A stretch of 64,000 nt of DNA, taken from the NCBI GenBank assembly GCA_902596665.1, contig CACJUN010000001.1, forward strand, positions 257,680 through 321,679, in the 5' to 3' direction. Origin of the DNA: an uncultured SAR86 cluster bacterium. Lineage in GTDB: Bacteria > Pseudomonadota > Gammaproteobacteria > Magnimaribacterales > AG-339-G14. Position numbers and translations under genes: made by a program. The notes under the pieces were generated by a model. It did not search any database, was not told where the DNA came from, and was given only the letters and a program-made list of their open reading frames with translations. Shown here one piece after another: positions 1-64,000 of this stretch (the first letter of the stretch is position 1; every line of letters starts with the position of its first letter).

Positions 1-405
1 AATACAACTTTTGGAATTTTTGGTCTCTTTGATGTTGCTACTCCAATGGGATTTGATAAGAACGATGAAGATTTTGGACAGACACTAGGAAAATGGGGTG
101 TTGAACCTGGTCCTTATATAGTTTTACCTTTTCTAGGTCCAACCACTGTGAGGGATGGTTTATCCAGAGGAATAGATTCTGTCATATCTCCTTTAGCTGT
201 AGCTGATGATCATCCAACTACATCAGGTTTATTGACTGGATTAAATATCCTTAATCAAACAACTGTTTTACTTGAGCTAGATAATTTTGTCAGCGGAGAT
301 AAATACATATTTTTCAGAGACGCATACTTACAGCGTAGAAAATATGAAATCAGTGACGGAGAAATTGATGCTGATGATTTCGTTGATGAATTTGAAGATT
401 TTTAA
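1..405 (+). CDS. mlaA: MlaA/VacJ family phospholipid-transport lipoprotein, C-terminal part (5' end outside window)
   Basis: Frame is open from base 1 (NTTFGIFGLFDVATPMGF...DFGQTLGKWGVEPGPYIVLPFLGPTTVRDGLSRGID), the conserved MlaA C-terminal signature. Confidence 0.9.
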   Translation, partial: NTTFGIFGLFDVATPMGFDKNDEDFGQTLGKWGVEPGPYIVLPFLGPTTVRDGLSRGIDSVISPLAVADDHPTTSGLLTGLNILNQTTVLLELDNFVSGDKYIFFRDAYLQRRKYEISDGEIDADDFVDEFEDF

Positions 406-1643
406 TCTTCGAAGGCTCCATAGACCATAGCTTGCATTTGTCCTCTGAACGGAAAAGTTGTTGAGGGCCTTAATTGAGTCATAAAAATACCTAACAAACT
501 CTCCTTCGGATCTATCCAGAAGAAGGTACTTGCCATTCCACCCCAATTATATGACCCAGCAGTTCCAGAGATTTGTGTGGCAGCTTGATCGACGGTTACA
601 GCCATACTCAAACCATAACCCATTCCTTGGTAACGTACCTCAGAAAATCCTCCTCCAGCATTCATGTCTAACAAAGTTTTATTGTCCGGAAGGTGATTCA
701 TAGTCATCAACTCAACAGTTTTTCTTGAGAGTATTCTTTTGCCATTTAATTCACCACCATTTAAAAGCATCTGACTGAACAAAAAATAATCTTCTATGGT
801 AGATGCGAGACCACTCCCACCACCTTTATAAACTTTATCTATTAACATGTTGCTTTCATTTCCAGAGGGATCATCTAAGACTAATTTTTTTTCTGGTGTT
901 CTCCAGTACAAAGCTGTCAATCTATCTGCATCCTTTTTAGGCACAATAAATCCTGTATCCTTCATACCTAAGGGATCAAATATGTTTTCTTTAAAGTAAT
1001 CATCTATTTTCTCCCCTGATATAACTTCAACAATTCTTGCGCAAACATCTATGGAAACGCTGTAAAGCCAGCCTTCGCCAGGCGAAAATTGAAGAGGAAG
1101 GGTAGCTAAAGTTTCGCATACTTCTTTTAAATCCAGAGAACGTCTTTCTCTGTCTGGCAGTAATTCGTCAAATACATGTCTGTAGGCACTATCTAAGTGA
1201 TTTTCAAAATTAATTGAATAGCTGAGACCAGAGGTATGGGTTAATAAATCTCGGATGGTCATTTCTCTGTTCACTGGTCTGGTATCAAAAGCTGGATAGA
1301 TTCCACTTATATAAACTGATTGATTTTTAAATTCAGGAAGAAATTTACTAACTGGGTCTGCCAGATGAAAGTAACCTTTTTCATATAACTGCATTAAGGC
1401 AACACCAGTTACAGGTTTCGTCATTGAATAGATTCTAAAAATCGAGTCATCTTCCATCTTAAGATTTTGTTCAATATCTCTTAAACCTTGAGAGTGACAA
1501 TGAACAATTTCTCCATTTCTTGCTACTAAGGTTTGCGTTCCAGATATTTTTCCTGATGATATATATCTATCCATGAAAAGTTCATCCATGAATTGGAGTT
1601 TTTCCTTGGATATATTGTGTTTATTTGGATTAACTATCTTCAT
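402..1643 (-). CDS. Serine hydrolase, beta-lactamase (class C/esterase EstB-like) family
   Basis: 413 aa; SxxK motif (IYSMTKPVTG), YSVS Tyr motif, DLLTHTSGLSY. Confidence 0.88.
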   Translation of the reverse strand: MKIVNPNKHNISKEKLQFMDELFMDRYISSGKISGTQTLVARNGEIVHCHSQGLRDIEQNLKMEDDSIFRIYSMTKPVTGVALMQLYEKGYFHLADPVSKFLPEFKNQSVYISGIYPAFDTRPVNREMTIRDLLTHTSGLSYSINFENHLDSAYRHVFDELLPDRERRSLDLKEVCETLATLPLQFSPGEGWLYSVSIDVCARIVEVISGEKIDDYFKENIFDPLGMKDTGFIVPKKDADRLTALYWRTPEKKLVLDDPSGNESNMLIDKVYKGGGSGLASTIEDYFLFSQMLLNGGELNGKRILSRKTVELMTMNHLPDNKTLLDMNAGGGFSEVRYQGMGYGLSMAVTVDQAATQISGTAGSYNWGGMASTFFWIDPKESLLGIFMTQLRPSTTFPFRGQMQAMVYGAFED

Positions 1644-2076
1644 TAGTTTCCTTTTGATTTAATTTTGCGTTTATAAAATCTTTATGATTGAGGTATAGAA
1701 GATCAGCAATTCTTCTTATCAGTTGCTCCTCATGCTTATCCATTTCACCATCTGCAAACGCAATTGCCCAAACTGAATTAAGGACTTCTTTTTTTTGATC
1801 GTAATCAAGTTGATCGTTAAGTATTCTCGTGTGTTCATAAAAAGAAATTGATTCTTTAGACTTAGCAAGAGTTGCATCAACAATTTCTTGTATCTCCTCT
1901 TTTTCAATATCTAATTTACTGAGGGAATTTGCCATTGCTTTTAATTCAGATTCATCAAGTTGATTATCAGCATAAGCAACTTCTATCATTAAAGAGCAGA
2001 TTGATTTTTGAATGCTGCTATCTTTACTTTCTTCTTCAATCTCTTTTGTTTTAAATAAATTTTTGAAAAGTTTCAT
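1630..2076 (-). CDS. TerB-like (tellurite resistance TerB/DjlA N-terminal type) protein
   Basis: 148 aa; two acidic repeats, EVAYADNQLDESEL and AIAFADGEMDKHEEQLI. Confidence 0.75.
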   Translation of the reverse strand: MKLFKNLFKTKEIEEESKDSSIQKSICSLMIEVAYADNQLDESELKAMANSLSKLDIEKEEIQEIVDATLAKSKESISFYEHTRILNDQLDYDQKKEVLNSVWAIAFADGEMDKHEEQLIRRIADLLYLNHKDFINAKLNQKETNEDS

Positions 2077-3032
2077 GCGACTAATAAATGTTTTTTCTTC
2101 AGTATTCTTATTATCTCATCTACGTTCAGGTTATCCGACATAATTATTTGCCTAATCTTTTTTGAATAACTAAAACCTTTAAAAAAATTTACCATATGCC
2201 TTTTGATCAAATAACCTGAAAATCCTAAATTTTGATTCTCTATCAAATATTTTTCCATCATCATTACAAGAGTTTCAATATCAGTTTCTTTGGTTGATTG
2301 ATAAAAAATTTTATCTACTTTTGTTAGTTCATAAGGTTTTTCACAGACGTACCTTCCGTACATCAATCCATCTACCATTTTTAATTTATTTTTATCTTCT
2401 AGAAAGTTAGATAAACCTCCGTTGAGTATTATTTCAATATCTGGAAAATCTTCTTTTAATCGGTAGACTCTTTCATAGTTAAGCGGTGGAATATTTCTAT
2501 TTTCTTTCGGATTTAATCCTTCAAGCATTCCTTTTCTAGCATGCACATACAGAGTTTTTATTCCTGATTGCAAAATGATTTCAATGAAATTATCTAAAGT
2601 TTCTTCAATATCTTGATTATCTACTCCTAATCTAATTTTTGCAGTTATCGGTATATCAGTAGATGCAGTCATAGCAGAAAGACAATCTTTAACTTTAGTT
2701 GGTTCGTACATGAGAAATGCTCCAAAACCTCCTGATTTCACCCTTGGGCTAGGACAACCAACATTCAAATTAATTTCATCGTATTTGTTTTCATTAATTA
2801 TTTTAGTTGCTTCTGCGAGATCCTTTGGTTCACAACCCCCAAGCTGGAAGACAACTGGATTTTCTATATCAGTTTTTTGTATGTACTTATTTATTCGTTT
2901 GTTTTTCAAAAGGGCATTGGAATGCACCATTTCTGTGAATAAAACTGCATGTTTTGAAGCAAACCTACAAAGATTTCTAAAATGCGTATCAGTTCTTCCC
3001 ATCATTGGGGCGATACAAAAGGTTCTATCCAT
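2073..3032 (-). CDS. dusA: tRNA-dihydrouridine(20/20a) synthase
   Basis: 319 aa; CIAPMMGRTDTHFRNLCR, VFQLGG, NLNVGCPSPRV, YVHARKG, ILNGGL. Confidence 0.9.
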   Translation of the reverse strand: MDRTFCIAPMMGRTDTHFRNLCRFASKHAVLFTEMVHSNALLKNKRINKYIQKTDIENPVVFQLGGCEPKDLAEATKIINENKYDEINLNVGCPSPRVKSGGFGAFLMYEPTKVKDCLSAMTASTDIPITAKIRLGVDNQDIEETLDNFIEIILQSGIKTLYVHARKGMLEGLNPKENRNIPPLNYERVYRLKEDFPDIEIILNGGLSNFLEDKNKLKMVDGLMYGRYVCEKPYELTKVDKIFYQSTKETDIETLVMMMEKYLIENQNLGFSGYLIKRHMVNFFKGFSYSKKIRQIIMSDNLNVDEIIRILKKKHLLVA

Positions 3033-4540
3033 TAAAAGTAATAAAAAATTGCTGTTAATCCAACAGAGCTCAATACGATTGTATAAGGAAGAGCCAGCTT
3101 GACCATTCTTAAATAAGACAGACCAATTAGAGGAGCCACTGATGATGTTAGCAAGAAGAGAAAGGCTGCTTGTCCATTTGGAGTAGCAACACTTGGTAAG
3201 TTTGTACCGGTGTTAATCGCAACAGCTAACGCATCAAATTGATCTCTGCTGATTTCTCCAGAATCTAATGCAGCTTTAATTTCGTTGATATAAATAGTAG
3301 CAACAAAAACATTGTCACTAATCATGGATAAAATTCCATTTGCTATAAAAAACAGAGGTGCTTGAAGTTCCACGGCTTGAAGAAACACATAATCAATAAC
3401 AGGCTTAAATAAATGTTGATCGTGTATAACTGCAACCACAGCAAAAAAAACAACCAGTAGGGCTGTGAAAGGAAGAGCTTCCTCGAAGGCTTTTCCTAAT
3501 TCTTTTTCTTCAATGATCCCTGTAAATGAAGTCAAAAGTATAATGATCATCAAACCTATAAGTCCAACAGCAGCAATACTAAATGCCAACGAGAACATGA
3601 GGATTAATCCAACGATTAGTTGAACGAGAAGTTTGGCTTTAACTTGATCTGTTAAGTTAGCTGTTTGATCATCATCAAATGCTTGAAGTATATCTCTGAC
3701 CCTTTCTGGGAGTTGAGCGCCGTATCCAAAAACCTTAAATCTTTCTAAAAATAATGTAGTGAACAAGCCAGCGATTAAAACAGGCATTGAAATTGGAGCC
3801 ATCCTGATAAAAAATTCTATAAAGTCCCATTCGGCAATAGATGCAATAAGAAGATTTTGTGGCTCTCCTACAATAGTACAAACGCCACCAAGAGCTGTTC
3901 CCACGGCTCCATGCATTAGTAAGTTACAAAGAAAGAGTTTAAATTTTTCTAAATTAACTGATTCATTATCATCTAGATGAGAATCATCGTTTAAATTATG
4001 TTCATCTAAATAATCTTTTCCAGATGCCGCTTGGTGGTAAACAGTATAAAAACCAACGGCGACGGATATTAAAACTGCTGTTACGGTTAAGGCATCAAGA
4101 AAAGCTGATAAAAAAGCAGCAGCGAAGACAAAAAGAAGAGATACAGTTGTCTTGTTTTTTACTTTCAACAAAAGCTTAGTAAAAATAAAAAGAAGCAGAT
4201 CTTTCATAAAAAATATTCCAGCAACCATGAACATAAGCAACAGAATTACTTTGAGGTTCAAGGAAATCTCGTAATAAACTTGACTGGTTGTAGTGAGCCC
4301 TAAAATAACTGCCTGCAGTGCTATCAGTCCTCCTGGAGGAAGAGGGTGACACTTAAAAGTCATCGCAAGTGTAAAGATAAATTCCGCAAGAATAACCCAG
4401 CCTAGAATGGTCCCAGCAGGCAAGGACGTTGCAATACAAATGAAGTAAAGAATTGGATTTATAACCAAAAAGGCTAGAATGGTCTGCTTATACCAATCAG
4501 GAGCATGACCAAGAAAGTTCTTAAAAATTGCTGAGGACAT
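3032..4540 (-). CDS. nhaB: Na+/H+ antiporter NhaB
   Basis: 502 aa polytopic membrane protein; [55 protein letters not shown]. Confidence 0.9.
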
Positions 4541-4551
4541 AGTTTTATTGT

Positions 4552-5373
4552 ATGAATATTTTTACGCCGGCTAATTTTATAGATGATACGTCCAAAGAGT
4601 CAAAGTACTTTCCTGTATATAATTCAAAGTTATTACACTTTTTAAAAGAATCTTCGGTCCGACCAGCTACTGAGGATGAAATGAAATGGTCAGGACTAGA
4701 AGAAAAAAGTAGACACTTTATTGGATATTTAGATGACGCAGCCCTTTATGCTGTCTCTGTCTCAAACGAACAAACAATGATTCCAGATACAACTTTTACT
4801 GATTTAAGAGCTTTATTTCCTGTGATGAATATGCATCTGTTCGAGGCCATCTCTAGAGCATTTCAGATAGTCAACTGGTCAGACTCAAATAAATATTGCG
4901 GCTTTTGCGGATCAGAATTACATCATGATGAAAAAGAAAGGGCTATGAAATGTCATAATTGTCATGCGCCTTTAGTTTATCCAAAAATTTCTCCATGCAT
5001 AATTACTTTAATTCATAAAGATAAAAGCATCTTATTGGCTCACAACAAAAATTTTCCAGTGAATCTTTACAGCACCATTGCTGGCTTTATTGAGGCCGGA
5101 GAAAGCGCCGAAGCTTGCTTAAAGAGAGAAGTTAAAGAAGAAGTTGGAATAGAGGTTCACAATATTAAATATTTTCAAAGTCAGTCTTGGCCTTTCCCGG
5201 GCCAATTAATGCTTGGATATTTTGCTGAATACAAATCTGGAGAGATAACCCCAGATAACGATGAGATAGATGATGCTCAATGGTTTGAAGTTGATAATTT
5301 ACCTAATACCCCTCCACCAGGCGTATCTATTTCAGGAGATTTAATTCAACATTACCTGAATAGTCTTAAATAG
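4552..5373 (+). CDS. nudC: NAD+/NADH diphosphatase (Nudix)
   Basis: 273 aa; zinc ribbon [10 protein letters not shown]...[15 protein letters not shown]; Nudix box [37 protein letters not shown]. Confidence 0.93.
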
Positions 5374-5374
5374 A

Positions 5375-7432
5375 TTATTTATTTCTTGGATCGTTTGAGG
5401 CCCTAATATCGCCGGCATGTTGTGTCTGATCTAAAACTGATTCCTCCTTTTCAACCTTTTTGGGTTCTTCAACTTTCTTAGGTCTGGATAATTTCACTGG
5501 TTTAGTAGCTTTTTTACTAATTTCAGATTTTGATTCCTTGTTAGTTTCTTTAACTTTACTTACAGCTGCATCAGCTTGAAGTTTTGCCTCAGAGTCTTTT
5601 TTTGCAACGGGTTTATTATCTTTTTTTGGTTTTGAGATTTTTTTCTTTGGTGATTCATTTGCTGAATCTTTTTTCGCCGTTGCCTTAGATTTAACCTGTT
5701 CTCTTTTTTGGTTAGACGGTCTTCTCTTTTGATTAGAATTCCTTCTAGCATCTTGTTTAGGCTGATATTTTTTATTTTGAGCTTTTCTAGGATTTCGTTT
5801 TCTTGTATTTTTTGGTTTTTTCTTTCCTTTAGGTTTATTACTTTTAAACAGATTCATCAATTTGGATATCAAACCAGTTTTAGGTCTAGAAGACGGCATC
5901 AGATTAACAGCAGCTTTTTCCTCCTTCCTTGCAACAGGAGAACTTAGTGAATCTTTCTCTAATTGTTCTTGTACGTGAGAACTTGTTTCCTCTTCAATTA
6001 TTTCCCCATCTTTTAATCTAACAACTTCAAATCTTGTATCTGGACGAATGGGATCAGCTATAACAGTTACTTTTAAGTTAGCTCTTGCTTCGATATCGTT
6101 AAGTCTTATTCTTCTCTCATTCAATAAAAGAGCAGACATTGATGGCGATACGATTGCTCTCACTTCTCCTGTATTTTCTTTACTACTTTCTTCTTCGATT
6201 AATCTTAATACAGCGGTTGAGAGGGTATTGATATCTTGTGTCCATCTTTCCTTCAAAGAAGATCTTAGTCTTTGTCTAGAAAGTTCAAGAAGACCGAATC
6301 TTGAAATTCTGCCAATTTGTACTCTCGCTCTATCCGCTGAGAGAGAATTTCTCATTTCATCTTCCACTTTTCTTTTATTTTCAAGATTCATCATGTCAAT
6401 AAAATCAATAACTACCAGACCGCCAATATCTCTGAGTCTCAACTGCCTAGATATTTCTCTCGCTGCTTCAAGATTAGTATGCGTAGCAGTTTCTTCAATA
6501 TCTTTACCTGAAGTTGCTTTTGATGAATTTATGTCTATCGCAACTAAGGCTTCTGCATCATCAATGACTATTGATCCACCAGACTCAAGTTTTACTTCTC
6601 TTTGATAAGCAGTCTCTATTTGAGATTCAATTTGATATCGAGTGAAAAGAGGCAGACTGTTTTCATATCTTTTTATGATATTTGATTGTTCTGGCATAAC
6701 TCTGTCTACAAACTCTATGGCTTGGTCATATGCTTCTTGAGTATCTATCCAAACTTCATCAACGTCTTCCCTAACATAATCTCGGAGAGATCTAATGATT
6801 ACATCACTTTCTTTGTAAATTAAGAAAGGACCATTTTTTTGAAGATTTGCTTCCAAAATTGCATCCCAGACTTTCAATAAATAATCTAAATCCCATTCTA
6901 ATTCAGTTAATTCCTTTCCTTCCCCAGCAGTCCTTACAATTATCCCCATTTCTTCAGGAATGTTCAGAGCAGAAACTTTTTGCTTCAAAGTATCTCTTTC
7001 AGAAGGGTTCAATCTTCTAGAGATGCCTTGAGCTTTTGGGTTGTTCGGCATTAAAACTAAAAATCTTCCTGCCAAACTGACAAAAGTAGTTAACGCAGCA
7101 CCTTTGTTTCCGCGTTCTTCTTTTTCAACTTGAACGATAATTTCTTGATTTTTAGATAGACAATCAGTTATGGATAATCTTCCTTTTTTGTCTTTGGGAT
7201 AAAATTGGGGTGCAACCTCCTTGAAAGGCAGAAAACCGTGTCTATCAGCACCAAAATTGATAAATGCAGCCCCTAAACTTGGTTCCACTCTGGTAACAAT
7301 ACCTTTGTAGATATTTCCCTTCCTTCTAACTTCATTGATGTTTTCAATATCTAAATCATAGAGGGAATCTCCTCTGGTCATAGCAACGCGAAGCTCTTCT
7401 GGTTGAGTAGCATTAATTAACATTCTTTTCAT
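5375..7432 (-). CDS. rne: Ribonuclease E (variant lacking the CPxC Zn-link)
   Basis: 685 aa; MKRMLINATQPEELRVAM, S1 domain, VAIDINSSK and VVIDFIDM catalytic segments, Lys-rich C-terminus with GLISKLMNLFKS. Confidence 0.93.
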   Translation of the reverse strand: MKRMLINATQPEELRVAMTRGDSLYDLDIENINEVRRKGNIYKGIVTRVEPSLGAAFINFGADRHGFLPFKEVAPQFYPKDKKGRLSITDCLSKNQEIIVQVEKEERGNKGAALTTFVSLAGRFLVLMPNNPKAQGISRRLNPSERDTLKQKVSALNIPEEMGIIVRTAGEGKELTELEWDLDYLLKVWDAILEANLQKNGPFLIYKESDVIIRSLRDYVREDVDEVWIDTQEAYDQAIEFVDRVMPEQSNIIKRYENSLPLFTRYQIESQIETAYQREVKLESGGSIVIDDAEALVAIDINSSKATSGKDIEETATHTNLEAAREISRQLRLRDIGGLVVIDFIDMMNLENKRKVEDEMRNSLSADRARVQIGRISRFGLLELSRQRLRSSLKERWTQDINTLSTAVLRLIEEESSKENTGEVRAIVSPSMSALLLNERRIRLNDIEARANLKVTVIADPIRPDTRFEVVRLKDGEIIEEETSSHVQEQLEKDSLSSPVARKEEKAAVNLMPSSRPKTGLISKLMNLFKSNKPKGKKKPKNTRKRNPRKAQNKKYQPKQDARRNSNQKRRPSNQKREQVKSKATAKKDSANESPKKKISKPKKDNKPVAKKDSEAKLQADAAVSKVKETNKESKSEISKKATKPVKLSRPKKVEEPKKVEKEESVLDQTQHAGDIRASNDPRNK

Positions 7433-7599
7433 AAGTACCTCGAAAAAAATGTTTTATAAGTAATTAAAAGTCAGTAATGACTTCAAAAATGTGAGATTTT
7501 CAGGATTTACGCCTACTGACCTGAAAAAATATTAATTGTTCTTATAAAACTCTATTATTTAACATGCAAATAATTCTTTATCTTTGAATAATTTATACG

Positions 7600-7655
7600 T
7601 TTAGGAGATTAAAAATAAAGATAAAGAGCAAAATTGCTATGTTTTATCTCCTAAA
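7600..7655. promoter_or_regulatory. Inverted repeat in the divergent rne/rluC leader, possible structured rne 5'UTR element
   Basis: TTTAGGAGAT (7600-7609) and ATCTCCTAAA (7646-7655) form a perfect 10-bp inverted repeat with a 36-nt loop; a smaller AAGTCA-GTAA-TGACTT repeat lies nearer rne. Confidence 0.5.
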
Positions 7656-7711
7656 AAAGAAGCTAAACTACCACATTAATAGGATATTTAAAAACAATTC
7701 CGCTTAAGAAA

Positions 7712-8623
7712 TTGACAGAAGATAGCTATACAAAAGTTTCCATTGAAGAAATTGGCACAAATTCATCAAATCAAAGAGTAGATAATTTTTTGTTAGGAAA
7801 ATTTAAAGATTTACCTAAATCAAAAATTTATTCAATTATTAGAAAAGGAGAGGTCAGAATAAACGGCTCCAGAGTAAAACCTCATTTTAAACTTTCCTTA
7901 GGCGATAAAATAAGAATTCCCCCCTTATTTTTGAATACAAAATTTAATCAAAGTTCTCCGGAAAAAGGACTTATAGAGGAAATTAAGGGACAAGTAATAT
8001 ATGAGGATGGAGAAATATTAGCAATTAACAAAAAGCATAATTTAGCCGTTCACGGAGGCTCGAGAGTAAGTATTGGATTAATTGAAATTGTCAGAAATTT
8101 TGGAAAGGATTATAGAGACGCTCAACTTGTTCACAGGCTAGATAAAGCAACATCCGGCTGCATCATAGTAGCTAAGAATAAACAAAGCACTCGTCTTTAC
8201 AATTCGTTCATTAGATCCAATCAAATAATTAAAAAATATCATTGCTTAATTCATGGCTCTTGGCCAAAGAAACTTAATAACATAAGACTGCCATTGAAAG
8301 TCAATAAGAACGAAAATTTAAAAAAGACCATCGTTTCTAAAGATGGAAAATATTCAGCAACAAACTTTAAATTGATTAAATCTAATCAATACTTTTCTTT
8401 ACTAGAATGCAGCTTAGAGACAGGTAGAACTCATCAAATTAGAGTGCATACCAGTGCCAGTGGTTTTCCTATAGTAGGAGATTTAAAATATTCCTCAATG
8501 ACCTTAAACAGTGACATTGAGAAAAGAATGTATCTACATTGTTCAAGTTTGAAGATTCTAGAGAAGGATCTGAAAATCACCTGCAAAGTACCAAATTCTT
8601 TTTTTCAACCTTTTGAAGTTTGA
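7712..8623 (+). CDS. rluC: 23S rRNA pseudouridine(955/2504/2580) synthase (TTG start)
   Basis: 303 aa; S4-like N-terminus, HRLDKATSGCIIVAKN, GRTHQIRVH; divergent from rne as in other gammaproteobacteria. Confidence 0.9.
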   Translation: MTEDSYTKVSIEEIGTNSSNQRVDNFLLGKFKDLPKSKIYSIIRKGEVRINGSRVKPHFKLSLGDKIRIPPLFLNTKFNQSSPEKGLIEEIKGQVIYEDGEILAINKKHNLAVHGGSRVSIGLIEIVRNFGKDYRDAQLVHRLDKATSGCIIVAKNKQSTRLYNSFIRSNQIIKKYHCLIHGSWPKKLNNIRLPLKVNKNENLKKTIVSKDGKYSATNFKLIKSNQYFSLLECSLETGRTHQIRVHTSASGFPIVGDLKYSSMTLNSDIEKRMYLHCSSLKILEKDLKITCKVPNSFFQPFEV

Positions 8624-8663
8624 TGAGAAACGAAATTTCATCTAGAATCGCATTCTTTTAATT

Positions 8664-8873
8664 ATGGCAGTACAAAAAAGTAAAGTATCTAGAGCAAGAA
8701 GAGGAGCACGTAGGTCCCACAATGCTTTAAAAAACACAACCTTATCTACCGATCAGGTTTCAGGAGAACGTCATCAGCGTCATGTCATGACTTCAGATGG
8801 TTTTTACAAAGGCAAGAAGGTAATGGAAGTAAAAATCAAAGAAGACACTGAAGAACAAAATACTCCAGAATAA
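8664..8873 (+). CDS. rpmF: 50S ribosomal protein L32
   Basis: [22 protein letters not shown]...[28 protein letters not shown]. Confidence 0.95.
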
Positions 8874-8880
8874 TTAAGTT

Positions 8881-9615
8881 TTGAATTCTCAATATGTTTT
8901 TGTATCTGGTGCTTCGAGAGGCATTGGTCAAAGCATACTAAAGTTATTTTCTTCCAAAGGGTTTCCTGTGATCGGAACGGCTACTTCTGAGGAAGGCGTT
9001 AATGTTATAGATGGATTTATATCCGAATTATCTGGAGAAGGCTTTGGAATACAACTTGATCTCTCTGATAAGCAATCAATTGAAAATTTATTTGATACTT
9101 TGAAGGAGAAAAACATCAATCCAGAGATTGTCGTCAATAATGCAGGTATAACAAGAGATAATATTTTTCTGAGGATGAAAGATGCAGAGTGGGATGAGGT
9201 AATTCAGGTACATCTTAGTTCTGTTTTCTCATTGCTTAAATTTTTTTCCAAAAAAATGGTGAAAAATAAATCTGGAAGAATTATCAACATCTCATCTACT
9301 TCGGCTGCCATTGGAAATAAGGGGCAAGCTAATTACGCAGCTGCAAAATCAGGTTTAGAAGCATTTTCAAGGTCTTTAGCCAGGGAACTGGCACCGAGGA
9401 ATATAACTGTTAATTGCGTTGCACCAGGTTTCATAGAGACAGATATGATCAAAGGTATGGATGAAGATACTTTAAAGTTTATGTCAGACCAAATTCCTCT
9501 GGGAAGGCTTGGTTCTCCCGAAGATGTAGCTGATTTAATTTATTTTCTATCTTCAGAAGAAGCTAATTACATTACTGGTCAGACCATTCATATAAATGGT
9601 GGACTTTATATGTAG
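8881..9615 (+). CDS. fabG: 3-oxoacyl-ACP reductase (TTG start)
   Basis: 244 aa SDR; GASRGIG, NNAGITRDN, YAAAKSG, followed by acpP. Confidence 0.93.
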   Translation: MNSQYVFVSGASRGIGQSILKLFSSKGFPVIGTATSEEGVNVIDGFISELSGEGFGIQLDLSDKQSIENLFDTLKEKNINPEIVVNNAGITRDNIFLRMKDAEWDEVIQVHLSSVFSLLKFFSKKMVKNKSGRIINISSTSAAIGNKGQANYAAAKSGLEAFSRSLARELAPRNITVNCVAPGFIETDMIKGMDEDTLKFMSDQIPLGRLGSPEDVADLIYFLSSEEANYITGQTIHINGGLYM

Positions 9616-9692
9616 GTTATGTATAAAAAAAATTAAAAAACTTATCTTCTAGGTATATAATTCGACAACTTTTTAACCTTAACGAGGTATTT

Positions 9693-9926
9693 ATGAGCAG
9701 CACACAAGAAAGAGTACAGAGAATTGTTTGCGAACAATTAGGCGTAAGTGAAGAAGAAGTTACTACAACAGCTTCGTTTATAGACGATTTGGGAGCAGAC
9801 TCACTTGATACTGTTGAACTTGTAATGGCTTTTGAAGAGGAATTTGAAATTGAGATTCCTGATGAAGAAGCTGAGAAAATAGCAACTGTTCAAGATGCTA
9901 TCAGTTACATAGAATCTGCATCTTAA
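9693..9926 (+). CDS. acpP: Acyl carrier protein
   Basis: 77 aa; [21 protein letters not shown]. Confidence 0.97.
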
Positions 9927-9944
9927 TTCCATTCACATACACTC

Positions 9945-11189
9945 ATGGCCGCATCTCGTAGAGTTGTAGTTACAGGCATGGGTATCATTTCCCCGTTGGG
10001 AAATGAATTAGAGACAACTTGGCAAAATATTTTAGCCGGTAAAAGCGGCGCCAAGACTGTTACTGCATTCGATGTAACAGAATACCCAACCAAATTTGCT
10101 GCTCCAGTAGAAAACTTTGATGATGTAAATCATCTGGATGTAAAGACTAAACGAAGAGTTGATGAATTCGTTCAATATGGACTGGTTGCTTCCAAACATG
10201 CAATTGAAAATTCTGGCTTGGAACTAAATTCCATCGATTCTTCGAGAATAGGAGTCTCGATAGGATCTGGCATCGGTGGTTTAGATACCATTGAAAAAAA
10301 TGCTCTGACTTTAGATAGGAGAGGTCCTAGAAAGATTTCACCATTTTTTGTTCCAGGAGCAATCGTAAACATGGTTTCTGGCTTAGTCTCCATCGAGTAT
10401 GGATTGCATGGCCCTAATTTGTCGATTGTTACAGCTTGTTCCAGTGGAAATCACAGCATTGGATTTTCAGCTAGGTCTATTTCACACGGTGATTGCGATG
10501 TCATGATTACCGGCGGATCAGAGATGGCTATAACTCCTCTAGGTTTAGGAGGGTTTTCTGCAGTAACAGCATTATCTACTAACAATGAAAATCCTACCAA
10601 AGCTAGCAGACCGTGGGATAAAGATAGGGATGGTTTTGTTTTAGGTGATGGAGCAGGTGTTTTAGTATTGGAAGAATACGAGCATGCTAAAGCAAGATCT
10701 GCAAATATCTTTGCAGAAGTAACAGGGTTTGGAATGAGTTCTGATGCTTTTCATATGACAGCGCCTGCTGAAGACGGGAAGGGTGCCAAACAGGCAATGA
10801 TTTCAGCATTAAAGGATGCAGATTTAGATAGCTCTAAAATTGACTATATCAATGCTCATGGAACATCTACACCTTTAGGAGATATCATTGAAGCAAACGC
10901 GATAGCTGACATTTTTTCTACTTCTCAAGAACATATAGCTGTTTCATCTACAAAGTCTATGACTGGTCATCTTTTAGGAGCAGCGGGTGCAATAGAATCA
11001 ATTTTTTCTATTCTAAGTCTCAGAGATAATCGTCTCCCTCCAACCATAAATCTTGATAATCTTGATGGAGATGCTCCAAAACTTAACTATGTTGCTAATG
11101 AATCTCAAGAAAAAGAAATTAACTGTGTTCTAAACAATTCATTTGGTTTTGGTGGAACGAACGCATCTTTGGTGTTCTCAAAAATCTAG
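9945..11189 (+). CDS. fabF: 3-oxoacyl-ACP synthase II
   Basis: 414 aa; VVVTGMGIISPLG, TACSSGNHSIG, NAHGTSTPLGD, STKSMTGHLLGAAG. Confidence 0.96.
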   Translation: MAASRRVVVTGMGIISPLGNELETTWQNILAGKSGAKTVTAFDVTEYPTKFAAPVENFDDVNHLDVKTKRRVDEFVQYGLVASKHAIENSGLELNSIDSSRIGVSIGSGIGGLDTIEKNALTLDRRGPRKISPFFVPGAIVNMVSGLVSIEYGLHGPNLSIVTACSSGNHSIGFSARSISHGDCDVMITGGSEMAITPLGLGGFSAVTALSTNNENPTKASRPWDKDRDGFVLGDGAGVLVLEEYEHAKARSANIFAEVTGFGMSSDAFHMTAPAEDGKGAKQAMISALKDADLDSSKIDYINAHGTSTPLGDIIEANAIADIFSTSQEHIAVSSTKSMTGHLLGAAGAIESIFSILSLRDNRLPPTINLDNLDGDAPKLNYVANESQEKEINCVLNNSFGFGGTNASLVFSKI

Positions 11190-12119
11190 GTGATAAGACT
11201 TTTACTTACAGTTTGCTTCATAAATATTTTATTCAGCCTATTTCTATTTATAAAACCGTCTGAAATCAAAGAGGATTTAATTTTTGAAATTAAAAGAGGA
11301 GATTCTTACCCTAGGATTGTTGATAAATTAGAAAATATAGATGTAACCATTCCCTCATTTGTTACGGTTATCCTTCAATACACATCGTTAGACAAAAATA
11401 TCACTTACGGAGATTATTTAATTAGAAAACATGAGAATCTTTTCTCTGTTTTAACAAAAATAATTTCATCAGATACCCATTATCGAAAATATAGAATCCC
11501 TGAAGGATCCACTATTAGTTCAATACTTGATAGATCGAACTTACCAGTTTCCTTGAAAATCAATGGAATTAAATTTGATAGAACAAATATCCACGCTCTT
11601 GAAGGGAGATTCCATCCAAATACCTACTACTACTCAAGCGTTGAAAATAGTGAAGATGTCTTTTTAGAAGCAATTCTTACTCAAGACGGTCTTCTAGAAA
11701 AATACTGGAATTCAAGAACTCCTTACGTCTCTTTGCAAGAACCTCAGGAACTTTTAGTTCTAGCATCTTTATTAGAAAAAGAGGCATGTCCTAATGAACA
11801 TAAAAAAGTAGCAGGCGTTATTTATAACAGGCTGCGTTTAAATATGCCTTTGCAAATTGATTCTTCGGTTATTTATGGCATTGAGGACTTTGATGGAGAT
11901 ATTAAAAAGCATCATTTAAGAAAAGATACTCCTTTCAATACATATACAAATAAAGGATTACCTCCCATGCCAATATCAAATCCATCTGAATCAGCTATAA
12001 GGGCAGCATCAAACCCCGATATTCATAGCTTTCTATACTTCGTTGCGAAAGATAGATGTACTCATCATTTTTCTGAAACATACGATGAGCACAAAGAAGC
12101 TATAAAAAAATATCAATAG
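11190..12119 (+). CDS. mltG: Endolytic transglycosylase MltG (YceG-like; GTG start abutting the fabF stop)
   Basis: 309 aa; N-terminal TM helix, EGRFHPNTYYY, LLVLASLLEKEA, VAGVIYNRLRLNMPLQIDSSVIYG. Confidence 0.93.
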   Translation: MIRLLLTVCFINILFSLFLFIKPSEIKEDLIFEIKRGDSYPRIVDKLENIDVTIPSFVTVILQYTSLDKNITYGDYLIRKHENLFSVLTKIISSDTHYRKYRIPEGSTISSILDRSNLPVSLKINGIKFDRTNIHALEGRFHPNTYYYSSVENSEDVFLEAILTQDGLLEKYWNSRTPYVSLQEPQELLVLASLLEKEACPNEHKKVAGVIYNRLRLNMPLQIDSSVIYGIEDFDGDIKKHHLRKDTPFNTYTNKGLPPMPISNPSESAIRAASNPDIHSFLYFVAKDRCTHHFSETYDEHKEAIKKYQ

Positions 12120-12150
12120 AAACATCTCCTTGTTTGATAAACTTTACTGA

Positions 12151-12744
12151 ATGTTTATTAGCGTAGAAGGTATTGAAGGATGTGGAAAATCAACTCTAGT
12201 AAATGGTCTAGGTCAGTACCTTCAAGAAAGAAATATTGACTACGTAATCACTAAGGAGCCAGGCAGTACCTCAATAGGGAAAATTCTTCGCTCAATCCTT
12301 CTAGATAAAAAGCAACAAATTAGTCCTTTAACAGAACTTTTATTAATGTTCTCTGATAGATTGGACCATCTAGACAAAGTAATAAAGCCATCTCTAAAAG
12401 AAGGAAAAATTGTCATTACAGATCGGTATATTGATTCAACTTATGCCTACCAAGGTGCTGGCAGAGGTATCTCCAAAAGCATCATTGATAATTTAGTCAG
12501 TCAAACAGAAATAATGTTACCTGACAGAACTATTCTGTTAGATCTTAGTCCGGAAGTAGGTTTGAAAAGAGCCTCCACAAGAAATGAACTTGATAGGTTT
12601 GAATCAGAGAATATAGACTTCCATGAAAGGTTAAGGAAAAGTTTCTTAGATGCCGCAGGCGCAAATCCTGATAGGTTCCTTACCGTAGACGCTGAACAAG
12701 AGCCTGACAAAATTCTTCAATCAGTTATCAATAAACTTTTTTGA
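12151..12744 (+). CDS. tmk: dTMP kinase
   Basis: 197 aa; EGIEGCGKSTL P-loop, TKEPGST, DRYIDSTYAYQGAGR. Confidence 0.95.
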   Translation: MFISVEGIEGCGKSTLVNGLGQYLQERNIDYVITKEPGSTSIGKILRSILLDKKQQISPLTELLLMFSDRLDHLDKVIKPSLKEGKIVITDRYIDSTYAYQGAGRGISKSIIDNLVSQTEIMLPDRTILLDLSPEVGLKRASTRNELDRFESENIDFHERLRKSFLDAAGANPDRFLTVDAEQEPDKILQSVINKLF

Positions 12745-12745
12745 C

Positions 12746-13636
12746 ATGACTAAGGACTTAGAGAATCTGATTAATTTGATTTTTATGAGCAGCGCTTCCT
12801 CAGTTCTTCTTTCTGGAAATTTAATTTCACAACCAGAAAAAATTGCATTGCATATTGCTCAATCTTTTTTGTGCAAAGATATCAAAAAAAATAATTTGTT
12901 CTGCAATGATTGTCATTCTTGTAATCTATTTTCTGCTAATTCTCATCCCGATATTAAAGTAATTGAGCGTTCAAAAGACAGGACTCAAATTCAAATTAAA
13001 CAGATCAGAGATGCATCAGATTTTATATATTCGACCCCATTAATTGCCGATAAAAAAATTGTATTAATCCTCAGAGCCGATGAGTTGAATTTTTTTGCGC
13101 AAGACACTTTATTGAAGTCATTAGAAGAGCCGCCGGAAAATTTAAAGTTTATTTTAACCACTTCTTTACCTTACAGACTTAAGCCAACAGTTTTAAGCAG
13201 ATTGACGCACTACAAACTTAATCCTGAAATACATAGTCTGAATTCTGAATCAAATAATAATGGATTTATCAAAATTAATAAAAATGATTACCCAGAAGAA
13301 TGCTGGAACAAAGATGAAAAAGTCATGAGATTGTTTGATGATTTAGCCTCATTAAAAGGGAGGAAGATAATCAACTATTTAATCAAAGATAAAGACAAGG
13401 ATAACCTGCTGATAAAGCTAAATTGGTTATCAAAAATAATTGAAGAAAGCATTCTCATTCATTTCACAGAAACTTTAAGCGACACTCCATTTGCTCAACT
13501 TTCCAAAGAAATTAAAAATACTTTAGATGCAGACACATTGATCTATCTATACGATGAAATTTTGCCTGTGATAAATGCCTTGCAGTCAAATGAAAATCTT
13601 AACTTTGATTTTCAAACTGCTGCAATTAGCTACTGA
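12746..13636 (+). CDS. holB: DNA polymerase III delta prime subunit
   Basis: 296 aa; CNDCHSCNLFSANSHPDI Zn module, IRDASDFIYSTPLIADKKIVLI, LKSLEEPPENLKFILTT; downstream of tmk. Confidence 0.88.
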   Translation: MTKDLENLINLIFMSSASSVLLSGNLISQPEKIALHIAQSFLCKDIKKNNLFCNDCHSCNLFSANSHPDIKVIERSKDRTQIQIKQIRDASDFIYSTPLIADKKIVLILRADELNFFAQDTLLKSLEEPPENLKFILTTSLPYRLKPTVLSRLTHYKLNPEIHSLNSESNNNGFIKINKNDYPEECWNKDEKVMRLFDDLASLKGRKIINYLIKDKDKDNLLIKLNWLSKIIEESILIHFTETLSDTPFAQLSKEIKNTLDADTLIYLYDEILPVINALQSNENLNFDFQTAAISY

Positions 13637-14312
13637 TTTTTTTAAGAATTAATTGGTAAATTGAAAACACAGGGAAAGCTACTAGGATCATTTGTAAGTA
13701 GATAGTGATGCAATTACCAACAAAACTTAGGACTACTGATATTTCATCTTGAGACGATAATCCTAAAACTGCATAAAGAATCAAAACAAAAGAAATCGTT
13801 ATAAGAGTTAGTAAAACTCCTGCGTTAAATAAAGACCAATGTACTTCTTTAGATTCATTCCATAAATTGTCTAAAGACCCCAAGATAGAATTTCCCTCCA
13901 AGACTAAATAATAGACTGAGTAAGTAAATCTAAACTGGATATAAAGCCCAGGAATAATAAATAAAACTAAACCAATGATTGTCATGATTCCAATGATTAC
14001 TTGCAGAAGAAAAATCTTTAATGCTAGTTGAGCTGAGACTATTACATATCCAATTAATTTATTAAGGGACCCATTTCTTAAATCTCTACCAATCAAAATA
14101 GCCATGCCCGTATATAAAGGAGTCAAAAAGATCACTTGGAAGGCTAATATTAGCCCAGTAATGACAAAGTAATCTTCGCCAAATGAAGATAGATAATCTG
14201 CTGTAGTAGAAAGCAAACCAATAAATAAAATTGGAAATAAAAATATCTTAGTAAAAGCTAAAAAATTTTTAAAATATAAAGTGAAGCCTGAAGAGATAGC
14301 GTTTAAAATCAT
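13626..14312 (-). CDS. Polytopic membrane protein of unknown function
   Basis: 228 aa, about 5-6 hydrophobic segments. Confidence 0.6.
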   Translation of the reverse strand: MILNAISSGFTLYFKNFLAFTKIFLFPILFIGLLSTTADYLSSFGEDYFVITGLILAFQVIFLTPLYTGMAILIGRDLRNGSLNKLIGYVIVSAQLALKIFLLQVIIGIMTIIGLVLFIIPGLYIQFRFTYSVYYLVLEGNSILGSLDNLWNESKEVHWSLFNAGVLLTLITISFVLILYAVLGLSSQDEISVVLSFVGNCITIYLQMILVAFPVFSIYQLILKKISS

Positions 14313-14336
14313 AGAAATGTAAATGTAGGAGACATT

Positions 14337-14567
14337 ATGATAGAAATTTGGTCAAAACCACAATGCCCATTCTGCGATGCAGCCGTTCAAATATGTGAAA
14401 CAAAGGATTTGGAATTTAAAAAATATATGCTCGATGAAGATTTTAATCGAGAAGAATTCACGGAAAAATTTCCAAATGCCAGAACCTTTCCTCAGATTAT
14501 TGTCGATGGGGAGTTAGTAGGTGGCTATCAAGAATTTAATCAATACGTCCAGACTAAATCTATATAG
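14337..14567 (+). CDS. Glutaredoxin
   Basis: 76 aa; WSKPQCPFCDAAV (CxxC), ARTFPQIIVDGELVGGYQE. Confidence 0.9.
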   Translation: MIEIWSKPQCPFCDAAVQICETKDLEFKKYMLDEDFNREEFTEKFPNARTFPQIIVDGELVGGYQEFNQYVQTKSI

Positions 14568-14569
14568 CA

Positions 14570-16213
14570 GTGGATTCGATAAATTCAGCAATTCTGCTGA
14601 TAGATAGTTACTTTGGTAGCTCTCCGTGGTTTCCAGCTTTACTTTTGGGAACAGGTATTTTTTTTACTATCTATCTTAAATTCCCACAAATCATTTTTTT
14701 TAACAGAGCTTGGAAAATTCTTTTTTCTGGAAATAAATATAAAGATAACAAAGGAGAAACCACACCTTTCCAAGCTTTAAGCACTGCTTTATCCGGAACA
14801 GTTGGAACCGGAAATATTGGAGGAGTGGCAATGGCAATCTTTATCGGTGGACCAGCGGCACTTTTTTGGATGTGGATTACTGCTTTCCTGGGAATGACAA
14901 CTAAATATGTTGAAGTATCTTTAGCTCATAAATATAGGATCTCGTTAGAAGATGGATCTATTGCCGGCGGTCCAATGTATTACATGCAAAATGGCTTAAA
15001 GTCTAAATGGTTGGGAATCATCTTTGCGTTTTGTTTGCTAGTTACTACATTTGGCTCAGGGATGATGCCCCAAATAGACAATATCAGCAGTACGTTATTT
15101 TCCAGTTTTTCCATACCCAATCTTACGACGTCTATTGTCATGACTATCTTAGTTGGACTCGTGATAATTGGAGGCCTTAAGAGAATAGCCTCGGTTGCCG
15201 CTTCCATTGTGCCGACAATGGCTGCAATTTATTTTATTGGTGCGCTGAGCGTGATTTTTTATAACTATGAAAATATCCTTCCTACTTTTCAAATGATATT
15301 TAGCGATATCTTTACGGGAACTTCGGTAGTCGGAGGATTTTTAGGTGCAAGCATAGCCACGGCTTTCAATTATGGAGTTGCGAGAGGGCTATATTCAAAC
15401 GAGGCGGGGCAAGGTTCAGCGCCAATTGCACATGCTACTTCAAAAACGAAAGAATCTATTGAGGAAGGTTTTGTATCCATACTTGAGCCTTTTATTGACA
15501 CAATTGTAATCTGTACTCTCACCGGGCTGGTTATCCTTTCTTCAGGTGCTTGGATAGAGAAATATGAAAACAAATTCGAAAGAACAACTTTTTTTATTCT
15601 AGAGGGAAGTTTTGATGAAACTGACTCGGAAGAACTAATAGATTTCTTTCAAGGAAATAATAATTCCATCAACCTTCATTCAGGAGAAATAAAAATTAAG
15701 TCAGGAAGGGTTGAGGGAAATTATACTTTTATAAACAACAGATCGTTCGCAGAAGATATCCTTATCTACGAAAATGAAAATCCATTTAACGGTGAAATTA
15801 TCGTAAAGGATGGCCTAGTTTCATCTAATGTGGATATTGTTGGAAAATCTTTAGTTAAATCTGCTGTGCTGACCAGTAAAGCATTCAACAAAGGTTTCTT
15901 TGGCGATTATGGGGAATACATTGTCACTTTAGGTCTCTTATTATTTGCTTTCAGTACAGTGGTGTCATGGTCCTATTACGGAGATCGATGCACAATTTAT
16001 TTGTTCGGTAAAAAATACGTTTTTCTTTATAGGATCGTCTATATGTCGGCTTTTTTTATTGTTGGTACAGGTTGGATTGATACAGAAATCATATGGAATT
16101 TTGCGCTGATAACTGTAGCTGCGGCTGCATTACCAAACCTAATAGCTATTTTTCTTCTATCTAAAGAAATGAGAACTCTTCAAGATAATTACACTCAAGA
16201 AAGGGAGAATTGA
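14570..16213 (+). CDS. Sodium:alanine/glycine symporter (AGCS family) with a large internal insertion (GTG start)
   Basis: 547 aa; FQALSTALSGTVGTGNIGGVAMAIFIGGPAALFWMWITAFLGM, YSNEAGQGSAPIAHA. Confidence 0.9.
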   Translation: MDSINSAILLIDSYFGSSPWFPALLLGTGIFFTIYLKFPQIIFFNRAWKILFSGNKYKDNKGETTPFQALSTALSGTVGTGNIGGVAMAIFIGGPAALFWMWITAFLGMTTKYVEVSLAHKYRISLEDGSIAGGPMYYMQNGLKSKWLGIIFAFCLLVTTFGSGMMPQIDNISSTLFSSFSIPNLTTSIVMTILVGLVIIGGLKRIASVAASIVPTMAAIYFIGALSVIFYNYENILPTFQMIFSDIFTGTSVVGGFLGASIATAFNYGVARGLYSNEAGQGSAPIAHATSKTKESIEEGFVSILEPFIDTIVICTLTGLVILSSGAWIEKYENKFERTTFFILEGSFDETDSEELIDFFQGNNNSINLHSGEIKIKSGRVEGNYTFINNRSFAEDILIYENENPFNGEIIVKDGLVSSNVDIVGKSLVKSAVLTSKAFNKGFFGDYGEYIVTLGLLLFAFSTVVSWSYYGDRCTIYLFGKKYVFLYRIVYMSAFFIVGTGWIDTEIIWNFALITVAAAALPNLIAIFLLSKEMRTLQDNYTQEREN

Positions 16214-17306
16214 GATAAAAATAGAGGCTGTTGTTATCGGCGCTGGAGTCGTTGGTTTGGCTGTTGGAAAATCCTTAGCAGATAAAGGCATTGAAGTAGC
16301 TGTCATTGAGAAAGAAAATAGAATAGGCGAAGGTGCTAGCACAAGAAATTCTGGCGTTATCCATGCTGGTCTGTATTACTCGCCAAAATCTCTTAAAGCT
16401 AAAGTATGTTGCGACGGCCGACAAAAGCTTTATCAATATGTAGCTACAAAAAATATTCCATTTAAAAAAACCGGGAAGCTTATAGTAGCGACTGAAAAAA
16501 ATCAGCTAGATCAGCTTGAGTCATTATATAAAAATGGAAACTCCAACGGAGTTCCCTTAAAAATGCTCTCAAAAGAAGAGGTTAAATTTCTTGAAGAAGA
16601 GATAAAGTGTGAAAGAGCAATTTTTTCGAGCGAGTCAGGGATAATAAGTGTTCCAGAATATTTGACTGCCTTAGAGGAGGACATAAAAAAAACCGGATAT
16701 GTAGTTTTAGCTTCAGAGTTAAAACATGCTAAAAAAGTCAATGGACATTTTGAATTAACACTTAATTCAAGCGATAAAATTCAATGTAATTTTTTGATTA
16801 ATGCCTCAGGTCTTCATACCGAAGACGTCGCCAATAGAATCGAAGAAATAAACTTACCAAAAATTAAAACAGTGATGTATGCGAAAGGTCATTACTATCT
16901 TTATAAAAAGAAAAATCCTTTTAAGCACCTAATCTATCCGCTTCCTAATTCAAATGGACATGGTATCCATGCTGGAATGGATATTGAAAATAATCTTCGT
17001 TTTGGACCAAATGCAAAATGGGTGGATTCCATCGAGTATTCTTTTGATGAAAATACTTTGGAGGAGTTTTGTAATTCAATTAAATCTTATTGGGTAAATT
17101 TCGATCCCTCTTGTTTATCACCAGACTACACAGGAATCCGATCAAAGATAGTAGCTGAAGGCGAGGGCAGTCAGGATTTTGAAATTCTTGATGCAAGTGA
17201 CCACGGACTTGAGAATTTAATTCATTTGCAAGGTATCGATAGTCCTGGTTTAACTAGCTCTCTTTCTATCGCTGCTGAGGTGATTAGTAAATTAGGAATC
17301 CAATAA
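16209..17306 (+). CDS. FAD-dependent oxidoreductase, L-2-hydroxyglutarate oxidase (LhgO)-like; track TTG start at 16257 truncates the FAD motif
   Basis: Frame is open from 16173; translation IEIKIEAVVIGAGVVGLAVGKSLADKGIEVAVIEKENRIGEGASTRNSGVIHAGLYY restores the GxGxxG Rossmann motif; start codon uncertain. Confidence 0.82.
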   Translation: MEIKIEAVVIGAGVVGLAVGKSLADKGIEVAVIEKENRIGEGASTRNSGVIHAGLYYSPKSLKAKVCCDGRQKLYQYVATKNIPFKKTGKLIVATEKNQLDQLESLYKNGNSNGVPLKMLSKEEVKFLEEEIKCERAIFSSESGIISVPEYLTALEEDIKKTGYVVLASELKHAKKVNGHFELTLNSSDKIQCNFLINASGLHTEDVANRIEEINLPKIKTVMYAKGHYYLYKKKNPFKHLIYPLPNSNGHGIHAGMDIENNLRFGPNAKWVDSIEYSFDENTLEEFCNSIKSYWVNFDPSCLSPDYTGIRSKIVAEGEGSQDFEILDASDHGLENLIHLQGIDSPGLTSSLSIAAEVISKLGIQ

Positions 17307-19331
17307 ACCAATAAAAAAGGTAAAGTCTTCAGAAGTCTCCTTCAATACCGCAGTCTTTCCGCTTAAGCCTCCATGTCCGCCAATTAAGTTTATTCTAAAG
17401 AGAATTTTATTATTTGAAGTTGAAAGATCTCTTAATTTAGCAACGTATTTCGCAGGCTCATAGTATTGAACTTGTGAATCGAATAGTGAAGAAGTTACCA
17501 ACATGTTTGGATATGGAAGATTGGATAAATTATCGTAGGGTGAATAACTCTTCATATAGTCATAATCTTTTTTATTATTAGGATTGCCCCATTCATCGTA
17601 TTCGAAAGTTGTTAATGGAATAGATTCATCAAGCATAGTTGTCACAACATCCATAAAGGGGACTGCTGCTAAAATGCCTTTGTATAACTCTGGTGCTTCG
17701 TTTGCTATAGCACCCATTAATAAACCGCCGGCACTTCCTCCCATAGCGAAAACATTATCTTTATCTCCAACACCTTTTTTCAAACATCCTTGAGTTACAT
17801 CGATAAAGTCATAAAAGGTATTTTTCTTCTTGTACATACGTCCGTTCTCATACCAATGTTTACCCATTTCTGATCCGCCACGAATATGCGCCAAAACAAA
17901 TATAAAGTTTTCTTCTAATAAGGGCACAATGCTGGAACGGAAATTTGCATCAATAATATGGCCGTAAGAACCATATCCGTAAAAGAGTATGGGTTTTTTA
18001 TGTAAAGGGGTCCCGTTATCCTTGTAAACAAGAGACGCTGGTATTTTTATGTTATCTCTAGATTTTAATGAAAGCCTTTCGACTTTTAAGCCTTTTGTCT
18101 CGCATTTAATTTTTGATTTCCAAATAACGGATCTTTTACCAGAAATTAAAGACTCCTTATAAACAGTCTCTGGTTTATTTAGCGAAGAATACGCAAAACA
18201 AAAAAAGTCAGCTTTTGGATCATGATTGCCTGCTAGAGAAACGTCATAACAAGGTTCATCAAATTTAATATATTCATGAGCCCCGTTTTTGGAATTAATT
18301 TTTAATATCCTAGGAAGACCATTTTCTCTTACATCAAGAAGGATATGATTTTTGAATATTTCAAAATCCAATAGATATCTTTTTTTACTTTCTCTGAGGA
18401 TGGTTTTCCATTTTTTAAATTGATGACAAACGGATAAATCAGAATATTTAAGAGAAAAGTTGTCCTGACCGCCCATGTTTGTCATGACATAAAATGCATT
18501 ATTAAAAATATCTACGTAATATTTATGTTTTTTCTTTCTCTTAAGAATTAATTTCAATTTGGTTGGATTATTTAATGAGAAGAATCGAACTTCATTTGCA
18601 TTAGTCTGGCTGGAGTAAATAAAGCCATATTCTTTATCTCTTGAAACTCCTATACTGCAATGAAATTGTGGGTCGGTTTCTTCAAATAAAAGTATGTCGT
18701 TTTTCTGAGAGGTTCCAATTGTATGAAGAAAGACTTGATTGCTCGTTAATGTCGTTTCATCTCTTTTAATGTAAATAATATTCTTTGAGTTTTTAGACCA
18801 TATAAATTGTCCGTCCGTTCCGGAAATTTTATCTGACAGGTTTTCTCCTGTTTTTATATCTTTAACTTTGATTGTGTATTCTCTGCGCCCATTGATATCT
18901 TCAGCGTATGCCAACAATTGATTATTTTTGGATGGTGAGACTCCTGAAACTTGATAAAATTTTTTATTTTTAGCTAATTTATTGATATCTAAAATCAGTT
19001 CTTTCTTTGAATTTTTTTTCTTTGATCGATAGTATTTTCTATACTCATTTTTTTTTAGAGATTCCGAAAAATAAAAAAATCCATTTCTTTTTATCTTTAA
19101 AGACTCATCTTTAGCAGGAATGTAACCATTTAGTTTTTTGAAATAATTTTCAGTAATATTTGATTGGGTTTTGATCCAATCATCATGATAAGCACGTTCA
19201 GTTTTTAAATATTCGAGAACTGTCTTATTTTTTCTAGTGTCATCTCTTAGCCAATAATAGTTATCAATTCTTGAATCATTATGTTTTTTTAAAACCTTCT
19301 TGACTTTTTTAGCTTTAGGTAATGTCCTCAT
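17292..19331 (-). CDS. ptrB: Oligopeptidase B (prolyl oligopeptidase S9A family)
   Basis: 679 aa; DNYYWLRDD, GYGSYGH, IRGGSEMGKHWYENG, MGGSAGGLLMGA nucleophile elbow. Confidence 0.9.
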   Translation of the reverse strand: MRTLPKAKKVKKVLKKHNDSRIDNYYWLRDDTRKNKTVLEYLKTERAYHDDWIKTQSNITENYFKKLNGYIPAKDESLKIKRNGFFYFSESLKKNEYRKYYRSKKKNSKKELILDINKLAKNKKFYQVSGVSPSKNNQLLAYAEDINGRREYTIKVKDIKTGENLSDKISGTDGQFIWSKNSKNIIYIKRDETTLTSNQVFLHTIGTSQKNDILLFEETDPQFHCSIGVSRDKEYGFIYSSQTNANEVRFFSLNNPTKLKLILKRKKKHKYYVDIFNNAFYVMTNMGGQDNFSLKYSDLSVCHQFKKWKTILRESKKRYLLDFEIFKNHILLDVRENGLPRILKINSKNGAHEYIKFDEPCYDVSLAGNHDPKADFFCFAYSSLNKPETVYKESLISGKRSVIWKSKIKCETKGLKVERLSLKSRDNIKIPASLVYKDNGTPLHKKPILFYGYGSYGHIIDANFRSSIVPLLEENFIFVLAHIRGGSEMGKHWYENGRMYKKKNTFYDFIDVTQGCLKKGVGDKDNVFAMGGSAGGLLMGAIANEAPELYKGILAAVPFMDVVTTMLDESIPLTTFEYDEWGNPNNKKDYDYMKSYSPYDNLSNLPYPNMLVTSSLFDSQVQYYEPAKYVAKLRDLSTSNNKILFRINLIGGHGGLSGKTAVLKETSEDFTFFIGLLDS

Positions 19332-19424
19332 AATATTTAATTGTCTTTTATTCTTTGATCTTTATAATCCGCAACCATTAAGGATGATTATTTTAAAAAC
19401 TTTCACTTTACTAAGGAGATAAAT

Positions 19425-22400
19425 ATGAAATTTTTCCATCACCTCTTAATTGCATTATTCTTATTTTCCACAAACTTTTTCGCTCAATCTGATAACGAAG
19501 ATTATACGCTTGAGGAGATAATTGTAACCGCGCAAAAAACAGAAAAATCATTACAAGATGTTCCTATTGCCGTTTCTGCTTTATCAGCTGATGATTTGGC
19601 TTTAAGACAAGCAGTGAGATTTACTGATTTGCAACTTAACGTTCCTAACCTAAGTTACTCAGAGACTAACTTCGGTGGTAGCTCGGTGTCTATCAGAGGT
19701 ATTGGAAGACTTGCCACAGGAATTTCTTTTGACCAATCAGTGACAACACATATAAATGAATCTCCTTGGGGAGAAAATACCAACGTAGCAACTATGTTTG
19801 ATATGGACAGAGTGGAAGTACTTAGAGGACCTCAAGGAACATTATTTGGAAGAGGGACTACTGCAGGACTAGTTAATCTTGTTACCAAAAGACCTTCTGT
19901 AGACTCTGGTGTTGAAGGCTATGCAGGCTTTACGACTGGAGAGTACGATCTTCAGGTTTTTGAAGGAGCCGTAAATATTCCTTTGGATGATAATTTTGCT
20001 GTTAGAGCTGCTTACACCCAAACTGAGCGTGATGGTTTTACAGAAAATTTATACGCTCCTGTAGGCGGCACCTTTGATGGAAGAGAACACTATGTAGGAA
20101 GAATTTCTTTACGGTACGATACAGGAAACACTGTGATCGACTATATGTATCAAGAACACGAAGAGGAAAGCACCAGAACTTTAAGAACTAATTATGTTTG
20201 TACGCCAAGCGCTAACATTGCTAGAGGTTGTACCTTAGATGGAGAGGGTATTGGGATAGCCAATCCTGCTGCTACTTACAACGGAATTCTAGCTGCGGTC
20301 TTTTTAGAATCTGCTCCGTTAGGAGCCAATACGGCAGCTTATACAGCTTTTGGATTGAATGATGCACCAAGGCCTGACAATATGACTTTGCGACAGACGC
20401 ACAGTGATTTTGTTCCAATCTTTGATCGTCAATCTGGAACTCATCAATTAACTATTTCTCACGACCTTGATAAAGGAAGGTTATCTCTAAATATGATGAA
20501 TAGAGAGTCTTCTTCTTATACAAGAATGGATACAACTCTGGCTGTTGAACCTTTGCTTGGAGTGAAGGTATCTGATAACCCTCTCACTTACGTTGGAGGC
20601 CTTATAAGTGTAGACATGTTAGATCATTGTGTAGCGGATCAGTGTGGAACAAAAGGACCAACTCAAGCAGAAAGATTAAGCGGTCAATCAGGTAAATACG
20701 TTTTACAAACTACCAACAGAAATTCTTTCATTGACGGATCCAGTAACGAACAACTTACCGAGTATTTAGAGCTTAAATACAGTTCTGATCTAGACGGAAT
20801 TTTTAACTACATTGTGGGTATAAATCATTACGGTCATTACGAAGACGATAGTTACTTAACTACTTCTTCGCCTCTAACATTGTTAGGGGATGCTCAATTC
20901 TTTGTACCAACCACGTTTGGTAATACAAATGAGTATGCACTGGAAGCAAGCGGTTTATTTGGAGAGCTTTATTTCGACGTCCAAGATAACTTAAGAATTA
21001 CTCTTGGATTACGTTACGGGGAAGAAAAGAAAATTAATGACATCGTTACCACTACCTACGGACAAGCAAGAAATGTTGGAGCATTTGCTGGGGTTCCTTG
21101 GTTATTAGTGGATGGTGATTTGTATAACTGTTTTGAAGGCATTGCAGGTGCATTTGGACAAGCTCCAGATCAAGCAGTCATCGGTCAAATATTAACTGGT
21201 CAAGCAAGTAACGGTTGTGGTGTAGGTGAGCAGGAAACAGTGGATCTATATGGAGTATCTGCGCAAGTAAATGCTGCTTCAGCAGCATTAGCTGGTGGTA
21301 TTGCTGCTGCTGGGCAAATTGCTGATCCTCAACAACAAGCTCTTGCTACCGGAACAGCTTATGCAACTTATTTCATGTCAGTAAAAGACTTAGTTCCGGC
21401 TCTTTACGACAGAAGTGAGGATTACAATAAGCCCGGATGGGAGTCGTATCAAAAAAATAAACTTGATTACACAACTACCGCAGGAAGATTAATCGTTGAT
21501 TACGCATTCGGTGATGATTCTCTTCTGTATGCATCTTATTCAAGAGGTACAAAACCAGCTGGTATCAATCCTCCGATTAATCCGAGAATTTATGAAAAAG
21601 GTTTAATTCCCGCTAATACAGTTGAAGAGAAAGTTGATTCGTACGAGATTGGTATCAAGTCAATTTTGCTTGATGGACAAATGAGACTTAATACTTCTTT
21701 GTTCTATAACAAATACACCGATATGCAGATATCGAGAATTCTAGCGACCACAACTTTTAACTTTAATATCGATTCAGAAAACTACGGTGCTGAAATTGAA
21801 ATGGATTATGTTCCAGCCGCAGCTCCTAATTTAAGATTAGATTTTATGTTTGCATATATTAAAACTAAGATCATGGATGATGCGTTAACGATCGATCCAT
21901 TTAATATTGCTGCCGAAGGCACTAAATATTTTGATGCTAAAAATACTGTCTACAAATGTATCGATTTGTTCTACGAAGGTGAAGGTTGTGTTGCAAACAC
22001 ATTTATAGCTGATAAAGATCTTGTAAACGCAGCTCAAGCAGTCTTAGCCAGTCTGGATGCCTGGTTGCCTGTTCCTGGAACTACTCAAGCTGATGGTCAT
22101 CCGATCTACATGTCTAGGGTAGCATTATCAGCTCTTGGAATACCTACTACGACTGGAGTTAAACAAAGCATTGATGGCAATAGACTTCCTAACACTCCTG
22201 AATTAACTACCTCTCTAGGTCTTTCTTATAACTTTGAGGTGGGTAACGGTATTTCTGTTGTTCCAAACATTTATTATTATTATCAAAGTGATATGTACGT
22301 AAATGAATTCAATAATGATCTTTACGGAAAAGTTGATGCTTGGGATGAACTTAATATTGGGTTAACTGTAGGAGATATTGAAAACCAATGGTATTTCAGA

Positions 22401-22535
22401 TTTTTCTCAAGAAATGCGCTTGATGAAGATAACATTACTTGGAAATATAACTCTACCGATGTGACAGGAAATTTCCAAAGTTACTTCTTGAGAGACCCGA
22501 GAGTAACAGGGATAGAGTACAGATATAGATTCTAA
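19425..22535 (+). CDS. TonB-dependent receptor
   Basis: 1036 aa; signal peptide, plug EEIIVTAQKTEKSLQDVPIAVSAL, VEVLRGPQGTLFGRG, C-terminal aromatic YRYRF. Confidence 0.93.
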   Translation: MKFFHHLLIALFLFSTNFFAQSDNEDYTLEEIIVTAQKTEKSLQDVPIAVSALSADDLALRQAVRFTDLQLNVPNLSYSETNFGGSSVSIRGIGRLATGISFDQSVTTHINESPWGENTNVATMFDMDRVEVLRGPQGTLFGRGTTAGLVNLVTKRPSVDSGVEGYAGFTTGEYDLQVFEGAVNIPLDDNFAVRAAYTQTERDGFTENLYAPVGGTFDGREHYVGRISLRYDTGNTVIDYMYQEHEEESTRTLRTNYVCTPSANIARGCTLDGEGIGIANPAATYNGILAAVFLESAPLGANTAAYTAFGLNDAPRPDNMTLRQTHSDFVPIFDRQSGTHQLTISHDLDKGRLSLNMMNRESSSYTRMDTTLAVEPLLGVKVSDNPLTYVGGLISVDMLDHCVADQCGTKGPTQAERLSGQSGKYVLQTTNRNSFIDGSSNEQLTEYLELKYSSDLDGIFNYIVGINHYGHYEDDSYLTTSSPLTLLGDAQFFVPTTFGNTNEYALEASGLFGELYFDVQDNLRITLGLRYGEEKKINDIVTTTYGQARNVGAFAGVPWLLVDGDLYNCFEGIAGAFGQAPDQAVIGQILTGQASNGCGVGEQETVDLYGVSAQVNAASAALAGGIAAAGQIADPQQQALATGTAYATYFMSVKDLVPALYDRSEDYNKPGWESYQKNKLDYTTTAGRLIVDYAFGDDSLLYASYSRGTKPAGINPPINPRIYEKGLIPANTVEEKVDSYEIGIKSILLDGQMRLNTSLFYNKYTDMQISRILATTTFNFNIDSENYGAEIEMDYVPAAAPNLRLDFMFAYIKTKIMDDALTIDPFNIAAEGTKYFDAKNTVYKCIDLFYEGEGCVANTFIADKDLVNAAQAVLASLDAWLPVPGTTQADGHPIYMSRVALSALGIPTTTGVKQSIDGNRLPNTPELTTSLGLSYNFEVGNGISVVPNIYYYYQSDMYVNEFNNDLYGKVDAWDELNIGLTVGDIENQWYFRFFSRNALDEDNITWKYNSTDVTGNFQSYFLRDPRVTGIEYRYRF

Positions 22536-22550
22536 AATTATATTTAGATT

Positions 22551-22583
22551 AAAAAGCCCCTTTTATAAACAAAGGGGCTTTTT
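22551..22583 (+). terminator. Rho-independent terminator after the first TonB receptor
   Basis: AAAAAGCCCCTTT-tataaac-AAAGGGGCTTTTT followed by a T-tract. Confidence 0.9.
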
Positions 22584-22625
22584 TTTACAAAAACACTAAA
22601 TTTCAAAAATAAATAAAATCGTTTA

Positions 22626-22661
22626 ATTTTTACTGAATTTAAGATAGATTAGAGGTTAAAT
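22626..22661 (+). promoter_or_regulatory. Upstream block shared by TonB receptors 2 and 3 (copy 1)
   Basis: TTTTTACTGAATTTAAGATAGATTAGAGGTTAAAT resembles TTTTTACTGAATTAAGTTAGATTACACATTAAAT upstream of the third receptor. Confidence 0.45.
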
Positions 22662-22730
22662 ACCTAAAAAAGGGAGTTTTTTAGGTTATTTATACATGGA
22701 CGTTTAACTCAAAACAAAAAGGGGAATGTT

Positions 22731-25700
22731 ATGAGTATAAAAAATATATCTTCGTCGTTTCTTGTCCTGACGTTAATTTTAACTGGTATAGCTTTTTCTC
22801 AAGACAGTGGTCTTGAAGAAGTAACGGTAACTGCGCAAAGACAAGAGCAAAGTCTTCAAGACATACCATTAGCGGTTTCAGCTCTTACTGAAGACGATTT
22901 ATTTGATCAACAAATTGAGGGTCCAAGCGATCTTCAATTAACTGTACCTAGTTTGAGGTTTGGATCTGACCAATTCTCCGGTGGTGGTGGTTTTGAAATT
23001 AGGGGTGTTACCAACCTTGCTGTTTCTGCGACTGCCGATGCTGGTGTAGCTACGCACGTTAACGATTTAGCTATCGGATCGACTACCTTACAGGATGGTA
23101 ACTTCTTTGATATGCAAAGAATTGAGGTAATCAGAGGGCCTGCTGGAACTTTATTCGGCCAAAACTCTGTTGGTGGTGCTTTAAACTTCATCACAGCTAA
23201 AGGTGATACATCCGGTTTCTATGGAAAAGTTAATGCTGATGTCGGTGACTACGGTAGATTGGGAACTACAGCGGTTTTCAATATTCCGTTAGACGATAAA
23301 GTAGCTTTAAGATTAGCTACAAACAGCTTAGTTCAGGACGGTCTAATAGAAAATACTTATAAAGGTTCTGGTGGATTTCAAAATACAGATAATAGAAATC
23401 AATCTGCATATCGAATGACTTTAACCGTTGAAGCTACAGATGCAACTACTATTAACTTAGTTCATCAGGCTTCTATAGAAGATTCAAACAGAAATTTATT
23501 TGCTGGTGTGTGGTGTGATCGAGACCCTTCACTTGTGGTTGGTTGTACTCCAGTTGAAGTTAAAGACCAAAAATTTGAATTGACTCACCCAATGGGTACG
23601 TTTGTTGAGAACCTTCTCGTAGCTATGGGAGTACTTGATTTTACTCCTGTGACAGACATGAGTGGTGCTCCACAAGAATTCTGGCAAGTTAATCAAAGAG
23701 GAGCTCCTCTTTATCAAGTTGATGAATACCTTACTCAGCTTATTATTGAGCATCAAATTAACGATGACTTAAGTTTAACTGCAGCTGCATCCAGAAAAGA
23801 TAGAAAATTTTTAAGACAAAGCTCTTATTCATCCCCAACTCTGCAAGCTCTTAGATTTAAAGATACTCCTGCTTCTCCTGGTGGTTTAGTTGTAATGTCA
23901 GGTTACAGCCCTGGAAGAGATGGTGGTTTTGCTACTAATCCTGCAGGATGTGACGATGTGACGGCTGGTTTGTACGGTACATACGGTGGATGTGTGCTGG
24001 ATACACTGAGTTATCCTACTGGATTTGATCATTCAAATGCACTATCAGATACCGATAGTGTAGAAATAAAAATTTCATCCGATTACGATGGCAATCATAA
24101 TTTCTTAATAGGTTTAAATTACACTGATACTTATTCTGATAACCACTACGATGTTGGAGCTACAGGTCTGGATGCGTTAGCGTTTAAACCTCCGGCTCTT
24201 TATGTTGGACCAACTAATGCTGCTTTAGGTATTCAACTTTATCCTTCTCTTTATAGAACGGACTCATTGAACACTATTACTTCTTCCTCTGTGTTTGGAG
24301 AATATTATTTTCAAGCTAGAGAAGACGTAAGATTAACTTTCGGTCTTAGATACAACGAAGATTATAAAGAAAGTTTATCTAGACAAGCTTTTGTAAATGT
24401 TGCTGGATTCGCTCCAGGAGCAATTTCTGACGGAGCTGCAGCTGCAATTGTCTCGACTTTACCTTCTTCTGCTCAAACCGATCCATTAATTGCTGGAATG
24501 GCACAAACTGTTGCTGGTCAACAAGCAGGACTTCTTCCAGCCGGTGCTGCTGCAGCCTTATGGGAAAGTGTATTTTGTCCTGCTAATGGCGGATTCTGTG
24601 CTTTAGCGGGTTCAATTCCTGATTACGGTGAAGTTTATAGAGACGTTACTGGATTTGATCCAGAAATGGAATTCAGTTCAACTACTGGAAGATTTGTAGT
24701 TGATTATTTCATCAATGATGATTCTATGATGTATGCCTCTATTTCAAAAGGATTTAAAGGTGGAGGTATTAACCCTGCAGTAGATCCAGTAGTTTTCCCT
24801 AATGTTCCACTAGCATTCCCAGAAACCAATGTATGGAACGTTGAAATTGGATTCAAAAACGAATTTCCTGATGCGGGCGTGAGATTTAATGCAGCTGTGT
24901 TTGCTTCTCAATTTGATGGATATCACGTAACAAAAATTATCAAAAAAACATCTCTTAACGAGGGTGTTGACGTAGATATTATGGGTGCGGAATTTGATTT
25001 ACTTTATGTACCTCCTTCAGTCCCTGGTTTAAGCGTAAATGCTAGTTTAAGTTTTACACAATCATCTATTGCTGATGGTGAGTCTGCTCTTGACCCACAT
25101 AACCATGATCTTCAATTAACAGGCGGTGGAAAAGATTGGCACTTAATGAAAGATGTTGAGTCTGAGTTTTTTATCGTTAAGAAAGAGGCTTTAGCAGCAA
25201 TATGGAATTCATGGCTAACAGAAACTGTAACTGGTGGTGCTGCTGCTACCCCTTTAGATGGAATTGTTGCAGCCTCTGGTGGAACCGTTTCTACTGAAGA
25301 CTTGATGGCTGGATTAATTCCTGCAGAATTTCATGGCGATAGAACATTAGGTCAACCAACTCCTGTTAGTTACTTAGTGCCTGAATTAGGACTTACACCT
25401 GCAGAAGGACACTTACCATCACTAGCTGATAGAAGTGCACTTACTACTATGGCTCAACTCCATGGTTTTAACTTAAATCCTGCTGCTCCAGATGTGCAAG
25501 ATGGTCTTAACTCTGATTTATCAGGAAACCAATTAGTTCACCCAGACGTAATGGCTAATGTAGGAGTTGGTTATGAACTTGATGCTGGACCTGTAATGGT
25601 TAACTTTAGGTTAGACTATTACTATCAAGGTTCTAGATATGTTCGTATCTTCAATCTACCAAGTGATAAGTTAGATCCTTGGAATGAACTATCAGCTCAG

Positions 25701-25874
25701 ATTACAGTTACTCCATCTGATAAAGCTTGGTTTGTTTCATTTTATGGTCAAAATATTACCGATGAAGAAAACATAGACTTTATGGCTCTAGGTAGCTCAG
25801 CTGTTGGTAATACAAGAGGAATTGCTGCAAGAGAAAGAGCTCGATACGGAGTAAGAGCTGGATATAATTTCTAA
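22731..25874 (+). CDS. TonB-dependent receptor
   Basis: 1047 aa; EEVTVTAQRQEQSLQDIPLAVSAL, IEVIRGPAGTLFGQNSVGG, C-terminal RYGVRAGYNF; strongly similar to 27736-30783. Confidence 0.93.
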   Translation: MSIKNISSSFLVLTLILTGIAFSQDSGLEEVTVTAQRQEQSLQDIPLAVSALTEDDLFDQQIEGPSDLQLTVPSLRFGSDQFSGGGGFEIRGVTNLAVSATADAGVATHVNDLAIGSTTLQDGNFFDMQRIEVIRGPAGTLFGQNSVGGALNFITAKGDTSGFYGKVNADVGDYGRLGTTAVFNIPLDDKVALRLATNSLVQDGLIENTYKGSGGFQNTDNRNQSAYRMTLTVEATDATTINLVHQASIEDSNRNLFAGVWCDRDPSLVVGCTPVEVKDQKFELTHPMGTFVENLLVAMGVLDFTPVTDMSGAPQEFWQVNQRGAPLYQVDEYLTQLIIEHQINDDLSLTAAASRKDRKFLRQSSYSSPTLQALRFKDTPASPGGLVVMSGYSPGRDGGFATNPAGCDDVTAGLYGTYGGCVLDTLSYPTGFDHSNALSDTDSVEIKISSDYDGNHNFLIGLNYTDTYSDNHYDVGATGLDALAFKPPALYVGPTNAALGIQLYPSLYRTDSLNTITSSSVFGEYYFQAREDVRLTFGLRYNEDYKESLSRQAFVNVAGFAPGAISDGAAAAIVSTLPSSAQTDPLIAGMAQTVAGQQAGLLPAGAAAALWESVFCPANGGFCALAGSIPDYGEVYRDVTGFDPEMEFSSTTGRFVVDYFINDDSMMYASISKGFKGGGINPAVDPVVFPNVPLAFPETNVWNVEIGFKNEFPDAGVRFNAAVFASQFDGYHVTKIIKKTSLNEGVDVDIMGAEFDLLYVPPSVPGLSVNASLSFTQSSIADGESALDPHNHDLQLTGGGKDWHLMKDVESEFFIVKKEALAAIWNSWLTETVTGGAAATPLDGIVAASGGTVSTEDLMAGLIPAEFHGDRTLGQPTPVSYLVPELGLTPAEGHLPSLADRSALTTMAQLHGFNLNPAAPDVQDGLNSDLSGNQLVHPDVMANVGVGYELDAGPVMVNFRLDYYYQGSRYVRIFNLPSDKLDPWNELSAQITVTPSDKAWFVSFYGQNITDEENIDFMALGSSAVGNTRGIAARERARYGVRAGYNF

Positions 25875-25875
25875 A

Positions 25876-27579
25876 ATTAAACTTTATCCACAAAAAACCC
25901 TGCTTCTATGTGGGGTTTTTTGTTTTCTCCTTTCTTGTAGCGATAATTTTAGTTTAAAGATTGAATTAGATTCTGGATTGATAGAAGGTTATGAGTCAGA
26001 TGATGGAACCTTTAAATTTTTGGGTATTCCTTACGCTGAACCTCCTATAGAAAACTTAAGATGGAAACCCCCTTTAAAAAAATTACCCTGGGAGGGGGTA
26101 CTCAAAACTAATGAGCCTGAAAAAGCATGCAGTCAACCTACAAATGATAGAACCGGCAATAATGCATTCTATAAGTTAATTCTTCAAGAATCAGGATTGG
26201 ATCTTACATCGTTAGGTGAGGTGTCAGGATTTGATGAAGTCTCTGAAATAAACACATCAGAAGATTGTTTGTATCTAAATGTCATAGTTCCCAAAGGAGG
26301 AGCGAAAAAGAAGCCAGTGATGTTCTGGATTCATGGAGGAGCAGGGAGATGGGGTTCAGGACACGAAGGAAATTACACTAGTTCATATCTTCCAAATCAG
26401 GGTGATGTAATCATAGTCACAATACAATATAGATTAGGTATTTTTGGCTGGCTTGCGCATCCCGAACTTTCTGAAGAATCTATACATGGAGTATCAGGAA
26501 ATTACGGTACCTTAGATCAAATTCTTGCTTTGGAGTGGGTGCAGAATAATATTTCAAATTTTGGAGGAGACCCTAACAATGTCACTATTTTTGGCGAGTC
26601 TGCTGGTGGTCAAGCAGTATCTTCTTTACTCATGTCGCCACTTTCAAGGGGCCTATTTCATAAAGCTATTTCACAAAGTGGCTCAGCTATACCCAATATA
26701 TCTATACCTTTGAAAGTTTCAGATGCTGGTGTCTCAGCTGAAAATTTCGGTATAAATGCAGTAAATTTTTTTCTCGGTGAGAATGGATCAATTGAAGACT
26801 TTAGAAAGCTTCCAGCAAGTGAAATTGTTGAGATAAAAGATCCTATGCTTGATAACGCAATTATGGCAAATATAAGCGGCCAAATAGTTGACGGTTATGT
26901 ATTTCCAACTAACAGTTTGCAATCTTTTAAAACCGGTAAAAATCATGCAGTTCCATATTTAATTGGATTCAATGCAAACGAAGGAACAAGTCTATTACCT
27001 TTAATTATCGATAAACAAATGTTTTCATATTTTGGTGATATTTGGCCGGCTGTTATATGGTCATTCATTGATCCAGAAGCAGCTCTTATGGCTTTTACTG
27101 ATCCTTCTAAGTTATCACCACCACCTGATCAATATTTAAATCTTATTGATATCAATGCAGATCCTTACAAAACCGCAATTGATCTTTGGGGTGAAATGTT
27201 TTTTGGTGCTCCTGCATTTCATGCAGCGTTAAATCATAGTGAGCTAGCAAATACATATTTGTATTATTTCGATGTTGATTTAAATGTTCCAAGTGATTAC
27301 CTGGGCGCTACCCATGCTCTAGAACTTGGCTATTTATTTAATGAAGGTGGACTCTTTGGAATTGAAGAAACCATAACCGATACAGATAAGATGATTGCAA
27401 ATGAGATGCGTAGCGACTGGATTGAGTTTGCTAAAAATGGCCGCATAGAGAGTTATGTACCTTTTAGTTCCGAAAACCCTTCCACTAAAATCTATTCAAC
27501 AGAAGTTAAAAATTCACGCTTATGGAATGAAAATTTTTATAGATTTATGAGTGATTACTGGGATTCAACCACCAAATAA
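25876..27579 (+). CDS. Type B carboxylesterase, probable lipoprotein; track TTG start at 25978 is probably too late
   Basis: FLGIPYAEPP, SEDCLYLNV, FWIHGGAGRWGSG, FGESAGGQAV. Upstream in-frame IKLYPQKTLLLCGVFCFLLSC-SDNFSLKIELDSG is a lipoprotein signal peptide, but no ATG/GTG/TTG lies between the TAA at 25852 and 25978. Confidence 0.82.
   Translation: MKLYPQKTLLLCGVFCFLLSCSDNFSLKIELDSGLIEGYESDDGTFKFLGIPYAEPPIENLRWKPPLKKLPWEGVLKTNEPEKACSQPTNDRTGNNAFYKLILQESGLDLTSLGEVSGFDEVSEINTSEDCLYLNVIVPKGGAKKKPVMFWIHGGAGRWGSGHEGNYTSSYLPNQGDVIIVTIQYRLGIFGWLAHPELSEESIHGVSGNYGTLDQILALEWVQNNISNFGGDPNNVTIFGESAGGQAVSSLLMSPLSRGLFHKAISQSGSAIPNISIPLKVSDAGVSAENFGINAVNFFLGENGSIEDFRKLPASEIVEIKDPMLDNAIMANISGQIVDGYVFPTNSLQSFKTGKNHAVPYLIGFNANEGTSLLPLIIDKQMFSYFGDIWPAVIWSFIDPEAALMAFTDPSKLSPPPDQYLNLIDINADPYKTAIDLWGEMFFGAPAFHAALNHSELANTYLYYFDVDLNVPSDYLGATHALELGYLFNEGGLFGIEETITDTDKMIANEMRSDWIEFAKNGRIESYVPFSSENPSTKIYSTEVKNSRLWNENFYRFMSDYWDSTTK
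25892..25923 (+). terminator. Terminator of TonB receptor 2, overlapping the esterase signal-peptide frame
   Basis: AAAAAACCC-tgcttctatgtg-GGGTTTTTT; resembles the AAAAACCCTGC...GCAGGGTTTTT hairpin after receptor 3. Confidence 0.65.
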
Positions 27580-27672
27580 ATAAATAGGTATTTATATTAT
27601 TAATATCCAAATTTATGAGTTAGGGTTGACTCAAAACAGAATTACAAATTTGAAATAATAAAAATATTTAAA

Positions 27673-27706
27673 TTTTTACTGAATTAAGTTAGATTACACA
27701 TTAAAT
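27673..27706 (+). promoter_or_regulatory. Upstream block shared by TonB receptors 2 and 3 (copy 2)
   Basis: TTTTTACTGAATTAAGTTAGATTACACATTAAAT, near-identical to 22626-22661. Confidence 0.45.
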
Positions 27707-27735
27707 CAAGGAAGAAAACTTAAACAGGGAGTGTT

Positions 27736-30700
27736 ATGAAATTTTCATCTAAATTATTTTTAATTTTTTCTTTTCTTTCATCTTCTTTTGCTTTTGTGCA
27801 AGATTCAGATGGATTAGAGGAAGTAACAGTTACTGCTCAAAGACAAGAGCAAAGCCTCCAATCAGTACCTTTGGCAGTTAGCTCTTTAGATACTGATGAT
27901 TTAGCGGCTAGGCAAATTGAAGAAGCTAAAGATCTTCAGATGTTTATACCCGGCCTGAGATTTGGCGGAAACATTGGTGAGGGTAGTGGTTCTTTTGAAA
28001 TAAGAGGAATGACAAACGGGGCTACTTCTGGAACTTCTGATCCTGGTGTAGCTGTTCATATTAATGACATGGCAGTTGGGGTTGTAGATGTTGCTTCCGG
28101 TGGTATTTACGATATGCAAAGAGTTGAGGTCATTAGAGGACCAGCAGGAACACTATATGGAAGAAATGCGATTGGTGGATCCATAAACTTCATTACTGCA
28201 AAAGCTGATACTTCAGGCTTTTACGGTTCATCTAAAGTTGATTTAGGTGACTACGGAAGATTTGGAACTGAATCAGTATTTAATGTGCCTTTAGATGATT
28301 CAGTAGCTCTAAGAGTTGCAACTTATACTCTCAGACAGGACCCTCTTATCGAGAATATATATTCACAAGGTCAAGATATTGATAACAGAAATCAATCTGC
28401 TTACAGATTAACTCTTACTTTTGATGCTTCAGATAACACAACAATTAATGTGATTCATTCTGCATCTTTAGAGGATTCAACTAGAAATGTATCAGCAGGA
28501 TCGTGGTGTGATAGAGACCCATCTCTTGTGGTTGGTTGTACTCAGGTTGCTCCAGAAAATCAAAAATTTGAAATAGCTAATCCTATGTCGACATTTGTTG
28601 AGAATCTTCTTGTTGCACAAGGAGTATTAGATTTTACTCCCATAACAGATATGTCTGGTGCACCGCAACAATTTTGGCAAGTTAATCTCAGAGGAACTCC
28701 TATGTATACGGTTGATGAATACCTCACTCAGGTTTTGATTGATCACGATATCTCTGATGAATTATTTCTTTCTGTTGCGGCAAGTAGAAAAGATAGAGAT
28801 TTCAATAGAAGAGAGGCTTGGGAGTCTCCTGAATTAGATACCCTCAGATTTTTAGATTCTCCAGCAACTCCTGGTGGATTAGGAACTATGTCAGATACAT
28901 TCAATCCTGCATGTTCAGTTGAAAGTTATACTGCAGGTTGGTTTGGCGGCTGTATTCTTGATACCGTGAATAATCCTGTTGGTGCTTTTGGATATATGAG
29001 TGAGCAAATCACTGATTCGGTTGAAATGAAATTGGTTTCAAGTTTTGATGGAGCTCACAACTTTCTTTTTGGTATGAACTATTACAAAAATGTAAGTGAT
29101 ACTAATACTGATGTTGTTGCTTCTGGGTTAGATGCTTTAACGAAAGCTCCTGCAGCAGCTTTAGTTGGCGCACAATTAAATGCGTTGGGTATTCAGCTAT
29201 ATGCTCCTCATTTTAGAACAGCCAATATTGATACCATCGAATCTTCTGCGGTATTTGGGGAATACTACTATCAAGCTAATGATGATGTAAAAATTACCTT
29301 AGGTCTTCGATACACAGATGATTTCAAAGAAGCTTTACCAAGCAATCCTTTTATTAACGTATTTGGATATCAAAAAGGATTTATGACTGATGTTTTGGCT
29401 GGAATGCTTACTGGCGGTCAAGTTCCGAGTGCCGCTGCATGGGAGGTTCTTTTCTGTCCACCAGGCGGTGCATTTTGTCCAGCTGGTATTCCTGGTAGAG
29501 AAGGTTTAAGCGGTCCCGGTGAAGCTTATAAAGCAGCTGGTTTTGATACCACCCTTGAGACAAGTAAGTTCACTGGAAGATTTGTTGTTGATTACTTTAT
29601 AAATTCCGATTCGATGATGTATGTTTCACTTTCTAAAGGTTTTAAAGGCGGTGGAATTAACCCTGGATTTGATCCTGCAGCTTTTGCTGGTGTTCCTACA
29701 GGGTTTCCAGATGCAGACGTATGGAACGTAGAAATTGGTTTCAAAAATGAATTTCCTGATCAAGGTATTAGATTTAACGTTTCTGCATATGCTTCACAAG
29801 TTGAAAATTTCCACATTGGTAAAATCATTAACAGAACTACAATTAATGAAGGCATTGATGTTGATATAACGGGTCTAGAAGCTGAGCTTTTAGTTGTCCC
29901 ACCTGAAGTGCCTGGACTTTCATTCAATGCTTCAATTAGTTTGACTAATTCTTCTATTGCTGACGGTGAAAAAGCTTTAGATGTTATCAATAGAGATCTT
30001 CAATTATCTGGTGGCGGGGCAGAGTGGCATCTGATGAAAGATGAACAATCAGAGACTTATATTGTTAAGAAAACTGCTTTGGCAGCTATGTGGCAAACTT
30101 ATTTACAAGAGGTTACTACTCTTGGCGCTGCTACCACTCCTGCAGACGGTATTGCTGCATTGAACCCTGCCTTGGATGGTCTAGGCCTGGTTACAGCCGT
30201 TTTCTTTAATCCGATAGAACATCACGGCGATAGAACTTTTGGTGAGCCTACGCCTGTGAGTTATTTCAATCCATTCACTGGAGCAATGCCTGCAGATGGA
30301 CACTTACCATCATTAGGAAACAGGTTAAGAAATAATGCTGATTTTGATCCATTAAGAGTATTGGCTCAGCTTCATGGATTTGATTTAGTGGCAGGAACAG
30401 ATATCAGCGAAGGTTTGGAAACTGATTTATCAGGAAACAGTTTATATCATCCTGAAAGTCAAATTTCACTTGGTTTAGGATATCTACAAGACGTTGGAGA
30501 AATTAAAATTAACTATCGTCTTGATTACTATATTCAAGGTCAAAGATACAACAGGGTTTATAACTTAGCTAGTGATTATCTTGAAGGATGGGATGAATTA
30601 GGAGCACAAATTACTGTCTCAGACAGCGATGATTCTTGGTTCGTTCAATTTTACGGTCAAAACATTACTGATAATGAAAGTATCTATTACAGAAATTTAG

Positions 30701-30783
30701 AAAGTACCGCAGTAGGTAATTATCAAAGGATTATGGCCAGAGAAAGAGCTAGATACGGTGTAAGAGCTGGATGGAATTTTTAA
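27736..30783 (+). CDS. TonB-dependent receptor (paralog of 22731-25874)
   Basis: 1015 aa; EEVTVTAQRQEQSLQSVPLAVSSL, VEVIRGPAGTLYGRNAIGG, shared WCDRDPSLVVGCT loop, C-terminal RYGVRAGWNF. Confidence 0.93.
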   Translation: MKFSSKLFLIFSFLSSSFAFVQDSDGLEEVTVTAQRQEQSLQSVPLAVSSLDTDDLAARQIEEAKDLQMFIPGLRFGGNIGEGSGSFEIRGMTNGATSGTSDPGVAVHINDMAVGVVDVASGGIYDMQRVEVIRGPAGTLYGRNAIGGSINFITAKADTSGFYGSSKVDLGDYGRFGTESVFNVPLDDSVALRVATYTLRQDPLIENIYSQGQDIDNRNQSAYRLTLTFDASDNTTINVIHSASLEDSTRNVSAGSWCDRDPSLVVGCTQVAPENQKFEIANPMSTFVENLLVAQGVLDFTPITDMSGAPQQFWQVNLRGTPMYTVDEYLTQVLIDHDISDELFLSVAASRKDRDFNRREAWESPELDTLRFLDSPATPGGLGTMSDTFNPACSVESYTAGWFGGCILDTVNNPVGAFGYMSEQITDSVEMKLVSSFDGAHNFLFGMNYYKNVSDTNTDVVASGLDALTKAPAAALVGAQLNALGIQLYAPHFRTANIDTIESSAVFGEYYYQANDDVKITLGLRYTDDFKEALPSNPFINVFGYQKGFMTDVLAGMLTGGQVPSAAAWEVLFCPPGGAFCPAGIPGREGLSGPGEAYKAAGFDTTLETSKFTGRFVVDYFINSDSMMYVSLSKGFKGGGINPGFDPAAFAGVPTGFPDADVWNVEIGFKNEFPDQGIRFNVSAYASQVENFHIGKIINRTTINEGIDVDITGLEAELLVVPPEVPGLSFNASISLTNSSIADGEKALDVINRDLQLSGGGAEWHLMKDEQSETYIVKKTALAAMWQTYLQEVTTLGAATTPADGIAALNPALDGLGLVTAVFFNPIEHHGDRTFGEPTPVSYFNPFTGAMPADGHLPSLGNRLRNNADFDPLRVLAQLHGFDLVAGTDISEGLETDLSGNSLYHPESQISLGLGYLQDVGEIKINYRLDYYIQGQRYNRVYNLASDYLEGWDELGAQITVSDSDDSWFVQFYGQNITDNESIYYRNLESTAVGNYQRIMARERARYGVRAGWNF

Positions 30784-30798
30784 TTAAATTCTTTACTA

Positions 30799-30829
30799 AA
30801 AAAACCCTGCTTTAGCAGGGTTTTTTTTT
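30799..30829 (+). terminator. Rho-independent terminator after TonB receptor 3
   Basis: AAAAACCCTGC-ttta-GCAGGGTTTTTTTTT. Confidence 0.92.
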
Positions 30830-30875
30830 GATTAAGACATTATTGTTATAAAATACAAGCCAAGGTTTTACCCAA

Positions 30876-31889
30876 ATGATCAAATATATTAATAATATTG
30901 CTGGTATTTTAATTTTATTAAATATTTTTGATCAGATTTTATCTTCAAGCAAAATTATTCCAGAAAACATTTATTTCGATATTTTTGTTATAGCTTCGTA
31001 TATTTTTTTTGGGACAGAGTTTATTTTAAGGATAGTTATTGAAAGAAGATTTTCTTTCTTATTAGTTTTTGATTTTGTAGTTCTTGCTAATTATGTTTTC
31101 TTTGGTTTTTACGATTTAAGAATATTAAGAATTTTTAGAGCTTATTCAATTTACAGTAATCATAAGATGTTATTACCAACAAACACCTTACTGAGAACAG
31201 TGTATAACCAACGTTTAGCGTTATTAGGGTCTCAGATAATGGTTTTTTCAGTTCTGTTAATTTTTTCTACTTTAATTCACTTCATTGAAAGGGATATAAA
31301 TCCTGAATACTTTGGATCCATTCTTAACTCAATGTGGTTTGGAATAGCTACCCTAACAACAGTAGGATATGGAGATGTAACTCCTTCATCTCCTTTAGGT
31401 CAAGTTTTAACTTCTTTGACAATGTTTTTAGGTATCGGAATGTTTGCATTACCTGCAGCAATTTTAGCTTCAGCTTATTATGAGGAAATTCAAAAAAGAA
31501 ATTTCCTTATTACGATGGAAACAATCTCTAGTATTCCATTATTTTCTATGTTGCCTATTGGAGCATTAAGTAAAATAAACGATAAGTTGGTTGCAGAGAT
31601 TTATCCTGCTAAAAGAAAAATTATTGAAAAAGGTGATGATGCAGATTGCATGTATATTATCGAGTTTGGTTCGGTGCAAGTTGAAATAGAATCTCCTGTT
31701 ACCTTGGGGCAGGGTGACTATTTCGGTGAAAAAGGAATTCTTTCCAAGGAAGTGCGCAATGCGTCAATTAGTTCTCTGGAAGAAGTCAAACTCCTTTCGC
31801 TATCTAAAGAAGATTTGGAAGAATTAATGGAAGAGTATCCACATCTCTTTGAAGAGCTTGAAAAGGTAAGTTTAGATAGAATCGGTTAA
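30876..31889 (+). CDS. K+ channel with C-terminal cyclic-nucleotide-binding domain
   Basis: 337 aa; S1-S6 hydrophobic pattern, filter TLTTVGYGDVTPSS, CNBD ADCMYIIEFGSVQVEIESP...GDYFGEKGILSKEVRNASI. Confidence 0.9.
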   Translation: MIKYINNIAGILILLNIFDQILSSSKIIPENIYFDIFVIASYIFFGTEFILRIVIERRFSFLLVFDFVVLANYVFFGFYDLRILRIFRAYSIYSNHKMLLPTNTLLRTVYNQRLALLGSQIMVFSVLLIFSTLIHFIERDINPEYFGSILNSMWFGIATLTTVGYGDVTPSSPLGQVLTSLTMFLGIGMFALPAAILASAYYEEIQKRNFLITMETISSIPLFSMLPIGALSKINDKLVAEIYPAKRKIIEKGDDADCMYIIEFGSVQVEIESPVTLGQGDYFGEKGILSKEVRNASISSLEEVKLLSLSKEDLEELMEEYPHLFEELEKVSLDRIG

Positions 31890-32629
31890 TTAAATGAATA
31901 AGAAAATTTTGTACTCAGACCTTGATCATCTTCAACGGCATTTGTTATTGGATCTGAATCATAGGCTATATCGTATTGGAGACTGATGCTAAATTTCTCA
32001 TTTACCAGGAAATTAAAAGCCATAAGAAAACTTGCCTTATAGTCACTAAAATCAGTGACTCCTGGTTGGTAATAAATTGTAGTATTAAAGTTCACATTTT
32101 CAGCAACTTCAAAGTTATCATGGAAGTATGCTGAGAGCCTTGTAGTATTTGACACAAAGTTCTCTAGATCGGTCTCTTCTTCGTAGATCACTCCAGCTCC
32201 AAATCTCATTTGGTCATCTATGATCATTCTTAGACCGGTACCAAATAAGTTTCTTTCTCTAAATAACCTAAAAGGATTTTTAGCTGACTGAATAAAAAAT
32301 TCGGTATGGTATTGATTGTATGTCTCGAAGACAGATCTTATATGAATGAGTTGGGATATATCCGTGACGTTTTGATTAATTTTCCTTTCAGATTTTCTAA
32401 GAATCATGAAATTTTCGACATCATCAAGATTGTAGTCAAATCTTAGATCTAAAGAATAAAAATCTCTGTCTCTATTACCTCTTGAAGCATTCAAAGAAAA
32501 ACCAAGACCAGCAAAAAAACCTTCTTTACCTTCATTCCTTAACTCTTCTATGTTCACAATAGTCTGAGAAATAGCTATTGACGGCAAAAATAGTGCAATA
32601 AAGAGGAGTTTACTTAGTTGTTGCAACAT
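31886..32629 (-). CDS. Putative outer-membrane beta-barrel protein of unknown function
   Basis: Signal peptide MLQQLSKLLFIALFLPSIAISQ, alternating aromatic strands, terminal SLQYDIAYDSD...FSYSFN; overlaps the end of the cyclase ORF. Confidence 0.6.
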   Translation of the reverse strand: MLQQLSKLLFIALFLPSIAISQTIVNIEELRNEGKEGFFAGLGFSLNASRGNRDRDFYSLDLRFDYNLDDVENFMILRKSERKINQNVTDISQLIHIRSVFETYNQYHTEFFIQSAKNPFRLFRERNLFGTGLRMIIDDQMRFGAGVIYEEETDLENFVSNTTRLSAYFHDNFEVAENVNFNTTIYYQPGVTDFSDYKASFLMAFNFLVNEKFSISLQYDIAYDSDPITNAVEDDQGLSTKFSYSFN

Positions 32630-34793
32630 ACGCTCCATTCCATTTTGGATCAGCTAAATTAAGCTTCATGTCTTTAATTCTGTCTTTAAAAATAGCGTAG
32701 TATAAATCAAACTCTATAACATGTTGCTCCCATTTCTCAATAAAGTTTAAAGCTACATCCCATTGTTGATTTCTATAATTATGAAGAAAATCTTCATGAT
32801 CTTTAATGAATTCGGATAATTCTGCATCTTTCAATGAGAATTTATCAAAAGAAGTATAAATTTTTACAGGTTCACTTTTTCCTTTTACTTGAATCAGATC
32901 TAATTCGAAAAGATTTGCATTTGATTTAAGGGCATTCACTGTTTCTTGACCAAGAATCCTCTGAAATCCATAAGTTCCAGATTGACCTTCTAATCTTGAA
33001 GCAAGGTTTACAGGATCACCTAAGACCGTGTAATCAAACCTTTTTTCAGAACCCATATTTCCAACAATACATTCTCCGGTATTGATTCCAATACCAATTT
33101 TTAGTTCCATTCCTTTTTGTTTTTGGAATTCAATATTAAATTCCTCTAATGCTTTTTCCATATCAAAAGACGCTTTTAAAGCTAAATCGGTATGATTTTC
33201 TTGATCTGTGGGTGCATTCCAAAATGCCATAATGCAATCTCCCATATATTTATCAATCGTGCCTGCGTTATCTAAGATTTCATTTGATAGGACTGTAAGG
33301 AGGTTGTTTATAAGTTCCGTTAGCTCTTCAGGATTGGATTTATAACTTTCTGATATGGCTGTAAATCCTCTAATATCAGAAAATAAGAAGGTCATATTTT
33401 TCTTTTCTCCACCAAGCTTCAGCGATTCACTTGATTCTGCAAGTCTAGAAACCATTTCTGGAGCTAAATATTGAGAGAATGCTGTTCTAACCTTACTTCT
33501 TTCTAATTCAGTAAAAAGAAAATTAAAGAAAGTTATTATTAAATAACTTGTTAAGCATATTATCAAAGGAGAAATAGGATCTATTAAATAATCTAATTCG
33601 TTGAAACCATAGAAAGAACCATAAAGACTGCTTAAATTTGCTAATAAAAATGTTATCAAGCCCCCGACAGGACCAAAATATTGAATGATTAAGCAAATCA
33701 AAATAGAAAAAAGTAAGCCAAATAAAAACTCTGCTCCTTCCATCCAATCTGGTCTAACTAAAAAATCTCCATTTATAATTTGTTGAATACCTTGAGCTAT
33801 GATTGTGACACCAGGTATATCTTTCTCCAGAGCCGTATTTCTAATATCCAGCAATCCTGACGCACTTGTCCCTACAAGGACAATTTTTCCAGCAAAGAAT
33901 TCTTTATCGTAAGTATTATTTATGACTTCAAAGGCTGGAATAATGTTCAAATTTTCTTTAAATGTTGAATGCAGCCAAAGGTAACCGTTCGAATTAGTTG
34001 GAATTATTACGTTTCCTAGTTTTACGTTGTTTATACCAGTGCTTTCACCAAAAGCTAACTCTCCTGAAGCATTGGATGACTTAATTTGATACGTGCTTGC
34101 TCCTATTGCAACTCTTAAGGTTTCCAGCATCAAAGAAGGTACTATCTGTCCATTCACCACTTCAAACGTTGGCAGGCTTCTGACAATACTTGAATCTCCT
34201 CCAATACTCATAGACCCAACGCCAGCAGAAGAATCTATTAAAGTTGGTAAATTGTTTTGCATACCCGTGTAATTAGGAAGAAACTCTTTTGGTGAGTCAC
34301 CCTGAATTATTAGGCCGTATTTAGGTGATAAATCTCCAGTTATTAATTTATTATTTGGAGCACTTCCTAGGACAACTGTAGAGTGTGATTCCATAGACTC
34401 TGCGAATACTTTGTCATTTGGTTTTATTTTTTGTAACTCTTTAATAAGATCAGAGTTTGTAGAATATTGCTCAGATAGAACGTCACTTCCTGTTCTGTCT
34501 CTTTCAGCAAAAACAATATCAAATGATGTAGTGAGAGCCTGCTCTGTATTACTAACCAATCTAGATAACAGATCTCTAGACCACGGCCATTGACCTAAAT
34601 TATTTAACGACTGATCATCAATATCAATTATTACAATGGGATCGTCTTCTAACTGATCCCTTGGGCTTATTTGCTGCAAAGTATCGAAAGCAAACAATCT
34701 TAAATCGTTAAAAATATTAAACGGATTCGCTAAAGGAATTAATCCTATTAAAATAGCTAAAGGTAGAAGTAATTTTTTTTGAATGTTCTTCAT
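32610..34793 (-). CDS. Class III adenylate/guanylate cyclase with extracytoplasmic CHASE2 domain
   Basis: 727 aa; CHASE2 DDPIVIIDIDDQSLNNLGQWPWSRD, TM segments, cyclase FLFSDIRGFTAISE...TIDKYMGDCIMAFWNAP, RFDYTVLGDPVNLASRLE. Confidence 0.93.
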   Translation of the reverse strand: MKNIQKKLLLPLAILIGLIPLANPFNIFNDLRLFAFDTLQQISPRDQLEDDPIVIIDIDDQSLNNLGQWPWSRDLLSRLVSNTEQALTTSFDIVFAERDRTGSDVLSEQYSTNSDLIKELQKIKPNDKVFAESMESHSTVVLGSAPNNKLITGDLSPKYGLIIQGDSPKEFLPNYTGMQNNLPTLIDSSAGVGSMSIGGDSSIVRSLPTFEVVNGQIVPSLMLETLRVAIGASTYQIKSSNASGELAFGESTGINNVKLGNVIIPTNSNGYLWLHSTFKENLNIIPAFEVINNTYDKEFFAGKIVLVGTSASGLLDIRNTALEKDIPGVTIIAQGIQQIINGDFLVRPDWMEGAEFLFGLLFSILICLIIQYFGPVGGLITFLLANLSSLYGSFYGFNELDYLIDPISPLIICLTSYLIITFFNFLFTELERSKVRTAFSQYLAPEMVSRLAESSESLKLGGEKKNMTFLFSDIRGFTAISESYKSNPEELTELINNLLTVLSNEILDNAGTIDKYMGDCIMAFWNAPTDQENHTDLALKASFDMEKALEEFNIEFQKQKGMELKIGIGINTGECIVGNMGSEKRFDYTVLGDPVNLASRLEGQSGTYGFQRILGQETVNALKSNANLFELDLIQVKGKSEPVKIYTSFDKFSLKDAELSEFIKDHEDFLHNYRNQQWDVALNFIEKWEQHVIEFDLYYAIFKDRIKDMKLNLADPKWNGAYVATTK

Positions 34794-34830
34794 TTTCTTT
34801 TAATAAAACCTTTATAATTGACGCCTTGTC

Positions 34831-36153
34831 ATGTTTGTTAGATATATTTTATTACTATTTATCTTTTGTTTCGGTGTTTTTGCATTAGCACAAAACGTAC
34901 CGCCGACTATATCGGATCCTGAGCAATTAGAAACCATTAGAAAAGAAAGGCAAGCTATTTTTGATGAATTAATAGAAGATCCAACTAATCAAGGCAATTT
35001 ATTTAAATACGCCAATCTATCAATTATCTTAGGAGATTTAGAGGCAGCAATAGGGGTCTTTGAACAAATGTTAATTTACGATCCTACTCTGGCAAGGATC
35101 AGGCTAGAACTGGGAGTACTTTATTTCAGGCTAGAAGCCTACGCTCCAGCAAAATTATACCTTGATAGTGTAAAAGACTATGATCCACCTGAGGAAGTCA
35201 TTACAAAAGTTGAATCCTTTTTAGCTGCTATTGAAGAACAGGAAAAGCCACTTACGGTTAATCAATTGATGACTTTTGGACTTGCTAGCTCTACAAACGC
35301 TAACGCCGGTATAGATGCTGATATCATAGAAATTGCTGGTTTTCCTCTTGAAGTTTCTCCTGATTCAAAACCGCAATCTGATTCAAAATTCTCTGTCAAT
35401 TATAATTTATCTTTGACTCAAAATTTGAATAACCCTCGTGGTGATGCAATTAATTATTTTCTTGCAGTTGCAACCACCTATCAATCTAGATTTACACAAT
35501 TTGATCAAAGAAGTTTTGTTTTTGGTTTAAATAGCAGATTAGATGTAGAGGAGGGTAGTTTAGGATTACTTAAAAATCCATCAGTAATTCCAAGTTTTAC
35601 GAGAATTCAAGTTTACTTACAAGGAGAACCTCTTCTTGAATCTAATGCTTTCAGCGTGAGTCACTCCGGATCTTTATCGAATGGCTCTGTTTTTGAATAT
35701 GGTTTTAATGTAGATAAAAGAAATTTTATTGGATTAGATGCAAAGAGTGGTTATCGATATGGAACTTTTGTGAATAATACTTTTAATCTTCCGAATAATA
35801 ACTCTAGTTGGACTATGAATATCTTCTCCGATAAATATGAGGCCAATCAAAAATTTGAGTCTTTTAGGCAATGGGGTTTCGGTTTTAATTATAGAATGCC
35901 TCTTCCAGATGCATGGGTTATGGCTGCAAATTATGATTGGTCTACTAAAAACTATCTTGCTCCTAATGGACCTCTTGGAACAAGAAAAGACATTAACGAA
36001 TCATCAGATTTAACCTTTTCAAGACTCTATATAAATTGTTTGTCTATGAATATTTTTCTAAAACCGTTCGATAATAGAAGTAGCATTGATATATTTTCAA
36101 GAAGTAATACTGATGTAGGTGTAAACCTTTCTTATCTTTGCTTAAATAACTAA
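34831..36153 (+). CDS. Secreted TPR protein with C-terminal beta-barrel-like region
   Basis: 440 aa; signal peptide, TPR-like GDLEAAIGVFEQMLIYDPTLARIRLELGVLYFRLEAYAPAKLYLDSV, strand-rich C-terminus. Confidence 0.65.
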   Translation: MFVRYILLLFIFCFGVFALAQNVPPTISDPEQLETIRKERQAIFDELIEDPTNQGNLFKYANLSIILGDLEAAIGVFEQMLIYDPTLARIRLELGVLYFRLEAYAPAKLYLDSVKDYDPPEEVITKVESFLAAIEEQEKPLTVNQLMTFGLASSTNANAGIDADIIEIAGFPLEVSPDSKPQSDSKFSVNYNLSLTQNLNNPRGDAINYFLAVATTYQSRFTQFDQRSFVFGLNSRLDVEEGSLGLLKNPSVIPSFTRIQVYLQGEPLLESNAFSVSHSGSLSNGSVFEYGFNVDKRNFIGLDAKSGYRYGTFVNNTFNLPNNNSSWTMNIFSDKYEANQKFESFRQWGFGFNYRMPLPDAWVMAANYDWSTKNYLAPNGPLGTRKDINESSDLTFSRLYINCLSMNIFLKPFDNRSSIDIFSRSNTDVGVNLSYLCLNN

Positions 36154-36185
36154 CCTTAAATTTTACTAAAGTATATAATCCGCAC

Positions 36186-36911
36186 ATGAATCAGATAGTT
36201 CAATTTTTCTTAAAGATTAGAAATAGTCGTTTTTTTAATGGAATCGTAATTTTTGTAATAATAGGCTCTGCAATTTATGCAGGAGTTAGTTCTTATGATC
36301 TCTCAGAGAATTATGTTGAATTACTGAACTTTTTAGATACCGCAATAACAGTTTTCTTCTTGATAGAGATTCTTATTAGAATAGTCGCTGAACGATCTCT
36401 AATAAAATTTTTCAAAGGCGGTTGGAACGTTTTTGATTTTATTATCGTAACTGTCAGTTTAATTCCAATCACGGGAGGAGAGACAGCGTTTGTTGCAAGA
36501 TTGCTCAGAATTGTCAGGGTATTAAGAATTATCACTGTTGTTCCTGCCTTGAAAAAAATTGTAGATGCGCTTTTTGAAACCCTTCCAAGAGTTGGCTTTG
36601 TAGCCCTTTTAATGTTTATTTTCATCTATATATGGGCAGCAATAGGCACTTTAGTTTTTGGAACAACAGATCCAGAACATTGGGGTAACATTGGCCTTGC
36701 TATGCTTACCCTTGCGCAGGTCGCAACATACGATGACTGGGCAGCAGTTATGAAAGATATTATTGAGGTATTTCCTTGGGTGTGGATCTACTTTATAAGT
36801 TTCATTTTGCTTAATGCAGTTATCATGTTGAATATGGTGATTGGAATTATTGTTGATGTTATGTCCAAGAAATCTAGTAGCGGTCAGTTAAGCGCAGATG
36901 AGAATCAATAA
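36186..36911 (+). CDS. Single-domain voltage-gated cation channel (bacterial NaV family) with acidic DD filter
   Basis: 241 aa; S4 RLLRIVRVLRIITVVPALKK, pore QVATYDDWAAV aligns with QVMTLESWSM of NavAb, S6 NAVIMLNMVIGIIVDVM. Confidence 0.9.
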   Translation: MNQIVQFFLKIRNSRFFNGIVIFVIIGSAIYAGVSSYDLSENYVELLNFLDTAITVFFLIEILIRIVAERSLIKFFKGGWNVFDFIIVTVSLIPITGGETAFVARLLRIVRVLRIITVVPALKKIVDALFETLPRVGFVALLMFIFIYIWAAIGTLVFGTTDPEHWGNIGLAMLTLAQVATYDDWAAVMKDIIEVFPWVWIYFISFILLNAVIMLNMVIGIIVDVMSKKSSSGQLSADENQ

Positions 36912-37140
36912 TTTTCTGATTCTTTTTTTATTTTTATCTTTATCTTCCTGCACCTATCAAAAGGTAGTAAAAAACTCAATGTATGACTTGGATGAGTTTG
37001 ATGCATGTTATTTAGATCATAAATCTACATTAGACTCTGAAAAGCAGAAGTATTTGAATTTGCTAATAGAGTTAAGAAATTATAATTGTTCTAGATATTA
37101 CGAAATTTTTGTGAGAGGAACAATTATTCAAGGCTATTAA
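36898..37140 (+). CDS. Small putative lipoprotein
   Basis: 80 aa; MRINNFLILFLFLSLSSC-TYQ lipobox. Confidence 0.6.
   Translation: MRINNFLILFLFLSLSSCTYQKVVKNSMYDLDEFDACYLDHKSTLDSEKQKYLNLLIELRNYNCSRYYEIFVRGTIIQGY
36902..36935 (+). terminator. Terminator-like hairpin and U-tract at the end of the channel gene, inside the start of the 80-aa lipoprotein ORF
   Basis: AGAATCA-ataattttc-TGATTCT followed by TTTTTTATTTTTATCTTT. Confidence 0.55.
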
Positions 37141-38909
37141 AACCAAAATATCAGAAGCAATGGGGTTGAGATAGCTATTATGAGCAATTCTAAAGGCAGA
37201 CCTAATTTCCAGTAATCTCCAAACTTATAATTACCTGGCCCCATTACCAAAGTATTGCATTGGTGTCCAATAGGAGACAAGAAGGCACAACTTGCACCAA
37301 TTGCAACACACATTAAAAATGGCTCAGATGGATGACCGAGCTGATCTGCAATGGTTACTGATATGGGCCCCATAATAACTGCAGTAGCTGCATTATTAAT
37401 AACATCTGATAAACACATTGTGGCTACCATTAAAATAACTAGCGTCCCTACGAGACCAAATTGAACTGATTGAGTTGCTATTGCGGTTGCTAATATGTTT
37501 GTTAAACCGCTGTCATATAAAGCATCTCCAATAGGAATCATAGCTCCAAGCAATACAATAACAGGCCACTCAATATGACGATAAAGCATATTTGGCTTTA
37601 GTAATTTGGATGCTACAAATGCTAATACGCATAGTAAAAATGCTATAACCACATTTAAAAAATTTGTAATTACCAGAAGTAAACTAAAAGAAAATAAACC
37701 AAGAGAAAGTAACACTTTAGAATCATCCTTTATTACATCTAACTCTCTTTGCCAGAGAGGCATTAAACCAAGATCTTGCATTTTCTCGCTAGTATCTTTC
37801 TGTTCTTCTCTGGTGGCAATTAACAAAACATCTCCAGCTTTGAAATGTTCATTTGAAAGACTTCCTTGAAAATTTGTACCTTTTCTCCATAATCCAAGAA
37901 CTGCCATTTGCCTACCAACCATATTTGAAAAATAGCTTATGGTTCTTCCAATTAATCTTGAGCCCGGAGAAATCATAGTTTCAATTTCGCCAAAACTACC
38001 TGAATCGAGATCTTTAATTTCAGTTCTAAGAGAAAGACCGTACTTATCCTGAAGTCCCGATACTTCTTCTGGATTAATTTTTAAAAGTAAAATTTGAGAT
38101 TCTTTTAATTGCTCAAAATTACTTAAAATTTCTCTAGCGTCAGAGGTTTCATTTACAGATCCAATTAGTACTATGTCTGAACCTAACTCTTTTCTAAATT
38201 CTTGAGTTCTTTTACCAATAAGATCGCTATCCTTATCAATGACAAGTTCAACTAAATATTCATTTATATCAACTAGAGATGAAGAATCATTTTCCCCAGA
38301 TCTATTTTTTACCAGGATGAAACCTAGAAGAGCAATAAAAATCAATCCTCCAATGCTTACAGGTAATCCTGCATAAGCAAAATCAAAAAATTCAAATCCT
38401 TTATCGGAGTATTGGTCTCTAAATTCTGAAATAATAATATTTGGTGGTGTTCCTATTTTTGTATTCATTCCACCAAGGATTGATGCAAAAGCTAGGGGCA
38501 TTAGAAATTTGGAAGGGGACCAGTTCATTTTTTGGCAGATACCTAAAGTTACAGGTAATAGCATGGCCATAGCACCGATATTATTCATAAATGAAGATAA
38601 AATAACCGCAATACCCATCAAAATGACCAAGAACTGAAATTCGTTGCTAGCAATCTTTTGCAAAAGACTGCCAATTTTTCCAATCAATCCTGATGCTTCA
38701 AGACCTTTACTGATTAGCAAAACAAGCGCAACTGTAATAACTGCAGGGTGTCCAAAACCGACAAATGCCTCTTTAGCTGGAACAAAACCAAGAACTACTA
38801 AAACCGCAAGACTTGTCAATGCTACTGCATCGTAGCGAAATTTACCCCAAATAAACATAACAACCATTACCAAAAGTATGGTTGAGAGGATGATTTGATT
38901 GGTATCCAT
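37137..38909 (-). CDS. SLC13/ArsB-like permease with two TrkA-C (RCK_C) domains
   Basis: 590 aa; polytopic, NNIGAMAMLLPV, GGMNTKIGTPPNIIIS, central soluble domains, NNAATAVIMGPI. Confidence 0.87.
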   Translation of the reverse strand: MDTNQIILSTILLVMVVMFIWGKFRYDAVALTSLAVLVVLGFVPAKEAFVGFGHPAVITVALVLLISKGLEASGLIGKIGSLLQKIASNEFQFLVILMGIAVILSSFMNNIGAMAMLLPVTLGICQKMNWSPSKFLMPLAFASILGGMNTKIGTPPNIIISEFRDQYSDKGFEFFDFAYAGLPVSIGGLIFIALLGFILVKNRSGENDSSSLVDINEYLVELVIDKDSDLIGKRTQEFRKELGSDIVLIGSVNETSDAREILSNFEQLKESQILLLKINPEEVSGLQDKYGLSLRTEIKDLDSGSFGEIETMISPGSRLIGRTISYFSNMVGRQMAVLGLWRKGTNFQGSLSNEHFKAGDVLLIATREEQKDTSEKMQDLGLMPLWQRELDVIKDDSKVLLSLGLFSFSLLLVITNFLNVVIAFLLCVLAFVASKLLKPNMLYRHIEWPVIVLLGAMIPIGDALYDSGLTNILATAIATQSVQFGLVGTLVILMVATMCLSDVINNAATAVIMGPISVTIADQLGHPSEPFLMCVAIGASCAFLSPIGHQCNTLVMGPGNYKFGDYWKLGLPLELLIIAISTPLLLIFWF

Positions 38910-39141
38910 AAAAAGAATGATTACTTTACATTAACTTAATTCAATTGACATGATAGATTTCTTTTTATTCAAAAAAACTTATCAATCGTTTACAAATTAA
39001 GGCTTTTTAAGCTCAAATATAGTAAAATTAATTACCAAAATAAGTTTTTGTTAGTTTGACTAAGTGTCATTTTGACAATAAAATTCTTCTTTTTCTTAAT
39101 TATGAGAAAAAATAAAGGGAAAAACTTCATGGAGTGGGTTT

Positions 39142-39618
39142 ATGAAGATAATAAACATGAAAAAATTTAACAAAGTATTGATCCTTCCTTTGTTAGTATT
39201 TGTTCTAGCAAATTGTGCTGGAACAAACGTTACTACTTATTCATCTGCATCAATTATGCTTGACGACTTTATTGAGCAAAACGGTGGTAAAGGTGAGGTT
39301 AACGATGAAACATTGCACTATCCATTAGACATTCAAACTTTGTCTTGTTCTGAGATGCAAGCTAACAGAATAAGAATCTCTAATTTAATCAATAATTTAT
39401 CTGAAAAAGTTGTAGAAAACGCAAATAGAAGTACAAGTTACTCAACTTACGGATTAACAAAGCATGATCCTTTGATAGGAACTAGTTTCATCGGTATTAG
39501 CTCTGTAGGTTTAAATCCTGAAGTTACTGAATATAGAAAACTTAAATTAGTGTTAGAAGAACTTAACACTACCTCTATCCTCAAGTGTACTCCACCTGAG
39601 GTAATGAGAACTCCGTAA
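39142..39618 (+). CDS. Putative lipoprotein of unknown function
   Basis: 158 aa; LVFVLANC-AGTNV lipobox; first in-frame Met at 39142, Met 39160 also possible. Confidence 0.55.
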   Translation: MKIINMKKFNKVLILPLLVFVLANCAGTNVTTYSSASIMLDDFIEQNGGKGEVNDETLHYPLDIQTLSCSEMQANRIRISNLINNLSEKVVENANRSTSYSTYGLTKHDPLIGTSFIGISSVGLNPEVTEYRKLKLVLEELNTTSILKCTPPEVMRTP

Positions 39619-39660
39619 ATATTTTCTAATTAACAAGACTTTATGGCTATATAATTAATT

Positions 39661-40602
39661 ATGGCCATTCGTCTTGCGTATTTATTAAGTTTTTTATTTC
39701 TATTTCTTTATAGTATTTTTACCTTCTTCGGTATCGGTCTCTCACTTGAGCCTGGAATGGAGATTGGAGGTATATCAAGATGGTGTGAAAGGGTAAGCGA
39801 TAGTATTTTTAGAGAGCCTGTAAATACTCTTACAAACTTAGCTTTTATGGTGACTGGGTTAATAATGTTTCACGTTCTTAATCGAGACGAAGAAAATGTA
39901 AATACTTTTCATACCCTGACTCCAATAGCTATTTTGTATGCCTCAGCAGCTATTTTTTTGGGTCCAGGATCATTTTTAATGCACGGTACTCATACAGAAT
40001 GGGGTGGATGGGCTGATAACTTAAGTATGGTGATGTACATCGTTATCCCTTGGCTTTATAACTTCAAGGTAATGGCTAAATGGAGCGTAAGTACCTTTTT
40101 TAAAGTCTATCTAAGCATCATTGTTGCCTATGGTTTAGGTAGATGGTTTCTTGGCGATGGCATGGGGATTGGATTTAGTGTTTATGGCGTATCTATAGGA
40201 ATATGGGTTGTATCTGAATTCCTGTTTAGATTTTGGAGTCAAAGAATGAGATTTATCTCTGGCTTTATAGGTTTTCTTGTGGCGGCTGTATTTGGTATTT
40301 ATCCTCAGGAAATTTTTAATAATCTTGATCAGTATTGGTGGATTGCATTTTTTTGGTTACCTGGAATTATTTGCAAATCTGAGCCTGATTATGAACGGAG
40401 GCATTTCCCATGGTATTTTGTTGGGATGTTTTTATATATTTCTGCTTTTGTAATTTGGTTACAAGGGTATCCAGATCAACCTTTATGTAATCCAGATTCT
40501 TTGATTCAACCACACGGTATATGGCATATATTGTGTTCTTTAGCCACGCTGAGTTTCTTTGTGTTTCTAAGAACAGAACAAATAAAAAAAAGAGAGGCAT
40601 GA
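39661..40602 (+). CDS. Ceramidase/CREST-superfamily-like integral membrane hydrolase
   Basis: 313 aa; WCERVSDSIFREPVNTLTNLAFMVTG, GSFLMHGTHTEWGGWADNLSMVMYI, HGIWHILCSL: conserved Ser/Asp/His pattern. Confidence 0.75.
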   Translation: MAIRLAYLLSFLFLFLYSIFTFFGIGLSLEPGMEIGGISRWCERVSDSIFREPVNTLTNLAFMVTGLIMFHVLNRDEENVNTFHTLTPIAILYASAAIFLGPGSFLMHGTHTEWGGWADNLSMVMYIVIPWLYNFKVMAKWSVSTFFKVYLSIIVAYGLGRWFLGDGMGIGFSVYGVSIGIWVVSEFLFRFWSQRMRFISGFIGFLVAAVFGIYPQEIFNNLDQYWWIAFFWLPGIICKSEPDYERRHFPWYFVGMFLYISAFVIWLQGYPDQPLCNPDSLIQPHGIWHILCSLATLSFFVFLRTEQIKKREA

Positions 40603-40617
40603 ACCTCTCTTTTTTTT
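40584..40617. terminator. Bidirectional terminator between convergent genes; the ceramidase-like stop codon lies at its loop
   Basis: AAAAAAAGAGAGG-catgaa-CCTCTCTTTTTTT. Confidence 0.88.
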
Positions 40618-40626
40618 AAATATAAC

Positions 40627-41337
40627 TTATCTTCTCGGCCAAGCTTTAACTGGGATTACCAAGGAAGTATTTAATACTTCTCTCATCCCTTTAACTTTTC
40701 TCGAAAATTTTTCAAAAGCCTTCGATGATGTTAATTCTGTAGCTCCATCAGTCAAAGTTACAAAATCAGATGCTCCGATATAAACAAAATGAGTAAATTC
40801 ATCATTTCCATATAGAACTCTGTTTAACCCGTAAGAACTTGTAACTGAACCTGATTCAACATTGGATTCCATTAGTTCTGACCAAGCCTCAGCATACTCT
40901 TCTTCATTCTCTAAATTCATTCTCATATCATATTTAGTGAATGCACCATCAACAGTCCAATCATTAGCTTCAATAATGGGAACTATAGCTAGATCTGATA
41001 CAGGATTAGCTGAATTCATCAACGATCCGAGCATTGTTGCAGCTTCTGGACAAGTTTGAGTAAGTGCACCAGCGTTTTGAAAATCTTCTCTGGTCATGTA
41101 AGAGGCTATAATGAAGTGAGTAGAGTTACTTGCTCCATTTAGTGTTTCAGACATTAATCCTAAGTCGCCTGGAAATTTCTTGCCGCAGTCAGAAGCATGA
41201 AACTTATCTAAGGCTGAAATTACACCAGCCGGATTCGTTACATTCATGTGATAGAAAACATGCATCACATGCCTTTCACTTTGTGCAAAAATAAATCCAG
41301 ATGAAATAAAAGCTATTAATATAAATAATTTTTTCAT
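40627..41337 (-). CDS. Secreted protein of a four-member local paralog family (member 1)
   Basis: 236 aa; signal peptide; two-repeat pattern with ISALDKF...STHFIIASYMT and YAEAWSELMESN...FTHFVYIGASD. Confidence 0.7.
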   Translation of the reverse strand: MKKLFILIAFISSGFIFAQSERHVMHVFYHMNVTNPAGVISALDKFHASDCGKKFPGDLGLMSETLNGASNSTHFIIASYMTREDFQNAGALTQTCPEAATMLGSLMNSANPVSDLAIVPIIEANDWTVDGAFTKYDMRMNLENEEEYAEAWSELMESNVESGSVTSSYGLNRVLYGNDEFTHFVYIGASDFVTLTDGATELTSSKAFEKFSRKVKGMREVLNTSLVIPVKAWPRR

Positions 41338-41356
41338 ACTTTCTCCTAACTAACCT

Positions 41357-42055
41357 TTATTGTTGTGGTGCCCAATCTTTAACAACACCCGACATATTTA
41401 CTGCTTTAAGTTCTCTGATATTTGAAACTTTTTTTATAAAGTCGGTATATTCTTTAGTAGGAGTGACGTTACTCATGTATCCATCTAAATAAACATCTAT
41501 ATCTTTAAACCCACAATACGCAAAATGAGTACCGTATCTTTCAACATTCATTCCAGGACCCATAGCAACTAAAGCCCAAGATCCAGCACATTGTTCGCCT
41601 GAACTCATCAGATTTGAATAAGCTTTTGCATAGCTTGCAGGATCTTTAACATCCATTAAAAACACCTGAAATACTTGATCAGCATTAGGATCTCCGTCAC
41701 CCATTAAAGGCATTCCCATAAACTGATACGTTTGTTCAGATATTTCATTCATAGTATTAAGAAATTTTCCTGCAGCAGGACAATTAGTCCAATTATTTGC
41801 CCACATTAAGTAAGACATTTTATTTGGAAAAGTAACAATGATTGTATGAGTAGTCTCTTCTGGTCCATTAAAAAGCTCCTGCATCAGTCTGACAGAAGAT
41901 GTTCCTGGACAGTTAGCATTTGAAAAACTATCCAAAGCAGAAACAACAGCCAACGGATTGTCAGTTTTAATTCCAAAAAATGCTTGGAATGGCCTTTCTT
42001 GAGCTGCAACAAATGCTGAACTCATTAAAGCCAATATTAATAATATTTTTCTCAT
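41357..42055 (-). CDS. Secreted protein, local paralog family (member 2); start trimmed to MRKILLILALMSSAFVAAQ
   Basis: VVSALDSF...TTHTIIVTF and YAKAYSNLMSSG...GTHFAYCGFKD match the neighbouring paralog. Confidence 0.7.
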   Translation of the reverse strand: MRKILLILALMSSAFVAAQERPFQAFFGIKTDNPLAVVSALDSFSNANCPGTSSVRLMQELFNGPEETTHTIIVTFPNKMSYLMWANNWTNCPAAGKFLNTMNEISEQTYQFMGMPLMGDGDPNADQVFQVFLMDVKDPASYAKAYSNLMSSGEQCAGSWALVAMGPGMNVERYGTHFAYCGFKDIDVYLDGYMSNVTPTKEYTDFIKKVSNIRELKAVNMSGVVKDWAPQQ

Positions 42056-42164
42056 AATATCTCCTATATTAGAACTTTTAATATATATCATTAATAAGAC
42101 TAATGTAATGAAAAAAATACTCCAAAAATACTGCAAATGGATTAATGTGTGAGTTAGAAAAACA

Positions 42165-43193
42165 ATGAAATACTTAACTTATTTATTTCCATCAATTATT
42201 TTATTGTCTGTTTCCTTTTCTATATATTCAGGACAAATATCAAAGGTTAATAATATTGATATCTGGTGGGATTCATTCGGAGAAGAAACTGACCCACCTT
42301 TACTTATGATCATGGGATTAAATGCCAATAGCCAACACTGGCCTATAGATTTCATAAAAGAATTAGTAGATAAGGATCTATACGTTGTTATATATGACAA
42401 CAGAGATACAGGTAAATCAACTTGGATTAACAATGAAAATTTTTTTGTAAAGTTAATAAAAATTTCTCCAAACTTTATAAAAAAATGGTTCGTAGATTTA
42501 ATATTTGGATCAATGGTAGATGAAGAGGGTCGATTTAATATTGAAGGAATACCATCTTCCTACGATATTAAGGATATGTCTTCTGACGCGATAAGTCTCA
42601 TGAAGAATTTAGGCATTGATCATTTTCATGTTCTTGGTGTATCAATGGGAGGTATGATCGCTCAACAAACTGCAATTGATTATCCAGATAATATTATTTC
42701 CTTAACTTCTTGGATGTCATCTCCAGGATTCAATGTAGAGGGCCTAAAAGGTCCAGAACCTTTTTTTGTGGAAGCTATAAAGCAATCAGCTTTATTAAAC
42801 TTTCAAAATAGGCAAAGCGAGTCTATTTTGTATATTTATGAAAAACAAACCGGATCTAAATATAATTTTAATCGATCGGTATATCAAAAAAGAGTGAATA
42901 GGATCATAGATCATGGAGAAAATGCTAATTCTGGACATATGCTAGCAGTGGGCGCTTCAGAGAATAGACTGAATAAATTACCAAACATGAATATACCTAC
43001 ACTTGTAATTCATGGAACTGAAGATCCTTTGATTCCTTTCGATCACGGCAAAAAAACTCACTCATTGATAAATAACTCTAAGTTCATAGCTTTAGAGGGA
43101 GTTGGTCATGAGTTTGTAAAAGAACAATATGAATTTATTGCATCTGAGATTTATAATCATATTATTAATATCAAAGGAGAAGCAGATGAGTGA
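42165..43193 (+). CDS. Alpha/beta hydrolase
   Basis: 342 aa; IMGLNANSQHWP, YDNRDTGKS, HVLGVSMGGMIAQ, VIHGTEDPLIPFDHG. Confidence 0.88.
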   Translation: MKYLTYLFPSIILLSVSFSIYSGQISKVNNIDIWWDSFGEETDPPLLMIMGLNANSQHWPIDFIKELVDKDLYVVIYDNRDTGKSTWINNENFFVKLIKISPNFIKKWFVDLIFGSMVDEEGRFNIEGIPSSYDIKDMSSDAISLMKNLGIDHFHVLGVSMGGMIAQQTAIDYPDNIISLTSWMSSPGFNVEGLKGPEPFFVEAIKQSALLNFQNRQSESILYIYEKQTGSKYNFNRSVYQKRVNRIIDHGENANSGHMLAVGASENRLNKLPNMNIPTLVIHGTEDPLIPFDHGKKTHSLINNSKFIALEGVGHEFVKEQYEFIASEIYNHIINIKGEADE

Positions 43194-43992
43194 TGTACTA
43201 AAGAAAGATAAATTAAAAGAGGGTATATCAGTACTTACCCTTAATAGACCAGAGGTTTTGAATAGTTTAAATAAAGAACTTGTAGATTCTCTGTTAGATG
43301 CTTTTGATGAAATTTATGAAGATAATTCAATAAGATCTGTAATTATTACTGGAGAAGGTAGAGGTTTTTGCAGCGGAGCTGATTTAGCTGGAGGAGGTTG
43401 GCCTAGCGATCCTAAATGGTCACCTGGAGAGTCTACTGCAAATGCAATGGAAATAGGATTTAATCCTTTGGTTAGAAAGATTGTTGATTGTCCAAAACCA
43501 GTCGTCAATGCAATTAACGGTATATCTGCTGGTGGAGGCGTTGGATTGGCGTTATGCGGAGATTTGATAATTGCATCTGAGTCTGCAAAATTCAAACTTG
43601 TCTTTGGACCTCAATTGGGAATTATTTCTGATGTTGGTGCATCATGGCTTATTCCAAATTTGCTTGGAAGAGCAAGGGCAAATGGGATGGCTCTTTTAGG
43701 AGAAGATATAGATTCAAATAAAGCATTAAATTGGGGATTGGTTTATGAAGTAATTCCAGATGATGAGTTAAAACAAAAGGCAATAGAATACGCAATTCAA
43801 TTAGCTAATGGAGCTATTACTGGATTAAAAGCTATTGTAAGAGCTCATGATAATGCTTTAAAAAATACACTTAACGAGCAACTTGATTATGAAAGAGACA
43901 CTCAACGAATCCTTTGTGATGGAGATGTATTTAAAGAAGGTGTAACTGCTTTTATTGAAAAAAGGAAACCAAATTTCAGAGACATAGAATAA
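43186..43992 (+). CDS. Enoyl-CoA hydratase/isomerase family protein
   Basis: Start trimmed to MSDVLKKDKLKEGISVLTLNRPEVLNSLN; GEGRGFCSGADLAG, NGISAGGGVGLALCGDLIIAS. Confidence 0.9.
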   Translation: MSDVLKKDKLKEGISVLTLNRPEVLNSLNKELVDSLLDAFDEIYEDNSIRSVIITGEGRGFCSGADLAGGGWPSDPKWSPGESTANAMEIGFNPLVRKIVDCPKPVVNAINGISAGGGVGLALCGDLIIASESAKFKLVFGPQLGIISDVGASWLIPNLLGRARANGMALLGEDIDSNKALNWGLVYEVIPDDELKQKAIEYAIQLANGAITGLKAIVRAHDNALKNTLNEQLDYERDTQRILCDGDVFKEGVTAFIEKRKPNFRDIE

Positions 43993-44079
43993 GTTTAATA
44001 AACAATAAATTAATAATTTATTTTCCTCAAAAAAGAATAAATGATACATAATTAATTTTTAATATAGGAGATATTAATT

Positions 44080-44808
44080 ATGAAAAAACTATTAATTTTA
44101 GTTTCTTTGATTATCACTTCTTTTTCTCATGCTGCTCCAATTTGGGCAGAGTTTCAAATAGAAGTCGATGATCCAATAAAAGCAGCAAGTATTGCTGCTG
44201 CAACTGACAGATACATGAAAAGTGATTTTGTTAAAAAAAACTTTAATGGGTCTGTACACTTAAATGTATATGTATCTAATGGAGATAATCCAGCAACACA
44301 TTCCTTAGTTTGGCTATTTCCAAGCATGACTGATGCATCTGTTTTTCAAACTAAATCATTAGATCCTTCAAATAGAGCTTCGCAAGAATTTTTTAGTGCT
44401 CTAAGTCAAAATTCTGAAGCAACTTCAGATTTAATGCATACCTTTGTCACTTCTTGGGGAAATGCCTCTAATGAAGACAGAGTTTGGGAGATTCACAATT
44501 TTTATGCCACTGATGCAGGAAAGGTTGTCAATCTTACCAATAAAATGATGGCTTCCATGGATGGGTTCCCAGGGCAGCTTGGTCTATCACAAAATACCTA
44601 TGGAAATGGCGATACTTCTCACGCATTTACTGTTGGATTCGAATCTATTGAAGAAATGGAAGGTTGGCAAGATAAGTTAGCAACTGATCCGGTCTTTAAT
44701 AAATGGCTTGTTGATATGGGTAAAGTTGTAGAATGGAAGGGCTCTGAATTAGTGGTAAATGCTGCTGTTTATGACTCTGCATTAACTATAGAAGAATTCG
44801 TTCAATAA
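44080..44808 (+). CDS. Secreted protein, local paralog family (member 3)
   Basis: 242 aa; signal peptide; two halves with ATHSLVWLFPSM and TSHAFTVGFESI. Confidence 0.68.
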   Translation: MKKLLILVSLIITSFSHAAPIWAEFQIEVDDPIKAASIAAATDRYMKSDFVKKNFNGSVHLNVYVSNGDNPATHSLVWLFPSMTDASVFQTKSLDPSNRASQEFFSALSQNSEATSDLMHTFVTSWGNASNEDRVWEIHNFYATDAGKVVNLTNKMMASMDGFPGQLGLSQNTYGNGDTSHAFTVGFESIEEMEGWQDKLATDPVFNKWLVDMGKVVEWKGSELVVNAAVYDSALTIEEFVQ

Positions 44809-44821
44809 GATCAGCTTATAA

Positions 44822-44850
44822 AAATACCCGTTTATGACGGGTATTTTTTT
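44822..44850. terminator. Bidirectional terminator
   Basis: AAATACCCG-tttatga-CGGGTATTT plus T-tract, between convergent genes. Confidence 0.9.
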
Positions 44851-45587
44851 TAATCGGACTTTTCCCAATGAAATTTAGGTAATTTTCTAACTCCTTTATC
44901 GATTTGCTCAGCCCAAATATCGGATAATTCCTTGAAGAAAGGGGAATCAAGTTTAAGTTGTTCTTGAAAATCCAAATTAATTTCATTTTTCTTAAAAACA
45001 ACTAAATCAATAGGAGGTCCTACTGTCAGATCTGATCTCATTGTTGAGTCTAAAGAAAGTAGTGCTACACGCGCTGCATCACCCAATGAAATATTTTGAT
45101 AGATCATTCTATCGAGGATAGGTTTACCGTATTTAATTTCTCCGATTTGTAAATAAGGTTGATCATCTGACATATAAATAAAATTTCCTTCAGGATAAAC
45201 AAGCAATAAATTTGGATCTTGCCCTTTTATTTGACCACCAACTATAAAATAAGAACCAAGCAAGGCAGATCCTTGATTTAAATGTTCTTGGGCTTTAGAT
45301 TGATATTCAACGTTTAGTTCTCCGATATAAGTAGCAACTTCCTCTATATCTGCGCATGTATTTAAGCTTCTTGCTGTATTTTTAGATTCTAAATCCTTTT
45401 CAATTCGGTGATAAACAGCTTGCGAGGTAGAAAGATTTCCAGATGTTAAGATTACAAAAGCTCTATCACCCACATTGAATGTAAACATTTTTGAATATGT
45501 GCTTATGTTATCAAGCCCAGCATTTGTTCTTGAATCAGAAGCAAAAACTAATCCATCATTTATTTTTATTGCTAAACAATAGGTCAT
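44850..45587 (-). CDS. Anbu proteasome-related peptidase
   Basis: 245 aa; MTYCLAIKINDGLVFASDSRTNAGLDNISTYSKMF (Thr after Met as predicted nucleophile), proteasome-beta fold pattern; divergent from the ATP-grasp/alpha-E pair. Confidence 0.9.
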   Translation of the reverse strand: MTYCLAIKINDGLVFASDSRTNAGLDNISTYSKMFTFNVGDRAFVILTSGNLSTSQAVYHRIEKDLESKNTARSLNTCADIEEVATYIGELNVEYQSKAQEHLNQGSALLGSYFIVGGQIKGQDPNLLLVYPEGNFIYMSDDQPYLQIGEIKYGKPILDRMIYQNISLGDAARVALLSLDSTMRSDLTVGPPIDLVVFKKNEINLDFQEQLKLDSPFFKELSDIWAEQIDKGVRKLPKFHWEKSD

Positions 45588-45642
45588 TTTTTAATCTAAA
45601 TGGATGTTATATTCAAAAAATAGGAGATAAGTAAATAACAAA

Positions 45643-47082
45643 ATGAAACTTTCATGGTCTAAGTATGAACTATCAAAATCGTACGATGAGTATATTACAC
45701 CAAAGCGCACTGTAAGAGGTCACTTAAGAAAAATAGGAAATTTTTTTGAATCTCTTTCATTTAATGATCTTCAAGAACTTGATAGTGCAACAAAATCTGC
45801 AATTAAATCGATGGGTATTAATTTTCGAGTTTACTCAGATGAAGGTTCTGAAGAACGAACATGGCCTTTAGATTTTATTCCTAGAATTATAAAAAAAAGT
45901 GAATGGAACATTGTTGAAAAGGGATTAAAACAAAGAACTAAAGCACTCAATTATTTTATCGAGGATTGTTATAACGAACAAAGTTTTCTTAATTCTGGAT
46001 TCATCAATAAATCTTTAATAACAAAATCTAAGTATTTTTTAAAATTTTGTAAGGGAACTAAATTACCTAATAAATCATGGGCTCATATTTCTGGTAGTGA
46101 TCTTATAAAAGATATAAACGGGGACTTTCATGTCCTTGAAGACAATTTGAGGGTCCCATCAGGGGTTTCTTATATGCTAGAAAACAGATACGTCATGAAG
46201 AGAGTTTTTCCTGATTTATTTTCACACTACGGTGTCTCAAAGATAGATGAATATCCTACAAAACTTTATGAATGTTTACTTGATGCATCTTTTTCGAAAT
46301 TAAAAAATCCTGAAATTGTTCTCCTCACACCTGGTATTTATAACTCAGCATATTATGAACATTCATATTTAGCGCAACAAATGGGAATAGACCTAGTTGA
46401 AGGTTCGGATTTAATCGTTAAGAAAAATATAGTCTATAAAAAAACAATCGAGGGGCTTCAAAAGGTTGACGTAATTTATAGAAGGATTGATGACGACTAT
46501 CTTGATCCAGAGGTAGGTAATCCATTTAGCGTTATAGGAGTGAAAGGATTGATTAGAGCTTGGAAAAGCAAAAATGTTTCTATTGTGAACGCACCAGGTT
46601 GCGGAATTGCTGACGATAAGGCCGTTTATTCTTTTGTTCCAGAAATGATCAATTTCTATCTGAAAGAAGAACCTATTCTGCCAAATATTAAAACTTTCAT
46701 GCTTTCAAATAAAGAGGAAAGAGATTACGTATTTGAAAACATTAAACAAATGGTTACTAAACCTGTTGCTGAGTCAGGTGGATATGGAATTTCAATAGGT
46801 AAAAATTTAAATGAAAAAGAAATACTAAAATTAAAAAAATTACTAATGAAGGACCCTAAAAACTATGTTGCTCAACCACTTATAGACTTATCAACATCGC
46901 CAACATTTAGAAGAGATTCTTTATTTCCAAGACATTTGGATTTAAGACCGTTTATTCTGTCTGGGAAGCAAACCTATGTGACAGTTGGTGGCCTTACCAG
47001 AGTTGCACTTAAAAGAGGTTCAACTGTCGTAAATTCCTCTCAAGGCGGAGGAAGCAAAGATACTTGGATAGTTGATGCATAA
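45643..47082 (+). CDS. Circularly permuted ATP-grasp protein (DUF404/DUF407 type)
   Basis: 479 aa; VLEDNLRVPSGVSYMLENRYVMKRVFPDLF, VLLTPGIYNSAYYEHSYLAQQMG, KPVAESGGYGISIG. Confidence 0.92.
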   Translation: MKLSWSKYELSKSYDEYITPKRTVRGHLRKIGNFFESLSFNDLQELDSATKSAIKSMGINFRVYSDEGSEERTWPLDFIPRIIKKSEWNIVEKGLKQRTKALNYFIEDCYNEQSFLNSGFINKSLITKSKYFLKFCKGTKLPNKSWAHISGSDLIKDINGDFHVLEDNLRVPSGVSYMLENRYVMKRVFPDLFSHYGVSKIDEYPTKLYECLLDASFSKLKNPEIVLLTPGIYNSAYYEHSYLAQQMGIDLVEGSDLIVKKNIVYKKTIEGLQKVDVIYRRIDDDYLDPEVGNPFSVIGVKGLIRAWKSKNVSIVNAPGCGIADDKAVYSFVPEMINFYLKEEPILPNIKTFMLSNKEERDYVFENIKQMVTKPVAESGGYGISIGKNLNEKEILKLKKLLMKDPKNYVAQPLIDLSTSPTFRRDSLFPRHLDLRPFILSGKQTYVTVGGLTRVALKRGSTVVNSSQGGGSKDTWIVDA

Positions 47083-47993
47083 TGTTAAGTAGGAGTGCAA
47101 AACATTTATATTGGCTCGCCCGATACGTAGAAAGAGCTGAAAATATTGCAAGAATGATTGATGTAAATCTTGAGCTAATTTTAGATTTTCCTGACGATCA
47201 TTCTTTAAACTGGAAACCTTTAATTGATACTTTAGATATTAATGATTTATTTGAAAGCAAATATAAAAAATATAACGAAAACAATGTTTTAAATTTTTTG
47301 TTTGAAGATAAAAAAAATCTAAGTTCTCTTAATAATTGCTTGGAGATGTCTAAATATAATATAGAAACCATAAAAGATGATTTACCTAAAACTGCTAATA
47401 TAAGTCTGAATCATCTTTACGATCATATTCTTGGTCAAAAAATCTCTAAAGTTCACCAACGAAAGAAACTGCAACATATAACAAATATAGTTTCAATGAC
47501 TCAAAATTTTTTTGGCGCTATAAATGATAATCTCTCCAGAGGATATGAGTTTGAATTCATTAGATTAGGTAGATTTGTTGAGAGAACAGATATGATATCC
47601 AGAATTATTGATTGCTTATGTATTTCAAAAGGTTCTAAACAAACTCATGATTTTTCTACGATGGAATGGATTAGCATGCTTTCAACACTCTCAGCACAAG
47701 ATGCATTCAGGAAGGAATCTAAAGGAGAAGCGAATAGGGGAGAAGTGATAACTTTTTTACTTAAGAATGACAGTTTTCCTAGATCAGTATTTCGAAGTCT
47801 AATCACTATTGAAGCATGTTTGGAAAATCTTCCTAAAAATACAAGGTTACTACAAATGATAAATAGGATAATCAATATTTCTGAGAGATCTAAATTATAT
47901 AATTTTGATGATAGAAGACTACATTTATTCCTAGATAACCTGCAAAAAAATGTATCTAAAATTGATTCTAAGATTCACACTACTTATTTTTAA
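47082..47993 (+). CDS. Alpha-E (DUF403) domain protein
   Basis: 303 aa; MLSRSAKHLYWLARYVERAENIARMIDVN; start overlaps the ATP-grasp stop (TAATG). Confidence 0.92.
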   Translation: MLSRSAKHLYWLARYVERAENIARMIDVNLELILDFPDDHSLNWKPLIDTLDINDLFESKYKKYNENNVLNFLFEDKKNLSSLNNCLEMSKYNIETIKDDLPKTANISLNHLYDHILGQKISKVHQRKKLQHITNIVSMTQNFFGAINDNLSRGYEFEFIRLGRFVERTDMISRIIDCLCISKGSKQTHDFSTMEWISMLSTLSAQDAFRKESKGEANRGEVITFLLKNDSFPRSVFRSLITIEACLENLPKNTRLLQMINRIINISERSKLYNFDDRRLHLFLDNLQKNVSKIDSKIHTTYF

Positions 47994-48051
47994 AAAGTAT
48001 TAGAAATAAGTTTTTTTTTCGTCATAATCAATTAATAAAAGGAGAAAAAAA

Positions 48052-48777
48052 ATGAGAAAAATTTTATTTTCAATATTGATTACTATTTTTTCAGTAAACA
48101 TATTTTCAGATGATCATGGGATTAAACCTGGAAATGTTGTTGCTGAATTTCATTACTTTGATGTAACTGATCCAATGTCTTTTGTAGCAACAGTTGATAA
48201 ATTTGATGTATCTTCTTGTGCACAAGAGTGGAGAGAAAAATCAGGTGTAAATATTGGTCTTTATGCGCTTGGTGGCGGAAGTCATTCTCATCTTATACTC
48301 GTGGTTTACGATGATTTTGATCAAATGCAACTAGGGAGGTCTATTTTTGGAGCATGCCAAGAATCGGCTCAGATGATCAAAAGCATGGATACTAGTTCTA
48401 ATTCTCACATGTATTATAACTTTGTAACAGAATTAGCTCTTGAATCAGGAGATTGGAGAACTGATACAGTTTTTGCTAATGTAGATATTAAAGTTGAATC
48501 TGGCGAAGAAGCAAAATATCTGAAGGCTTGGGTAGATTTTATGGAATCTCAAGAAAGTGTAGGTTCTTTTGGAATTAACCGAATCCTCTTTGGAAATAAA
48601 TACTACACTCATATGATTTATTTAGGTTCTAATTCCTTGAGTGAACTTACAAATTCCATGAAAACTGCATTTAGTTCGAGAGACTATCAAACTTATTTAA
48701 ATAAAGTGGAAGATATTCGAACGAATGTTCAAACAAGAATGGCTCAATTTGTAAAAGCATATCCCAACGAAAGATAA
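48052..48777 (+). CDS. Secreted protein, local paralog family (member 4)
   Basis: 241 aa; strong SD; FVATVDKFDVSSC...SHLILVVYDDF and YLKAWVDFMESQESVGSFGINRILFGNKYYTHMIYLGSN. Confidence 0.7.
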   Translation: MRKILFSILITIFSVNIFSDDHGIKPGNVVAEFHYFDVTDPMSFVATVDKFDVSSCAQEWREKSGVNIGLYALGGGSHSHLILVVYDDFDQMQLGRSIFGACQESAQMIKSMDTSSNSHMYYNFVTELALESGDWRTDTVFANVDIKVESGEEAKYLKAWVDFMESQESVGSFGINRILFGNKYYTHMIYLGSNSLSELTNSMKTAFSSRDYQTYLNKVEDIRTNVQTRMAQFVKAYPNER

Positions 48778-48790
48778 GGATAATATTAAT

Positions 48791-48823
48791 AAAAAATACC
48801 CGATTTATTCGGGTATTTTTTTA
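48791..48823. terminator. Bidirectional terminator
   Basis: AAAAAATACCCGA-tttat-TCGGGTATTTTTTT; same core as the terminator at 44822. Confidence 0.9.
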
Positions 48824-48833
48824 AATGAAATAC

Positions 48834-49751
48834 TTACAAAGATTCACTGAAAAGTGATTTTAGATTTTGATCTTCTTTTATCTTTGACTTTAAAATTTTT
48901 TTACCTTTATCCAATATTTCATGATCATAGTTGATGATTGAACTTCTAAAACTTTTTTTAGCTTTCACCTTTTTGTAATAATCCTCAAGTAAAGGTTTAT
49001 CTCTAAATAATATTTCGTCCCAGCCGACTTCTTCAATTCTATGAAGAATAACCGCCCAACTAATGTCTGCTAAGGTAAATGAATTATTGATAATCCAATC
49101 TTGTTCTTTGGTCTTTAAATGATTATTTAGTTCAAGTAGGTGATTGTTAATATTCTTTAATGATCTTTTAATTAACCTTCTGATAGGAGAACTACTCGTG
49201 AAAGCTTTATATCCAAATATCTTAAGAATAATAAAAAGGAAAACCCTTATTTTTAACGGATGATTTATTAAACCAAAAAATATTTTGTTGATATTTATAT
49301 ACTTAATCATTGAAGCAAAAAGTGGAAACGTCAAAGCGCCTATACAGTTTCCTGCATATATATCTTGATTTTCCATTGGATCTCCAACCATAGAAGACTT
49401 TTTTACCCAATAGTCCATTGAATTTTTATCTTTTTCATTAGCAGGAATTATAGAACTTGAAGAAGACTCTTTAGTTAAATAGTAAATTTGTTCATGCGAT
49501 TCATAAATTGGATAACCTTCATGAAGTAAAACTGGGACAGTTGCACCGGGATTAATTTTTAAAAAATTTTTAGAGGCAACTTGATACTTACCTGTTTCTA
49601 TTAAATCAATATGTTCCTGATCATATTCTATTTCTAACTCTTCAAGACATAATCGAACTTTACGAGAACAAAGCGAGAAGCAATTATGATAGAGAATCCA
49701 TTTTTTATCTGTATCAATAACTTTAAAACTTTGTATTCCTTCTCTAGCCAC
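48834..49751 (-). CDS. Glutathione S-transferase family protein
   Basis: 305 aa; ILYHNCFSLCSRKVRLCLEELEIEYD...NPGATVPVLLHEGYPIYES. Confidence 0.87.
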   Translation of the reverse strand: MAREGIQSFKVIDTDKKWILYHNCFSLCSRKVRLCLEELEIEYDQEHIDLIETGKYQVASKNFLKINPGATVPVLLHEGYPIYESHEQIYYLTKESSSSSIIPANEKDKNSMDYWVKKSSMVGDPMENQDIYAGNCIGALTFPLFASMIKYININKIFFGLINHPLKIRVFLFIILKIFGYKAFTSSSPIRRLIKRSLKNINNHLLELNNHLKTKEQDWIINNSFTLADISWAVILHRIEEVGWDEILFRDKPLLEDYYKKVKAKKSFRSSIINYDHEILDKGKKILKSKIKEDQNLKSLFSESL

Positions 49752-51315
49752 GTTTTATTTTTTTCTTGATTGAATAGATAAGGAGAATCGCTAACAAGAT
49801 AAACAAGATTACATAGGTTTTATTTGCTAATAATAAAATCCATACAAATATAAGAGTTCCGATAATAGGGGAGGGCTTTTCTACCAATTCAAAATCATAA
49901 TTTAACCAAGGAGTTCCACTCTCTTCAGATAACATTCTATCCCCGTGAAGATAAAGATAACTTGCATCAGGATATCCTTGTAGATTTCGTTTGGGAATTT
50001 TGTTGAGAGTTTCCTTCATTAGATTAAAAATATCAGGATAATCTTTTGATAAATCATACTCTTCAAGTGGATCCTCTATGATATTAAATAATTCATAGTA
50101 ATTAACTGAGTTACTTCCAGCTGGACCTTTTTTAAAGTAAAGCTTCCAATCATTATTGAACAAGGCAATTTCTTCAAAAGCTACACTGGCAGCTAAAACT
50201 GAATTTTGTGGTTTATCAACTGTTCGTTTAAGCAAAGAATCCCATCTACTGGTACCTTCAAAAAAACTGTTTTCATAATCAATTTCAGCTGCACTCAATA
50301 AAGTTGGTAAGACATCCTGTATGAAAAAAAACTGATTAGAAGATTCATTTTTAAATTTACCTTCCCACATCATAAATGCTGGAACCCTTATACCTCCTTC
50401 ATATGCTGACCCTTTACTACCTTTTAATCCTCCGCTGCTACCTTTAGCATTCAATAATTCTGGAACAACTACTGCTCCGATTGGATCAATGTCAAAGACA
50501 GGACCATTGTCACTAAAAAAAAGTATCAGGGTATTTGACGAAAGTTTTTCATCTTTTATGCTATCGATGATTCTCCCAATTTGTTTATCTAGAATACTAA
50601 TATTTGCTGCATAAATTCTTTCTTTTGGATCATCAATATATCCAAACTTTTCTATGTTCTTATAAGGAGCTTGAATAGGGGTGTGAGGAGCATTGAAAGC
50701 TACATATAAGAGTAAAGGTTTATTATTTTGTTTATTTTGTATGACTTTTATTGCTTCGTTCGCAATTAGGTCTGTTGAATAACCTTCTTCTCTTAAAGGC
50801 ACACCATTCTTATGCCAATCAAGTCTTCCTGACATTGTATGGTTAAAATAATCGATCCCTCCATTCATAAAACCATAGGTTGTATCAAAACCTCTTTGAC
50901 CTGGTAAATATTCTTTAGAGTTCATGCCTAAGTGCCATTTTCCAACTAAAGCTGTTTGATACCCCGCTTCTTTGAAATACTCAGGAAGTATTTTGTACTC
51001 AAGTGGAAGCCCCGTTGGATTTGTAGAAGGATTACTAATGGGTCTTAGAATACCTACAGTATATGCTTCTAGCCCCGTCATTAAAGACGCTCTTGTAGGA
51101 CTACATATTGGATTTGAATAAAATCGATTTAACTCTAAACCTTCATTCACGAACCTATCTATATTCGGAGTTGGAATAATGCTTTCATGGTATGAAACGT
51201 CACCCCAACCCAAATCATCAGAAACAATAATGACAACATTTGGCTTTTCAAATGGAAAAATAAAATTAGAAAATAAAAGGAAACAGAGAAGTGTAAACCT
51301 TAAATTTTTAACCAA
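49744..51315 (-). CDS. Sulfatase (type I, Cys-type formylglycine motif)
   Basis: 523 aa; signal peptide, VVIIVSDDLGWGDVSYH, NPICSPTRASLMTG, LVGKWHLG, C-terminal TM. Confidence 0.92.
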   Translation of the reverse strand: MVKNLRFTLLCFLLFSNFIFPFEKPNVVIIVSDDLGWGDVSYHESIIPTPNIDRFVNEGLELNRFYSNPICSPTRASLMTGLEAYTVGILRPISNPSTNPTGLPLEYKILPEYFKEAGYQTALVGKWHLGMNSKEYLPGQRGFDTTYGFMNGGIDYFNHTMSGRLDWHKNGVPLREEGYSTDLIANEAIKVIQNKQNNKPLLLYVAFNAPHTPIQAPYKNIEKFGYIDDPKERIYAANISILDKQIGRIIDSIKDEKLSSNTLILFFSDNGPVFDIDPIGAVVVPELLNAKGSSGGLKGSKGSAYEGGIRVPAFMMWEGKFKNESSNQFFFIQDVLPTLLSAAEIDYENSFFEGTSRWDSLLKRTVDKPQNSVLAASVAFEEIALFNNDWKLYFKKGPAGSNSVNYYELFNIIEDPLEEYDLSKDYPDIFNLMKETLNKIPKRNLQGYPDASYLYLHGDRMLSEESGTPWLNYDFELVEKPSPIIGTLIFVWILLLANKTYVILFILLAILLIYSIKKKIKRG

Positions 51316-52168
51316 TTGACTCTAAAAAGTTAGCTAAATTCTTTCCTATTTGATCAGGAGAAGTTTCCTGAATAAAGTGATTTCCTTTTACGGTTACTTC
51401 TTTAAGATTTTTCCAACTCCTTACAAATTCTCTTTGATCACCAATAAGTATTGATCCTGGATCAGCATTAATAAAAAGTTTAGGAATATCAGAGTCTTTA
51501 TGGAAATCTGCATTTTTTTGTACTTCATCCACAACCTCAGGAGGTTCTCCCTCTAGAGGAATTTGTCTTGGCCAAGTCAGAGTAGGGCGTCTATCTTCTC
51601 CACTATTAACAAAAGGTCTTCTGTATTCATTTTTATCATCTTCAGTAAGTTTAGGAGCATCTAAAAATAAAATCTTTTCTACAAAATAATTCTTTTCAAG
51701 AATTAATTCTTCTCCAGCTTCAGATCTATAGAGACCAAAGATCTTTCTAGCCATTTCAGGCCATTGATCCCAGACCATAGGCATTACAATTGCTTCCATA
51801 AAAGTTATGGATTTTATTCTTTCAGAATTTTCCCTCGCAAATTGAAAACCCATAGCTGATCCCCAATCGTGAATTACTAAATTAATATTATTTCCAAGAT
51901 TTAATTCTTCTAATAAAGAAGTCAAATAATTATACTGCCCATGATATTTGTAACCTGGATCATCTATATTATTTAGTTTTTCTGAGTCTCCCATGCCAAT
52001 AAGATCAGGTATTACTATTCGTCCTAATCCTTCCACATGAGGTGCTATATTTCTCCATAAATAAGAAGACGTTGGATTTCCATGTAAAAAAACTATTGGA
52101 TCACCTTGACCCTCGTCAACATAGGCCATTTCTTTGCCTTTAATTTTGATGTGTTTCTTTGGATACAT
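51308..52168 (-). CDS. Haloalkane dehalogenase-like alpha/beta hydrolase (LinB/DhaA type)
   Basis: Start trimmed to MYPKKHIKIKGKEMAYVDEG; FLHGNPTSSYLWRNI, LVIHDWGSAMGFQFA nucleophile Asp, GNHFIQE His. Confidence 0.87.
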   Translation of the reverse strand: MYPKKHIKIKGKEMAYVDEGQGDPIVFLHGNPTSSYLWRNIAPHVEGLGRIVIPDLIGMGDSEKLNNIDDPGYKYHGQYNYLTSLLEELNLGNNINLVIHDWGSAMGFQFARENSERIKSITFMEAIVMPMVWDQWPEMARKIFGLYRSEAGEELILEKNYFVEKILFLDAPKLTEDDKNEYRRPFVNSGEDRRPTLTWPRQIPLEGEPPEVVDEVQKNADFHKDSDIPKLFINADPGSILIGDQREFVRSWKNLKEVTVKGNHFIQETSPDQIGKNLANFLESIG

Positions 52169-52170
52169 TT

Positions 52171-52542
52171 TTAGATTAATGCTAGTGCCATCATAATGAG
52201 AATAATTGTTGAAGGAAGCCAAACTAGCGTTCTTAAAACACCTATGCCAGCCATATATAAGGCACCATGGGCGATTCTTAATATTAACCACCACATTGCT
52301 AAACCGCTTATATCTACTCCCGCTGCAATAGACCAAACTGCTAAGGCAAGAAAAATTGGAAGTGTCTCTTTTAAATTATCTTTTGCCTTTGTAGCTCTGG
52401 AGAGCATTAAAGAGGGCGGGTGTTCAGGTTCATTGTCTCTATTAGAAAGTTGCCAATTTAAGTTTTTTGAATTCAACATCATTGGAATAAGCCAAATTTG
52501 AAACAAGGCCAACAGCAAGGTATATCCTATTATCATTTCCAT
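52171..52542 (-). CDS. MAPEG family membrane protein
   Basis: 123 aa, four hydrophobic segments, R(A/I)...RIAHGALYMAGIGVLRTLVWL. Confidence 0.75.
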   Translation of the reverse strand: MEMIIGYTLLLALFQIWLIPMMLNSKNLNWQLSNRDNEPEHPPSLMLSRATKAKDNLKETLPIFLALAVWSIAAGVDISGLAMWWLILRIAHGALYMAGIGVLRTLVWLPSTIILIMMALALI

Positions 52543-52640
52543 AATTTTCTCCTTTTTGTAAATTAAGTATAAGTTATTTTTTTTAATAAATTAAAGTAGT
52601 TTTCAATTTACTATTTTTCCTTATCGTCTATGATCATTTA

Positions 52641-53642
52641 ATGAAAATTATTCATTTTCTTTTCCTATTTGTTCTTTCAGTTAATTCATATTCAAACCAA
52701 GAGATACTTACCTTAGGTTTTGGCTCCTGTCTGCATCAAGACAGAAGCATGGCCATTCTTAAGACTATAGAAAAGAAAGAATTGGATCTATTTATGTTTA
52801 TTGGAGATAACGTCTACGGAGATCAAGAAGATGGAGAATTAGACAAACTTATTAGAACCTATAAGCAACAATACAACAATCTAGAAAATTTTTTAAAAAA
52901 TGTAAGAACAGAGTTTATTTGGGATGATCATGATTTTGGAATAAATGATGGTGGTTCTAATTATCGATACAAGGACAGAGCAAAAGAACTTTTTTTAGAG
53001 ACTTGGAAAATTCCATCTAATGATCCACGTAGACTTAGAGATGGTCTCTATTTCGATAAAATGATCAAAAAAAATGGCCTTAAGGTTCATTTAATATTTT
53101 TAGATAATAGATCCTTTAAATCTGAATGGAAATTAACAGATGAATTTAATAAAGAAGGGAAAGAGAGGTATGTAAAAGATTTCGATCCTGAAAAGACATT
53201 ATTGGGGAAAAAACAATGGCAATGGCTAAAGGACAAGTTAAACGAAGATAGCGATATAAAAATTATCTTATCTAGTTTGCAGATTTTGAGTTTAGGGCAT
53301 GGATGGGAATCATGGGATAAATTACCCTTAGAAAGAGAAAGACTCTTTAATCTCATAGACGAATCTAATGTATCTAATCTTTTTATTCTTTCTGGAGATA
53401 GACATAGGGGTGGTTTTTATCGCTTTAAGACTAATGATAATAATAATATTTTCGAATTCACATCAAGTTCATTAAATCTACCAATACCATTCAATACAGA
53501 AGAGAAAGGTCCATTAAGGATAGGTTCAACCTACAGAAAAGCTAATTTTGGCGTTGTTCGTATTTTTGAAGACAAAGTAGTTATGGAACTTACTTCTCAT
53601 AAGGGAAAAGTAGTGAATTCTTTAAGCCTAGAAATTAATTAA
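52641..53642 (+). CDS. PhoD-like metallophosphatase, secreted
   Basis: 333 aa; signal peptide, GFGSCLHQ, FMFIGDNVYGDQ, FIWDDHDFGINDGG, FILSGDRHRGGFY. Confidence 0.88.
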   Translation: MKIIHFLFLFVLSVNSYSNQEILTLGFGSCLHQDRSMAILKTIEKKELDLFMFIGDNVYGDQEDGELDKLIRTYKQQYNNLENFLKNVRTEFIWDDHDFGINDGGSNYRYKDRAKELFLETWKIPSNDPRRLRDGLYFDKMIKKNGLKVHLIFLDNRSFKSEWKLTDEFNKEGKERYVKDFDPEKTLLGKKQWQWLKDKLNEDSDIKIILSSLQILSLGHGWESWDKLPLERERLFNLIDESNVSNLFILSGDRHRGGFYRFKTNDNNNIFEFTSSSLNLPIPFNTEEKGPLRIGSTYRKANFGVVRIFEDKVVMELTSHKGKVVNSLSLEIN

Positions 53643-53687
53643 TATTTTATATATTCGTATAATATATATTATGTAAAGTAATAAATA

Positions 53688-54176
53688 TTACGTAACTTCC
53701 ACATAAACAACCGAATACCCTTCTTTTATGGTGCTTTCAGTGATTTCTACAAATCCATGTTTTTTATGAAAATTAATAGATAACTCATTTGGTGGATCAA
53801 TATTTACCTCCGCACATATGGGTATATTAAATTTATGTTTAATTGATATTAATTTGTCATAAAAAGTACTTCCAATACCACAAGACTGAAATTTATTGTC
53901 TATTGCAATACGATCAATATAAAAAAATTTATTATGTCTTTTTTGAAAAAATTTATAATTGATAGATTGATAATTGGTATTTTCTCTAAGACAAATGACA
54001 AAACCCAAACATGTACCCTTCTTGACAATTCCGTAAGAAATATTTGATATTTCGATTAAATTTATAAATTCCTCTAAAGATAAAGATCCAACTTTAGGAA
54101 CTTGCTGTTGATTAATTTCGTAGAATGAAGAAAAGATTTCTTCGTCTTGATTAATCTTTAAGTCAATTAACTCCAA
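53688..54176 (-). CDS. GNAT-family N-acetyltransferase
   Basis: 162 aa; IDRIAIDNKFQSCGIGSTFYDKL, NFHKKHGFVE. Confidence 0.8.
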   Translation of the reverse strand: MELIDLKINQDEEIFSSFYEINQQQVPKVGSLSLEEFINLIEISNISYGIVKKGTCLGFVICLRENTNYQSINYKFFQKRHNKFFYIDRIAIDNKFQSCGIGSTFYDKLISIKHKFNIPICAEVNIDPPNELSINFHKKHGFVEITESTIKEGYSVVYVEVT

Positions 54177-54215
54177 ATTTAAAATCTATGGGACAAATAG
54201 GTATAATTTTTTAAT

Positions 54216-54638
54216 TTAGTCATTCTCTGAGGGAATAACTGTTTCAATATTTAATTGCCCTTTTAATCCAGCAACTCTGTGTTGTGCACTTTTTATGTAA
54301 TCTGGATCAGAAATCATATCTAACATTGCTTTCCTGTTTGGATAAGTAGCTATCGCAACAGAATCCCAAAGTTCTTCAACTTCACCCAACATCAATCTTT
54401 TTACATCGGCTCCAAATATAGCTGTTGCCCCCACTTTGGCTAGATGATGTTGAACCTCTTCAGAATAAATTGCATAAGCCTCTCTTCCCGATAAATCTGT
54501 TTCTCTTTTATCTGGATATTCAGCTTTATCTTTAAACTTGAGAAGATTCACCATATAGATTGGCTCATCATTGCCTTTTTCAAGAAATTCTGCCATTTGA
54601 TCATCGTTTGGCATAACTTTATTTTCAAATTTCATCAA
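54216..54638 (-). CDS. DUF1330-like dimeric alpha/beta-barrel protein
   Basis: 140 aa; PIYMVNLLKFKDKAEYP...YSEEVQHHLAKVGA...VAIATYPNRKAMLDMI. Confidence 0.75.
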   Translation of the reverse strand: MMKFENKVMPNDDQMAEFLEKGNDEPIYMVNLLKFKDKAEYPDKRETDLSGREAYAIYSEEVQHHLAKVGATAIFGADVKRLMLGEVEELWDSVAIATYPNRKAMLDMISDPDYIKSAQHRVAGLKGQLNIETVIPSEND

Positions 54639-55606
54639 ACAGCTTGCTTAAGTTTTGATTGAATAATTTCTTCAGCTTCATTTACTATCCTGTCAATAAG
54701 TTCTTTTACACTGGGGATGTCATAAACCAAACCCGCTACCATGCCACATGACCAAGCTCCAACATCCATATCACCGTCCATCATGATCGTTGGATAGACT
54801 CCTGCAACTTCATCAACAATATCTGAGAATGTTAGCTTATCTCCAAGAGCTTTTTCTTTTTCCATTAGTCTATCAACTGCTGGATTTGCCAATACCCTCT
54901 CAGTGTTAGTAAGAGAACGCATAATTAATCTTGTATCTAATTCAGAAGCATTCACGATAGCTTTTTTAACGTTTTCATGAACAGGAGCTTCTTCAGTTGC
55001 TATGAATCTTGTTCCCATATTCATTCCCTCTGCTCCTAGAGCCATAGCTGCAACTAAACTTCGGGCATCAGCCATTCCTCCAGAGGCTACAAAAGGAATT
55101 TCTAATTCGTCTGCTGCTCTAGGCAACAAAATAAAATTAGGAATATCATCCTCACCAGGATGACCTCCACATTCAAATCCATCAACAGATATAGCATCAC
55201 ACCCAACGCTTTGGGCTTTCAAAGAATGTCTTACAGATGTGCACTTATGAATAACTTTAATTCCAGCGTCTTTTAATGCAGGCATATATTCAGCAGGACT
55301 CCTTCCAGCTGTTTCTACTATTTTAACTCCACCTTCAATAATAACTTTAATAAGCCCTGGGTAGTCTGGAGGTGTTAACGAAGGTAAAAAAGTTAAATTC
55401 ACCCCAAAAGGTTTATCAGTCATATCCTTACATTTAGCTATTTCATTTGCTAACTTTTCTGGAGTACCCTGAGTAAGACCAGTGATTATTCCTAAGCCAC
55501 CAGCATTCGATACAGCAGCTGCCAATTCAGCAAAACCAACATAGTGCATTCCACCTTGAATAATTGGATGCTCTATATCAAAAAGTTCAGTAATTTTTGT
55601 TTTCAT
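54635..55606 (-). CDS. Nitronate monooxygenase (2-nitropropane dioxygenase) family
   Basis: 323 aa; HPIIQGGMHYVGFAELAAAVSNAGGLGIITG, VDGFECGGHPGED, VASGGMADARSLVAAMALGAEGMNMGTRF. Confidence 0.9.
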   Translation of the reverse strand: MKTKITELFDIEHPIIQGGMHYVGFAELAAAVSNAGGLGIITGLTQGTPEKLANEIAKCKDMTDKPFGVNLTFLPSLTPPDYPGLIKVIIEGGVKIVETAGRSPAEYMPALKDAGIKVIHKCTSVRHSLKAQSVGCDAISVDGFECGGHPGEDDIPNFILLPRAADELEIPFVASGGMADARSLVAAMALGAEGMNMGTRFIATEEAPVHENVKKAIVNASELDTRLIMRSLTNTERVLANPAVDRLMEKEKALGDKLTFSDIVDEVAGVYPTIMMDGDMDVGAWSCGMVAGLVYDIPSVKELIDRIVNEAEEIIQSKLKQAV

Positions 55607-55613
55607 AACTCTC

Positions 55614-56675
55614 CTAGTTAATTGACGTAATAATAATTTCTTTTGAATCTACAGGTAATATAACCATTGTTCCGTCGTCAGATAAAGTCCAATTTGAAAG
55701 AATATCATCTATTCCTCTAGTAAAAATATCTGCAACTAAATCAGTTCTTGGTGCGGGAATTAAATGGTAATAAACAAGATGGCCAACGTTTGCTTCTTTC
55801 GCTAGATTCGCAACTTCAATAGTGTTGGTATGGTAATTTTGTATATCTACAATAGCAATCCTGGAAGAGGAGTTCTCTGGAAGAGCGTTATACATCATGT
55901 CTAAAGTCCCTTTATGAAAAGCCTCATGGAATAAGACATCAACATTCTTTGAATTATTTAGGATTGCTTCTGAATAAATAGTATCCCCACTCAAAACGAT
56001 CGATCTCCCTTTATATTCAATCTTAAAAGCTAATGAAGGATCGATCGGTTTGTGATCAACTAAGAAAGCAGTAATTACAATTCCATTAGATTCGTACACA
56101 GGATCGCTAAAGTCAGTAATTTCGTATCCATCAAAACCTGCTGCTTTTAAAGGAGCAAATTTATCGCCATGATGATCATTACGATATTTCCAATCCAACG
56201 AGAAAGCTTCAGTAAATCCGTTAAGAACCTGATTTATCCCCTCTGGACCGTACACTTTTAATTTAGACTGTCGACCTGTTCCTATCCAATTCCACATATG
56301 TATTTCAGGAAGTTCAGCGATATGATCAGAGTGAAGATGAGAAATGAAAATACTATTTAATTGGTTCAAGGGAACACGCCAATTTCTTAAATTATCTATG
56401 CTTTTATTACCGACATCAAAAATGAAGGTTTCTTCTCCGGCTTTTATCATTACGCAAGTCTCTGCCCTAGTTGGATGAGGTAGAGGAGATTTTGAACCGC
56501 ATACCAAAGCACTTAGAGAATCTTCTTCTGGAAAAATATTTGGTGCAGTGCTTATTAAATTTTGAGCAAGTCGTTGAAACAAAGCATCTTGAACGGCTGG
56601 TACTCTAGTTAGGAAAAATAATATTCCAGCGATTATAAAAATAACCAAAATTAGATAGGTAATAATTTTTTTCAT
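55614..56675 (-). CDS. MBL-fold metallohydrolase, membrane-anchored
   Basis: 353 aa; N-terminal TM helix, FISHLHSDHIAEL (HxHxDH), IVLSGDTIYSEA. Confidence 0.88.
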   Translation of the reverse strand: MKKIITYLILVIFIIAGILFFLTRVPAVQDALFQRLAQNLISTAPNIFPEEDSLSALVCGSKSPLPHPTRAETCVMIKAGEETFIFDVGNKSIDNLRNWRVPLNQLNSIFISHLHSDHIAELPEIHMWNWIGTGRQSKLKVYGPEGINQVLNGFTEAFSLDWKYRNDHHGDKFAPLKAAGFDGYEITDFSDPVYESNGIVITAFLVDHKPIDPSLAFKIEYKGRSIVLSGDTIYSEAILNNSKNVDVLFHEAFHKGTLDMMYNALPENSSSRIAIVDIQNYHTNTIEVANLAKEANVGHLVYYHLIPAPRTDLVADIFTRGIDDILSNWTLSDDGTMVILPVDSKEIIITSIN

Positions 56676-56676
56676 A

Positions 56677-57138
56677 TCAGGATTTCCTTTTTAAAAGTGA
56701 AGTAATAAATAAAATTAATAAGAATGCAGTGACATAAGGAGCGGATTCAATTCCTGGAGTTGTGCCGGTTTTATATTCAGCTAAATTGAGAGGAGAATTT
56801 GAAGCATTTATAACTCTAACTGACCACTCAATTAAAAAAACTAAAATAGTTAAAGGTAAGAGAGACCTGTATCTAAAAAGTATTACCCAAGCAAAAGCAC
56901 AAAATAATAATTGAATTAATCCCCATAGCGAAAAAAACGCATAGATAACTGGCATTGGATCAGGAGAGCCATCTAACACTATCATATTTGCTATACCGTG
57001 CAGGCCAAATTCTGCGTAGAAGAGATGAATAATTGATCTCCAGGTCATTAATAAAAGAAAAGGAATAAAAATGTAAACCACCAATCTAGGACCAAGATAA
57101 TTATTATCAGCAATCTTGGGAAACAACATAGCAAACAT
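56677..57138 (-). CDS. Membrane protein of unknown function
   Basis: 153 aa, four hydrophobic segments, between cluster genes. Confidence 0.6.
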   Translation of the reverse strand: MFAMLFPKIADNNYLGPRLVVYIFIPFLLLMTWRSIIHLFYAEFGLHGIANMIVLDGSPDPMPVIYAFFSLWGLIQLLFCAFAWVILFRYRSLLPLTILVFLIEWSVRVINASNSPLNLAEYKTGTTPGIESAPYVTAFLLILFITSLLKRKS

Positions 57139-57144
57139 GAGTTA

Positions 57145-58227
57145 TTACTCTTTTATGAAATCAATGAGAATATTTGATAGTTTTTTTGCCTTAGTCCACT
57201 GAAAAAAATGCCCTCCTCCTATATTCGGTGCACTTTTTGCATTAGGACACATTTTTAAAACGTCTTTTTCGGCTCCATTTGTAACTGGATCATCACCCGC
57301 AAAGACACTTAAAAAAGGTTTCTGCCAACTTTTATAAAATTCTCTTGCTTTCTTTTGCGCTTCTAATGATTGATCAGGAATCATCGGTACATGACTAGGC
57401 ATAGCTCTAGGACCCATTTTATAAGATGGATCAGGGAATGGTGCTTCGTAGGCTTTATCAAGATTTGATTTAAAAGGAAATAGTTTTCTTAAGCCAAGTC
57501 TAAGAAATATAAAATAAATTAAAAATTTGATGCGCGAGTTTCTTTCCATCATGCTCGTCATCATAAATCCAATGGGAAGATCTTCGGTATCCCAGCACAG
57601 TTTCTGCCAATACATAAAACTTAAAGCTGGATGATGTAATGAATCACTACCCGAAATATTTTTACCATCCATTTTTCTTATTTCTCTTTGCATAGATATT
57701 GGATTAAGTTTTATATCACTATTTCTAAAAGCTTTGATTTTATCTATGACATCTTGAGGTACATCAGGGTTATACGGTAAACCTGTATTCCCCATGGCTA
57801 CTTTAAGAAATCTATCTGGTTGGTTAGCAACTACCCTTAATCCGATAAGGCCTCCCCAATCCTGGCCAAAAAAAGTGAGATTATTAAAATCATTAGCTTT
57901 TATCCAATCGGTCATCCAATCCACTTGTCGTTGATAAGAATAGTCTTCTCTTGATGCAGGTTTATCGGATTTTCCGTAGCCGGGTAAATCAGGAGCAATG
58001 ACTCTAATTCCAGCATCAGTAAGATAAGGAATCATCCTAGAGTATAAATAACTCCATACAGGCTGACCGTGCATTACTAAAAGAGTTGGACCATCATTTG
58101 GACCCTCATCTATATGATGTATTCTCAGATCAGAACCGTCATGAGTTTTTATGACTGTGTAATTAGGATCATATGGGAAGTCTTTTATGTTTTTAAATCT
58201 ACTATCCGGAGTCCTTAAAATTTTCAT
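57145..58227 (-). CDS. Haloalkane dehalogenase-like alpha/beta hydrolase (DhlA type)
   Basis: 360 aa; LLVMHGQPVWSYLYSRMIPYL, TFFGQDWGGLIGLRV, GGGHFFQW. Confidence 0.87.
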   Translation of the reverse strand: MKILRTPDSRFKNIKDFPYDPNYTVIKTHDGSDLRIHHIDEGPNDGPTLLVMHGQPVWSYLYSRMIPYLTDAGIRVIAPDLPGYGKSDKPASREDYSYQRQVDWMTDWIKANDFNNLTFFGQDWGGLIGLRVVANQPDRFLKVAMGNTGLPYNPDVPQDVIDKIKAFRNSDIKLNPISMQREIRKMDGKNISGSDSLHHPALSFMYWQKLCWDTEDLPIGFMMTSMMERNSRIKFLIYFIFLRLGLRKLFPFKSNLDKAYEAPFPDPSYKMGPRAMPSHVPMIPDQSLEAQKKAREFYKSWQKPFLSVFAGDDPVTNGAEKDVLKMCPNAKSAPNIGGGHFFQWTKAKKLSNILIDFIKE

Positions 58228-58230
58228 CTT

Positions 58231-59154
58231 TTAGAACTTTATAGAAGCCATAGAATCACAAATTTCATTAAACTCAGTAATCGTTTCATTAATAATTGTT
58301 TCTACTGGTTTTATTTCTTCTATTAATCCTATTGATTGACCTGCCAATGCAGGTGCTGCATTCATATCTCCATCAAAGTATAGATTCTTAATTCCAGACA
58401 TCGCGCTCATATCCATCAGACCATCGTCGTAAATTTTGTCTGTAAAATCAGTTTTCAATGCTCTTATGCAAGGTTTAGCTTTTTTGTTGAGAATATAAGT
58501 GCCTTGTTCATTACCATTTACGATCGCGTTTTTAAAGTTATCATGAACTGGACTTTCTAAGGATGATACAAATCTTGTACCCATTTGAATGCCTTCTGCT
58601 CCAGCAGCAAATGCAGCTGCCATTCCTCTACCATCTACAATGCCTCCAGCAGCAACAATAGGTAGATCAGTGTGTTTCTTAATTGATTGAATTAATACAT
58701 GAAGTCCAACTTCCTCGGGATTTTTAAATCCGCCCCCTTCTGTTCCCTCTACAACCAAACCATCAACCCCTGCATCAACTGCTTTCATGGCACCAGCAAG
58801 GCTTGGTACAGCATGAAATACTTTGATATCCGCCTCTTTTAATTTATGTATATATTTAGCTGGATCCCCTGCAGAGGTTGTAACAAATTTAACATTTTCA
58901 CCTATAACAACATCAAGCATGCTCTCGTCAGATAAAAATAATATTGGCAAATTAACTCCAAAAGGGCTATTAGTTAATGTAGCCATTTTTTTAATTTCTT
59001 CTTTACATTGATCTACCTCACCAGATGAAGTTTCAATAATGCCAAATGCACCAGCATTGGATACTGCTGAAGCAAGATTGCTTCTTGCTATCCATCCCAT
59101 AGGAGCTTGTATTATTGGGTATTTACAACCCAACATTTCAGTAATTCTATTCAT
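58231..59154 (-). CDS. Nitronate monooxygenase family protein (second)
   Basis: 307 aa; YPIIQAPMGWIARSNLASAVSNAGAFGII, VVEGTEGGGFKNPEEV, VAAGGIVDGRGMAAAFAAGAEGIQMGTRFVSSLESPVHDNFK. Confidence 0.88.
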   Translation of the reverse strand: MNRITEMLGCKYPIIQAPMGWIARSNLASAVSNAGAFGIIETSSGEVDQCKEEIKKMATLTNSPFGVNLPILFLSDESMLDVVIGENVKFVTTSAGDPAKYIHKLKEADIKVFHAVPSLAGAMKAVDAGVDGLVVEGTEGGGFKNPEEVGLHVLIQSIKKHTDLPIVAAGGIVDGRGMAAAFAAGAEGIQMGTRFVSSLESPVHDNFKNAIVNGNEQGTYILNKKAKPCIRALKTDFTDKIYDDGLMDMSAMSGIKNLYFDGDMNAAPALAGQSIGLIEEIKPVETIINETITEFNEICDSMASIKF

Positions 59155-59155
59155 T

Positions 59156-60184
59156 TCATTCCACCAATGATTCGCAATGATTTAATTGTAAAAAAGAAAA
59201 AACTTCATCTTTTTTATCAGTATCTAGTTTCTCATATTCTTCTTTAATCCATGTTAAACATTTTGCTTGATACGGAAAGGATTTTTGTTTCCATTTACCT
59301 TTATCTAATTCAATATCCCACTCATCGCTGCCTTCATCAATTGCTTTTTTATTTGCAATCATCGTTGGTACATAGGAAATGCTCATTTCTTTAAATAAAT
59401 CATGAATAGTTTGAGGAAGGTCCGAAAGTGTTAAATTATTTTCTTTAACTTCTAGTCCGCTTCTATCTTCAAGAGATCTAACCCATCCAATTACCCTCGG
59501 AGCAATTTCGTGAGCAATTTTACGGGGCGTTGGATCAAAACCTATAAGTTGCGTGAGCTGTCCGTATACAGCAAAATCACATGAGGATGGAGATGATCCA
59601 AGTAAATACGGTTGGATTTTTAAATGATTTTCTAAAATCTCAAGAAAAGATTTATAACTTTGATCAATAAAGGGGGCAGTTTCGTCGTTAGATCCAACTA
59701 CCCATAATCTATCTATTTGTCTTTTTGCAAAGTTGTCTTTAAAAAATGCCAACTCATCATCAGAAATATTACTCATAATTCCTAATGGTAAAAGTGTGCC
59801 GGCATTATCAGCATCTTCAGCAAAATGCCAACGATAATGAAACATATATTTAGTGCACCACTCATCACCAAAGTCTTCTAAAACATAATTAATAAATCTT
59901 AAAGATTGATCTTCAGGATAAACAGATCTATCTGGATAAGAATTTTCAAATTCTTCAATTAGTGGCGTTGAATCAGTTACTGCAGTTAATTTTCCATCTC
60001 TGGGAAGAAGAAAAACAGGTAATAAAATTGGTTTCGGTGGATCAATATTCATTGGTTTTAGAACATTAGATACATCTCCCCAAATAACTTGATGTGGAAT
60101 TCTTTTAAATCGCAAATATGCAATCATCTTCCTTGTATAAGGTGACGCCGGATTACCTATTAATTTAATGAGTGTCTCGTTCAT
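59156..60184 (-). CDS. Glutathione S-transferase-like protein (start trimmed to MNETLIKLIGNPASPYTRKM)
   Basis: N-terminal thioredoxin-fold GNPASPYTRKMIAYLRFKRIPHQVIWGDV, C-terminal helical domain. Confidence 0.8.
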   Translation of the reverse strand: MNETLIKLIGNPASPYTRKMIAYLRFKRIPHQVIWGDVSNVLKPMNIDPPKPILLPVFLLPRDGKLTAVTDSTPLIEEFENSYPDRSVYPEDQSLRFINYVLEDFGDEWCTKYMFHYRWHFAEDADNAGTLLPLGIMSNISDDELAFFKDNFAKRQIDRLWVVGSNDETAPFIDQSYKSFLEILENHLKIQPYLLGSSPSSCDFAVYGQLTQLIGFDPTPRKIAHEIAPRVIGWVRSLEDRSGLEVKENNLTLSDLPQTIHDLFKEMSISYVPTMIANKKAIDEGSDEWDIELDKGKWKQKSFPYQAKCLTWIKEEYEKLDTDKKDEVFSFLQLNHCESLVE

Positions 60185-60207
60185 TTGAGTTAATCTTTTT
60201 AAAAATA

Positions 60208-60231
60208 TATAATATGACATAAGTCATGTCA
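60208..60231 (+). promoter_or_regulatory. TATAAT box and palindromic operator candidate at the divergent TetR/GST promoter
   Basis: TATAAT (60208-60213) then TGACAT-AAGTC-ATGTCA (60215-60231), the second half overlapping the annotated ATG. Confidence 0.6.
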
Positions 60232-60813
60232 AAAGATAATTATATGGAAGTTATATCTATAGACGGTAGAAAAAAAAGAAGCAAAGATACGTCTGAATTA
60301 ATTATAGATACTGCATTTTCCCTTCTTAACGAGGGCATTTTAAACATCACTCATGAATTAATTGCCAAGGAAGCAAAAATCGGAACTCGTACTATATTCC
60401 GTCATTTTAAAGATAAGAATTCTTTAATTATCGGTATGCATAATAAGCTTTTGAATGACTTTGAATCATACAAACCAAAAATCGATTTAGATATTGATGT
60501 AAGTTCAAGGTTGAAATTACTTATTGAGTTCACATGCAATACATATGAAAAATATCAGTATGTATATCATTGGACTGTTAAAAATTTATGGTATTCAAAG
60601 GATGTAAGGATGAATATCGTTGAGTGGAATAAAAGAAGCAGCGACTATATATTTGAATTTCTTCCCGAAATAAAAGACCAAAAATGGGAAGAAAAAGAAT
60701 TTATTTTGAACGCTCTCTCGTTTCCTTTTTGGCAAAGACTTGTTGGAATTTCTAAACGCACAAATAAAGAAATTAAGGGTATTTTATTTAAAAATTTAAA
60801 AAATTATTTTTAA
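60226..60813 (+). CDS. TetR-family transcriptional regulator
   Basis: 195 aa; LIIDTAFSLLNEGILNITHELIAKEAKIGTRTIFRHFKDKNSLIIGM HTH; alternative start 60244. Confidence 0.88.
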   Translation: MSKDNYMEVISIDGRKKRSKDTSELIIDTAFSLLNEGILNITHELIAKEAKIGTRTIFRHFKDKNSLIIGMHNKLLNDFESYKPKIDLDIDVSSRLKLLIEFTCNTYEKYQYVYHWTVKNLWYSKDVRMNIVEWNKRSSDYIFEFLPEIKDQKWEEKEFILNALSFPFWQRLVGISKRTNKEIKGILFKNLKNYF

Positions 60814-61068
60814 CTACCTTAGCTTGCCTTGGACTTTTGCTCTATGCCTTCCAACAGAAAAAGAGCGTTTTGATAAATGCTTCGTGTTTTTACCGTTGAC
60901 TCTTTTTCTCCACATCTTGAAACTGCTTTCTTTCATTTCTCGTCTCATAATCTCTATAACTTCCTGTTCTTTTAAAGAAAACTGAGCTTCTATTGCATCA
61001 AAAGGTGTTCTATCCTCCCAGGCCATTTCAATAACCCGAGAAATGTCTGAGTCACTAAGATTTTTCAT
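60814..61068 (-). CDS. TIGR03643/DUF2805-like small protein
   Basis: 84 aa; DISRVIEMAWEDRTPFDAIEAQFSLKEQEVIEIMRREMKESSFKMWRKRV. Confidence 0.8.
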   Translation of the reverse strand: MKNLSDSDISRVIEMAWEDRTPFDAIEAQFSLKEQEVIEIMRREMKESSFKMWRKRVNGKNTKHLSKRSFSVGRHRAKVQGKLR

Positions 61069-61069
61069 T

Positions 61070-61177
61070 TCAGTAAATTAGATCAATATAGTAACTAACT
61101 ATAGCTAGGAGAATAATAATCACACCTAGCGAAGAAAGTAACGTCCAAAGATGAAACTTTTTATCTTCCTTTTTCAT
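61070..61177 (-). CDS. Candidate 35-aa single-pass membrane microprotein, not in the supplied ORF track
   Basis: Manual translation [35 protein letters not shown]; stop arranged as TGAAATG with the start of the 84-aa gene. Confidence 0.55.
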
Positions 61178-61208
61178 CTGGCATAATAGTCATATACAAA
61201 CATATTTT

Positions 61209-61427
61209 ATGGCAAAAGAAGATTTAATAGAAATGGAAGGTGAAGTTATCGACACCATGCCTAACACTACATTTAAAGTTAAGCTTGAAAATGATCATGT
61301 GATAACTGCTCATATTTCAGGAAAAATGAGAAAAAACTACATCAGAATTCTCACTGGAGATAAGGTTAAAGTTGAAATGACACCTTATGATTTATCTAAA
61401 GGTAGGATTACTTACAGGGGTAAATAA
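61209..61427 (+). CDS. infA: Translation initiation factor IF-1
   Basis: 72 aa; [64 protein letters not shown]. Confidence 0.97.
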
Positions 61428-63692
61428 TTAAACTTTCTCTTTTTTCTTCTCTTCTTTTCTTGGACTAGACTTCAGATCGATTTTTAATTCATCATCTTCA
61501 ACTGTAACAATAACGCTACCGCCATTTTTTGAAAGTTCACCGAAAATTAATTCCTCAGCTAATGGTTTCTTGATTTTATCTTGAATTATCCTATACATAG
61601 GTCTTGCACCCATTTTTTCATCATATCCTTCTTTTGATAACCAGGATCTTGCAGCGTCATCAACTTCTAAAGTAACTTGCTTCTCATCAAGTTGAGCCTG
61701 AACTTCAGTTAAAAATTTATCAACTATTGTAAGAATTACTTCTTCAGGTAAAGAATCGAATTGCACTATTGCATCAAGTCTATTTCTAAATTCTGGAGAG
61801 AAAGCTTTTTTGATGACTTCTGCACCATCCGATGAATTATCTTGTTTTTGGAATCCCATAGAATTCCTTGCCATCTCTTGTGCGCCTGAGTTAGTAGTCA
61901 TGATTAAGACGACGTTTTTAAAACTGGCTACTCTGCCGTTATTATCGGTCAATGTACCGTGATCCATTACTTGAAGTAAGACATTAAATACTTCGGGATG
62001 GGCCTTTTCAATTTCATCTAATAGGATTACTGAATGCGGATTTTTTACAGCTGCTTCTGTCAATAATCCACCTTGATCATAACCAACATAACCTGGAGGT
62101 GCTCCAATTAATCTTGAAACAGTATGTCTTTCCATATATTCAGACATATCAAATCTGATTAGTTCTACGCCCATAGACAAAGATAATTGTCTTGATAATT
62201 CTGTTTTTCCGACCCCAGTTGGTCCGGCAAATAGAAAACTTCCAATTGGCTTTTCTTCGTTACCAAGGCCTGCTCTAGACATAACAATAGAGCTAACCAA
62301 TTTTTCAATAGCATCATCTTGACCAAAAATAACTCTTTTTAAGTTTTCTTCGAGTTTCCCTAAAGAAACCTTGTCATCTTTAGAGACACTTTTCTCAGGT
62401 ATTCTAGCCATCAGCGAAATAACTTTTTGGATATCTTGTTCAGAAACAGTTTTTCTTCTGTTATTTTTTAGAAGTCTTAACCTTGCACCGGCTTCATCAA
62501 CAACATCAATGGCCTTATCTGGAAGAAATTTGTCATTTATGTGTTTTGAGGAAAGTTCTACTGCTGATTTTAGTGCTTCTTTTGAATATTTAAGTTCATG
62601 ATGTTCTTCAAATTTTGATTTCAAACCTTCAAGAATTTTTAAAGTTTCTTCTTGAGATGGTTCTTCAATATCTACTTTCTGAAATCTTCTTGATAATGCC
62701 CTATCCTTTTCAAAAATATTTCTATATTCAGTGTAAGTTGTAGATCCAACCAGAGTAAAACTACCTTTTCCTAAAGTAGGCTTTAATAAATTTGAGGCAT
62801 CCATTACTCCTCCAGACGTTGCACCTGCACCAATTACAGTATGTATCTCATCTATGAACAGGATAGATCCTTCAATTTTTTTTAGTTCTTTAAGAATTGA
62901 CTTTAATCTTTTTTCAAAGTCTCCTCTGTATTTTGTTCCAGCGAGAAGAGTTCCCATATCTAAAGAAAAAATTTGACGATTTTTTAAGACATCAGGCACA
63001 TTTCCTTCCACTATATTTTTTGCAAGGCCTTCTACAACAGCTGTTTTTCCAACACCAGATTCTCCAACTAATAGCGGATTGTTTTTACTTCTTCTTGAGA
63101 TTATTTGAGTGATTCTCTCTAATTCATTAGATCTACCAATAAGCGGATCTATGTTTCCTTCAGATGCTTCTTGATTTAAATTAGTAGCGTATTTAATTAA
63201 TGCATTTTGCTCAGATTCTTCGCCATCTTCATTTTGATAATCTATTTCTAAGTCTTCAGATTCCTCTTCCTCTCCGTGACTGAGGTAAGAAACGGCATCT
63301 AATCTTGTCATGCCTTGTTGTTTTAACAAATAAACGCTGTAAGACTCTTTTTCACTAAACAAAGCAACAATTATGTTGGCTCCCGTCACTTCTGCACCTT
63401 TTGTGCTTTGAACATGAAATACCGCTCTTTGAATTACCCTTTGAAAGCTTAGAGTAGCTTGAACATCTTTATTAGAATCTGTATTTTCAGGAATAGAGTC
63501 CTTTAGAAATTTATCTAACTCTAAAGTTAATTTTTCAATATCAACATTACAAGCAGACAGTAATTTAAGAGCTTCGTTATTATCTAAAAGACAAAATAAT
63601 AAATGCTCTGTTGTAACAAATTCATGGTTAGAACTATGAGCTTTCTTAAATGCGTTATTAAGACAATTTTCTAAATTCTTTTCTAACATCAA
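61428..63692 (-). CDS. clpA: ATP-dependent Clp protease ATP-binding subunit ClpA
   Basis: 754 aa; two AAA+ modules ([26 protein letters not shown]), Clp N-domain, adjacent to clpS. Confidence 0.95.
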
Positions 63693-64000
63693 TCTTCGTC
63701 ATCCACTGGTTCAATTTCACTTAATAAAGGATGTTCATTCTGTTGAGCAAAATCATTAATTTGTGATGATTTCGTTTCAGCTATCTCCTTTGTAAAGATA
63801 CCACAAACTCCTTTTCCATGAGTGTGCACTGCTAACATAATTTGCGTTGCCCTTTCCTGATCATAATTAAAAAACTTTTGTAATACATATACTACAAATT
63901 CCATGGGCGTATAGTCGTCATTCAACAAAAGAATTCTATATAAAGAAGGTTTTTTTACTATTGGATCAGAAGGTCTAATGGCAACAGATAAGTCGCCTTC
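63689..64000 (-). CDS. clpS: ClpS adaptor (5' end outside window; track TTG start is internal)
   Basis: Frame open to base 64000: [59 protein letters not shown]. Confidence 0.92.

Follow-up and report, generated by a model that had tools for sequence, protein, structure and literature searches.

A single-domain voltage-gated channel of the SAR86 group, an abundant bacterial lineage of the surface ocean, naturally carries a selectivity filter with two adjacent aspartates, TYDDWAA. This DDW filter is presented on a scaffold resembling NavRh and the ancestor-like BacNavs, a combination which is new here, the single-domain voltage-gated channel type itself being already known. The protein is read, at a probability of about 0.5, as a homotetrameric depolarisation-gated cation channel that would let Ca2+ pass with a modest preference for divalent cations; this value, like the weights behind the two rival selectivities considered below, is a judgement and not the outcome of a computation. 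That nature has produced a Ca2+-permeable channel in this form, as the preliminary description of this DNA had proposed, is a plausible hypothesis.

The gene occupies positions 36186..36911 on the plus strand of the window, that is, of the whole 64,000-nucleotide stretch of DNA from a SAR86 marine gammaproteobacterium that was analysed. It starts with ATG, encodes 241 amino acids with six predicted helices, is under purifying selection and matches the Pfam family Ion_trans (PF00520) over residues 15-230 with E=1.4e-42. The S4 gating charges R105, R108, R111 and R114 (ARLLRIVRVLR; 36498..36527, plus strand) are invariant in a 30-sequence alignment reaching down to 43% identity, as are the acidic residues E61 and D84 and the conserved N216 of the S6 helix (36780..36884, plus strand, delimited by the alignment and an AlphaFold2 model), so that the voltage sensor and the gate look complete from the sequence. 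Six helices, the S4 arginines and the pore with its succession of S5, P1, filter, P2 and S6, recognized by Pfam, alignment, model and Foldseek, place the protein in the single-domain BacNav-type voltage-gated superfamily. Its C-terminus stops about 15 residues past S6, where the pLDDT of the model has fallen under 50 (residue 234 onwards), while the TFEDWTD relatives (265-290 amino acids) extend about 30-45 residues further; judged by sequence length and model, the C-terminal coiled-coil domain, a canonical BacNav trait, is absent. The 1.28-Mb, 94%-complete host genome holds two channel genes of the superfamily, both within the window, the other being of the K+ type (30876-31889), and no second BacNav-type gene. 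The SAR86 isolate AG-911-D02 possesses an ortholog 99.6% identical to the window channel. A promoter and terminator scan around the gene gave matches no commoner than in shuffled sequences, and a phage origin was discarded, with one weak tblastn phage match (28% identity) and no relative among viral contigs.

The preliminary description had located TYDDWAA at 36726-36746 in a native voltage-gated channel, which is borne out by the exact codons, the Ion_trans match and the fold: these nucleotides (plus strand) are the seven codons of residues 181-187 in the pore segment LTLAQVATYDDWAAVMKDIIEVFPWVW, and the motif is conserved among orthologs. In the AlphaFold2 model, built for the monomer chain on an alignment of 30 sequences (mean pLDDT 78.8, pTM 0.55, about 82-92 in the pore), pore helix P1 spans residues 169-180 (36690..36725, plus strand), the filter turn T-Y-D-D residues 181-184, and pore helix P2 starts at W185 and extends to residue 193 (36738..36764, plus strand). 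D183 and D184 are thereby put in the turn between P1 and P2, and the aspartate pair thus lies inside the filter. A Foldseek search with the model returned NavRh first, followed by NavAb, NaChBac and CavAb structures. A gapless alignment with NavAb, also claimed earlier, applies to a stretch of 12 residues and fails for the pore as a whole, where a one-residue gap directly follows the filter tryptophan. Accordingly shorter by one residue than in NavAb, as seen from the model and the distance between the tryptophans, is the P2 segment: 15 residues separate the filter tryptophan from that of S6 in the window channel versus 16 in NavAb, NavMs and NaChBac. The spacing of 15 is equally found in the DDW, NavRh-type, TLEGWPD and E-D-W-T-D channels, and that of 16 in TFESWAT channels. 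Because of the gap after the tryptophan, the equivalence of filter position 7 (A187 with M181 of NavAb or N181 of CavAb) is not secure.

A survey of filter conservation across the order covered 203 genomes and found a relative of the channel in 71. The filter reads T[YF]DDW[AG][AN] in 56 genomes and TLEGWPD in four, the remaining ones that were read being of the NavRh type (TLSSW, TMSSW or TVSGW); a 57th genome belongs to the DDW set with a channel truncated ahead of the filter. None of the 56 orthologs with the filter region present, the most distant about 59% identical, deviates from T181, D183, D184 and W185, whereas position 2 is tyrosine with the exception of one phenylalanine, position 6 alanine or glycine, and position 7 alanine or, in 7/56, asparagine. 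All full-length SAR86 orthologs have an open reading frame, and within-genus dN/dS amounts to about 0.004-0.02 (dS 0.46-2.8, dN 0.002-0.034). The channel gene and its filter are maintained under strong purifying selection, and the aspartate pair is no product of chance. Among the side observations of the survey, four SAR86 channels (L059, L061, L062 and L063) display TLEGWPD, very near the Ca2+-selective TLEGWVD of CavMr with glycine at position 4, and are candidate native Ca2+ channels. In one locus (L058, equal to L191, on a 3,135-bp contig) the channel match starts at about residue 98 behind a cyclase fragment in unusual orientation, reflecting either a rearrangement or an assembly chimera. 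A contig titled Opitutia (L168, from a Verrucomicrobiota MAG) carries the channel and the giant gene described below at SAR86-like identity and is probably misbinned.

The scaffold on which this filter resides is not the NavAb-like one implied earlier. In a maximum-likelihood tree calculated with the filter columns removed, and with CavMr and NavPp not among the sequences, the DDW proteins form one clade (100/99) with TLEGWPD and gammaproteobacterial TFEDWTD/TFESW channels as sister (99/93); the NavRh-type channels branch next (100/100), and a 100/99 branch parts all of them from the NavAb-like TLESW channels. The shorter P2 segment goes along with this grouping. Outside SAR86, the proteins nearest to the window channel (identity of at most 54%) carry TFEDWTD or TFESW, mostly TFEDWTD. 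Among the TFEDWTD channels of the sister branch is that of Onishia taeanensis; a tested AnclNav comes from Halomonas elongata, to which this species is related. Nested among these TFEDWTD gammaproteobacterial relatives, six loci (L073, L075, L102, L103, L107 and L192) encode TFESWAT with a 16-residue P2 segment, which suggests a shift of filter and P2 towards the canonical type. As the simplest reading of the filter history, an ancestral E-D-W-T-D would have become D-D-W-A-A, with D4 old and the exchange of E3 for D and the loss of D7 new. Of the resemblance to CavAb described earlier, the aspartates at positions 3 and 4 stay, but D4 is already present in the TFEDWTD group, and specific for SAR86 are the change from E3 to D and the lost D7. 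Equally, the tyrosine in place of leucine is no oddity: an aromatic residue at position 2 characterises the group and is present as phenylalanine in TFEDWTD.

Comparison with named channels leads to the same neighbourhood. With respect to the canonical BacNavs NavAb and NavMs, the window protein has aspartate instead of glutamate at position 3 (TYDDWAA), falls outside the NavAb-like clade and departs from the spacing of 16. Among solved single-domain chains searched with phmmer, NavRh (PDB 4dxw, from the alphaproteobacterium HIMB114) scored best (1.8e-63), ahead of NaChBac and NavAb; it shares the spacing of 15, the short C-terminus and the marine host, but its TLSSWE filter with serines at positions 3 and 4 has the carboxylate one residue past the tryptophan, and its own clade (100/96) excludes the DDW proteins. 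The ancestor-like BacNavs with TFEDWTD or TLEDWTD, the group of CavMr and NavPp (PMC7041947), have in common with the SAR86 channel D4, an aromatic residue at position 2 and the length of P2. Of their E-D/G-W-x-D signature, D4 is present in the SAR86 proteins, while position 3 is aspartate instead of glutamate, position 7 alanine or asparagine instead of aspartate, and the C-terminus is shorter; CavMr itself has glycine at position 4. CavAb, engineered from NavAb (PDB 5klb and 6juh), agrees in the fold and, within its filter TLDDWSN as verified against the PDB chains, in T1, D3, D4 and W5, and differs by the NavAb scaffold, the spacing of 16, leucine at 2 and serine at 6. A CavAb-like filter is consequently retained for the aspartates at 3 and 4 and not for position 7, where alanine replaces the asparagine or aspartate of the engineered channels; the seven orthologs with TYDDWAN match CavAb in 5/7 filter letters. 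The resemblance to CavAb is convergent, on a different scaffold. Eukaryotic CatSper1 of sperm, likened here by its published description and not by sequence, is Ca2+-selective with aspartate at the high-field-strength (HFS) and beacon positions (PMC10120453), but works as a heterotetramer with CatSper2-4.

Natural DDW filters occur beyond SAR86. A pattern scan over 369 gammaproteobacterial genomes at class level recovered the window's as the only DDW channel, the nine other pattern matches being non-channels; restriction of the filter to SAR86 was ruled out by two genomes of a phylum-level scan (G845 and G891) and by records of a plasmid collection. The G891 channel, TFDDWMA, is very distant and belongs to a divergent pseudomonadotal family (L252/L264) with a TFDDWME relative in G947. 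The G845 channel (L265:997-1806, equal to L268) combines the filter TFDDWSN with a scaffold that shares 47% identity with NavAb; among 45 genomes of its family, four have TFDDWS[N/A/G] and two TLESWSM. From its 66% identity to a TFDDWSG channel on plasmid pMVF16-1 of Microvirga sp. VF16 (L279), this family is inferred to be alphaproteobacterial; one DDW match of this type (L270) bears a single in-frame stop. The actinomycetotal Nonomuraea gerenzanensis (L283) has TGDDWGN. Like the SAR86 protein, the TFDDWS[N/A/G] channels (L268-L271 and L279, probably all from alphaproteobacteria) are single-domain voltage-gated channels with a natural DDW, but scaffold, filter and P2 sequence are NavAb-like and the origin is independent, which brings them closer to CavAb than the window protein and than any other natural channel encountered in the analysis. 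In a second tree, without the TFDDWMA sequence L252 with its extreme branch length in the first, the SAR86 and alphaproteobacterial DDW sets form separate well-supported clades and the aspartate pair needs at least three changes, which rules out DDW as a single ancestral state.

What such a filter conducts is predicted in opposite ways by the published experiments. In NavAb, the replacement of serine by aspartate at position 4 alone (TLEDWSM) raised the permeability of Ca2+ over Na+ about 100-fold, three aspartates (TLDDWSD) created a Ca2+ channel, and a review rule holds one-domain channels with the beacon aspartate D4, CatSper1 included, to be Ca2+-selective (PMC10120453). In the NavRh/ancestor-like neighbourhood the CavAb rule is unreliable because NavPp, with TLEDWTD and 12 filter charges, is Na+-selective (PCa/PNa 0.31) and blocked by Ca2+, the block being stronger with TLEDWAD (PMC7041947). 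The SAR86 protein might hence be a voltage-gated Na+ channel of the NavPp kind, in which external Ca2+ binds to the two aspartate rings and causes partial block, and which in seawater would provide a small, Ca2+-damped influx of Na+ for Na+ re-entry or for pH or flux control. Against the Ca2+ reading count indeed the NavRh/TFEDWTD scaffold, including the nearest non-SAR86 relatives and the shorter P2 common to both, the block of NavPp, the alanine at position 6 as in TLEDWAD and the missing asparagine or aspartate at position 7. On the other hand, the HFS residue is aspartate and not glutamate, D7 of NavPp is missing in the SAR86 channel, and the tree that defines the neighbourhood is one without NavPp and CavMr. 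In NsvBa (TLDSWGS), aspartate at this position 3 goes along with a non-selective, divalent-permeable pore, conduction of Ca2+ and Ba2+ is retained in G189A (TLDSWAS), and glutamate at the HFS site makes the channel Na+-selective (PMC4225499). On balance, D3 speaks against a strictly Na+-selective pore and D4 in favour of divalent cations being bound, and a NavPp-like conductance is considered rather unlikely.

The same HFS aspartate could be taken to indicate a non-selective cation channel like NsvBa or EukCatA, which would discriminate little between Na+, K+ and Ca2+ and serve mainly as a voltage-triggered depolariser. OsEukCatA1 with aspartate at the HFS site is listed as non-selective (PMC10120453), and discrimination among monovalent ions is lost both in CavMr-G4D, where PCa/PNa drops to 7.7, and in CavMr-Pp with the D4 filter of NavPp, where it is still 13.8 (PMC7041947). 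NsvBa and OsEukCatA1, however, do not possess an aspartate at position 4, the addition of which increases divalent preference in NavAb (PMC10120453), and NsvBa with an LDDWADG filter arrives at a PCa/PNa of about 30 (PMC4225499), which renders a channel with little preference unlikely. That the locus is degenerate, a pseudogene, or encodes a subunit that does not conduct without a partner is very improbable: NavRh (PMC4225499) and two AnclNavs (PMC7041947) gave no current in heterologous cells, but in SAR86 the frames are open, dN/dS is about 0.004-0.02, S4, filter and S6 are intact and a second BacNav-type gene is absent from the genome. The silence of these channels means that the function of the SAR86 channel may be hard to show. 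A literature search retrieved no electrophysiology for any member of the SAR86 DDW clade; on channels of SAR86 or Microvirga and on newer ones of the CavMr type, it yielded nothing relevant past the papers cited.

In the preferred reading of a Ca2+-passing channel with modest divalent preference, four subunits would assemble in the SAR86 inner membrane into a homotetramer opened by depolarisation, with a ring of four D183 at the HFS site and above it four D184 as beacon, together eight negative charges. At the approximately 10 mM Ca2+ of seawater, both aspartate rings would be occupied by Ca2+. Aspartate being shorter than glutamate, the HFS ring would be wider and less Na+-selective, and therefore Ca2+ would pass and not merely block, with a PCa/PNa that would exceed 1 but probably fall short of the several hundred reached by CavAb or CavMr. 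Depolarisation would then cause a brief entry of Ca2+, followed by its removal through the Ca2+/cation exchanger of the genome; an exchanger of the CaCA type is encoded, although such exchangers are widespread.

The gene neighbourhood adds a hint. In the window genus, a gene for a TPR protein with a predicted beta-barrel in the outer membrane (34831..36153, plus strand) adjoins the channel gene 32 nt upstream and is probably co-transcribed with it; in other SAR86 genera this gene lies 5' of a giant cadherin-repeat gene. A Slam-type identity of the protein was dismissed, as Pfam gave no match of this kind at a threshold as loose as E=5. Divergent from the TPR gene, and beside it in several SAR86 genera, is a gene for a Pfam-recognized CHASE2-domain adenylate/guanylate cyclase (32610..34793, minus strand). 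As a conserved functional partner of the channel, the pair of cyclase and TPR protein was rejected as a weak link, being next to the channel only in the window genus and about 7-8 kb off in some others. The cyclase may supply the ligand of the K+-type channel (TTVGYGD), which carries a cyclic-nucleotide-binding domain and is encoded at a distance of about 0.7 kb from the cyclase gene's 3' end.

The giant cadherin-repeat gene is found just upstream of the channel on the same strand in 39/55 named SAR86 loci, representing the majority of the other SAR86 genera, but not in the window genus, with distances from its end to the channel of about 40-50, 80-180 or 560 nt (examples are L182:129-7949, L150:1552-7956 and L163:565-7818). 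Complete copies of about 2,000-2,600 amino acids open with a weakly FecR-like segment, close with a unique C-terminal domain, and contain an acidic Ser/Glu stretch and several cadherin repeats recognized by Pfam with E values as low as 1e-112. This domain is present in 52 of the 203 SAR86 genomes, 49 with and 3 without the DDW channel, while 8 have the channel only and 143 neither, a co-occurrence with a Fisher p of 9e-35 among lineages that are not independent. The window genome has three copies of the domain away from the channel, on contigs C7, C11 and C12 about 3.7-6 kb from the contig starts, where repeats probably broke the assembly; in four further genomes (G074:C6, G068:C11, G070:C8 and G054:C1) the match to the domain contains single in-frame stops. 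Cadherin repeats usually bind Ca2+, and the giant neighbour is therefore a hint of a Ca2+ role. That SAR86 evolved a natural homotetrameric DDW Ca2+ channel, independent of the other DDW lineages and of the glycine mechanism of CavMr, which links Ca2+ entry on depolarisation to a co-transcribed, giant and Ca2+-binding cadherin-repeat surface protein, is distinctly unlikely as a whole.

The SAR86 filter is a place where two predictions oppose each other, as the beacon aspartate rule of NavAb and CavAb leads to Ca2+ and the result with NavPp to Na+ with Ca2+ block. A natural aspartate pair on two scaffolds, with short P2 and NavRh/ancestor-like in SAR86 versus NavAb-like in alphaproteobacteria, bears on whether the filter letters or the scaffold determine Ca2+ selectivity and, equally, on native bacterial Ca2+ channels beyond CavMr, the single reported case. 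If the channel is Ca2+-permeable, voltage-linked Ca2+ entry would be placed in common, uncultured bacteria of the ocean.
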